Under the pieces are notes generated by a model that had not been told where the DNA came from, did not search any database, and worked only from the letters and a program-made list of their open reading frames with translations. A DNA stretch of 40,643 nucleotides, taken from a virus. Within the stretch, counting starts at the first letter, position 1. Each line of letters opens with the position of its first letter. Of this stretch, positions 1 to 40,643 are shown piece by piece. Position numbers and translations under genes: made by a program. Location of the stretch: positions 1 to 40,643 of the IMG/VR virus record IMGVR_UViG_3300012964_000021, one strand, 5' to 3'.

Positions 1-1422
1 ATGAAAACCTGTTGGATCGTTAATATCAATGTATCGACTTTGTCCACTATATGTTCTATCAATTGCCTGAATTTTTGCAATCTGATTTCCGTATACCAAC
101 GGTAAAACATTATAATCACTACCATTAACCATTCTGGACTGTGTCGAGAATACTTCTGGTGCACGTAATTTAATCTGTTCGTCAGTCTCAGAAGGTGCAG
201 CATTACCGATTGTCTGTTCGAGATTAAAAGTGACAACTAATGTATATTGTTGTTGATCATATCCAATATAAGGAATACTTATTTGTAGGCCTTGCGCGTT
301 ATCTGGACGAATTACAAGAGCCTGATTGGCACTTACACGAACCCACGTTCTAAATAAACCAGTTGGGACATTGCCGAAATTACCATCAGCAAAACGAATT
401 GTAATGGTATCATTAGCACCAGATATAACATCGAAAATATTTCTTTGAGAGAATTGGATACTATTATAGATAATATTCTCGCCAGCCAAAGCAGGTACTC
501 TTAGCCATTTATTGATAACGTTACCTGCCTGATCTGTTTCTTGTACATAAACATCATCCTGATTAACATTCTGAATATCAATCGGGAAAACTCTGTTTGG
601 CACAGGAAAATCGAAATTTGTGTCGATGTTTATTAGATTGCCTTGCTTAAAATATAAGAAGAAACCAGTATTGGCAGAAGCTACACCTAAGCTATCATTT
701 CTATAGATAAAATTAAACGGATTTAACGGATCGGGGTCACGTTCAAATATAGTTTCATTTGTAATAAAATCTGGATTGCAAATGTCAATCGGATATTGTT
801 GACCATTAACGTTAATAGATGTAGAGTAGGTTACTGCTTGTCTTAATACACTATTGAGTTGATATAAATCTGTATTGATACTACCAATAGTTCCGCTTTT
901 TGTTGGTCGACCAAATGGGTTTAGCGAGCTAAATGCAGCATTGCTAATTTGAATAAATTGATCAAACCAATCTGGATTATTTGGGTCGTTCCAGAAGATT
1001 GTTAGATCATTGATATTAACACCGTTGGCATCCGTTAATGGCTGATTAGTTTGAACGGCTGCAATCTTAAACATGCCACTTGCAGGTATGTTTCTACGAG
1101 GCACATAGTTAACCATTTGCGCCAGGCGAATAATACTTTCCCTACGTTCGGCTGTGTCAATGAAATTTTCACGACTGTTTAAATCTGTTCTGAAAGCAAG
1201 ACTAGTACCAAGATAGGCAATGAGTTCAATAATTGCAATAAATTCAGAACTTTCAATATAATCATTGAAATCTTCTGGATAATATGTTTGAACATAATTT
1301 ATTAATGCCTGCTTTAATGTGTCAAAGTCATACGCAGTATAATCAATGAATTGGTAAGCTTTAAATATTTTCTTATAATCTTCTGCCGCGAACAAGTTAG
1401 ATTGGCGAATACTTTCTGACAT
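1..1422 (-). CDS. 6: Baseplate wedge protein gp6, 3' part outside window
   Basis: The frame is open from an ATG at 1422 to the window edge (474 codons), so the C-terminus is missing. The product resembles the gp6/J-like baseplate wedge family. In T4, gp6 dimers form the inner ring of the wedge and help trigger sheath contraction. Seen: an N-terminal stretch with YYPEDFNDYIESSEFIAI, typical of the family start, then RENFIDTAERRESIIRLAQ, then a long beta-rich region. Its ATG overlaps the TAA of the upstream homing endonuclease gene by one base (TAATG). A GGAG ribosome binding site lies 8 nt upstream, inside that gene. It is the last visible gene of the leftward baseplate operon. Assignment by family resemblance and by the gp25-gp6 order is firm. 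Confidence 0.9.
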   Translation of the reverse strand, partial: MSESIRQSNLFAAEDYKKIFKAYQFIDYTAYDFDTLKQALINYVQTYYPEDFNDYIESSEFIAIIELIAYLGTSLAFRTDLNSRENFIDTAERRESIIRLAQMVNYVPRRNIPASGMFKIAAVQTNQPLTDANGVNINDLTIFWNDPNNPDWFDQFIQISNAAFSSLNPFGRPTKSGTIGSINTDLYQLNSVLRQAVTYSTSINVNGQQYPIDICNPDFITNETIFERDPDPLNPFNFIYRNDSLGVASANTGFFLYFKQGNLINIDTNFDFPVPNRVFPIDIQNVNQDDVYVQETDQAGNVINKWLRVPALAGENIIYNSIQFSQRNIFDVISGANDTITIRFADGNFGNVPTGLFRTWVRVSANQALVIRPDNAQGLQISIPYIGYDQQQYTLVVTFNLEQTIGNAAPSETDEQIKLRAPEVFSTQSRMVNGSDYNVLPLVYGNQIAKIQAIDRTYSGQSRYIDINDPTGFH

Positions 1423-2090
1423 TATGTTTTCTCCGGGAACAACCAGTACCATGTACCATCGTGATTATACTTTCTTTTTTTGCCCAAATGGGCTTGCCTG
1501 TTTGACACCGAGGATTTAATTTTAGAATCGTCTCGGTGATGCTTTCCTGCCATGCTGCTAACACAACCTTTATTAGATTCAGAAATTTTTGCTCGGGTTG
1601 AATCAGCTACTGCGTGCCCTTTTCTTGATTCTCCCATTTTCTTACGCACTTCGTCAGGAAGTTTTCTTCTGGTAAGTGCTTTACTAAGGTTTTGTCTATG
1701 CTCGTCAGTAAAGGATTGACCTTTTGCCCACGATATCTGTCCTTGATGCGCTAAGGACATATTCTTTCTAATTTCGGGCGAAATAATTTTGCCTACTTGC
1801 AATTCCCGAGAGACTTTTGCATGTTCTTCTCTTACTTTCTTATATATACGACTACTGTATCTTTTCATATTACTCATCATATGAGCAGCATGCCACATCT
1901 TACCACCGTATATTCTTGCCAATAATAGGTGGGCAATAAAGTGTTCTCGTGCAGTAAGTTGTACTAAGTTATTCGATATATCGGTACCGCCCATACATTT
2001 TGGTATAATATGATGAATCTCACTGTAACCATCTATAGTTCTATTATGAGCCACTTCTATTAATTTGTTGTAAATCTTATTATAATTCAT
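1422..2090 (-). CDS. HNH homing endonuclease with NUMOD3-type repeats
   Basis: 222 aa. The N-terminal HNH core is visible at residues about 25-55: EIHHIIPKCMGG with the paired histidines, followed by NNLVQLTAREHFIAHLLL, which carries the Asn and second His of the ββα-metal fold. Residues about 100-205 hold several short repeats of the NUMOD3 type (for example SPEIRKNMSLAHQGQ, SFTDEHRQNLSKAL, LPDEVRKKMGESRKG), which contact DNA in phage homing enzymes. The gene sits exactly between gp25 and gp6, with a TGATG overlap at its start and a TAATG overlap at its end. It is a free-standing (intron-less) mobile endonuclease that probably cuts relatives lacking it near the gp25/gp6 junction. No intron is seen. 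Target and activity are inferred. Confidence 0.9.
   Translation of the reverse strand: MNYNKIYNKLIEVAHNRTIDGYSEIHHIIPKCMGGTDISNNLVQLTAREHFIAHLLLARIYGGKMWHAAHMMSNMKRYSSRIYKKVREEHAKVSRELQVGKIISPEIRKNMSLAHQGQISWAKGQSFTDEHRQNLSKALTRRKLPDEVRKKMGESRKGHAVADSTRAKISESNKGCVSSMAGKHHRDDSKIKSSVSNRQAHLGKKRKYNHDGTWYWLFPEKT
1431..1434 (-). promoter_or_regulatory. Ribosome binding site of gene 6 inside the HNH gene
   Basis: GGAG on the minus strand, 8 nt before the gene 6 ATG. It is made from the last codons of the homing endonuclease (P-E-K-T-stop). Insertion of the endonuclease therefore left gene 6 with a good Shine-Dalgarno sequence. Confidence 0.75.
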
Positions 2091-2509
2091 CAGAATGTTT
2101 CTCGGTCTTTCAATGAGAAGGTAACAAACATATTATCGGTAATTGCCTCCGGCTGAAATAATAATACCATTACAATATTTAATGCCTGATCTTCCTGATA
2201 CACATCAATATTAATCAATTCAACCCGTGGGTCGGAATTTACTACTCGAACTGCATCTTCAATAATTGCGTTTTTTGTATATTCATCAAATGGGTCAAAC
2301 AAGTAATTATAGATATTTGTGCCAAAACCCGGCAACATTACTCTTGATCCTATTGGTGTTGCAAAATGATTATTAATATCTCGTTTCACTAAATCTATAT
2401 TGGTTAATGAATAAGGTGGGCTTGATTGGCCGACCGTGTTGAAACCAACAAAGTACGGAACTCTTGTAATTTGATTTTGTTGTACTAAACCTGATTGATT
2501 GGATGCCAT
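2090..2509 (-). CDS. 25: Baseplate wedge protein gp25
   Basis: 139 aa, the usual size of the gp25/GpW family (T4 gp25 is 132 aa). It is an inner-baseplate protein that helps start sheath assembly; relatives occur in type VI secretion systems (TssE). Seen: LVKRDINNHFATPIGSRVMLPGFGTNIYNYLFDP in two conserved blocks, then VRVVNSDPRVELINIDV, which contains the family's E/D-P-R motif. A late promoter (2526-2534) and an AAGAGAA ribosome binding site lie just upstream, so it heads a sub-operon with the HNH gene and gp6. Its TGA overlaps the HNH start codon. Confidence 0.92.
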   Translation of the reverse strand: MASNQSGLVQQNQITRVPYFVGFNTVGQSSPPYSLTNIDLVKRDINNHFATPIGSRVMLPGFGTNIYNYLFDPFDEYTKNAIIEDAVRVVNSDPRVELINIDVYQEDQALNIVMVLLFQPEAITDNMFVTFSLKDRETF

Positions 2510-2525
2510 ATAATTCTCTTTTTGT

Positions 2526-2534
2526 TATTTATCA
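2526..2534 (-). promoter_or_regulatory. Late promoter -10 element (TGATAAATA) for gp25
   Basis: TGATAAATA on the minus strand in the 44-nt gap between gp5 and gp25, 16 nt before the gp25 start. It matches the motif found ahead of ten other late-class genes here and resembles T4 TATAAATA. The predicted leader is only about 10 nt. Confidence 0.75.
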
Positions 2535-2553
2535 AGAAAATTATATGGATGTT

Positions 2554-4893
2554 TTATTGTGGTGGAAATTTCTTATCACAACCGTTTGGATCAACATTCT
2601 GTACAATCATAGTTATAATATTAGGCCCGCGTCTGCCGACTTGAGTAAACCACACCGAATCTCTTAATGATTGCCCTGCTAAATTCCAATCGCCGGTTTT
2701 TATTCCAGCAATAAATCTCTTAAATTTCGATAAACGTGATTTACCCATGTTATAGCATAAGTCAGCGCATGCGCGTTTTCTTACATCCGAAAGGTCTCCC
2801 CATGTATCAATGCCGATTAACTCTTGAGCACCTTTGATTGATATTGGCGCGTCTTGATTAAACCAATTCGATACCAGTGGGCTTGGTGTCGAGGTTGGGA
2901 CTGGATACACGGGTATTTCGTTTGCTCTTAATAGATGGCCAATGCCGCCGGTTGGTAACCCTAAAGAATCAAGGTAGGTTGAATATCTGACACCCTCGTG
3001 TATTTTTAATTGGCATTCATAAGCTGCCATATTGAAGTCTTTTGTTACTATAGTATCAACTGGTGTTTCTGCTACAATTTCTGTGTTGTTTGCACCCGGT
3101 GTCGTATTAGTCACAGGGGATGTTGCAGCACCACCACCGGCGCCGCCCGAGCCTTCGTAGGTTATGTCGCCTTGTGTTGAAATTGGAACATACCCTGAGA
3201 TACTCTTGTAGGTAAATGCATCATGTTCTGGGCAAGGTTCGTAAGTTGGAAATCTTGTTACAGTGGTTTGAACTGCGGTTGCATTCCTTTTGAATTTAGA
3301 ATCCATATCGGCCCATGTTGCTAAGATATTAATTTTATCAATCATGGGTTTAATTTCTGCACTGGCAGGAATCGGTGCTGTTGGTACAGAAACTGCGGGT
3401 CCTGCTGTGCCTGCTGTACCAGCAGCACCAGTTGTACCAGCACCGGGGCCTGGAAATACGCCTAAGAAGTACCCAGCAACATTTCCTGCAAAACTACCAG
3501 TGTTTCCGCTAACTGTTCCGCTAAAACTACCATCGGTTGCATTAACACTGCCAGAAAAGCTTCCGCTTGCTGCACTAACAGAACCGTTGACCCCCAATGT
3601 ACTGCCGAAGTTGACTGAAGATTCGACGTTGAGTGTACCTTTAATGTGTGTAGGACCAACATTGAGAATATCCGCTGCGGTTAGCTTATATGCATTAGCA
3701 CTTTCGTTGATTGTTCCGACAACCTTAACTTCTAAACTTGCACCAATTGAAAGATATGTGTTATTCTTTACTGTGGTATGTGTATTATTTTGTGCCTGGA
3801 TTACAATATTGCCACCATCCCCTAACCCTTCACCCATGTAATTCCATGCTGGTATATTTGAAGTTTTTGGGATATTATTTACATCATAGGTAAATGTTGT
3901 CGTAGATTCTTTTGTATCTTTAGCTGCCTTCATGTATATATTCTGACCAGCTTCAATATTAATATTTCTATCTGCTCGAATGTTGAAATCTCTCTGTGCA
4001 CGCATAGAGATATTGGTTGCACCAAAAATATCAATATTGCCCTTTTGGTCCATTTGTACCCATGCAGTACCATCGCGATTGATTAAATAGATAAACCCAT
4101 TTGTTTCGTTGATGTTTATTTGTGCACCAGATTTAGTAGTAAGTTGTACATATTCACTACCTTCGGCATCATCCATTATAAATGATGATCCACCTTTTCT
4201 GCGAATTTTTTCAGCATCAACATTTTTTGTGATAACCGGCCCCGGTGTAATAATACCGAATACCTGACTGGGCGATTCGCGTCGAGCACTAGAATCGGTT
4301 ACTCCTCTATTAGGATCAGTTATTAATCCCTGATTACCTAATCCTTTAAATTTTGTCGCCTGATATGGTCTGGATGTCTGATCTGGGTGAGTTACTTTTG
4401 TATCATTTTTATTATATTCAGCAACAGGAACAAGTTTACCTTGGTATTGATAATTATTTGTACTAGCAGCCATGCCCGGAACCATGCTATTCATAAATTG
4501 GTTATATAATGACCCAATCCATATGCCCCTCGAAGGATCACCGTTAATAAACATTACTAATACCTGATTATTGATATCTGGCGGTACCATCCACATTCCA
4601 TAAGATGTTTGCGTACCTTCGAACGTCTGAGTATCAGCTGAACTTGTTGTGTCAATGTTTGTTGCGCCTGCAAACGGTGAACAATAGTTTACAATCACCC
4701 AACCTTCTTCGTTATCGGGCGCAGATCCTAATTCAGGAATCCATACTCTTAATCTACCATTTTTTTGTACATCAGCTGTATCTTTAACAAAACCAACAAA
4801 GACGCCGAAAAGCGCGGGTGCGCGACCTGCAGGCTGAAATAAGTCATTTTTTGTCGGCGATGTTGTTCTTGCGTGTGTATTTAGATATGCCAT
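2554..4893 (-). CDS. 5: Baseplate hub spike gp5 with C-terminal GH24 lysozyme
   Basis: 779 aa. The N-terminus (about 25-135) is an OB-fold-like domain (GVFVGFVKDTADVQKNGRLR, ending near GIWIGSLYNQFMNSMVPG). Residues about 230-460 form a VgrG-like beta-helix with regular strands (INRDGTAWVQMDQKG, NIDIFGATNISMRAQ, NIEAGQNIYMKAAKD). A Gly/Ala/Pro-rich linker follows. Residues about 635-775 are a T4-type lysozyme with all three catalytic residues in place: Glu in KIHEG, Asp in YLDSLG, and Thr in LPTGGIGHLL. In T4 gp5 the lysozyme lies between the OB fold and the helix; here it is at the C-terminal end. It should pierce the outer membrane and cut peptidoglycan during injection. Its ATG overlaps the stop of the upstream hub gene (TAATG). 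Confidence 0.9.
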   Translation of the reverse strand: MAYLNTHARTTSPTKNDLFQPAGRAPALFGVFVGFVKDTADVQKNGRLRVWIPELGSAPDNEEGWVIVNYCSPFAGATNIDTTSSADTQTFEGTQTSYGMWMVPPDINNQVLVMFINGDPSRGIWIGSLYNQFMNSMVPGMAASTNNYQYQGKLVPVAEYNKNDTKVTHPDQTSRPYQATKFKGLGNQGLITDPNRGVTDSSARRESPSQVFGIITPGPVITKNVDAEKIRRKGGSSFIMDDAEGSEYVQLTTKSGAQININETNGFIYLINRDGTAWVQMDQKGNIDIFGATNISMRAQRDFNIRADRNINIEAGQNIYMKAAKDTKESTTTFTYDVNNIPKTSNIPAWNYMGEGLGDGGNIVIQAQNNTHTTVKNNTYLSIGASLEVKVVGTINESANAYKLTAADILNVGPTHIKGTLNVESSVNFGSTLGVNGSVSAASGSFSGSVNATDGSFSGTVSGNTGSFAGNVAGYFLGVFPGPGAGTTGAAGTAGTAGPAVSVPTAPIPASAEIKPMIDKINILATWADMDSKFKRNATAVQTTVTRFPTYEPCPEHDAFTYKSISGYVPISTQGDITYEGSGGAGGGAATSPVTNTTPGANNTEIVAETPVDTIVTKDFNMAAYECQLKIHEGVRYSTYLDSLGLPTGGIGHLLRANEIPVYPVPTSTPSPLVSNWFNQDAPISIKGAQELIGIDTWGDLSDVRKRACADLCYNMGKSRLSKFKRFIAGIKTGDWNLAGQSLRDSVWFTQVGRRGPNIITMIVQNVDPNGCDKKFPPQ

Positions 4894-7403
4894 TACGAAG
4901 CCTTACCTTTTGTAATATTGGTTGTTGATAATCTATCTGACTTCTTAGCAGTAGATGGAATTGATGTGTCTGCAGCAGCCAGCGGTGTTCTGGATTTTCC
5001 ACTCGACTCCTCAATATCTTTTAAGAAGTCAGATAAATTAATCATAGGATCCAAAATACAGGTTAATTCTTGAGTAAATTTACCCATTTCAAATTTGCTT
5101 ACGATAGTTATAACCTTGTAGACACCACTAAAGGTTTCAACCTCGGTATACGGATCCATTGAATCAATAACCTGATCATAGATTCTCGGAGTACGAAAAC
5201 GTATTACAATAAAATTATCAGATCCAAATAAATTAACTGCTGTTGTATCCTGAGTGCCTCTAATTGCGTTTATTGCATCTGCTGGATTCATTTTTGATTT
5301 ATATGGCAATACCTCTACATTTGGGTTTATATTGCGCGGAAATAACCAGTACGGGTCTCCTTTAACAACCAACTTTACTGACTGAAGACTTGCATCCAAT
5401 GTCGAATACAATGCAGTTGAAAAAACATTAGCTACACGAGATCTGCCCGAATTACTCGACGGATCCATTGCATATGCTAATGAATTTTCTTGTTGTCCTT
5501 CTCTGTAAGGGATTGGCCTTAACTTTCCCTTTCTGTTAGAAATGGCGATATCGTAGGCAGCCTTTGCTGCCGGCGAATTAATATTCACATCGGATATAAA
5601 TCGCAGATTTATATTTTCACCATTGGAATTGGTACCGGGCCTTGGTTCGGACAGGGATCTTGCACGTTTCTTGGCAGCTTCTAATTCTGCAGTTGTTGCT
5701 GTTGTACCGCTTGCACTTATTCCACCGCTGGCTTGTAATGTGGAGACAAATGCAGTTCTCTGGGACGGTTTAGCATTATTCAATAAAGTGGTATAACGTG
5801 ACTTTAATGTTGGATCAATGTCGGCACTATTTAGAGCGTTTCGTGCCTCGTTAATCTTTGCATCTACATTCTGGTCAGGTGTAGCACTATTAATGAAATT
5901 TAAGATTTTTCTAATTTCCTCAGTTGCCTTTTTTTCGTTTTCTTCTCTTTGTTTTTGTACAGCCACACCCGGCATGTTGATTGCTGAATCATAATATATA
6001 CCGCCAAATCTGGCTAAAGATGCTGCAAATGAATAATTCATATTAAGGTCAAATGAAATAATTTGATCATTTAATCCGGTGAATATGTAATTGTACTTCT
6101 TGTTTAAAATCTTTTTCTTAATGTACTCAACCATGCGTTTTTTTGCAGATTCGCGAGTATCGGGAGTTTGTCCAGTCTGTGATGCGTTTACATCCGCCAT
6201 GCCGAGATCATATTTAACAATAAAAATCGATATCTCAACTGCATTATCTTGTCGTAACATATCAAATGCAATGGGCCTTGTTTCTGTTACAACCCTCCAT
6301 AACTTTTTCATCTGATCAGTTACCTGATTTGCTGCTTTAGGTTGACCAGCTGGTGTATCTGATCCTTGCATTAATTTTTGAAATTCGTTTGTATTACCTA
6401 ATATAGCATCAACAATCTTATCTATCCCAGTGCCGGCGTTAAAAGTTGCAGTCTTCTTCTGAAAGTCTATAAAATCTCTTCCGAATGCTGTGCTCTTGTT
6501 ATCGTTGGGCTGAACAATACCAATATTCTCTAATTCTGGGTCGACTATTATTTTATAGGAATCAGGAATGCTATAATTATCGATTAATTTTTCATACTGA
6601 TCGGCATTCAATTTCTGTTCGAGATCTTGCATGGCTTTTCCAAAGGTTGTTAATCCCTTTAGAACAGTATTATGCTGAATAGCAAAGTATGAATTTGATT
6701 GTGCTAATTCATCATATATAATGGCATCAAATTCATATCTGGTACCTACCTGCGATACCTTAGCTTTTGAATTTGTAAGTTTTAACGGCCAGACCCATTT
6801 TAATCCGCCTAATCCCGATGGCGAACCAGATGTTACGGACTCCGATGTATCTGGTTCTCGACCTCTAAATTCAAGTTGAAGGAAACATGGCATAACAAGC
6901 CAGTTACCTATACCTAATGCGGTAGCCTGATAAAACATCTTGTCGAGCAGGCCTGCGCCCGATGGTTCTACGATCTCAAACTTTACTAATGTTTGTGTTC
7001 CCGTTCCAGCTTCAACCGACGGTACTGCAATTCCGTTGAGTTCGACTTTATCAATTGTTAAATCCGACACGCCACTTTCTGCAATAATAATTTGATTATT
7101 CGTATTCAAAACAGCACCACTATGTGCATTTTCCAGTGATGTTATGAATAATTTCCAGTGATAGGTATATTGGTCGTAGTTATCCAATATGTTGGGGATA
7201 AAGTTTAACTCATATTCGTCTTTCGATGATGGAACATTATTTGTGGTATTATGCGCCATTGTGTTTGTTTTTGGTGCAGGTGTACCTTGTTTGGGTGCAA
7301 CCTTTTCGGTGTATCCGTAATGACCGCTAATCACATTACCGAGCTCGTCGTAGACACGGGTGTCTTCGACTACCACAGTTTTCATAAAATCTTTTGATGC
7401 CAT
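4893..7403 (-). CDS. Large baseplate hub protein (gp27-like position)
   Basis: 836 aa, with no motif that identifies it outright. It lies between gp53 and gp5, where related marine T4-like phages carry a large structural gene, and it is translationally coupled to gp5. It probably forms or elaborates the hub to which the gp5 spike binds, the job of gp27 in T4 (391 aa). Seen: a Thr/Pro-rich N-terminus (1-65), beta-rich hub-like sequence (about 70-260, including LPF-type block WLVMPCFLQLEFRGREP), a long charged helical middle (about 490-570), and a C-terminal beta domain (about 690-800: DNFIVIRFRTPRIYDQVID, then YKVITIVSKFEMGKFTQEL) like the last hub domain of tail proteins. The length, about twice T4 gp27, is unexplained. 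The virion role is likely; exact homology to gp27 is inferred. Confidence 0.6.
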   Translation of the reverse strand: MASKDFMKTVVVEDTRVYDELGNVISGHYGYTEKVAPKQGTPAPKTNTMAHNTTNNVPSSKDEYELNFIPNILDNYDQYTYHWKLFITSLENAHSGAVLNTNNQIIIAESGVSDLTIDKVELNGIAVPSVEAGTGTQTLVKFEIVEPSGAGLLDKMFYQATALGIGNWLVMPCFLQLEFRGREPDTSESVTSGSPSGLGGLKWVWPLKLTNSKAKVSQVGTRYEFDAIIYDELAQSNSYFAIQHNTVLKGLTTFGKAMQDLEQKLNADQYEKLIDNYSIPDSYKIIVDPELENIGIVQPNDNKSTAFGRDFIDFQKKTATFNAGTGIDKIVDAILGNTNEFQKLMQGSDTPAGQPKAANQVTDQMKKLWRVVTETRPIAFDMLRQDNAVEISIFIVKYDLGMADVNASQTGQTPDTRESAKKRMVEYIKKKILNKKYNYIFTGLNDQIISFDLNMNYSFAASLARFGGIYYDSAINMPGVAVQKQREENEKKATEEIRKILNFINSATPDQNVDAKINEARNALNSADIDPTLKSRYTTLLNNAKPSQRTAFVSTLQASGGISASGTTATTAELEAAKKRARSLSEPRPGTNSNGENINLRFISDVNINSPAAKAAYDIAISNRKGKLRPIPYREGQQENSLAYAMDPSSNSGRSRVANVFSTALYSTLDASLQSVKLVVKGDPYWLFPRNINPNVEVLPYKSKMNPADAINAIRGTQDTTAVNLFGSDNFIVIRFRTPRIYDQVIDSMDPYTEVETFSGVYKVITIVSKFEMGKFTQELTCILDPMINLSDFLKDIEESSGKSRTPLAAADTSIPSTAKKSDRLSTTNITKGKAS

Positions 7404-7404
7404 G

Positions 7405-7692
7405 TTATTGCTTTAGTATGTTTGGTGGAATATAAATTTCAAGGCCGGCTACAAAATCTTGTATTGGATCAATGAGCTTATCTGGATTTCTAACAGCAAA
7501 GACCCACCATAGTCGTGGTGTTCCATATTCTTCCTGACTTAACAAATCTGGTCGTTGATCATATGCCGGAGGTATTCTAATAATTTTATCAAAGTCACTT
7601 TTCGGTACAGTCCTTGGTACCATAATATCGAGGTACCAATCCTTAATTGGGGTAAGCAGGTATTCGCTTGATTCTTTAGAATTCTGAGCCAT
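7405..7692 (-). CDS. 53: Baseplate wedge protein gp53 (short form)
   Basis: 95 aa, about half of T4 gp53 (196 aa). The conserved gp53/LysM-like core is visible: EYGTPRLWWVFAVRNPDKLIDP followed by FVAGLEIYIPPN, matching the family pattern Y-G-(x)-LWW-x-N-x-DP-x-G-x-IP. In T4, gp53 clamps adjacent wedges together around the hub. Here only the N-terminal leader and the LysM-like domain remain. It lies 2 nt after the stop of the upstream junction protein and just before the hub gene, in the leftward operon. Confidence 0.85.
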   Translation of the reverse strand: MAQNSKESSEYLLTPIKDWYLDIMVPRTVPKSDFDKIIRIPPAYDQRPDLLSQEEYGTPRLWWVFAVRNPDKLIDPIQDFVAGLEIYIPPNILKQ

Positions 7693-7694
7693 TT

Positions 7695-8372
7695 TTAAAT
7701 GTATCCACTGTTAATTAACTTTCCGCTGCGGAACTTATCTAAGTCAAATTTATTTCTAAGGTCGATCGGTGTATATTGAGTGTCAAGCTCAATGGACACC
7801 GATATATGTGTTGGCACAGCAGTATAACCATTTTTATTACCTGCCGGTAACGATACACCGATATTAGATGAATAACCAGCTGAACTTCTTGTATAAACTG
7901 GAACATAATCGATGTCTGCTTCGTAGGTATAATCAAAGTTCTTTACAACAACCGGCACATTATTAAATTGGTAATCGCCCATATAATTAAAAATTAAAAC
8001 TGGTGGCGGCGTACCAGCTTTATTATACGGATTTATACCAAAATACGATTTCGTTACTGCGCGGAAGAAGTGTATAACTGCCAATAAATACAATGCTTCA
8101 TCGTTAGATTGCGCTGTAAACTCAGCCTTAATAGATATCGGCTTTACATAAGATCTAACATAGGCATTATATCCGTAGTTTGAGTGAATAAAGCTGGTTG
8201 GATCGTATTCCGCAACACTACCTGTTGAGACAGATGGCGTATATGGGAATAAGACACCGCTAGTCTGGTATAAAGGAAAAAGTATATTAGTATTATCTCG
8301 TGGGCCAAGAATATCTACAGCCGCATTGCTATTTTTTGGTTGCAATCTTGCTCTGAAATCTTGTTGTGGCAT
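7695..8372 (-). CDS. Baseplate tail-tube junction protein (gp48/gp54-like)
   Basis: 225 aa. The central part (about 75-150: ISIKAEFTAQSNDEALYLLA, then FFRAVTKSYFG, PPPVLIFNYMGDYQFNNVPVVVKNFDYTY) has the arrangement of tail-tube initiator proteins, where one helix sits between tube-like beta sheets. The C-terminus HISVSIELDTQYTPIDLR resembles the end of such proteins. It is the first gene of the baseplate operon, with a late promoter 22 nt upstream and a strong AGGAGAA ribosome binding site. T4 gp48 (364 aa) and gp54 (320 aa) are larger. I cannot separate the two, and only one copy is in the window. Confidence 0.6.
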   Translation of the reverse strand: MPQQDFRARLQPKNSNAAVDILGPRDNTNILFPLYQTSGVLFPYTPSVSTGSVAEYDPTSFIHSNYGYNAYVRSYVKPISIKAEFTAQSNDEALYLLAVIHFFRAVTKSYFGINPYNKAGTPPPVLIFNYMGDYQFNNVPVVVKNFDYTYEADIDYVPVYTRSSAGYSSNIGVSLPAGNKNGYTAVPTHISVSIELDTQYTPIDLRNKFDLDKFRSGKLINSGYI

Positions 8373-8394
8373 ATATTTGTTCTCCTGGCTTGCT

Positions 8395-8403
8395 TATTTA
8401 TCA
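8395..8403 (-). promoter_or_regulatory. Late promoter -10 element (TGATAAATA) for baseplate operon
   Basis: TGATAAATA on the minus strand, 22 nt before the first baseplate gene (start 8372). It lies in the divergent gap with gp55, about 35 bp from the gp55 sigma70-type promoter, so one gap holds an early-type and a late-type promoter pointing apart. Confidence 0.78.
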
Positions 8404-8436
8404 GGGTAATAAACACGAGTTTTTATAGCGAAATCC

Positions 8437-8465
8437 TTGACTCTATAACATATATTTGTTATACT
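8437..8465 (+). promoter_or_regulatory. Sigma70-type promoter for gp55-gp47-gp46
   Basis: TTGACT at 8437-8442, a 17-nt spacer, and TATACT at 8460-8465. This is five of six matches to each consensus hexamer at ideal spacing. The predicted start is near 8472, 20 nt before the gp55 ATG, with TTTAGGAGAAA as ribosome binding site. No late -10 element precedes this operon, consistent with host-polymerase expression before late genes. Confidence 0.72.
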
Positions 8466-8493
8466 GTAATGAAACCCTGTTTAGGAGAAATTA

Positions 8494-9420
8494 ATGACAG
8501 ATTTTGAAGACGAAGATGATTTTGAAGATGAGATTATTCAGGTAGCGCCGGAGACAATATCTGTCTTCCCTGCTAAGAAAATAAATTACCTAAACAACAA
8601 GGACATGCTGAAAGAGATTCACAAGAGTAAGAATACCTTCAGCGAATATATTGACACAAAATATGAAGATTATGATGTTATTGTAGAAGACCTCAATGAT
8701 ATCTTTAATCCAGAAATTCAAGAGAAGGCTAAAGCAGCAAGAGCAGCACGATTAGCATCTATTGCATATGATGCTGCATTAGTAGCAGCAGGTATCGTTA
8801 CTAAAGCTGATAAACCTAAACTATCAGCTTTTAAAATTAAACCAGATACTATTTCAGTTGGTGATCTAGTTTTTCGAGTCTTAGGTTTTGACCATATTCC
8901 ATTGGCCCCGGGTCGCAAAAAGAATCCCAAGTCACTTGCTGACAATTATGTAAAATTAAATTTTTATCCATTTAAACATTATATTATCGAAAACGGTGCG
9001 GCGAAAGAAGTGGGTCGTTCGCATTCAAGAAAAGGTAAATTCAGCCTCGAACATGGATCGATTACCGCTAAACTTGCTAAGATGTTTATTTTAATGGTGA
9101 ACAAGTATGGGCAGAGAGGTAACTGGCGCGGATATACATACCTCGACGAAATGAAAGGCCAAGCTTTATTACAATTGGCGCAAATGGGATTGCAATTTGA
9201 TGAATATAAATCTGACAACCCATTCTCTTATTACACTGCCAGCGTATCAAACAGCTTTACTCGTGTTTTTAATTTAGAAAAGAAAAATCAAGATCTACGT
9301 GACGATCTATTAATTGATAGTGGTGCCAGTCCGAGTTTCTCTCGCCAATTGGCATTAGAAGATGAAATTCGTCACCTAAGAGAGGATGCTCAGGATGCAG
9401 CAAAAGATGATACAATCTAA
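8494..9420 (+). CDS. 55: Late-transcription sigma factor gp55
   Basis: 308 aa; T4 gp55 is 185 aa. Two blocks match T4 gp55. Residues 30-46, INYLNNKDMLKEIHKSK, match T4 YNYVNNKELL. Residues about 210-270, GYTYLDEMKGQALLQLAQ through FDEYKSDNPFSYYTA and NSFTRVFNLEKKNQ, match the T4 SYTQSWKQEM through [21 protein letters not shown] region, the sigma-region-2-like part that reads the late -10 element. Between them lies about 150 extra residues, and the N-terminus is very acidic. The C-terminal clamp-binding motif of T4 (SLDFLYE) is not visible; the protein ends in a charged helix. It should direct host RNA polymerase to the GATAAATA promoters in this window. gp47 overlaps its 3' end. Confidence 0.88.
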   Translation: MTDFEDEDDFEDEIIQVAPETISVFPAKKINYLNNKDMLKEIHKSKNTFSEYIDTKYEDYDVIVEDLNDIFNPEIQEKAKAARAARLASIAYDAALVAAGIVTKADKPKLSAFKIKPDTISVGDLVFRVLGFDHIPLAPGRKKNPKSLADNYVKLNFYPFKHYIIENGAAKEVGRSHSRKGKFSLEHGSITAKLAKMFILMVNKYGQRGNWRGYTYLDEMKGQALLQLAQMGLQFDEYKSDNPFSYYTASVSNSFTRVFNLEKKNQDLRDDLLIDSGASPSFSRQLALEDEIRHLREDAQDAAKDDTI

Positions 9421-10426
9421 ATTATTTGAAAAAGTAATTGCATTTAGTGATATCCATTTCGGTTTGCGTCATAATTCAAAAGATCATAATCAGGATTGTT
9501 TAGATTTTATCGATTGGATGATTGAACAGGCTGATTTACGAGATTGTGATACTTGCTTCTTTCTTGGCGACTGGCATCACCATAGATCAAATATCAATAT
9601 CCTTACGCTCGACTATACAATGCAGGCGTTAAGAAAACTAAACAACCACTTTAAGAAAACTTACATCATGGTAGGTAATCATGATTTATTTTATCGAGAG
9701 AAACGTGAAATACACTCAATGGTTGTGGGCGGCGAATTTGAAAATATTATATTAGTCGATAGTCTAACAATCGAAGGAGATGTCGCACTTATTCCGTGGC
9801 TTGTCGAAGAAGAATGGAAAGAAGTTTCAAACATCAAAACTAAGTATGTTTTCGGCCATTTAGAATTGCCCGGATTCAAAATGAATGCAATGGTTGAGAT
9901 GCCAGATCACGGCACCCTTAATGCTAGCCATTTTACGCATCAGGATTATGTTTTCTCTGGACACTTTCATAAAAGGCAGACAAAAGGCAAGGTTAACTAT
10001 ATTGGCAATCCGTTTGGCCACAACTTTTCAGATGTATGGGATTTCGAACGTGGTGCAATGTATTTAGAATGGGATAAGGAACCAGAATTTATTGATTATA
10101 CCGAGGGTCCGCGATTCATAAACATTAATCTCTCGGCATTATTAGAGAATCCCGAAATACATCTTAAACCGAAAACATATCTGCAGGTAGTGTTGGATGT
10201 TGATATTACTTACGAAGAAGCTACATTCCTACGCGAAACATTTATCGAACAATATGATGTTCGCGAGTTTAAATTAATTCGCAATCAAGAAGACGATCTT
10301 GAAAAAGAATATAGCGGAGATATTACTATGAAAACTGTCGACCAGATTGTTATTGAACAACTAACAAATATCGACAGCGATGCATTTGATTCAGCAAAGC
10401 TAATAGAAATTTACGATAGGTTATAA
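9395..10426 (+). CDS. 47: Recombination nuclease subunit gp47 (Mre11/SbcD-like)
   Basis: About 343 aa, the size of T4 gp47 (339). A calcineurin-like metallophosphoesterase with all motifs in order: FSDIHFG (D, H), FFLGDWHHH (D), VGNHD (N, H), FGHLE and FSGHFHKR (H, H). With gp46 it makes the Mre11/Rad50-type complex that resects DNA ends for recombination-dependent replication. It overlaps the gp55 3' end. Several in-frame ATGs exist (9386, 9395, 9407). I chose 9395 because AGAGG ends 9 nt before it; 9407 is also reasonable since the conserved sequence begins at KLFEKVIAFSDIH. It is 3 nt from gp46. Confidence 0.92.
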   Translation: MQQKMIQSKLFEKVIAFSDIHFGLRHNSKDHNQDCLDFIDWMIEQADLRDCDTCFFLGDWHHHRSNINILTLDYTMQALRKLNNHFKKTYIMVGNHDLFYREKREIHSMVVGGEFENIILVDSLTIEGDVALIPWLVEEEWKEVSNIKTKYVFGHLELPGFKMNAMVEMPDHGTLNASHFTHQDYVFSGHFHKRQTKGKVNYIGNPFGHNFSDVWDFERGAMYLEWDKEPEFIDYTEGPRFININLSALLENPEIHLKPKTYLQVVLDVDITYEEATFLRETFIEQYDVREFKLIRNQEDDLEKEYSGDITMKTVDQIVIEQLTNIDSDAFDSAKLIEIYDRL

Positions 10427-10429
10427 TAA

Positions 10430-12214
10430 ATGATTCAATTAAATGGGTTAACCATTAAAAACTTCATGAGTATCGGTAATGTTACTCAGTCAATTAATTT
10501 TAGCAAGGATGACTTAGTTTTAGTCCTTGGCGAAAACTTAGATCTTGGTGGCAATGATAATCGCAACGGTGTCGGTAAATCAACCATCGTAAATGCATTA
10601 AGCTATGCTCTATTCGGTGCTGCACTTACAAATATCAAGAAAGATAATTTAATCAACAAGTCTAACATGAAACACATGTTGGTAACATTAAAGTTTGATG
10701 TCAACGGTAAAGGGTATACAATCGAGCGTGGAAGAAAACCTAATGTCTTCAAATTTATTGAGGATGGCAAAGAAACCACCGATAGTAGTAACGAAAAGGA
10801 TGAGGACGAATCACAAGGGGAAGGTCGGTACACACAAGAAGAAATTATTAGGACCATCGGCATTACTCATGACATGTTTAAGCATACTGTGGCATTGAAT
10901 ACATATGTTGAACCATTCCTTTCATTGGGTGCAGGTGCTCAACGTGTAATTATTGAACAGTTATTGGGTATTACAAAATTATCCGAGAAGGCTGAAAAAT
11001 TATCTAAAGAAATTAAAGACATAAAGGACGAAATTAAGGAGGAAGAATTTCGTATTGTTGCCGCTGTATCTGCAAATAAACGTATTGAACAGAATATTAC
11101 GGGTCTAGAACTTAAATCTTCTGCTTGGGAAAAAGAAAAGGTAAGAAAAATAGATGAACTTCAGGCGTCTATTATGCAATTTATCTCAGTTGATATTGAT
11201 CAAGAGATTGCACTTCATAAAACTAAGAAAGAAGTTGAGGATCTAACTGCAGAATATCGTTCTCTTACAAAAGAACTAAATGCCTTAGAAAAAGATGTAG
11301 TCGATTCTACTCGTGCCTTGTCACGGTTGGATAAAATAATACTGTCGTCGACTGAAAAGATTTGTCCTACATGCAATCAAGATATGGATAAAGATACTCA
11401 CGAACAAGTACACAGTGAATATCTGACACAGCAGAAAGATGAACAAAAACGCCTCTCTGAAAAGACGACTAAAAGAGATGAAGTCAAGACCCTTGTTATG
11501 TCTGTCAAGTCACTTATACCTACCATACCCGAAACATTCTACGCAACAGTTGATGAGGCTTATCAGCATAAGACCACGCTGGGGACATTAGGTAATAGTT
11601 TAGAATCCGAATTGACTACTGTAAATCCATATATTGATCAGATATCTGCCTTAAGAAAAGATGGATTACAAGAAATTGATTTTACCAAGATGAATGAACT
11701 TGTAAAATTACGAGATCATCAAGAATTTCTTTTCAAACTATTGACTAACAAAGATAGTTTTATTCGCAAGAAAATTATTGATCAGAATCTTACATACTTA
11801 AATCATCGTCTTGCACATTACTTAACTGATATTGGATTACCACATAGTGTGAAATTTAAATCCGATCTTGAAGTAGAAATTAGTATGTACGGTAAGGAAT
11901 TTGACTTTGATAATCTTAGTCGTGGCGAAAGAACCAGATTAATCTTGTCACTGTCGTGGACATTCCGGGATGTCTATGAATTAATGAATGACAAAATTAA
12001 TTTACTATTCATTGACGAGCTCATTGATGGTGGCCTGGATACTAACGGTGTGGAGGCTTCCTTAGCCATCTTAAAGAAAATGGGTCGGGAAAATAAACGA
12101 AACATCTATTTAATTTCACACCGAGATGAACTTGTCGGGCGTGTTACTAATGTGTTGAAAGTCATTAAAGAAGGTGGTTATACAACTATAGAGAGCGCTG
12201 ATTCAGGAAGCTAA
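10430..12214 (+). CDS. 46: Recombination nuclease ATPase gp46 (Rad50/SbcC-like)
   Basis: 594 aa; T4 gp46 is 560. An ABC/SMC-type ATPase: Walker A NGVGKST near residue 45, a long coiled coil with a zinc-hook CPTC at its centre (about residue 315), a C-terminal signature LSRGERTRLILSLSW (about 500), Walker B INLLFIDE, and H-loop LISHRDE. It partners gp47 in end resection for recombination and replication. The loop before Walker A (GENLDLGGNDNRNG) is somewhat long, as in other phage gp46. It is translated from an ATG 3 nt after gp47. Confidence 0.93.
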   Translation: MIQLNGLTIKNFMSIGNVTQSINFSKDDLVLVLGENLDLGGNDNRNGVGKSTIVNALSYALFGAALTNIKKDNLINKSNMKHMLVTLKFDVNGKGYTIERGRKPNVFKFIEDGKETTDSSNEKDEDESQGEGRYTQEEIIRTIGITHDMFKHTVALNTYVEPFLSLGAGAQRVIIEQLLGITKLSEKAEKLSKEIKDIKDEIKEEEFRIVAAVSANKRIEQNITGLELKSSAWEKEKVRKIDELQASIMQFISVDIDQEIALHKTKKEVEDLTAEYRSLTKELNALEKDVVDSTRALSRLDKIILSSTEKICPTCNQDMDKDTHEQVHSEYLTQQKDEQKRLSEKTTKRDEVKTLVMSVKSLIPTIPETFYATVDEAYQHKTTLGTLGNSLESELTTVNPYIDQISALRKDGLQEIDFTKMNELVKLRDHQEFLFKLLTNKDSFIRKKIIDQNLTYLNHRLAHYLTDIGLPHSVKFKSDLEVEISMYGKEFDFDNLSRGERTRLILSLSWTFRDVYELMNDKINLLFIDELIDGGLDTNGVEASLAILKKMGRENKRNIYLISHRDELVGRVTNVLKVIKEGGYTTIESADSGS

Positions 12215-12283
12215 ATGAAGACCATTGATCTTCGATAAAAGCAGCGTGTAAACTACGAATATCACTAATAAAAGAAGGTCACG

Positions 12284-13294
12284 ATGGCAAAAACTAAAGA
12301 AGAGGGCGATAAGTATAATATAGAATCACTCAACTGGTGGATAAAAAATAAGCCAAATATTTTAAAAATATTAGAAAATGTGCCTGTTTCCGAAAATAAG
12401 ACATTGAATTTATCTTATGTAGTATCGGAACTAAGGTATGAAAAAGTATCTCTTCGTGTAGATAGTCCGTACTATATTCCTAACGAATTGCGTAAATACA
12501 TTCCTGATAGACAAACAGAGATTATGTTTATAAGAGGATTGTTGGCGGCGGTAGCCACCGGCGACAGGGATATTGCAAGATATGTTTTTGCCCAATGTAA
12601 AAACAGACTTATTAGATTAGAATCAGATGATGCACTAGACAGATTTGACACATTTCATTGTGTGATTGCGTCCGACACGTTTACATATAGGCATCAGGGT
12701 ACTATAGATGGTGCAATTAAAACCAATCAATTAGGATCAAACCAATATGGGTATGCCACAACAAATAATCTATTTCTCCGAGTTCTACAGCGAGGCCCCG
12801 ATAATATTAATTCGCCACTTGTATGCTCTATTTCGGGCCAGGTAGTCGAAGCTGTACCCACTTGGCTTCCTACCGAAAATAGGTATCTGTCAATAAATAG
12901 ATACGACATACATCATTCAAAATATGTAAATAATTCTAGTTTTTATTACGATATCGAAAATAACAAAATGGTTGAAAAGGCCGTAGAGCCTTCTAATTAT
13001 CTACTAAAATGGATATATCCGCAATATACGACGCAAATGTTTGCAGAGTTATTATCGTGTGCTATAGTATCAACAGGAGAGCATAAAGCGCTTCATAATT
13101 TACCTATATCAGGCGGAGGTATAAATCATTGGATCGGTGGTGATACAGCCGGTGCATATAAATGCATACCGTGGGCGTGGAAATCAGAACAAAATTATAA
13201 AGATACACTGTTGTGGGCATCTAATAATTGTCCACGGGTAAACATAGATAAGATGCCTACATACGACGAATTTATTAAATTACACAGTATATAA
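12284..13294 (+). CDS. Orphan protein of unknown function, 336 aa
   Basis: I do not recognise this protein. It starts MAKTKEEGDKYNIESLNWW after a GAAGG ribosome binding site and ends 108 nt before a strong terminator. It has no signal peptide and no membrane segment. It is soluble-looking and rich in Asn, Tyr and Ile, with a helical N-terminal half (about 80-115, RQTEIMFIRGLLAAVATGDR) and a His/Trp-rich C-terminal half (LPISGGGINHWIGGDTAG, then CIPWAWKSEQNYKDTLLW). Codon use leans to ATA and AAT more than gp46 upstream, hinting at a later arrival. It may be read through from the gp55-gp46 operon; no separate promoter is obvious in the 69-nt gap. Confidence 0.8.
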   Translation: MAKTKEEGDKYNIESLNWWIKNKPNILKILENVPVSENKTLNLSYVVSELRYEKVSLRVDSPYYIPNELRKYIPDRQTEIMFIRGLLAAVATGDRDIARYVFAQCKNRLIRLESDDALDRFDTFHCVIASDTFTYRHQGTIDGAIKTNQLGSNQYGYATTNNLFLRVLQRGPDNINSPLVCSISGQVVEAVPTWLPTENRYLSINRYDIHHSKYVNNSSFYYDIENNKMVEKAVEPSNYLLKWIYPQYTTQMFAELLSCAIVSTGEHKALHNLPISGGGINHWIGGDTAGAYKCIPWAWKSEQNYKDTLLWASNNCPRVNIDKMPTYDEFIKLHSI

Positions 13295-13401
13295 CGATAG
13301 AGTTTTGACTAAATCTACATCTGGCTAGATTGGTTAGACCAAAAATCTTCCCAACTTGTAAAATACCAATATAGAACGACCTAATACAAAACCTAAATTT
13401 T

Positions 13402-13434
13402 AATAAGAAAGCCCGCATTGCGGGCTTTCTTATT
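13402..13434 (+). terminator. Intrinsic terminator, 15-bp stem
   Basis: Perfect inverted repeat: left arm 13402-13416 and right arm 13420-13434 with a 3-nt loop (ATT). The core is GAAAGCCCGC/GCGGGCTTTC and the right arm ends TTTCTTATT. It closes the gp55-gp46-orphan unit before the late promoter at 13456. The A/T symmetry lets it work in both directions. Confidence 0.85.
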
Positions 13435-13455
13435 GCCTACATAAATACCGTACAT

Positions 13456-13464
13456 AGATAAATA
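13456..13464 (+). promoter_or_regulatory. Late promoter -10 element (AGATAAATA) for endonuclease-endolysin unit
   Basis: AGATAAATA, 20 nt before the GIY-YIG gene start and just after the terminator at 13402-13434. It probably belonged to the endolysin and now transcribes the endonuclease first. A second TAAATA (13442-13447) lies nearby without the GA. Confidence 0.7.
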
Positions 13465-13484
13465 ACTTATATCAGGAGTTTATT

Positions 13485-14561
13485 ATGGATTTTGGTCATT
13501 GGATATATCCCGGAGAGTTTGTAGTCGATGATTGGTTTGGATTTATATACCGAATAATAGAAAAAGATACCGGTAAGCATTACATAGGTAAAAAACAGTT
13601 TCATTCGTATACTAGAAAATCAATAAAAGGTAAGAAAAATAAAAAACTTATCATAAAAGAAAACGATTGGAAAACATATACAAGTTCATCAACACATGTA
13701 AATTCTCAAATAGAGTTAAAGGGTAAAGATAATTTCATTTTTCTTATAGAATCATTGCATAAAACAAAAGGATCTCTATTTTATGCAGAAATAGAATTAC
13801 AGGTATCAGAAAATGTTTTAAGAGAAAAATTTGAAGACGGTGCTAGAAAATATTATAACGGACAAATAGCCGGTGTAAAATTCTTGCCACCCGACGAAGT
13901 ATCGGACGAAACAAGAATGAAAATTTCTAGTACCTTAAAAACCAAATATCTCAATAAAGATAATCATTGGTTTCATAAGATGTCCGAACAAGAACAATTA
14001 GAGTGGAAAGATGCTTACCTAACAGGTAAAAATATCCCAAAATATAGAAATAAAACCGATGAAGAAATTGCCGAATTTATACAAACTAATTGTGTAGGCG
14101 AAAATAACCCAATGTTTGGGAAATTTAAAGAGCAGCATCCAAAATATGGATTACCTATGTCTGCAGAAACAAAAGAAAAAATTTCTAAAAAATTATCAGG
14201 TAGAACCTTATCAGAAGATCATAAGAAAAATATTCGGGACGGGTTAGAAGAATGGATATCTAGTAGCGATTTTGATAACTTTAGACAACGATTGTCTGAT
14301 CGTATGACAGGCGAAAATAACCCAATGTTTGGGAAACCGTGTTATGTAAACATGACAGAAGATCAGAAACTAAAATGGAAAGAAAATATAAGCAATAGTA
14401 CACGCGGGAAGCCAAAGTCTGTAGAAACTAAAGCACGAATGTCCGAGGCAAGAAAAGGTAAAAAGAAACCAACAGTTATTTGTCCGCATTGCAATAAAGA
14501 AGGGGCTAGCGGCAATATGACACGGTATCACTTTAATAACTGCAAAAATAAAACAAAATAA
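13485..14561 (+). CDS. GIY-YIG homing endonuclease with NUMOD3 repeats and zinc finger
   Basis: 358 aa. Residues about 18-40, GFIYRIIEKDTGKHYIGKKQ, are a GIY-YIG-type catalytic start with the G-x-Y and Y-I-G elements. The centre and C-terminus carry NUMOD3-type repeats: GENNPMFGK occurs twice (about 206 and 277), with flanking SAETKEKISKKLSGRTLS and SVETKARMSEARKGKKKP. The C-terminus is a Cys/His finger (CPHC then H-x5-C, about 335-355), common in phage endonucleases of this type. The NUMOD3 repeats share an identical stretch of about 27 nt. It sits between a late promoter and the endolysin, with good ribosome binding sites for itself (AGGAG) and for the next gene. It is a free-standing mobile gene; its target site is not known. 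Confidence 0.88.
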   Translation: MDFGHWIYPGEFVVDDWFGFIYRIIEKDTGKHYIGKKQFHSYTRKSIKGKKNKKLIIKENDWKTYTSSSTHVNSQIELKGKDNFIFLIESLHKTKGSLFYAEIELQVSENVLREKFEDGARKYYNGQIAGVKFLPPDEVSDETRMKISSTLKTKYLNKDNHWFHKMSEQEQLEWKDAYLTGKNIPKYRNKTDEEIAEFIQTNCVGENNPMFGKFKEQHPKYGLPMSAETKEKISKKLSGRTLSEDHKKNIRDGLEEWISSSDFDNFRQRLSDRMTGENNPMFGKPCYVNMTEDQKLKWKENISNSTRGKPKSVETKARMSEARKGKKKPTVICPHCNKEGASGNMTRYHFNNCKNKTK

Positions 14562-14572
14562 TAGGAGATATT

Positions 14573-15160
14573 ATGGCATACGAATTATCATTTGAAAAGG
14601 CAGTCGATCACGAGATGCTTTATGAGGTTGGCAGCTGGTGGAAATTAACACCGGACGTTGAGGCTGGTCTTATTAATACAGAAGAACAACGCACAGCATG
14701 TGGATATTCTAACGACCCAGCCGATCATGGTGGCGAAACAAAATTTGGTGTATCTAAGGCTGCTAATCCTGATCTTAATATTACCTCACTAGATTGGGAG
14801 GCTGCAAAACGTGTTTATTATAAAAGATATTGGTTGCAGGGGGATTGTCAACAAATGCCGCCTAGGTTAGCGGTCTTACATTTCGATGGTTGCGTAAATC
14901 ATGGCATCGGGCGCGCCGCCAAATTCTTGCAGAAATCAATCGGGACTATAGCTGATGGCGATATTGGGCCGGCCACATTAGCACTTATATCGAAATTTAA
15001 TGAAATCGACATATGTAATAAGATCTGCGATCAACGTGCAAATTTTTATCGCAGCATAGTCTATACTATACCCACCCAAGGAAAATATCTAGGCGGATGG
15101 TTAAGACGTGTACAAGAAATGAGGGAATTTACCACAAATCCAGCAAATATATTTCAATAA
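14573..15160 (+). CDS. Endolysin, GH108-type N-acetylmuramidase
   Basis: 195 aa. It resembles the glycosyl hydrolase 108 family with a C-terminal peptidoglycan-binding part. Seen: FEKAVDHE (residues 7-14; E14 is the probable catalytic Glu), then SNDPADHGGETKFGVS (about 46-61), then VYYKRYWLQGDCQQMPPRLA (about 83-102), then FDGCVNHGIGRAAKFLQ and DGDIGPATL, which mark the binding region. Normally the Glu is followed at once by GGY-x-NDP; here about 30 residues intervene. There is no signal peptide, so it would need a holin or other release route, which I do not see nearby. AGGAG lies 8 nt upstream. A terminator follows directly. Confidence 0.86.
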   Translation: MAYELSFEKAVDHEMLYEVGSWWKLTPDVEAGLINTEEQRTACGYSNDPADHGGETKFGVSKAANPDLNITSLDWEAAKRVYYKRYWLQGDCQQMPPRLAVLHFDGCVNHGIGRAAKFLQKSIGTIADGDIGPATLALISKFNEIDICNKICDQRANFYRSIVYTIPTQGKYLGGWLRRVQEMREFTTNPANIFQ

Positions 15161-15174
15161 TTAAATTTTCAATT

Positions 15175-15206
15175 ATAATAAAAGGCCTGTACAGGCCTTT
15201 TATTAT
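15175..15206 (+). terminator. Intrinsic terminator after endolysin
   Basis: A 32-bp perfect palindrome (15175-15206) centred on GGCCTGTACAGGCC with flanking A and T runs (AATAAAA/TTTTATT), followed by ATTTTATG. It starts 14 nt after the endolysin stop. It can act on both strands. Confidence 0.85.
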
Positions 15207-15480
15207 TTTATGTTCAAGATTATTTGTGAAATCCTTACATCTCAGCTAAAATAGTGTAACAGCAAAAGTTGTTCAAGCAAAAATTAAATCATATCATAGG
15301 TAACAGGGTTGACGCGCCATGTATTCCTTATAAATCAATTGCGTATAGGTAATAACCCAAATCGATAAAGCTTACACAAAAACACATAAAAACTTCATTA
15401 TCTGCTTAAAAATAATTACTAAGACATAAAAACGCTTACAAAACAATAGATTTTCATAAAATTAATTATCGTGCTATGTT
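15207..15480 (+). other. AT-rich leader without a gene, upstream of candidate RNA
   Basis: There is no open frame of note. Very AT-rich, with short imperfect direct repeats (ACATAAAAAC at about 15384 and 15424; GCTTACA at about 15370 and 15434). An inverted pair, GGGTT (15306-15310) with AACCC (15356-15360), and ACGC/GCGT inside it could form a long stem. GAAATCCTT at 15228-15236 also occurs at the gp55 promoter (8430-8438). The distal end has TTCATA (15453-15458) and, 16 nt on, TGC-TATGTT (15472-15480), an extended -10-like promoter for the RNA that follows. Confidence 0.55.
15453..15480 (+). promoter_or_regulatory. Possible extended -10 promoter for the structured RNA
   Basis: TTCATA (4 of 6 to the -35 consensus), 16-nt spacer, TATGTT at 15475-15480 preceded by TGC (extended -10). 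The predicted start, near 15487, would fall in the first hairpin, so the true start may be different or further upstream. Confidence 0.4.
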
Positions 15481-15940
15481 GAAGAGGTTTGCTCTTCTCC
15501 CTTGAGGCTGTACAGATTGTGCTGTGCCGTTAGAATCTGGGATGCACCCTGGTACACTAAATGGAGTGTATTTATGTAGGAAGATTTTTAGTCCATAATA
15601 GGAAGGATCTTGCGCTGGTAGAAAAAGAGTTTAACAAACACCAACAAGGATACAAGCCTGCTGTTTTATCAACGAGGGTACCGTAAAAGGTTTAGAATTG
15701 TATTGCGACAGTCCCGCAAGGGGAGAGATACGATGTAGCTGGGAAAATGCTGTCCGCCCACTGTATTACCACTTCCGGGTAATACCGATCGAAAAATGAT
15801 ACCCAGGATGCTTACGGGGTAAGAGCACCAGGCAAAGTTTTCATTATCTTGCTGGCAACAGCGAGATTATGACTTCAATATCAGGCAAAGTATTCAAATA
15901 TACACTATGTCTTTATAGAACAAACCACTGTATGAAATGA
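15481..15940 (+). ncRNA. Candidate large structured non-coding RNA
   Basis: About 460 nt with no open frame and many stable helices. GAAGAG/CTCTTC (15481-15497). A long-range helix AGGCTGTA (15505-15512) with TACA-A-GCCT (15651-15659) encloses hairpins CAGATT/AATCTG (15513-15539), TACACT/AGTGTA (15553-15570) and AAGAT/ATCTT (15581-15611). GCGACAG (15705-15711) pairs with CTGTCCGC (15750-15757) and encloses CCC-GCAA-GGG. GTATTACC/GGTAATAC (15763-15785) is 8 bp with a 7-nt loop. CTTAC/GTAAG lies at 15811-15823. ATCTTGCTG-GCAA-CAGCGAGAT (15846-15867) is 9 bp. Two GNRA tetraloops and a U-G pair read correctly only on the plus strand. It is flanked by a terminator and the convergent end of the gene at 15955. 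Size and complexity recall phage-borne ornate RNAs (GOLLD, ROOL), but I cannot assign a class. Ends are approximate. Confidence 0.65.
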
Positions 15941-15954
15941 ATGCGAAGCTGAGT

Positions 15955-16527
15955 TTACGAAGCGAGTGATTCATGAAATACATGGTCCGTAGGACCGATT
16001 ATATGTACTGAATCGTTTTTCTTATAAATCCGCTTTATAAGCCTTGCGGCTTCTGCATTAGGGGCTAAGGATAGTCTTGGGCGTAGTTTTATCGATACTA
16101 TGTCGTTTCCGATAGTCTCGGTTGTAATTACCCCTATGAATTTCTGAAAGTACATGGTCACAAATGCACTGATACGTAATTCGACATTACCTACTGACTC
16201 TGTTATCTCTACCAGGGTCATTGGATTGAAATGCCTTATTAATTTAATTTCCCCTTTTGTGATATACACTTCTGACAATATTGAATTCCCGATTGGGCGA
16301 TTAATATAAATGTGAGACGTTTTGTAAGGAACTGATTTAACTGATTCAAGATTTAGGTTTGTCTCTAAATCTTGAAGATTCTTAGTTTCAAATGGACTCC
16401 ATTTAATATTTTGAGCATCTAATAATCTCGATAAATCATATATCCACCGATGTTTTGGGTACCTCTCCCAACATTCGATATCATCCTTTGGGATATCTAA
16501 ATCTTGAATATCTATCTTTTTGTGCAT
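15955..16527 (-). CDS. Orphan protein of unknown function, 190 aa
   Basis: I do not recognise this protein. It begins MHKKIDIQDLDIPKDDIECW after an AAGGA ribosome binding site, 11 nt beyond the stop of the gp51-like gene. The sequence is mixed alpha/beta with no signal peptide or membrane segment: a helical N-terminus, then beta-rich HIYINRPIGNSILSEVYI and VELRISAFVTMYFQKFIGV, and a basic region AARLIKRIYKKND near the end. It is the third gene of the leftward gp26-gp51 unit and is probably transcribed late with it, so a virion or assembly role is possible but unproven. Its 3' end faces the 3' end of the candidate RNA. Confidence 0.8.
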   Translation of the reverse strand: MHKKIDIQDLDIPKDDIECWERYPKHRWIYDLSRLLDAQNIKWSPFETKNLQDLETNLNLESVKSVPYKTSHIYINRPIGNSILSEVYITKGEIKLIRHFNPMTLVEITESVGNVELRISAFVTMYFQKFIGVITTETIGNDIVSIKLRPRLSLAPNAEAARLIKRIYKKNDSVHIIGPTDHVFHESLAS

Positions 16528-16538
16528 GATACTATTCC

Positions 16539-16757
16539 TTATAGGTATTCTTTAGCATTAGGATTTTCTTCTTTAAGTTTCTTATTGATTATCTTAATTG
16601 CAATTTCTCTATCTTCGAAACTCATACCCCACGCAGAATTAAATTCAATACCGCCCTTCATAAAATAACAAATCTCTGTAATTTGCTCTTTAAGTGCCAG
16701 CGAGTCTTTGGCATATGAATTAATTAGGTCTCCTAACCGCTCGGGCGGTAGATAAAT
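16539..16757 (-). CDS. 51: gp51-like baseplate hub assembly protein, apparent AUU start
   Basis: About 72 aa, too short for most gene finders and without an ATG at its start. Frame: YLPPERLGDLINSYAKDSLA, then LKEQITEICYFMKGGIEFNS, then AWGMSFEDREIAIKIINKKL, ending NAKEYL. The block ICYFMKGGI-x4-AW-x-MSFEDRE resembles the short gp51 found after gp26 in T4-like phages, a factor in baseplate hub assembly. The first in-frame ATG lies far inside (MKGG). The frame opens after a stop inside gp26. The best start is ATT at 16757, 6 nt after AAGG (16764-16767), which overlaps the gp26 TAA. T4 gp51 is longer (249 aa). The identity is from context and the conserved block. Confidence 0.68.
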   Translation of the reverse strand: MYLPPERLGDLINSYAKDSLALKEQITEICYFMKGGIEFNSAWGMSFEDREIAIKIINKKLKEENPNAKEYL

Positions 16758-16767
16758 TAGGGACCTT
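16755..16767 (-). promoter_or_regulatory. Ribosome binding site and AUU start of gp51-like gene
   Basis: Minus strand: TAAGG, with the gp26 stop fused to the AAGG Shine-Dalgarno, then TCCCTA and ATT. No ATG, GTG or TTG exists in frame here. The layout matches an AUU start at ideal spacing. Confidence 0.55.
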
Positions 16768-17611
16768 ATGAAAAATTTACAGGATTAAAATCAATCTCGC
16801 TTTCCCATTTGTGTTCACAATGTGAACACTGCGCAGTGAAGGTGCGTTTAATACCAATTCGGTTAATTTCTTTAATTAAGTCTGAAATTTTATCAATACT
16901 CTGTTTATCGATGTTAAATAAAAATTCTTTGATGTGCTGTTTATTTGACACATTTATATTATTACTTTCATCAACAACCTTAATAATAGAATTCAACATA
17001 AGTTCGAATGTCATGGTCGATAATTCTTTAAACGCAGCACCAAAAATATGTGTCCGTTCTTCATCTGTTAATGTTTCATTACTAACTGCTCTTGTCAACT
17101 TATTTTGTTCAAATTGTGCGTGTAATCCTTTGAGAAGATCTGGGAATGAATACGGTTTAATAAAAACACTTACTCCGGAGTCGAGATTAACAACATATTC
17201 AGCTTCTAAGAATTCCATGTTATCTAACGCGTATTGAAGATTTAGTTTAAATGTATTTTCTTGTTCACATTTCGGACATACCAACGTAGTTTCCAGTTTG
17301 TCGTCAAATGTTGCGAATCTTATGGCAGCAATAAGAGCATCGATGTCATTTGATAGTAATGCCCTCGGATTTTTGAGAGATGGAACACAACTTCTGAGCA
17401 CCTCGATTAGTGCTTCGCCATTTAATAATGAATCAGGATTTTTAAGAGCAAGTTCATCCTTACCAGTCATTGGATAAACACCAACTTCGCCCTTATCAGT
17501 GAATTGAATAATATCTGGTGTATAATACGATGTCCCACTTGGTAGTTTCAGATATAATTTAAATTGTCTGAAATACTGTTTTAACGGATTCTGTTGTATA
17601 TTTTGTTCCAT
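16766..17611 (-). CDS. 26: Baseplate hub protein gp26 (T4_baseplate family)
   Basis: 281 aa; T4 gp26 is 208. It matches the gp26 baseplate hub family of T4-like phages: an N-terminal LPSGTSYYTPDIIQFTDKGE-type block with MTGKDELALKNPDSLLNG, a CxxC (CPKCEQENTF, about 118) and a second CxxC at the C-terminus (CSHCEHKWESEIDF, about 262), likely one bound zinc. It is involved in hub assembly; in other myoviruses relatives act as chaperone-like tape-measure partners. It is followed at once by the gp51-like gene, as in other T4-like genomes. It is read from the late promoter at 17661-17669, with AGGT before the ATG. Confidence 0.82.
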   Translation of the reverse strand: MEQNIQQNPLKQYFRQFKLYLKLPSGTSYYTPDIIQFTDKGEVGVYPMTGKDELALKNPDSLLNGEALIEVLRSCVPSLKNPRALLSNDIDALIAAIRFATFDDKLETTLVCPKCEQENTFKLNLQYALDNMEFLEAEYVVNLDSGVSVFIKPYSFPDLLKGLHAQFEQNKLTRAVSNETLTDEERTHIFGAAFKELSTMTFELMLNSIIKVVDESNNINVSNKQHIKEFLFNIDKQSIDKISDLIKEINRIGIKRTFTAQCSHCEHKWESEIDFNPVNFS

Positions 17612-17632
17612 AATAATACCTGTGAAAATTTT

Positions 17633-17641
17633 TGATAAATA
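17633..17641 (+). promoter_or_regulatory. Late promoter -10 element (TGATAAATA) for tape-measure-like gene
   Basis: TGATAAATA, 50 nt before the gene at 17692. It lies inside the 5' leader of the opposite gp26 transcript. The matching minus-strand element is 19 bp away and faces it. Confidence 0.75.
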
Positions 17642-17660
17642 GCTTAACTACTCTTTCACT

Positions 17661-17669
17661 TATTTATCA
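17661..17669 (-). promoter_or_regulatory. Late promoter -10 element (TGATAAATA) for gp26 operon
   Basis: TGATAAATA on the minus strand, 49 nt before the gp26 start (17611). Transcription from here passes leftward over the plus-strand element at 17633-17641. The two initiation sites are predicted within about 10 bp of each other. Confidence 0.75.
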
Positions 17670-17691
17670 CGGGACTTAATCGACGAATTTT

Positions 17692-19770
17692 ATGGCTGAT
17701 AATTCTGTATACATCACCGGCGCAGCAAGTGGTGCTTTTACCCAGGCACTAAATGATCTACCACCGTGGGCAACTGAGAACACCGCGCTAGCAATTGAGA
17801 GATTGCTTAGAAAGAGCTTAGACATACAAACTAAAAGCCTTTCTAAACTTGTTAAAGGTGCTATTGGTGGAGGCGGAACCACCGGAACAGGAACAGCCAG
17901 AACTCAATCAGAGCTCACAAAAGCATTGCGAGAATACAATAAGGCACTTGAAGCAGCCAAGCAAGATGCAAAGAAAAGAGCAAAAGATAATAAAGATAAA
18001 GGCGACAAGGATTTAGTAACTGGCAAGAAGCTCCAGTCTAAGAATGAGAAGCTTATATTTGTTCTCGGTGGTCTCGACAAAATTGGTAGTAAAATTCAAG
18101 ATGCAATGAAGCAAAACTTCAAGACCTACACTGAATTGCAACAAGGTGGTATTAATGTTGTTGCAGGCCTTGATAATACTTCAAACGGATTCACTGCATT
18201 ACAGCAGATAACTGCACTCACTGGTGTTAGATTCACTGAGCTTTCTGCAACTATGTTGAAATATAGTACAGCAGTAAATGCATTTACCACAGGTAAATTT
18301 TCTAACACTGTTAAAGCAGCTTCGCTTGACTTGTACAAATTTGGTTTTACAAATAAAGAGTCTGCAGAATTATTAGGCTCATACCTTGAAGCCCAAGCCG
18401 GCTATACGGACATGGCCAACAAAACTACCGCAGAAACAGCAGTAGGCTTAACAAAATTTGGTTCAAACCTAACTAAACTTTCTATGGTAACTGGTATGGC
18501 AAGAACTGCTATATTAGCAAATATGGAAGCAATCTCTAAGAGTAACGAAGCAAGTGTCTTGTCGGCTAATATTGGAGAAGATGCTGCAACATCAACACTT
18601 GAATTTATATCATCGATGAAAGATCAGAATGTAGGAAGAGCATTCCTTAAGATGATGACTGATCAGGTTAAACCACTAAATGCTACATTTATGGGTTTCC
18701 AGAAGATCGGACTCGGCGGATTCGGTCAAAAAATGATGACATTTACACAAAGCTTGAAAGGTATGGATCCTGCCAGGGCAGCTATAGCTATTAGAGAATT
18801 TGAAAAACAGAATCATGCTGCTATTGAAGCAGGTAAACAGCAGGCTAACTTATATAGTCAGATACCGGAACTAGCAGGTGAGGCTAACGCAGCATTGACA
18901 ATGTTCAACGGTCTGCAACAACAGGCACGAACAATGGCTAATCTAAATGAAAAAGATTTAGCAAAAATGGAAGCATCTAATAAAGCACGTTCTAGACTTT
19001 CGTCAGAATGGGAAAAGTTAATGAGTCATTTCCAGAAGATGTTTAGTGCACCAATATCAATGCTTAATGGTTTGGCAACAGCCCTGGGATGGGCAAATAC
19101 AATGATTGATAAATTTACTGGGTGGCTTGATAGCTTCGGTGAAGAAACGTCGTCGTGGGTCGGTGTTGGATTAGTAATATCTGGATTCGGTGCAGCCTTG
19201 CTAAAGGGAAAGATGATGCTCGAAACATTCTTTAGCATTTTTAGCAAAGGTGGTAGCGCTATTAGTGGTATTATTTCGAAGACATTTGGTGCAATAGGCT
19301 CAATAGGTGGTCTTGTACTTAGATTTGCAGGAATTCTTGGTTCGTTGTATGCTGCATTTGAAATTGGCCAATCAATTGGTACAGCAATATATGATTTTAT
19401 CAGCAAATTTGATATCGTTAATAGTGCGTTTGACAAAGTGTTTGGTGGTATAACTTCAATTTTTTCATCATCACCCTCATCGGCACCTGTGCCATCGGCA
19501 GTCTCTGTACCCACAGCACCAGCACCATCGAAAATTGACAGCCCATCTGCTGGAACCAATACTAAGAAAGAAGAAGCTACATCAACAGCATCGACTACTA
19601 CAACACCGACTACATCGAGTGGACCCGGGATAGAGAAACCTCCGAGCAGCACAGATATAAATAGCATGATGGCTTTTCAGAATAATTTAACTCAACAAAT
19701 TCTATTAAGTATCGAATCTTTGGTCTCTGTGAACAAAGATATACTTAGGTATACAAGAAGTCATACATGA
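17692..19770 (+). CDS. Probable tail tape measure protein
   Basis: 692 aa. An Ala/Lys-rich helical N-terminal half (charged coil about 75-110; ALREYNKALEAAKQDAKKRA), a long helical middle, then hydrophobic helices (about 490-570: WVGVGLVISGFGAALLKG, LVLRFAGILGSLYAAFEIG), and a Ser/Thr/Pro/Ala-rich tail (about 595-655). Helical rod plus late hydrophobic segments is the usual make-up of tape measure proteins, which fix tail length and enter the membrane at injection. It lies opposite gp26 and just before the portal. T4 uses gp29 (590 aa) for this; no clear gp29 motif is visible, so an internal or other tail protein remains possible. The start at ATG 17692 follows TTTT and weak GACTTAA, with no strong Shine-Dalgarno. 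Confidence 0.6.
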   Translation: MADNSVYITGAASGAFTQALNDLPPWATENTALAIERLLRKSLDIQTKSLSKLVKGAIGGGGTTGTGTARTQSELTKALREYNKALEAAKQDAKKRAKDNKDKGDKDLVTGKKLQSKNEKLIFVLGGLDKIGSKIQDAMKQNFKTYTELQQGGINVVAGLDNTSNGFTALQQITALTGVRFTELSATMLKYSTAVNAFTTGKFSNTVKAASLDLYKFGFTNKESAELLGSYLEAQAGYTDMANKTTAETAVGLTKFGSNLTKLSMVTGMARTAILANMEAISKSNEASVLSANIGEDAATSTLEFISSMKDQNVGRAFLKMMTDQVKPLNATFMGFQKIGLGGFGQKMMTFTQSLKGMDPARAAIAIREFEKQNHAAIEAGKQQANLYSQIPELAGEANAALTMFNGLQQQARTMANLNEKDLAKMEASNKARSRLSSEWEKLMSHFQKMFSAPISMLNGLATALGWANTMIDKFTGWLDSFGEETSSWVGVGLVISGFGAALLKGKMMLETFFSIFSKGGSAISGIISKTFGAIGSIGGLVLRFAGILGSLYAAFEIGQSIGTAIYDFISKFDIVNSAFDKVFGGITSIFSSSPSSAPVPSAVSVPTAPAPSKIDSPSAGTNTKKEEATSTASTTTTPTTSSGPGIEKPPSSTDINSMMAFQNNLTQQILLSIESLVSVNKDILRYTRSHT

Positions 19771-19839
19771 TCAAATTGCGGAAAATCCTAATGTATTGGA
19801 TCTACGATGCTAGAAATATAAAGAGAAATATAAAATAAT

Positions 19840-21570
19840 ATGTCATGGAAAAAATTCTTCAAGCCCGTTAATTCGGTCTTACCCGTTGCACAAAGAGCAG
19901 TCGACAGTACATCAGCATATGCATCTACGGCCAAATACAGTAACTGGCTTCCTGAAGTTTATTCTGGACCACCGGATCGTTTGCAAAGATATTCTGTCTA
20001 TGATCAAATGAATTATGATCATGAAATTAGTGCAGCCTTAGACACGATTGCCGACTTTGGTACCGAACCCGATGAGGTTACGAAACAACCACTTCTTATT
20101 GAATACAATGACGAACCAACCCCCAGTGAAATTCAAATTTTAGAAAAATCACTGAATCAATGGATTAGATTAAATCAACTCAAAAAGCGTCTATGGAGAA
20201 TGTTTCGTTCGACACTTGTATACGGTGATCAATTCTTTATTCGCGACCCAGAGACATTTGAACTCTATTGGATTGATCCGGCAAAGGTTGAAAAAGTTAT
20301 TGTTAACGAAAGCGATGGCAAGAAGATTGAAAGTTATTTCGTTAAGGATATTGATTTAAATATGAAATCACTGGTTGCGACTAACCAGTTAAATAAACTT
20401 TCTACACAGGCGTTTGGTTCTAATAGTATTGTATTTTCGCCACCGATGACAGGTAATTTAAATTATGTCTCGGGTGGTTTTGGTAGTGCAGGATCTGCAA
20501 ATTATCAAGATGGCGGTTCTACAGCAGTAGATGCCGAGCATATTGTGCAACTTTCACTCACTGACGGAATGAATGCTGCTTGGCCATTTGGTCTAAGCAT
20601 ACTTGAGCAAATCTACAAGGTTTACAAGCAGAAAGAATTGTTAGAAGATGCTATTCTGATCTATCGCGTACACCGTGCACCTGAACGTCGTGTATTCTTT
20701 ATTGACGTAGGTACAATGCCACCCAATAAAGCATCACAGTATCTTGAACGTATTCGATACGAAGTTCAACAAAAGCGTATCCCGAGCCGTACAGGTGGTG
20801 GCGCTAACGTAGTTGATTCGACATATAATCCAATGTCCATCTTAGAAGACTATTTCTTTGCTGTCACAAGTGAAGGCCGTGGTTCTAAAGTTGAAGTACT
20901 GCCAGGCGGCGAAAACTTAGGTGACATTGACGATTTGCGTTATTTCAATAATAAAATGCTTCGAGCACTTGGTGTACCAAGTTCATATTTGCCAACTGGA
21001 CCAGAAGATGGAACAGCAGCAGTTAACGACGGACGTGTTGGCACAGCATTTATTCAAGAATTCCGTTTTGCTAAGGTGGTGTCTCGATATCAACAACAGG
21101 TTATAGATCCACTTGATGATGAATTTAAACTTTTCTTAAAGTTTAGAGGTGTCTCGATTGACAATAGCCTATTCCAATTAACATTCACACCACCGCAATC
21201 ATTCTCTGAATATCGTCAACTGGAACTCGATGCTGCTCGCATCAATACCTTTACTGCATTAACAGATATTTCGTTTGTATCGAAAAGATTTATTCTTGAG
21301 ACATATTTAGGATGGACAGAGGAACAAATGGCTAAGAACGAACGCATGTGGAGAGAAGAGCGTAGTCGTCTTACTAAGACATTTGCACCAGAACCAACAG
21401 GCATGGGTGTAGGTAGTCCAACAGCTGGTTTATCTGATGTAGGTATTACAAGTTCTGGCATTGAAGGTATGGCACCCGAGGGCGGTATGCCGGGTGAAGA
21501 AGGTGGTGCGCCAGGCGAAGGTGCCGGTGGTGTAACTGATACCGAAGTCGGCGGATTTGGTGAACAGTAA
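19840..21570 (+). CDS. 20: Portal vertex protein gp20
   Basis: 576 aa; T4 gp20 is 524. Clear portal family of T4-like phages: YSVYDQMNYDHEISAALDTI (about 62-80), AWPFGLSILEQIYKVYKQKE (clip/stem, about 247-266), YRVHRAPERRVFFIDVGTMP (about 276-295), then YNPMSILEDYFFAV and LRALGVPSSYLP. It forms the dodecameric ring through which DNA is packaged and the tail joined. The last 50 residues are Gly/Glu/Pro-rich and low-complexity, an extension not needed for the fold. Its TAA overlaps the ATG of the next gene (TAATG). Confidence 0.95.
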   Translation: MSWKKFFKPVNSVLPVAQRAVDSTSAYASTAKYSNWLPEVYSGPPDRLQRYSVYDQMNYDHEISAALDTIADFGTEPDEVTKQPLLIEYNDEPTPSEIQILEKSLNQWIRLNQLKKRLWRMFRSTLVYGDQFFIRDPETFELYWIDPAKVEKVIVNESDGKKIESYFVKDIDLNMKSLVATNQLNKLSTQAFGSNSIVFSPPMTGNLNYVSGGFGSAGSANYQDGGSTAVDAEHIVQLSLTDGMNAAWPFGLSILEQIYKVYKQKELLEDAILIYRVHRAPERRVFFIDVGTMPPNKASQYLERIRYEVQQKRIPSRTGGGANVVDSTYNPMSILEDYFFAVTSEGRGSKVEVLPGGENLGDIDDLRYFNNKMLRALGVPSSYLPTGPEDGTAAVNDGRVGTAFIQEFRFAKVVSRYQQQVIDPLDDEFKLFLKFRGVSIDNSLFQLTFTPPQSFSEYRQLELDAARINTFTALTDISFVSKRFILETYLGWTEEQMAKNERMWREERSRLTKTFAPEPTGMGVGSPTAGLSDVGITSSGIEGMAPEGGMPGEEGGAPGEGAGGVTDTEVGGFGEQ

Positions 21571-22022
21571 TGAAAATATGTGATTTAGATTTAGCTGAAT
21601 CGTTTGATAGTGATGTGAAAGGCCGTGTTCTAAAAAGCACAAGCAACATATTTGTTACCGCTGCACAAATCGGTAGCAGGATAATACGTTTTACTGCTGC
21701 ATCAGACTATGCCGGTGTCTGGGATGTTGTTTTCATAGAAAAAAGCGAACTCGGTGATACATTTGGTAAATCGGGATCGGGAAACGAATTACAAGTTTTT
21801 AGCTTTATCATAAATTCCTTGAAATTTTTTATCAGTAAATATTCACCTGATATAATAACATTTACTGCCGATAAAGGTGACAGTAATAGAGCATCTTTAT
21901 ATACGAGATTAGTTCAGCGTATAAAAGAACCCGGCTATCATTTAGAAAATATAGAAACAGACGAAACTGGTAAAACATTTATTATAGCCAGGGATGGCGT
22001 AAATATCAGCGACTATCGATAA
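21570..22022 (+). CDS. Small conserved-type protein of unknown function, 150 aa
   Basis: It lies between portal and head-core genes and is translationally coupled to gp20 by TAATG. Mixed alpha/beta: beta-rich first half (SNIFVTAAQIGSRIIRFTAA, VWDVVFIEK), a helix NELQVFSFIINSLKFFISKY, then PDIITFTADKGDSNRASLY and TRLVQR. The order beta-beta-helix with an R-x-x-LY-x-RL block loosely recalls acetyltransferase-like folds, but no acetyl-CoA motif is clear and I do not claim it. Its stop codon TAA is part of the next late promoter (22017-22025). Confidence 0.8.
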   Translation: MKICDLDLAESFDSDVKGRVLKSTSNIFVTAAQIGSRIIRFTAASDYAGVWDVVFIEKSELGDTFGKSGSGNELQVFSFIINSLKFFISKYSPDIITFTADKGDSNRASLYTRLVQRIKEPGYHLENIETDETGKTFIIARDGVNISDYR

Positions 22023-22025
22023 ATA
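22017..22025 (+). promoter_or_regulatory. Late promoter -10 element (CGATAAATA) overlapping a stop codon
   Basis: CGATAAATA. The TAA at 22020-22022 is also the stop of the preceding gene. It stands 29 nt before the small gene at 22055. Confidence 0.7.
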
Positions 22026-22054
22026 ACATACATATTGTACAGAGAAACTTAAAA

Positions 22055-22273
22055 ATGCTTGCACGTGAATTACTTGTTGAATTTTATGATCCAGCCGACG
22101 ACCAGCTTGGTGTTGCTCACATGGATGATACTCGACGTCCTCGTCTAACAATGCTTCACTTGCAGAAGTTAAGAAAATCGCGCGATGTTGAAAAATATGA
22201 AACAGCACAACATCTTAACTTTCTTCCCGATATGTACGGTCAATCTGCCGCACCCGATACTGGTGGTCTATAA
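22055..22273 (+). CDS. Small head-region protein of unknown function, 72 aa
   Basis: MLARELLVEFYDPADDQLGV through LPDMYGQSAAPDTGGL. It has its own late promoter 29 nt upstream and lies in the head-assembly cluster where T4 carries small prohead core genes (67, 68). It is mixed in charge and lacks the long acidic run of T4 gp67, so I leave the function open. There is no membrane segment. The central LTMLHLQKLRKSRDVEKYE is probably a helix. Confidence 0.75.
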   Translation: MLARELLVEFYDPADDQLGVAHMDDTRRPRLTMLHLQKLRKSRDVEKYETAQHLNFLPDMYGQSAAPDTGGL

Positions 22274-22445
22274 AGTAGTCGTTTATACCCATTAAGACTG
22301 AACTAAATAATTCTGCGACAGCAACAAATCATAATATGGCGTCTTTTTAGGCCATTTCCACCTACATTCGACCTTTTTGAGTTAAATACCAAGAATACCA
22401 ATTTATTGGTCATTGGAACTTTAATTAATCAAGGAGAGATTAGGC

Positions 22446-23468
22446 ATGTCACAACAACAAAAGCTTGAGCAGGTTTTGGATCTTCTACTGTCAGAAGATT
22501 CGGACCAAGCTGCTGAATTACTCCACCAGATCATTGTCGAAAAAGCAAGAAACATCTATGAAAGCATCGTTGACGAAGAAGCCGACGAAGTTGAAGAAGA
22601 GAAGGATGCTATTGAAGAAGGCGAAGAAGTCGGTGGTGAACCTGAAAAAGATTTTACAGACGAAATTTCATCTGATAAGGATGAAATTAAATCAGACGAA
22701 GAACAAGACGGCGAAGCCGAAGAAGGCGAAGAAGGCGAAGAAGGCGAAGAAGGTGAAGAAGACGAGTTCGCCGGTGAAGAAGGTGAAGAATCAACAGAAG
22801 AGCGCATCGAAGACCTTGAGTCACAACTTGCCGAACTTCGTGCAGAATTCGACGCACTTATGGGCGAAGAAATGCAAGAACCGCAACATGCTGATCTTGG
22901 CGCAGAAATGGGCGATGTTGAACAAGAATTCGGCGGCGAAGAAGGTGGAGAAAGTTCTCCAGACTTTAGCGGACAAGAACAAGTTGTTGGCGAAGTAGTT
23001 GCTACTATGTATGAAAAGAAAGTAGCCGAAAAGAAGGCCGTTGAAGAAAAAGCCAAGAAACTTGAAGTAGCTAAACAGTCTAAGAAAGAACCAAAAGGTA
23101 AGAAGGTTGAGGAAGAAACTAAGTTTCTTAACAAAGTTGCCGATACCGGTCAGAAAGGTACAGCAAAGTTAGCAGGAACTGGTAAGAATACACCACTTGG
23201 TGCTGAACAAACTAAGTCTCCGTATACTAACATTCCAGCCAGAAAAGATTATGGTGGAAAACCGACAAAGATTGGCGGCGATGGTGGTACAGGCGGTGAA
23301 TACGGTAAGTATCATGGCGATAGCGCACAGGATAAAACACCAACCGACAATGTCGGTGTAACTCCAAAGAAATCTTCAATCAAGGCTGATACTACTGCCA
23401 AGTTTACTGGTGGTAAAACAGCAGGTGATGGATTTAGCAAGTCTCCTCTAACAAAGAAGCCAGCTTAA
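22446..23468 (+). CDS. Highly acidic prohead core-type protein
   Basis: 340 aa. The N-terminal quarter is a helix (QQQKLEQVLDLLLSEDSDQA). Residues about 45-125 are extremely acidic and include five copies of a Glu-Glu-Gly unit encoded by a 9-bp tandem repeat (22719-22763). A coiled coil (RIEDLESQLAELRAEFDAL) follows, then a Lys/Glu helix (about 180-225) and a Gly/Lys/Thr-rich basic tail. It lies directly before gp21 and gp22, the place of gp67/gp68 core proteins in T4, but is much longer than either (80 and 141 aa). The acidic-then-basic layout fits a scaffold or core filler that is cleaved by gp21. The AAGGAGAGA ribosome binding site is strong. Confidence 0.65.
   Translation: MSQQQKLEQVLDLLLSEDSDQAAELLHQIIVEKARNIYESIVDEEADEVEEEKDAIEEGEEVGGEPEKDFTDEISSDKDEIKSDEEQDGEAEEGEEGEEGEEGEEDEFAGEEGEESTEERIEDLESQLAELRAEFDALMGEEMQEPQHADLGAEMGDVEQEFGGEEGGESSPDFSGQEQVVGEVVATMYEKKVAEKKAVEEKAKKLEVAKQSKKEPKGKKVEEETKFLNKVADTGQKGTAKLAGTGKNTPLGAEQTKSPYTNIPARKDYGGKPTKIGGDGGTGGEYGKYHGDSAQDKTPTDNVGVTPKKSSIKADTTAKFTGGKTAGDGFSKSPLTKKPA
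22719..22763 (+). repeat. 9-bp tandem repeat (GAAGAAGGC) inside acidic core gene
   Basis: Five consecutive 9-bp units, the first three identical (GAAGAAGGC), the fourth GAAGAAGGT, the fifth GAAGAAGAC, coding E-E-G repeats. Prone to slippage in frame. Confidence 0.85.
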
Positions 23469-23483
23469 GGAATTAATGTGATT

Positions 23484-24116
23484 ATGGCAAACAAACTTTA
23501 CGAGTACTTGTCGTTTGATAAGGCACACGTAACACTTCTTGAAGAGGATAATAAAACTGGTGGTAAAGATCTCTGCATGAAAGGGATCTTTATTCAAGGT
23601 GACGTAAGAAACCAGAACCAGCGTGTATATCCTGTTCGAGAAATTGCTAAGGCTGTTAAATCTATTACTGAGAAATTAAGCGCAGGTCAGTCAGTTATGG
23701 GAGAGCTCGACCATCCAGAAGAGCTATCTATTAACCTTGACCGCGTTAGTCACCTTATTACAGAAATGTGGATGGAAGGTGCAGACGGATACGGTAAGTT
23801 GAAAATTGTCCCAACCCCAATGGGCAACATTATTAAGACATTGTTGCAATCGGGGGCAAAATTGGGCGTTTCTTCCCGTGGTTCTGGTAACGTAAATGAT
23901 GATGGGGCAGTTTCTGACTTTGAAATTGTTACCGTTGACATTGTTGCACAACCCAGTGCTCCAAATGCGTTTCCAAGAACAATATATGAAAGTCTTTTTA
24001 ACATGAAGGGCGGTTCTCGTGTCATTACAACTGCAAAGGAAGCATTGACTGAGGCTGCTGCACAGAAACAGCTTGTTAAAGACCTTCAGAGATTTATTCA
24101 AGAGTTAAAAATTTAG
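23484..24116 (+). CDS. 21: Prohead core protease gp21 (S77 family)
   Basis: About 210 aa, the size of T4 gp21 (212). A serine protease of the herpesvirus-assemblin-like fold that cuts scaffold and capsid proteins during head maturation. The catalytic His is in VMGELDHPEEL, the catalytic Ser in LGVSSRGSG, and the acidic partner is in FEIVTVDIVAQPSAPNAF. It lies in the order core protein-21-22-23, as in T4. Two starts are possible: GTG 23478 (5 nt after AAGGAA) and ATG 23484 (11 nt); I chose the ATG, giving MANKLYEYL. Confidence 0.94.
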   Translation: MANKLYEYLSFDKAHVTLLEEDNKTGGKDLCMKGIFIQGDVRNQNQRVYPVREIAKAVKSITEKLSAGQSVMGELDHPEELSINLDRVSHLITEMWMEGADGYGKLKIVPTPMGNIIKTLLQSGAKLGVSSRGSGNVNDDGAVSDFEIVTVDIVAQPSAPNAFPRTIYESLFNMKGGSRVITTAKEALTEAAAQKQLVKDLQRFIQELKI

Positions 24117-24127
24117 GAGAACTCAAG

Positions 24128-25246
24128 ATGGCAAAAAAATTAGATGAACTCTTGAGTGAAAGCGTTGGACTATCCGAAGATACTAAAACCCAGATTGTTG
24201 GGCTTTGGGAAGCAAAGATTTCTGAAGCTCGTGAAGAAGTTGCAGCAACACTCCGTGAGGAATTTGCACGTAAGTTCGAACACGATAAAGGCGTCCTTGT
24301 TGAATCTATGGATCACTTCTTAACAGACCGTGTCCGCGTTGAACTTGAAGAATTTGCCGAAGACAAGAGACAACTTGTCGCAGAACGTATTGCCTATAAG
24401 AGCAAGATCGTTGAACACACAGGAATGTTAAACAGATTCATCACAGAGTCCGTAGCAAAAGAAATGAAAGAGTTTTATGCCGAAAAGAAGGCTATGAAGG
24501 AAAACTTCACAAAGCTCGAGAATTTTCTATTGAAACAGCTTGCCGAAGAAATTCGCGAGTTCCGTCAAGACAAGAAGTCCCTTGTGGAACAAAAAGTTAA
24601 GATGGTTACCGAAGGTAAGCAAAAGCTACAAGAAACAAAGGCACAGTTTATTAAGCGTGCAGCCCAGATTATCGAGTCGAATATTGAAAAGACTCTGCGC
24701 TCTGAAATTACACAATTCAAGGAAGACATACGTGTTGCCCGTGAAAATGATTTTGGACGTAAGATTTTCGAAAGCGTAGCAGCTGAATTTATGACTTCGT
24801 ATCTTAACGAAGGTACTGAGCTCAAGAAACTACAGAAGGTTGTTGAATCCAAGAACAAGGAACTTGCAACACTTAACGAATCAGTTAAGAGCAACAAGAA
24901 ACTTATGGAAGGCCTAGACAGCAAGCTGAGAGCTACTCAGGACTTAGTTGAAAGACAGAAAGTCATGAACGAATTACTAGCCCCATTGTCGAAAGATAAG
25001 AGGGAAGTAATGAAAGAATTGCTTGAATCGGTTCAGACAAAGAATCTACAAGGTTCGTACAACAAGTACCTTCCGAGTGTTCTAAATGAAGCTGAGGTAC
25101 GTAAACCTGCGTCGTCAAAGACACAGTTGAACGAAGCAACGTTGTCAGCCAAGACAGGTGACAGAGCGAGAGTCGCTCAAATTGACGAATCGGAAGATAA
25201 GTCAGAACTTAACAAGATTTTGTCCTTAGCCGGGGTTAAAAAGTAA
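24128..25246 (+). CDS. 22: Prohead scaffold protein gp22
   Basis: 372 aa (T4 gp22 is 269). Almost wholly helical and charged, with long coiled coils (for example LREEFARKFEHDKGVLVESM and KNKELATLNESVKSNKKLM), as expected for the main internal scaffold around which gp23 assembles and which gp21 then digests. It starts MAKKLDELLSESVGLSED 8 nt after AGGAGAA, 11 nt after gp21. The C-terminal SELNKILSLAGVKK is typical of this scaffold family. There are several (L/I)-x-E sites, the gp21 cleavage consensus. Confidence 0.9.
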   Translation: MAKKLDELLSESVGLSEDTKTQIVGLWEAKISEAREEVAATLREEFARKFEHDKGVLVESMDHFLTDRVRVELEEFAEDKRQLVAERIAYKSKIVEHTGMLNRFITESVAKEMKEFYAEKKAMKENFTKLENFLLKQLAEEIREFRQDKKSLVEQKVKMVTEGKQKLQETKAQFIKRAAQIIESNIEKTLRSEITQFKEDIRVARENDFGRKIFESVAAEFMTSYLNEGTELKKLQKVVESKNKELATLNESVKSNKKLMEGLDSKLRATQDLVERQKVMNELLAPLSKDKREVMKELLESVQTKNLQGSYNKYLPSVLNEAEVRKPASSKTQLNEATLSAKTGDRARVAQIDESEDKSELNKILSLAGVKK

Positions 25247-25265
25247 AGTAATTAGGAGAAATATA

Positions 25266-26438
25266 ATGGCAACAAAGCTATTTGAATCAAACTGGGGCGC
25301 AACAAAAGAAGCCCTTTTAGAAGGCCTTTCGGGAACCCGTCGTCAGTCCATGGACGTAGTGTTTGAAAACACTCGTAGATACTTGGCTGAATCGGCAACT
25401 GCTGGTGCCACACAAGCAGGTAATATCGCGGTACTTAACAAAGTGATGTTACCCCTTATTCGACGTGTCATGCCGACCGTTATTGCGAACGAAATCATGG
25501 GCGTTCAGCCGATGACCGGTCCAGTAGGTCAGATCCACACACTTCGTGTTCGTTATGCTAACACCGCTGCTGGTATTACAGCTGGTACAGAAGCACTTGG
25601 TCCATTCGAAATTGCTAAGGCATATTCGGGTAACGAAGTTGCAGCTGATCCATCTGCTGCTTCTACCGCACGTCTTGAAGGCGTACCAGGTAACAAGTTA
25701 AGCATCCAGATCTTGAAAGAGACTGTTGAAGCTAAGACTCGTAAGTTAAGCGCACGTTGGACTTTCGAATCTGCTCAAGATGCTAATGCAATCCACGGTA
25801 TCGACATCGAAGCCGAAATTATGCAAGCTCTTGCACAAGAAATCACTGTTGAAATCGACCAGGAAATGCTATACAAACTTGGTAGCCTTGTTCCAGTCGC
25901 TCCAACAACATTTGACCAAGCTGCCGTTTCTGGTACAGCTACATACGTCGGTGACGAAATGGCTGCTCTTGCAGTTATGATTAACCAACAAGCCAACCTT
26001 ATCGCTGCACGTACACGTCGTGGTGCTGCTAACTGGGCAGTTGTTTCGCCAACAGCGTTAACAATTCTTCAGTCTGCAACAACATCTTCGTTTGCACGTA
26101 CAACCGAAGGCACATTCGAAGCACCTACAAACACCAAGTTTGTTGGTACCTTAAACAGCACAATGCGCGTATATGTTAACCAATATGCAAGCGATGGCGA
26201 TCCAATTCTTCTTGGTTATAAAGGCCCAACAGAAACAGACGCAGCAGCTTACTACTGCCCATATATTCCATTGATGAGCGTTGGTCCAGTTATGGATCCA
26301 CAGACTTTCGAGCCTGTTGTTTCGTTCATGACACGTTATGGCTACTTAGAACTTACCAACACAGCAAACAGCTTCGGTAACGCAGCTGACTACTTGTCTA
26401 AGGTTGGTATCAACAGCAGCACCTTAAAATTCTACTAA
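25266..26438 (+). CDS. 23: Major capsid protein gp23
   Basis: 390 aa, shorter than T4 gp23 (521). HK97-fold capsid protein of T4-like phages. Seen: N-terminal propeptide-like helix; VLNKVMLPLIRRVMPTVIAN and IMGVQPMTGPVGQIHTLRVR, strongly conserved across T4-like capsids; then EIDQEMLYKLGSL and ANWAVVSPTALTILQS, YVNQYASDGDPILLGYKGP, and the end PVVSFMTRYGYLELTNTANS with DYLSKVGI. Two possible gp21 sites (LLE-G near 19, LAE-S near 42) lie in the first 45 residues. The shorter length suggests a reduced insertion domain. The strong AGGAGAAA ribosome binding site and favourable codon use (AAC, CGT, GGT) fit high expression. A terminator follows. Confidence 0.96.
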   Translation: MATKLFESNWGATKEALLEGLSGTRRQSMDVVFENTRRYLAESATAGATQAGNIAVLNKVMLPLIRRVMPTVIANEIMGVQPMTGPVGQIHTLRVRYANTAAGITAGTEALGPFEIAKAYSGNEVAADPSAASTARLEGVPGNKLSIQILKETVEAKTRKLSARWTFESAQDANAIHGIDIEAEIMQALAQEITVEIDQEMLYKLGSLVPVAPTTFDQAAVSGTATYVGDEMAALAVMINQQANLIAARTRRGAANWAVVSPTALTILQSATTSSFARTTEGTFEAPTNTKFVGTLNSTMRVYVNQYASDGDPILLGYKGPTETDAAAYYCPYIPLMSVGPVMDPQTFEPVVSFMTRYGYLELTNTANSFGNAADYLSKVGINSSTLKFY

Positions 26439-26477
26439 TTCAAACCGGATTGGTACTATACAAGGTACAATGACACA

Positions 26478-26499
26478 AAAGCCCCTTAATTGGGGCTTT
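26478..26499 (+). terminator. Intrinsic terminator after gp23
   Basis: AAAGCCCC (26478-26485), 6-nt loop, GGGGCTTT (26492-26499), then CTTA. It ends the head operon 40 nt after the gp23 stop. Confidence 0.85.
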
Positions 26500-26527
26500 C
26501 TTACGACCACAACATTTATAACATTTC

Positions 26528-26536
26528 TGATAAATA
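26528..26536 (+). promoter_or_regulatory. Late promoter -10 element (TGATAAATA)
   Basis: TGATAAATA, 22 nt before the small virion-like gene at 26559 and just after the gp23 terminator. Confidence 0.76.
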
Positions 26537-26558
26537 TGTAAAATAGTAGGAATATCAT

Positions 26559-27041
26559 ATGGCAGAAAAAGTTAAAGTTCAAGACGGGGTTATTGTTTAC
26601 AGTGCGGCCGATCCCTCCCAGGCATTGCAATTCGGTGTTGCTGGACAATTAAATGTAAGCAACGAATTAAATGTCGGCACTAGTCCTGCACAAGGTGGTA
26701 TTGTTTCAACACCAGCTAATTCCGATTTACTTGTATCCTCTGGACGAGATCTTTTTATACATCAAGGCACTACAGGTGGGTTATATCTTAACAACGTAAA
26801 ATGGCCTACAGGTGGTGTAACTCCTGTTCCCGGAATGTATGTTGGTGTCACAACTACAAACGCTTTAGAATATCATTCGTTTATTATTGGGTCTGAAGCT
26901 AGCAATACTTTAACAATGGCACAGTTGAATACAAATTATCCATCAGCTCAACCCGGCCAGAGCGTTTTCGGTCCTGCAGTTATCTATACCTGCATCGCCA
27001 CAAGTCAATGGCGTATTATTGCTACTACAACCCCGGCGTAA
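26559..27041 (+). CDS. Small fibre-like virion protein, 160 aa
   Basis: Beta-rich, Gly/Thr/Ser-rich sequence with short repeats (NVSNELNVGT, LLVSSGRDLFIHQGTTGGLY), like the shaft of a phage fibre or head decoration. The end (TYPSAQPGQSVFGPA-like block then YTCIATSQWRIIATTTPA) resembles the C-terminal fold found at the end of the 951-aa fibre in this window (ITFVNQGAGTCTIQI, then TTATTWIISGS). It has its own late promoter and a TAGGAATA ribosome binding site. Its place between gp23 and a fibre gene suggests a virion role. No named family is claimed. Confidence 0.6.
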   Translation: MAEKVKVQDGVIVYSAADPSQALQFGVAGQLNVSNELNVGTSPAQGGIVSTPANSDLLVSSGRDLFIHQGTTGGLYLNNVKWPTGGVTPVPGMYVGVTTTNALEYHSFIIGSEASNTLTMAQLNTNYPSAQPGQSVFGPAVIYTCIATSQWRIIATTTPA

Positions 27042-27066
27042 CCTGATTTCCAGTTTATTGCTAAGG

Positions 27067-27075
27067 TGATAAATA
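27067..27075 (+). promoter_or_regulatory. Late promoter -10 element (TGATAAATA)
   Basis: TGATAAATA, 34 nt before the 1259-aa fibre gene at 27110. Confidence 0.76.
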
Positions 27076-27109
27076 ATGAAAGCACGAACAGGTTATAGGA
27101 AAACTCATT

Positions 27110-30100
27110 ATGGCAATAACAATCAGAGATTTATTAGCGCACAATACAAATCTGCAGTATGATTTGACACCCACGTTAGGTGCCAATCTGAATACAAATA
27201 ATTTCTCTATTATTAATGGTATAAATCCTGTAAATATCACAGGAAATAATTACCCAATTACCGTTGGTGTGGCTGGACAAAGATTAACAGTAGATGGCAC
27301 CGGTAATATTGTATTAACTGCTATTGCAGAAATAATAACAGTTCAAAAAACACCGGGCCCGGGCGAATTTTCATCTGTGGCCGCCGCACTAGCTAGCATT
27401 GTAGATGCAAGTTCAACAAAACCGTATGAAATTCATGTCCAACCAGGCGTATACATTGAACCACCATTTGCGGTTAAGCCATATGTCGCTATACAGGGTT
27501 CTGGTATGGAGACAACTGTGCTCCAGGCCGCCAATCCAAACGTTCACTTTATCATAAGTACCATTCATGATGGTCTGCGTGATATGACTCTTACAGGCAC
27601 CACGGGAATAGGTGCTGCCCTAATTTATTCCTCTGGTCTGCCAGGAACTGCACTCGATGCTGCATTCTTTGACAACATTCGATTCGGCAATTCCGACATT
27701 CTTATGCTCACCGAAACTACCACACTAGGTGCCAATTCAACGTCATACCTGCAAAACTGTCGAATCGGTGGTAATTACTCATTCAATCAAGGCTTTATCG
27801 CACGCGGAGTGGCTGGGTCACAGGCACGTTTTCTAGTTCGAAATATCACAACGGCGTCAACTACAACTGCACCTCACCCATCACTTTGGTTCTTAGCAAG
27901 TGGGCCCGGCGCCGAGATAGTGCTGATGGCATCACTCCTAAAAACTTCAGGTACCGATCCAGTTACCGGTGTAGGTGTTCAAGTCGAAGACGGTGGTGAT
28001 ATTCGAGTGACCGCTACAGTAATGCGACGCTTCGCAAAGGCGATTTATGCAAAAGCAGGAGGTTTAGCGCCAAATATCTCAATCGACGCTACAACAGTCG
28101 ATGGTGGCACTATTGACTTGCATATTGAACATTCGGGTACGACAGGATCATTTGCCGGATCTGCTGATATCACTAAGATCATCGTTGATCCTGCGAACAC
28201 AGGTGTCTCTATCTCATACAGCAACATTGGGCCTGGCGGCGGCTTTGCACAAGTCGGCGGTCTATTCTTAGGCGATCGACACGATACACTGTCTGATATG
28301 TCGGACCTCATCCAACATGCAACGCCAACTGGTTTGATATACAATGGAGTAGTTTCAAAGAACTTGGTTACCCCTCTGACAGTTGATGTGACTGCTGGCG
28401 TTGGGTATGTTTCAGATGCGATCAATGATGATTCAAAGCGAATTGCCTGGGCAACCCGCACGGCACTGCCAGTTGTTGACAACACGAACAATTGGATCTA
28501 CATCGACAATAACGGTGTAGTCACAAGCGCGCTTTCCATTCCTGATACCTCTCAAAATATCATTCTTGCTCGTGCCAGAACATCTGGCGGAGCAATCGTA
28601 TTCCTTGCACTGATTCCATTTGATGCAACGCATGTCACCGCGAAGCAGAATGACTTCTTGCGAAACGCCATTGGTCCGCTCTTTGGCACTGGCATGCTTG
28701 TGACGGAGAATCTTGTTACATCACGGACTATTGACGTCACTGATGGTGTATATTGGTACGGCACGAATAAATTCCAACCAACTGGTGGTCTGTCAAAGGC
28801 TTTCAATGTTTTCTACCACGTCGCTGGAGTTTGGACACAAACAAACAATGTTACTGTCATTGATAATACGCAGTACGACGATGGGAGTAACTTACAGCCA
28901 TTAACGACTAATTACTTCGTCAAACACGTACTGTACGTGTCGGGTGATGGTGTAAATCAATCAATGTCCTTGATCTACGGTCGCGGTCAGTACATTTCTC
29001 TGTTAGATGCGCAGAACGCTCCGCTGCCGTTGCAACCAGGGTACTTTGTTGACATAGCGACACCGATCGCCGCGCTCATCGTACAACAGGGCGTGAATAG
29101 CATTGCACAAGTCATCGACGTTCGCCCACGCGTTGGCTTTCAAGCCCCTTCGACTACGGGAGCAGCAGTTCACGGTAACTTACTTGGATTAACTGCCGAT
29201 GACCATCCGCAATATCTTCTGGTGGGCGGTACTCGTGCAATGGGTGGTAATCTAAATCTCGGTACCTTTAGTGTTACCAATGGTACATGGGCCGGTAATA
29301 CTATTTCAGTGGCTAAAGGCGGAACAGGATTAACAACAACTGGTACCGCAAATCAAATCTTAGGAACAGATGCCGCCGGCACCGCATTAGAATATAAAAC
29401 AGTGACCGGAACAACCGATCAAATTACCACTACACACAGTGTCAACGCAATTACACTAAGTATTCCAACTACGTTTACATCGCCTGGTTCCGTAACAGCA
29501 ACAACAAATTTTATAGCAGGCACAGCTACTGCTTCATACACAAGTACACTCGGTACCGGAATTACAGTTATACCTAACAGTGCTGCTACAACAACATCAC
29601 ATGGTAGCAATACTACAGTTCGTGGTGGACCAGGCGGCACCGTCTCAGGTGACGGTGGCGATGTTTCTCTATTTGGTGGTGTACCCACAGCAGGTAGCGG
29701 TGGAAATATTTTAATTGGAGCAGCAAATGCTCAGGGTGCAGTAAATGGAAACGGTGGTAATGTTTCTATTGCTGCCGGCGTTGCGCAAGGTACAGGCACA
29801 CCCGGTATGATTAATCTTCTCAGCACTACAACAATATCATCTGGTAATCTGGTAGTGTCTGGATTAACACCGAATAGCTTTTTATATTCAGGGACCGCTG
29901 GTACACTAACAACAACTGCAACACCAACTAATGGACAACTACTAATTGGTTCAACTGGTGTTGCACCAGTTGCCTCTACGTTAACCGCAACAGCAAATCA
30001 GCTTGCTATTACTAACGGTGCCGGTAGTATTACTCTTGCACTCGCATCTAATCCAATTATTCCAGGAACCGGGTCAGCTACAATACCGGCAGGCACAACA

Positions 30101-30889
30101 GCTCAACGCCCTGTTGCTCCAACAGATGCAATGCTTAGATTTAACTCTACTGAAGAAATTCTTGAAGGTTATTCCAACCCATACGCAATCTTTCAATCAC
30201 CGACTGCTATACAAAGAACTCAATTATATAGAAAGCGTCGATCATGGTATGATGAATTCATGTCAGGTAACACTGCTACAGATTTAATCGGTGCATATGG
30301 TGATATGAACTGGACGATGACTTCCCCAGCCGGCCAACCGAGCGTTGTATATACCGCAGCAGTGACTGACCATCCGGGAATACTGGCTATATCAACTGGT
30401 GCAACTCTTGGAAACAATATTACACTTTCTTTAGGTGATCTTACAACAACACCTGTTATTATGTCTAATCAGGTAGAATATTTTTCTTGGTTGGTTCGAA
30501 TTCCAACGATAACAACAATTACTGCACAATTTGGTGTGGGGCAGGATATTGCAACAGTAACAACATTTGGTACTAACGGTGTACTTTTCTTGTTCGATAG
30601 TGTAACAAATGCTAACTGGCAGTTTGTTACACGATCGGGCGGTGTGGCAACTGCTATAACAACCACACTTGCTGTTGCAGCAAATACATGGTACCTGTTG
30701 GAAGCATTTTTTGATGGTACAACATGGACACCGGTGATTAATGGTGTAAAGTATACTTCATCTTCGACAAACGTTCCGGCGGCCGCAGTCAATGTAGGCA
30801 GTTATATCCAGACAAATACGGCCGCACCTAGAACCGTTGAATTTGATGCGTTCTCAATGATTACAAGGGAACTTGGTCAACGCTATTAA
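27110..30889 (+). CDS. Long tail fibre protein, 1259 aa
   Basis: N-terminal attachment-like part (1-80), then a beta-helix region resembling pectate-lyase-type fibres (about 80-390; FSSVAAALASIVDASSTKPY, IHVQPGVYIEPPFAVKPYVA). Then a segment with GLTADDHPQYLLVGGTRAMG (about 700), a common fibre motif; a repetitive Gly/Thr shaft (KGGTGLTTTGTANQILGTDA); and a C-terminal jelly-roll or lectin-like domain (about 1040-1259: VEYFSWLVRIPTITTITAQF, NTWYLLEAFFDGTTWTPVIN) that probably binds the host surface. The stretch at about 27850-29200 is clearly richer in GC (47-53% in sampled lines against about 37% in gp46). Its stop overlaps the convergent Nudix stop by 3 nt (TTAA). Confidence 0.8.
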   Translation: MAITIRDLLAHNTNLQYDLTPTLGANLNTNNFSIINGINPVNITGNNYPITVGVAGQRLTVDGTGNIVLTAIAEIITVQKTPGPGEFSSVAAALASIVDASSTKPYEIHVQPGVYIEPPFAVKPYVAIQGSGMETTVLQAANPNVHFIISTIHDGLRDMTLTGTTGIGAALIYSSGLPGTALDAAFFDNIRFGNSDILMLTETTTLGANSTSYLQNCRIGGNYSFNQGFIARGVAGSQARFLVRNITTASTTTAPHPSLWFLASGPGAEIVLMASLLKTSGTDPVTGVGVQVEDGGDIRVTATVMRRFAKAIYAKAGGLAPNISIDATTVDGGTIDLHIEHSGTTGSFAGSADITKIIVDPANTGVSISYSNIGPGGGFAQVGGLFLGDRHDTLSDMSDLIQHATPTGLIYNGVVSKNLVTPLTVDVTAGVGYVSDAINDDSKRIAWATRTALPVVDNTNNWIYIDNNGVVTSALSIPDTSQNIILARARTSGGAIVFLALIPFDATHVTAKQNDFLRNAIGPLFGTGMLVTENLVTSRTIDVTDGVYWYGTNKFQPTGGLSKAFNVFYHVAGVWTQTNNVTVIDNTQYDDGSNLQPLTTNYFVKHVLYVSGDGVNQSMSLIYGRGQYISLLDAQNAPLPLQPGYFVDIATPIAALIVQQGVNSIAQVIDVRPRVGFQAPSTTGAAVHGNLLGLTADDHPQYLLVGGTRAMGGNLNLGTFSVTNGTWAGNTISVAKGGTGLTTTGTANQILGTDAAGTALEYKTVTGTTDQITTTHSVNAITLSIPTTFTSPGSVTATTNFIAGTATASYTSTLGTGITVIPNSAATTTSHGSNTTVRGGPGGTVSGDGGDVSLFGGVPTAGSGGNILIGAANAQGAVNGNGGNVSIAAGVAQGTGTPGMINLLSTTTISSGNLVVSGLTPNSFLYSGTAGTLTTTATPTNGQLLIGSTGVAPVASTLTATANQLAITNGAGSITLALASNPIIPGTGSATIPAGTTAQRPVAPTDAMLRFNSTEEILEGYSNPYAIFQSPTAIQRTQLYRKRRSWYDEFMSGNTATDLIGAYGDMNWTMTSPAGQPSVVYTAAVTDHPGILAISTGATLGNNITLSLGDLTTTPVIMSNQVEYFSWLVRIPTITTITAQFGVGQDIATVTTFGTNGVLFLFDSVTNANWQFVTRSGGVATAITTTLAVAANTWYLLEAFFDGTTWTPVINGVKYTSSSTNVPAAAVNVGSYIQTNTAAPRTVEFDAFSMITRELGQRY

Positions 30890-31356
30890 TCATCAATTGG
30901 GTGTTGACTTAGTATGACTCGAATTTTATCAATTGCCTTGGTGCTACAGAAACTTATCTTAGCACCTTGGTGCATTGGTTTAGGCCAGATCCCAAGGTCG
31001 ATCCAACAATAACCACAGCTTTCTCTATTTAGAATAGGTACAAATTCGTCTTCCACAATTGATACAAAGCTGTAATATTTGAAATGTCTGTCTTTACTCT
31101 GATATACATCAAATGGATAAATTCGTTCAATATCGGGAACAAATCCCATTTCTTCTGTTAATTCCCGAAGTAGTGCATCCTTAGGTTGTTCATTCTCTTC
31201 GACCATACCGCCCCATAACGACCAGCACATGGAATGTGTCTTATGCGGTGCCCTAAGGTTTAATAAAACACGTTGAGTTTTTGATGAAATAAAGATTGTA
31301 CCAACGCCTATCTTGTCTGGTAAAATATTATTCATAGTCTGAGATTGTAGGTCCAT
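30886..31356 (-). CDS. Nudix hydrolase
   Basis: 156 aa. A perfect Nudix box, G-x5-E-x7-RE-L-x-EE-x-GF, reads GMVEENEQPKDALLREL followed by TEEMGF (about residues 50-73). These enzymes hydrolyse nucleoside diphosphates linked to another group; the box binds Mg2+. The N-terminal VLLNLRAPHKTHSMCWSLWG matches the usual first strand and approach to the box. The substrate cannot be told. It is coupled to the virion gene gp15 by a TAATG overlap and ends tail to tail with the fibre gene. T4 nudE is a similar small Nudix enzyme but lies elsewhere. Confidence 0.92.
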   Translation of the reverse strand: MDLQSQTMNNILPDKIGVGTIFISSKTQRVLLNLRAPHKTHSMCWSLWGGMVEENEQPKDALLRELTEEMGFVPDIERIYPFDVYQSKDRHFKYYSFVSIVEDEFVPILNRESCGYCWIDLGIWPKPMHQGAKISFCSTKAIDKIRVILSQHPIDD

Positions 31357-32801
31357 TATTCGTATTGATTAATTGTAGTTCCGTCTGGGGCATTTATAAT
31401 CCCGTCAATTCTCCAGTATCCGGGCGAATACATACCGTAATATGTATATGTCCAGTGTGTTCCGTCGAATGTATATTGAGAACTGTTTGAGCTATTTACT
31501 ACATAATTTAACCCTGTTGCATTTCTTGAATCAAATGCAACAATCCATTTAACACCATTAAATTCTATAATGTCGTTTGGATATGCGACAATAGTGGACC
31601 CCCAAGAACTAGTCGATACACCCATAGGGATTGCAGTCTCTTCGCCGGAACTATTGTTTGAGGTAAGAAGATATCGTTGACCAGCGGCCGCTGCAGGTAG
31701 GCCATTTCCTGGCATAACTTCAGTTGGGTCGACAATTGCTGCAATCGGTGAGAGTGTAGTTGCAGGTAAGGTATCGATATCAGGGGTAAAAATAAGCACA
31801 TTTTGTCGCAATGGATCTTGTGCAATATTACCGATTATATCAGAATCTGTAACATCGATGTTAGGGTCTAATTTTAGCCTAATTTTGGTGATATTAGGTT
31901 CAATTTGCCCATATATATTAATGAGCTTTTGCCAGCTTTGCATAGGCAATGTATTGCCGTTTTCGTTAAGCAATGTGATTTCGTCTCGATTATTATTTCT
32001 TGCAACAGAAATTTTGTAATTCCCTTCGGTTGTAATAATTTGAATAGGAACATCATTAAGGCAGGTTCTGAACGCATCATAATCGCCATTAATACTTGCT
32101 TCAATACCGTGTATATCGGTTTCAGAAAAGACATTAGTGACAATTTCCGCAATAAGGCTACTCTTCTTAACCTTTGCAGGAGGATTGAGCCAAACAGGTA
32201 CCTTGAATTTCCAACTCATAACATCTCGTTCAATTTCTCCACCTTGTGGAATTGAACGATTTGTCCACGTAAAATCTTCCATCCATACTTCAAATGTGCT
32301 GGTCCAATCGAGCAAATTGCTATTCTGTTGTAATTGAATAGATGGATTAAAAATTGTATTAATTTGTTCCATCAATTGTAATTTAGTTGTGGTATTTGTA
32401 GTCCAACAATCAAGTTTAAAAGTGATGTCGTATGGAACTGGCATATAACGCTCTACATCATATCGAACGCCAGAGCCAGTTCCATACGTTTCGGCTTGTT
32501 GATTATATTCTCGTTCGATTGTAGAAACTTTACCAACAAACTGTGTATCTTGCCTGCGAGTCGGCGCCATCTTAATGTTGTCAATATATGCGCTGAACAT
32601 CGGTGCCGGCATTAATGTATTTTCGCTGGCCCCTTTAATAATCTGGGCAACTACCCAGCTCGGATCTCCATATACAATGGGGACGCGAGTAATAGAATAA
32701 AATCCATTGGCATCTGGACCCGTTCTGATTTTGATATCAGAGAAAATCCGCATAAATTGCAACAGATAACGTCTTACCTGACTATCGTAAAAAAAATCAA
32801 T
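31356..32801 (-). CDS. 15: Tail sheath stabiliser/terminator gp15, apparent AUU start
   Basis: 481 aa from ATT 32801. N-terminus IDFFYDSQVRRYLLQFMRIF then SDIKIR aligns without gaps to T4 gp15 FYNSSFRRYATLMGDLFSNIQI. Further matches: RVPIVYGD, RYMPVPYDITFKL, QLMEQINTIFNPSI, and ERDVMSWKFKVPVWLNPP. gp15 caps the tail tube and sheath and joins the tail to the neck. T4 gp15 is 272 aa, so the C-terminal half (about 240-481) is an addition. The conserved N-terminus lies upstream of the first ATG (32753) and of a TTG (32762). The only frame-consistent start after the gp14 stop is ATT, 8 nt after AGAGG. It directly follows gp14, as in T4. Confidence 0.82.
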   Translation of the reverse strand: MDFFYDSQVRRYLLQFMRIFSDIKIRTGPDANGFYSITRVPIVYGDPSWVVAQIIKGASENTLMPAPMFSAYIDNIKMAPTRRQDTQFVGKVSTIEREYNQQAETYGTGSGVRYDVERYMPVPYDITFKLDCWTTNTTTKLQLMEQINTIFNPSIQLQQNSNLLDWTSTFEVWMEDFTWTNRSIPQGGEIERDVMSWKFKVPVWLNPPAKVKKSSLIAEIVTNVFSETDIHGIEASINGDYDAFRTCLNDVPIQIITTEGNYKISVARNNNRDEITLLNENGNTLPMQSWQKLINIYGQIEPNITKIRLKLDPNIDVTDSDIIGNIAQDPLRQNVLIFTPDIDTLPATTLSPIAAIVDPTEVMPGNGLPAAAAGQRYLLTSNNSSGEETAIPMGVSTSSWGSTIVAYPNDIIEFNGVKWIVAFDSRNATGLNYVVNSSNSSQYTFDGTHWTYTYYGMYSPGYWRIDGIINAPDGTTINQYE

Positions 32802-32814
32802 TTTGGGTGCCTCT
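32799..32814 (-). promoter_or_regulatory. Ribosome binding site and AUU start of gp15
   Basis: AGAGG (32810-32814), 8 nt, then ATT (32799-32801) on the minus strand. If the run of eight T (minus strand) just after it were really nine, a TTG at 32800-32798 would start the same protein instead. Confidence 0.55.
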
Positions 32815-32819
32815 TTCTG

Positions 32820-34040
32820 TTAATTGGGTTTTTGTTTTGCGCGATCTTCTGCAATCTTAGCCCTTGCCTCTTCTGTTGCAGTAGTATTAACTTTTCGCTG
32901 TGCATACAAATCCACCTTTTGTTTAACAACAGACGATACAGCTTGTTTCTCGGGTATAACCTCACCGGTAGGGAGAAGTGTGTCATTATTATTATCGATA
33001 AATGTGTCAAGTACACGATTATAGGCAGTCCAATTCTTTAACACGTCTACCTCAATGAGTTTGTAACAATTACCTTGTTTTTGAAATAATCTTTCTGGAA
33101 AATAATCAAGTCTTAAATAGTATTGTCCATCTAGCATACCCAACGGAAATGATATACCAGCACCTAATAATGGGCCGCCATTTGGTGGTTCACCATCTCC
33201 GCTAAAATAGTTGCTACCGATAACTGGGTATCCAGTGGTTGGGTCAATGTAGATATAAAGATTTGCACTTTCAAAGAATTTTGGATCAAAGAACGCGTTT
33301 TGCTCAGCTTCGACCACATTTTGATCAGTAATATTAATAATTCTGCAGAATAGATTAAGAGATGCCTTAATATCGGGATTAGGGCCAGTGCCTGGATTTC
33401 CGTTTGAATCGGCAGTATCAGTAAATCCTTCTGGCATAATGCCAATACCCTGCCCAACGCCGCCTGCAGTCTGGCCAGTATTTGCTTGATCGGTAATTTC
33501 TTTAAATTCGGGCGATGCAGTCATTAATTTTGCTCTGACAAGCCAAATATGTGGAAACCATTTCTGTCCATAACCAGCAGCCGCCCAGAGTGCATCCTGG
33601 ACAACATAATATCGATTGATACCGACAGCATTGTCAAAAATAGGAATATCTCTCATACTTGGAAATTCTAAAACATCACCTGCAATTAATTTTCTACCAA
33701 GCGCATCAACCATGTCGTTGTAATGAAACTGTATACGAATTGTGTCGGAGCTTAAGAAAATACCAAACTGTGACAAATCATAATTTACATCTTGTGGTTG
33801 ATGATGTCCTCTAAGTTCGATAACATCTGGGTTATATTTTCTTGCAGTATTTTCAAGAAACAGAATATCTTGGATAGATGTAAGTGATGTATCAATATTA
33901 CCAGTTGAATCAACAGACGGCCCTATGTATTCGTGCACCAATATTCCATCACCTGCGATACGAAAATTCTCACCGACTGTACGATCAGTAAAGTTGAAGT
34001 CTGCCCCTTTAATTGGGTTCCACATTGATATTCTTGGCAT
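32820..34040 (-). CDS. 14: Neck protein gp14
   Basis: 406 aa from ATG 34040 (MPRISMWNPIKGADFNF). Upstream codons in this frame lack a ribosome binding site, while AAGGAT stands 8 nt before this ATG. It resembles the gp14 head-completion/neck family: GILVHEYIGP, FLENTARKYNPDVIELRGH, LSSDTIRIQFHYNDMVDALG, then LIAGDVLEFPSMRDIPIFD (T4: GDLIYFPM). It forms part of the neck joining head to tail. T4 gp14 is 256 aa; the extra C-terminal part here is a beta segment plus a charged helix (EEARAKIAEDRAKQ). Its order before gp15 matches T4 (13-14-15). A late promoter lies 23 nt upstream. Confidence 0.78.
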   Translation of the reverse strand: MPRISMWNPIKGADFNFTDRTVGENFRIAGDGILVHEYIGPSVDSTGNIDTSLTSIQDILFLENTARKYNPDVIELRGHHQPQDVNYDLSQFGIFLSSDTIRIQFHYNDMVDALGRKLIAGDVLEFPSMRDIPIFDNAVGINRYYVVQDALWAAAGYGQKWFPHIWLVRAKLMTASPEFKEITDQANTGQTAGGVGQGIGIMPEGFTDTADSNGNPGTGPNPDIKASLNLFCRIINITDQNVVEAEQNAFFDPKFFESANLYIYIDPTTGYPVIGSNYFSGDGEPPNGGPLLGAGISFPLGMLDGQYYLRLDYFPERLFQKQGNCYKLIEVDVLKNWTAYNRVLDTFIDNNNDTLLPTGEVIPEKQAVSSVVKQKVDLYAQRKVNTTATEEARAKIAEDRAKQKPN

Positions 34041-34063
34041 CTCGATAATCCTTATCTCAAGTA

Positions 34064-34072
34064 TATTTATCA
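34064..34072 (-). promoter_or_regulatory. Late promoter -10 element (TGATAAATA) for gp14-gp15-Nudix
   Basis: TGATAAATA on the minus strand, 23 nt before the gp14 start. It is back to back with the plus-strand element at 34095-34103. Confidence 0.76.
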
Positions 34073-34094
34073 ATCTTACCAGAATGATATTTCT

Positions 34095-34103
34095 AGATAA
34101 ATA
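34095..34103 (+). promoter_or_regulatory. Late promoter -10 element (AGATAAATA) for 951-aa fibre
   Basis: AGATAAATA, 24 nt before the GTG start at 34128. It is divergent from the gp14 promoter 22 bp away. Confidence 0.74.
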
Positions 34104-34127
34104 GTAAGGAATATAAGGAAGAATGAA

Positions 34128-36983
34128 GTGACAATCAATATTTATGCTGCACCACAAACTGGCAACTTGTCTGATTTACAAGATGTTAGTATTGTATCTC
34201 CTTCTACTGGACAATATCTTCGTTATAACAGTGTAATGAGTAAATGGCAGAATGTTGCAATTGGTGTAGATATCTTTGGATATATGTCAGGTTCATTATC
34301 GGGAATGAATGGTATAAATGTTATCAAAACCCCGGGACCGGATACCTTTACAATTGGAATAGATTATGTTAATACAGTTGGACAGGTAACTGCAAGTCAA
34401 TTTAATGGATCTGGTGCAGGTTTAACGAATATTCCGAATAGTTCTCTTACGAATAATTCTTTAACTATTGGTACGACAAATATTGCCCTTGGCGCAATAA
34501 CTACATCACTTGCTGGATTATCATCTGTTACATCAACAAATTTCACCGGTGCCCTTACCGGCGCGGCATCGCTTAATATACTAAGATCTGGCGATACCAT
34601 GACTGGATATCTTATTCTTAATGCAGACCCAATCAATGCATTAGGCGCAGTAACAAAGCAGTATGTGGATAACATTGCTAGCGGTGTGAATGTGCATGCA
34701 GCATGTGAGACATCCACAACCGCAGCTGGTAATCTACCAGCTGCGACATACAATAACGGCACTGGCGGAGTTGGCGCAACACTTACAGCTAACGCAAATG
34801 GCTCGATTAATGCCATCAACGCAGGTGCCGGCGTTGGCGGCTATAACACACTAGCAATTAATGCGCGTGTCCTAGTTAAAGATCAGACAACACAAATCGA
34901 AAACGGTATTTATGTCGTTACTGCTCTTGGCACACCTGATGTCCCAGGACCAGGTGCTCCGTGGGTGTTAACTCGTGCATCTGATTTCGATGGATCACCA
35001 ACAAGCGAGGTCCAGGCCGGTGATCTAACATACGTGCAGGAAGGAACGCTTATCGGTACTCAATGGATTGAAACTACTGTCGGTACTGGTCATAATGTTT
35101 CACCGGCATATGATTATGTTATTGTTGGTACTGATAATATTACCTTTAGCCAATTTTCTGGTCCTGGCACCTATATGCCGGGTACTGGTATCAATATCGC
35201 AAGTAATATCATTTCTAATACTGGTGTAACCTCACTATCGAGCAGTTCTTCAAATCTTACAGTATCATCCCCGACGGGCTCTATTACACTTGGGTTTTCA
35301 TCAGCTCCAACATTAACCGGAACCAATTTCACTGGTATCCCGAATGGAGCACTAACGAACAGTTCTGTAACGATTGGCACAACAAATATTGCGCTTGGTG
35401 CAACGATTACTGCATTATCGGGCTTAACATCAATTGCAGCAACTACATTCACGGGCAATGCAACTACAGCAACAACAGCAACCAATGCAAACAATATTGC
35501 AATTACTGAAGATACAACAACTGCTACCTCGGTATACCCTACATGGGTTACGTCAAATACCGGAGACTTACCTGTTAGCACCACCAGCACAAAGTTAAGT
35601 TTTGTACCAAGTACCGGTGTATTGACAGCAGTATCTTTTGTTGGTTCTTTGTCTGGTAATGCAACAACAGCAACAACAGCAACCAACGCAACCAATACTG
35701 CAATCATTGAAGATACAACAACTGCTACCTCGGTATATCCTACATGGGTTACAGCAAATACAGGTAATCTACCACAGAAAACAACAAGTACACGTCTTAG
35801 TTTTGTACCAAGTACAGGCGTGTTATCAGCCACAGTGTTTAATGGTTCATTATCCGGTAATGCAACCACCGCAACCACATCAACTAATATTGCAGGAGGT
35901 CTGGCAGGTAATGTTCCTTACCAGACAGGTGCCGGAGCAACCTCTCTGCTTGCAACAGGAACATCGAGCCAAGTATTAATCTCTGGTGCCATACCATCGT
36001 GGACTAATACACCAACATTAACTGGTACGAACTTCACTGGTATCCCAAATGGAGCACTAACGAACAGTTCTGTGACGATTGGTACAACAAATATTGCGCT
36101 TGGTGCCACAAGTACCACACTTGCTGGTTTGACATCGGTTACATCAACTACTTTTGTTGGTTCATTATCCGGTAATGCATCAACTGCAACCACAGCAACA
36201 ACTGCTTCAACAGCTAATGCATTGAATACCGCAAATAATTATTCGATTAATAAGATATTATATTTTGCCGGCGCTGGTATTAATGCATACATATCTACAT
36301 CACCGGATGCAAACTGGGGATATCTAATTCGACCTCAACAAGATGGTGCAGTTGGTGCATATGGTTTCTTAAATGCAGCTGGTTCTGCAATTGCATCTAT
36401 TACAGGTATTGGAGACTTTACGGCACAAAATTCTCTGAATACTGGTGGAAGTGCGTATGCCAACGGTGCATTACTTCGCGTAGGCAGTGGGCAAATTGGA
36501 GAGAAACGAGTTGAACTGTGGAATGCCAATACAGACGTATATTGGTCCTTAACCGATACTGGACAACTAAATCTTTACGATACCACACATTCGATATATC
36601 GAATTACCACCGATATCAATGGTAATATGGTGGTTGCTGGAAAACTTACCGCGAATAACTTTACAGTTGGTTATCTAGAGGTGCCACAAATTGCTACTGG
36701 TTCAACCACAATAACTAGTGCCTCGTCCGGTAAGCATATTTTTAATACTTCTGCAAGTCAGATATATACAATTCCTGCCAATGATGGTTCGATCCCGATA
36801 GGTACTGTGATTACTTTTGTAAATCAAGGCGCTGGTACCTGCACAATTCAAATTACTACTGATACATTATACATGGCCGGTAGTGGTGCTACCGGCACAC
36901 GAACACTAGGTGCATACGGAATGGCAACCATTCTTAAGACAACTGCAACAACCTGGATAATCTCTGGTAGTGGTTTAACATAA
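34128..36983 (+). CDS. Tail fibre protein, 951 aa, GTG start
   Basis: GTG start chosen because AAGGAAG lies 6 nt upstream and the nearby ATG at 34123 runs at once into TGA. N-terminus MTINIYAAPQTGNLSDLQDV, then repeat-rich shaft. SGDTMTGYLILNADPINALG with TKQYVD (about 154-180) is a common fibre motif. It is followed by a Gly/Ala module (about 180-365) shared with the next fibre gene. Residues about 400-700 hold internal repeats (GTNFTGIPNGALTNSSVTIG twice; ATTATTATNA; SVYPTWVT twice). The C-terminal part (about 700-951) is a distinct head: GYLIRPQQDGAVGAYGFLNA, then a final beta domain ending TATTWIISGSGLT. Probably a receptor-binding or side fibre. Confidence 0.78.
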   Translation: MTINIYAAPQTGNLSDLQDVSIVSPSTGQYLRYNSVMSKWQNVAIGVDIFGYMSGSLSGMNGINVIKTPGPDTFTIGIDYVNTVGQVTASQFNGSGAGLTNIPNSSLTNNSLTIGTTNIALGAITTSLAGLSSVTSTNFTGALTGAASLNILRSGDTMTGYLILNADPINALGAVTKQYVDNIASGVNVHAACETSTTAAGNLPAATYNNGTGGVGATLTANANGSINAINAGAGVGGYNTLAINARVLVKDQTTQIENGIYVVTALGTPDVPGPGAPWVLTRASDFDGSPTSEVQAGDLTYVQEGTLIGTQWIETTVGTGHNVSPAYDYVIVGTDNITFSQFSGPGTYMPGTGINIASNIISNTGVTSLSSSSSNLTVSSPTGSITLGFSSAPTLTGTNFTGIPNGALTNSSVTIGTTNIALGATITALSGLTSIAATTFTGNATTATTATNANNIAITEDTTTATSVYPTWVTSNTGDLPVSTTSTKLSFVPSTGVLTAVSFVGSLSGNATTATTATNATNTAIIEDTTTATSVYPTWVTANTGNLPQKTTSTRLSFVPSTGVLSATVFNGSLSGNATTATTSTNIAGGLAGNVPYQTGAGATSLLATGTSSQVLISGAIPSWTNTPTLTGTNFTGIPNGALTNSSVTIGTTNIALGATSTTLAGLTSVTSTTFVGSLSGNASTATTATTASTANALNTANNYSINKILYFAGAGINAYISTSPDANWGYLIRPQQDGAVGAYGFLNAAGSAIASITGIGDFTAQNSLNTGGSAYANGALLRVGSGQIGEKRVELWNANTDVYWSLTDTGQLNLYDTTHSIYRITTDINGNMVVAGKLTANNFTVGYLEVPQIATGSTTITSASSGKHIFNTSASQIYTIPANDGSIPIGTVITFVNQGAGTCTIQITTDTLYMAGSGATGTRTLGAYGMATILKTTATTWIISGSGLT
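34587..35227 (+). repeat. Fibre module copy 1 (641 bp)
   Basis: Codes SGDTMTGYLILNADP through NIASNIISNTGV. It matches 38214-38854 in the next gene along its whole length with no net insertion or deletion (both ends are 3627 bp apart). Parts are almost identical in DNA, others differ mainly at third positions. Confidence 0.85.
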
Positions 36984-36998
36984 TTTCATTAGATTACA

Positions 36999-37032
36999 AA
37001 AACTGTATTAAGTACATCGCTAATGCAGTTTT
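36999..37032 (+). terminator. Intrinsic terminator between fibre genes
   Basis: AAAACTGTATTA (36999-37010) pairs with TAATGCAGTTTT (37021-37032), 12 bp with one U-G pair, 10-nt loop, followed by CTTTTGG. The U-G pair is valid only on the plus strand, matching the direction of the fibre gene that ends at 36983. Confidence 0.72.
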
Positions 37033-37051
37033 CTTTTGGGTATATGATTGG

Positions 37052-37060
37052 TGATAAATA
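37052..37060 (+). promoter_or_regulatory. Late promoter -10 element (TGATAAATA) for last fibre gene
   Basis: TGATAAATA, 28 nt before the ATG at 37089, just after the terminator at 36999-37032. Confidence 0.76.
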
Positions 37061-37088
37061 ATAAAAATGAATCAATCGGAGATACTTC

Positions 37089-40000
37089 ATGGGTATTCAG
37101 TTTATAGGTAGTGTTCTTGCTCAATCAAATAGTGGCCCATTACCCATCTCTCAGGGCGGCACAGGACAAATTACCGCGCCAGATGCAATCAATGCGCTAT
37201 TACCAGTGCAAATCGGTAATAATGGTAGAATTTTATCAACAGATGGTGTTAACGTCTCGTGGGTGCCATCGATTATTGCAGCAGGTGGCAATGATACTAA
37301 TATCCAATATAATGATAATAATGGATTCGGTGGTTCCTCAAGTTTTGTAATCAACAAATTAACTGGTGCATTAACATCAACTTCTACATTCACTAATTCT
37401 GGATTACACATATCAAATAATGCCGGCCTTGTAAGACCACTTACATTTCGGACTGCCGGCCTTGATCGATGGGTACTGCAAGCAGATGCTACATTAGAAA
37501 CAGGATCATCTACTGGTTCTAATTTTGGAATGTATTCTGTTACAGATAACGGATTAACACAAACACCGGTACTCACAGTTTCTCGAGCAACGCAGATTGT
37601 TGATTTCAAACAATTACCTACAATTAACGGTTTGCCACTTAGTACCGCAGTAGGTACGGTTACATATGTTGGCATATCGGGTAATAATGGAATCAATGTT
37701 ACCAATTCACCGATTATATCATCGGGTACTATTGTTCTTAATCTCGGTGACATTACTCCCACAAGTGTCACATCGTCGGGTACAATTTCTGGTTTCGGTA
37801 TAACATCGACCTCAGCATCTAACACTACTGGAATTAGTTTATCGAATAGTTCCCATATTGTTGCACCATTCTCTGGTGTTGCAACTACTCGAACAAGATT
37901 TATTACCAGTGCTGCAAACTCCTCTACAATGATAACCGCAGCATCAAACGGTACACCGTCGATTGGCACAACTGGATTTTCGATGTTCTACAATGGCGAT
38001 GTTTCTAATTCATCGTATTCTACACTTACAATATCTTCATCTCAGGTCGGTCTTCTTTCAACAAAGACTGGCACTGGGACATTGCTTCCTTTGCAAATTG
38101 GTGTAAATACAACAGATGGTATTCACATTGACACGAGCAACAATGTGACCATACCAGGGAACTTGACAGTTTCGGGATCATTAACCGGTTCAGCATCAGG
38201 TAATGTGTTGAAATCTGGTGATACAATGACTGGATATCTTATTCTTAATGCAGACCCAACTACACCATTAGGTGCAGCAACGAAGCAGTACGTCGATAAT
38301 CTTGCCACAGGTATCACAGTTCACGCAGCATGTGAGACATCCACAACCGCAGCTGGTAATCTACCAGCTGCGACATATAATAACGGCACTGGCGGAGTTG
38401 GTGCAACGCTCACAGCTAATGCAAATGGCTCAATTAATGCCATCAATGCGGGTGCTGGAGTTGGCGGATATAATACTCTTGTTGTCGGAGCTCGTGTTTT
38501 AGTTAAAGATCAGGCAACACAGCTTCAGAATGGCATCTATGTCGTTACTTCACTTGGAGCACCTGATGTTCCGGGCCCGGGTGCCCCGTGGGTACTGACT
38601 CGCGCATCTGATTTCGATGGATCGCCGACAAGCGAAGTGCAGGCAGGTGATTTGACATTTGTTCAAGAGGGAACGCTTATCGGTACTCAGTGGGCGCAAA
38701 CGACAATTGGTACTGGTCATAATGTTTCACCAGCATATGATTATGTTATTGTTGGTACTGATAACATTGTATTTACACAGTTTGCTGGTGCAGGTACTTA
38801 TACACAAGGCACTGGTATCAATATCGCAAGTAATATCATTTCTAATACTGGTGTTTTGAATTTAACAACAAATACTGGTTTAAGCACGAATGTAAGCGCA
38901 ACTGGTGCAGTTACTGTTACAAATACTGGTGTTATAGGAATTTCGAGCAATAATTCAAATCTTTCAGTCTCTTCATCTACTGGATCGGTTATACTTGGAT
39001 TCTCTTCGGCACCAACATTCACTGGAACAAACTTCACTGGTATTCCTCCTAGTGCTTTAACAAGCAATTCACTAACCATTGGTACAACAAACATTGCGCT
39101 TGGTGCTATAGTGTCGACGCTTACAGGATTGACATCAGTTACATCGACTACTTTTGTTGGATCATTATCTGGTAATGCAACTACTTCAACAACCGCAACA
39201 AATATTGCAGGCGGAGTAGCAGGCGGTGTTCCGTATCAATCCGGCACCAACATAACTGGTATTACCGCCGCCGGCGTTAGTGGTCAGGTGCTCACTTCTA
39301 ATGGCTCAGTGGCACCAACATGGCAGCCTGTTCCGCCATTTACAGGCGGTATTGTTCCGAATGCAACAACCTTTACATCTGTTGCTCCTCAGATTACGCT
39401 CGGAACAGCATCAAATGCGGCATCGTTAGTTGGTTATCGTGGTGGCCTCGTCGGTAATATTCCTCAAATGATGATACAAGGGCCAGTAAACCTAACAGCT
39501 GGCCAAGGTGCCGGCGGTTTACTTGTAGATGCAGGTGGTCAACCAAATCAAGGATCTCAACTCACCTTAACAGGCGGTTCGTATGACGCTACATATTCAT
39601 CATCTACGTTCATAGGCGGTAACGTTTTAATTCAGGGTGGAAATGCTGCAACTAATGCGGATGGTGGTATAGTTACTATTATAGGTGGTAATCACGGCTC
39701 GGGCTCTGCATCTGTCGGGACATCGGTTAATATTCAGGCAGGTACTGCGGTGGCCGGTGGTGGCACCGTTAACATCAACGGAGGTCTAAGTACTGCACCA
39801 GCGGTTGCCGGTGGCCCTGTTGTAATTAAAACAGCACCTGCAGGCTCTGGTACAACACATATTGAGCGTTTACGCATTCTGGCCGATGGTTCGTGGTCTG
39901 TTGGATCAAATGGCATTACGTTTGGTACATCTGGGCAGGTGCTAACTTCAAATGGCGCCGGTACTCCGCCGACGTGGTCTCCATTAACAGCACCAGCTGG

Positions 40001-40643
40001 TGCATTAACAGGTACAACACTTGCATCAAATGTTGTTAATTCATCCTTAACATCTGTCGGTATACTTACCTCAATAACAACATCTGGTAATCTTACATTT
40101 AATGGTACAGGCCAGAGAATTATCAGTGATTTAAGCAATGTAACGCCAAATAACCGAATGATGTTTCAAACATCGACAACAAATGGTTTATCAGCTTTAG
40201 GTATTATTCCAAACGGATCAGGTACGGTTAGCCAAATTGATGTTTATAATAATAGTGATACTACTAATGCTGGTTTCGGTGCACTTTCTGCATCGTCTAC
40301 AGATATTCGATTTATATCAACTGCCAATGGAACTGGGACAATTCTTCCGGCAACATTTTATGTAGGTGCCTCAGAGCGGTTCCGTATTGGTATAGCCGGT
40401 GAATTAGGTGTAGCTGGGGCTAATTATGGTACTTCGGGACAAATACTTACATCAAACGGTACAGGGTTGGCACCATCGTGGTCTGCACCTGCAGGAGCGG
40501 CCGCCGGCACGTTATCTGGTACGACACTTGCTGCGAATGTTGTTAATTCGTCATTGACATCTGTTGGTACACTTATATCCTTGAATGTATCTGGGCCTAC
40601 CACATTTACAGGATCAAGCCCTCAGATAACACTCGGAACATCA
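37089..40643 (+). CDS. Long tail fibre protein, 3' end outside window
   Basis: Starts ATG 37089 (MGIQFIGSVLAQSNSGPLPI) 8 nt after GGAG, and stays open to the window edge (1185 codons). Fibre features: ISQGGTGQITAPDAINALLP near the start, a SGDTMTGYLILNADPTTPLG motif with TKQYVD (about 376-400), the same Gly/Ala module as the previous fibre, then GTNFTGIPPSALTSNSLTIG, and repeated SGQVLTSNG blocks (about 735, 950 and later). The rest is a Gly/Thr/Ser beta shaft with repeats of the form APQITLGTASNAAS. The visible part has no head domain; it may be a very long fibre. It has its own late promoter and terminator-insulated start. Confidence 0.8.
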   Translation, partial: MGIQFIGSVLAQSNSGPLPISQGGTGQITAPDAINALLPVQIGNNGRILSTDGVNVSWVPSIIAAGGNDTNIQYNDNNGFGGSSSFVINKLTGALTSTSTFTNSGLHISNNAGLVRPLTFRTAGLDRWVLQADATLETGSSTGSNFGMYSVTDNGLTQTPVLTVSRATQIVDFKQLPTINGLPLSTAVGTVTYVGISGNNGINVTNSPIISSGTIVLNLGDITPTSVTSSGTISGFGITSTSASNTTGISLSNSSHIVAPFSGVATTRTRFITSAANSSTMITAASNGTPSIGTTGFSMFYNGDVSNSSYSTLTISSSQVGLLSTKTGTGTLLPLQIGVNTTDGIHIDTSNNVTIPGNLTVSGSLTGSASGNVLKSGDTMTGYLILNADPTTPLGAATKQYVDNLATGITVHAACETSTTAAGNLPAATYNNGTGGVGATLTANANGSINAINAGAGVGGYNTLVVGARVLVKDQATQLQNGIYVVTSLGAPDVPGPGAPWVLTRASDFDGSPTSEVQAGDLTFVQEGTLIGTQWAQTTIGTGHNVSPAYDYVIVGTDNIVFTQFAGAGTYTQGTGINIASNIISNTGVLNLTTNTGLSTNVSATGAVTVTNTGVIGISSNNSNLSVSSSTGSVILGFSSAPTFTGTNFTGIPPSALTSNSLTIGTTNIALGAIVSTLTGLTSVTSTTFVGSLSGNATTSTTATNIAGGVAGGVPYQSGTNITGITAAGVSGQVLTSNGSVAPTWQPVPPFTGGIVPNATTFTSVAPQITLGTASNAASLVGYRGGLVGNIPQMMIQGPVNLTAGQGAGGLLVDAGGQPNQGSQLTLTGGSYDATYSSSTFIGGNVLIQGGNAATNADGGIVTIIGGNHGSGSASVGTSVNIQAGTAVAGGGTVNINGGLSTAPAVAGGPVVIKTAPAGSGTTHIERLRILADGSWSVGSNGITFGTSGQVLTSNGAGTPPTWSPLTAPAGALTGTTLASNVVNSSLTSVGILTSITTSGNLTFNGTGQRIISDLSNVTPNNRMMFQTSTTNGLSALGIIPNGSGTVSQIDVYNNSDTTNAGFGALSASSTDIRFISTANGTGTILPATFYVGASERFRIGIAGELGVAGANYGTSGQILTSNGTGLAPSWSAPAGAAAGTLSGTTLAANVVNSSLTSVGTLISLNVSGPTTFTGSSPQITLGTS
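38214..38854 (+). repeat. Fibre module copy 2 (641 bp)
   Basis: Second copy of the module at 34587-35227, same length and frame. See that entry. The shared DNA is a likely site of recombination between the two fibre genes. Confidence 0.85.

Follow-up and report, generated by a model that had tools for sequence, protein, structure and literature searches.

The window analysed here (the whole stretch of 40,643 nucleotides of the IMG/VR record IMGVR_UViG_3300012964_000021) comes from a T4-like phage, as its portal protein (PF07230) and its baseplate hub (PF12322) indicate. Between the end of a GH108 endolysin gene (15160) and a convergent hypothetical ORF (15955-16527, minus strand) there is a gap of 794 nt (15161-15954), and these two genes flank the locus throughout the clade of the window phage. 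The initial annotation, made from the sequence alone, had described a gene-free gap of 795 nt, and we found indeed no ORF of at least 50 aa on either strand in 15250-15954. The gap is AT-rich at first (28% GC), and the stretch 15461-15910 has 42% GC, matching the level of the endolysin gene. The same annotation placed a large structured RNA at 15481-15940, between a terminator and the convergent gene; both boundaries are where it put them, and the coordinates are accurate within about 30 nt, the structured part being about 15471-15910. A GIY-YIG (SegE-like) homing endonuclease gene with NUMOD3 is found at 13485-14561, just upstream of the endolysin. The main features of the gap are as follows.

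15175-15206, plus strand: intrinsic terminator of the endolysin transcript (14-bp stem with T-tail), the upstream boundary
15224-15254, plus strand: putative promoter TTGTGA-17-TAAAAT (inferred), its TAAAATAG part conserved in the clade
15258-15273, plus strand: leader hairpin AACAG/TTGTT (alignment A8)
15303-15344, plus strand: leader H-type pseudoknot supported by covariation, with stem 2 formed by ACGC (15312-15315) and GCGT (15341-15344)
15471-15910, plus strand: core of the structured RNA (ends inferred), supported by covariation and by 79-80% identity to L021 and L130

About 100 loci were gathered with the flanking proteins as queries. Most close relatives of the window phage have in the same gap an RNA of about 390 nt that we have called class A. 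The RNA of the window (class B) is shared with three loci, L021 (79% identity over 471 nt), L130 (80% identity over 435 nt, located via a motif search) and L065, which has a partial copy. A motif from the 5' part, CTGTACAGNNNGTGCTGTGCCGTNAGA, and then a looser form of it matched 29 of the 2.9 million viral contigs searched, and overall homologues were found in about 30 IMG/VR phage contigs, i.e., uncultivated fragments. The looser motif had no match in 257 Gb of bacterial and archaeal genomes, and BLAST of isolated-phage records gave no DNA similarity; the matches found in plasmids were 26-44 nt long, AT-rich and judged to be due to chance. Class B RNA is known so far only from uncultivated T4-like phages, with one copy per record among the records checked. 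A coding gene was rejected as an explanation, as the frame is not conserved and most indels relative to the homologues are not multiples of three.

Single-sequence folding was uninformative (plus strand z = -1.26, with 11 of 100 shuffles equally good; other strand -0.90), so that helices seen by eye alone are no better than chance, and it is the comparison of homologues, not single-sequence energy, that settles the reality of the structure. In a plain MAFFT alignment of the 5' domain (15481-15543; A2, 19 sequences) covariation was 0.481 vs. 0.171 ± 0.021 after shuffling, and 0.06-0.15 with slid partners. The model-fitted alignment (A3) gave 0.604 vs. 0.162, with pairing in 99% of cells. We also applied an R-scape-style phylogenetic test that reassigns substitutions across the tree; since this is our own implementation its E-values are approximate. 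On A2 it found five of 16 helix pairs significant and none of 1814 other pairs. The window's own subfamily B1 (A4) consists of just four sequences, those of the window, L021, L130 and (partial) L065. Its 16 helices comprise 83 pairs, with pairing kept in 98% of cells and compensatory change in 21 pairs, and covariation was 0.325 vs. 0.179 ± 0.021 shuffled and 0.05-0.12 with slid partners. For subfamily B2 (A5, nine sequences) compensatory changes were found in 32 of 78 pairs (0.377 vs. 0.164 ± 0.013 shuffled), and the tree test retained 11 of the 78 helix pairs and none of 96,063 non-helix pairs; the corresponding figure for the compensatory pairs of subfamilies B3 and B4 (six sequences) was 25/84. 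Taken as full-length subfamily alignments, these support 11-16 helices in a region of roughly 440 nt, where at least nine over about 460 nt had been claimed. We regard it as practically certain that 15471-15910 is a conserved structured RNA, and it fulfils what is expected of a large structured phage ncRNA, namely covarying structure over several hundred nt without an ORF. The parts recognized (all in the plus strand) are listed below.

15471-15547, plus strand: P0, GUGC/GCAC (15471-15474 with 15544-15547), closing the 5' domain (subfamily alignments)
15481-15497, plus strand: P1 hairpin, with compensatory change in each of its 6 pairs in the model-fitted alignment and 4 pairs significant in A2
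15498-15542, plus strand: P2 (UCCC/GGGA) around the P3 hairpin, 4/4 pairs compensatory
15510-15527, plus strand: P3 hairpin GUACAG-AUUGUG-CUGUGC, near-invariant, its 6 pairs invariant in 19 distinct sequences
15551-15572, plus strand: P4 hairpin, 4/7 pairs compensatory
15609-15648, plus strand: P7 (CUUG/CAAG and UGGU/ACCA) with a conserved GAAAAAG loop inside, 2/8 pairs compensatory
15649-15703, plus strand: P8, long-range helix AUACAA/UUGUAU with inner hairpins (B1 alignment), CACAC/GUGUG in L065
15704-15758, plus strand: P9, GCGACAGU with the CUGUCCGC region, enclosing the first GNRA hairpin (B1 alignment)
15713-15722, plus strand: first GNRA hairpin, CCC-GCAA-GGG, GNRA in all variants
15763-15785, plus strand: P10, 8-bp hairpin with a 7-nt loop, 4/8 pairs compensatory
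15829-15891, plus strand: 3' domain, with direct repeats CAGGCAAAGT (at 15829 and 15882) flanking a GCAA hairpin (15846-15867)

In the 5' domain, P1 and P2 vary freely in sequence with the pairing kept, and P3 is near-invariant; P0 is GCAAC/GUUGC or UACAC/GUGUA in other subfamilies. The P1-P2-P3 domain with the near-invariant UUGAG-RCUGUACAG-N3-GUGCUGUGCCG is the signature of class B and is met by the window, for which 15481-15543 scored 80.7 bits (E 5e-18) against the class B model, the window itself being among the model-building sequences. P3 contains a U-G pair, invariant in 19 of 19 distinct sequences, that would be C-A on the other strand, and the plus-strand orientation, already deduced from a U-G pair in the initial annotation, is confirmed. 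The individual hairpins that had been pointed out also stood up to comparison, and all of them are present in the B1 consensus: the two hairpins with GCAA loops, the 8-bp hairpin with its 7-nt loop, which shows compensatory changes, and the 9-bp hairpin at 15846-15867, which is conserved. The hairpin at 15713-15722 appears as CCC-GCAA-GGG, CCU-GUAA-AGG, UCC-GCAA-GGA or CCC-GAAA-GGG, that is, with a GNRA loop throughout.

The 10-nt direct repeats around the 3' hairpin (15829-15838 and 15882-15891) remain unexplained. Analogous repeats occur in other subfamilies and in class A, and the spacing in B1, B3, B4 and class A RNAs is 48-57 nt. In several phages both copies have changed alike, from CAGGCAAA to CAGGCAAT in L130 and to CCGTCATG in L002, as if, judging from these sequences, the two recognized one partner. 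No target for pairing in trans was found in the window, TTTGCCTG being absent from its plus strand. Complements of 5 nt of the repeat within the RNA (at 15488 and 15656) were discarded, as by reading they are not kept in the homologues.

Upstream of the RNA, the leader at 15247-15344 (TAAAATAG, short hairpin and H-type pseudoknot) is common to phages of both classes within the clade and had no match in Rfam; L065 (class B) does not have it. TAAA[AG]TA is kept in 21 phages, and the window promoter is weak (9/12 matches), such sites being not above chance in number. In the pseudoknot five of 14 pairs are compensatory (0.205 vs. 0.117 ± 0.012), with changes in both stems, and the tree test found two significant pairs in the leader, one of them in a pseudoknot stem. 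The window leader has one mismatch in stem 1 of the pseudoknot. At L012, L020 and L103 the promoter-like part is kept and the pseudoknot is lost or degenerate, so it cannot be essential. On sequence grounds, TAAAATAG is inferred to be a promoter, and the leader to form the 5' end of the transcript.

Class A RNAs are mostly 70-80% identical among phages, with compensatory changes in 39 of 90 consensus pairs, and in the tree test (A7) ten of the 90 helix pairs were significant and none of 77,725 others. No sequence similarity between the two classes was detected. They are alike in their locus and leader, and both have direct repeats on either side of a 3' hairpin, spaced about 50 nt. Homology between them was not demonstrated, as the class B model (R1) had no significant match in class A and the repeat-hairpin-repeat layout, with weak p values for most sequences, is no more than suggestive. 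Each of the 18 records checked had a single class (8/8 only A, 10/10 only B), although this exclusivity rests on fragmentary records. In a tree of the baseplate hub the window, L021 and L065, all class B, are interspersed with class A phages, and the well-supported branches imply at least two changes between A and B.

To our knowledge, the large structured phage RNAs named so far number no more than a handful, and none has a known function. GOLLD (RF02032), often found near tRNA genes, is like class B RNA large, multi-helix, phage-encoded and of unknown function, and ROOL (RF03087) resembles it in length (574 model positions) and phage location. The initial annotation left open whether the RNA of the window is one of these, a relative that has diverged or a class of its own. 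The Rfam search that it proposed gave no family above the gathering threshold in the window or its homologues, group I/II introns and ribozymes included (weak matches at 15112-15250 are the terminator hairpin). With the GOLLD model neither the window record nor the class B records gave a match. The model does work, however, with 188-212 bits in class A phages G001, G006 and G019, large phages of the window's clade with GOLLD and class A RNA in one genome. Since the two are at separate places, GOLLD is a different RNA in the same genomes. The GOLLD copies are at G001:C1:169065-169531 (L169, G001:C1:167500-171000), L167 (G019) and L168 (G006). The ROOL model matched neither the window nor any of 19 related records, with sensitivity unshown as the control genomes gave no match either. 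A diverged GOLLD or ROOL would agree with the similar size, the elaborate structure and the phage-borne position close to a lysis gene. However, without a match in Rfam, with true GOLLD accompanying the class A RNA of the homologous locus, and with no tRNA nearby (the search found no tRNA or tmRNA in the window, nor any tRNA at class B loci), it is largely refuted and we give it very little credence. A large structured phage RNA it is, then, but not GOLLD or ROOL by any model match, and the tests favour class B being a new class, without a match among the described RNA families.

GOLLD levels go up during lysis, and both GOLLD (as RNA-only particles) and ROOL form RNA nanocages (PMC12286853). 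In ICP1, a noncoding transcript of ~800 nt, which is the most abundant phage transcript, comes from a 1-kb ORF-less gap beside the lysis cluster, without tRNAs (PMC7567579). By its position this is the best functional analogy to class B RNA, but homology was not detected: with filters switched off, model R1 found nothing at the ICP1 gap (best E 0.35), and no DNA similarity to class B RNA turned up in the phage collection.

The neighbours of class B RNA are different in other phages. The RNA is flanked in B2 phages by a RusA-like/PDDEXK nuclease and a convergent baseplate hub protein; L125 has an SbcC-like gene and a hub gene in the vicinity. B3 phages have a PNP-like gene on one side of it and an unknown gene on the other, all in the same strand, and in L131 (B3) a terminator-like hairpin and a perfect sigma-70 promoter (TTGACA-17-TATAAT) directly precede the RNA. 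The RNA accompanies T4-like phages and not one gene, which argues for a stand-alone RNA. Together with the terminator before it and the convergent gene after it, these changing neighbours and the L131 promoter support the earlier claim of a separate unit. Small ORFs with a GIY-YIG-like N-terminus (by eye, weak) are found directly 3' of the RNA in L021 and L130 (6868-7317). The window GIY-YIG gene and the L021 ORF did not prove to be close relatives when compared.

One could also think of a cis-acting element (a long structured 3' UTR, an attenuator or an antisense RNA) controlling the endolysin or the convergent gene, since the position between them is clade-wide and there are no transcript data separating the RNA from its neighbours. 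We find this unlikely, given the strong terminator between endolysin and RNA, the unrelated genes adjoining the same RNA in other phages and the perfect promoter after a terminator in L131; besides, a simple antisense RNA needs no such elaborate structure. Somewhat harder to accept is that the RNA belongs to a mobile element, as a degenerate intron, a ribozyme or the cargo of a homing endonuclease, and persists through movement. The GIY-YIG-like ORFs of L021 and L130, weak as their reading is, the GIY-YIG/NUMOD3 gene near the window RNA and the replacement of the RNAs of the locus at least twice would speak for it, but no intron or ribozyme of Rfam was matched, no gene is interrupted, the window copy has no adjoining nuclease and there is a single copy per record. 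Homing is a more likely explanation for the exchange at the locus than for the function of the RNA, and the ORFs 3' of the RNA are perhaps the agent of that exchange. Finally, an origin, packaging or recombination site, whose inverted repeats would mimic helices, has on its side the intergenic position and the direct repeats, but the G-U pairs are on one strand only (the invariant U-G in P3), and this, the GNRA loops, the nested long-range helices and the three-way junctions are what one expects of RNA, so that such a DNA-level element appears highly improbable.

What we propose instead, and consider probable, is that 15471-15910 is a stand-alone, phage-specific large structured ncRNA, with its own transcription and a role in trans as scaffold or particle, both inferred in the absence of expression data. 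That class B RNA is stand-alone and trans-acting we hold with good confidence. It would have a promoter of its own, active during infection and probably in the late lytic phase, and would form part of a transcript of about 650-690 nt predicted to start at the hairpin-pseudoknot leader. By analogy with GOLLD, ROOL and the ICP1 transcript it might act as a folded scaffold or particle, and an unidentified partner would probably be contacted by P3 (the best candidate) and by the paired 3' repeats. This scaffold or oligomer mechanism is tentative, and no partner, target in trans or oligomer evidence for class B RNA was found.

The alternation of A and B at one locus suggests a slot for a stand-alone, trans-acting structural RNA. 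It is possible, though we would not yet rely on it, that T4-like jumbo phages have a dedicated RNA slot behind a conserved promoter-hairpin-pseudoknot leader, filled by exactly one of at least two non-homologous, functionally equivalent RNAs that are swapped between phages, with a separate role for GOLLD. Two RNA classes with strong covariation are added to the small set of large phage RNAs, the class models allow others to find the RNA in transcriptomes, and the near-invariant 18-nt P3 hairpin can be used as bait. With these, the natural swap experiment of A for B at one locus and the GOLLD control in the same genomes, the role of large phage RNAs becomes directly testable. As for class A, a second partial match (79 nt, 74%) is found in a 369-kb phage, far from the main copy (G002:C1:123551-123630), and at L052 there is extra sequence of about 800 nt between the endolysin and the class A RNA, which by eye looks like a glycine-rich tail-fibre-type protein.
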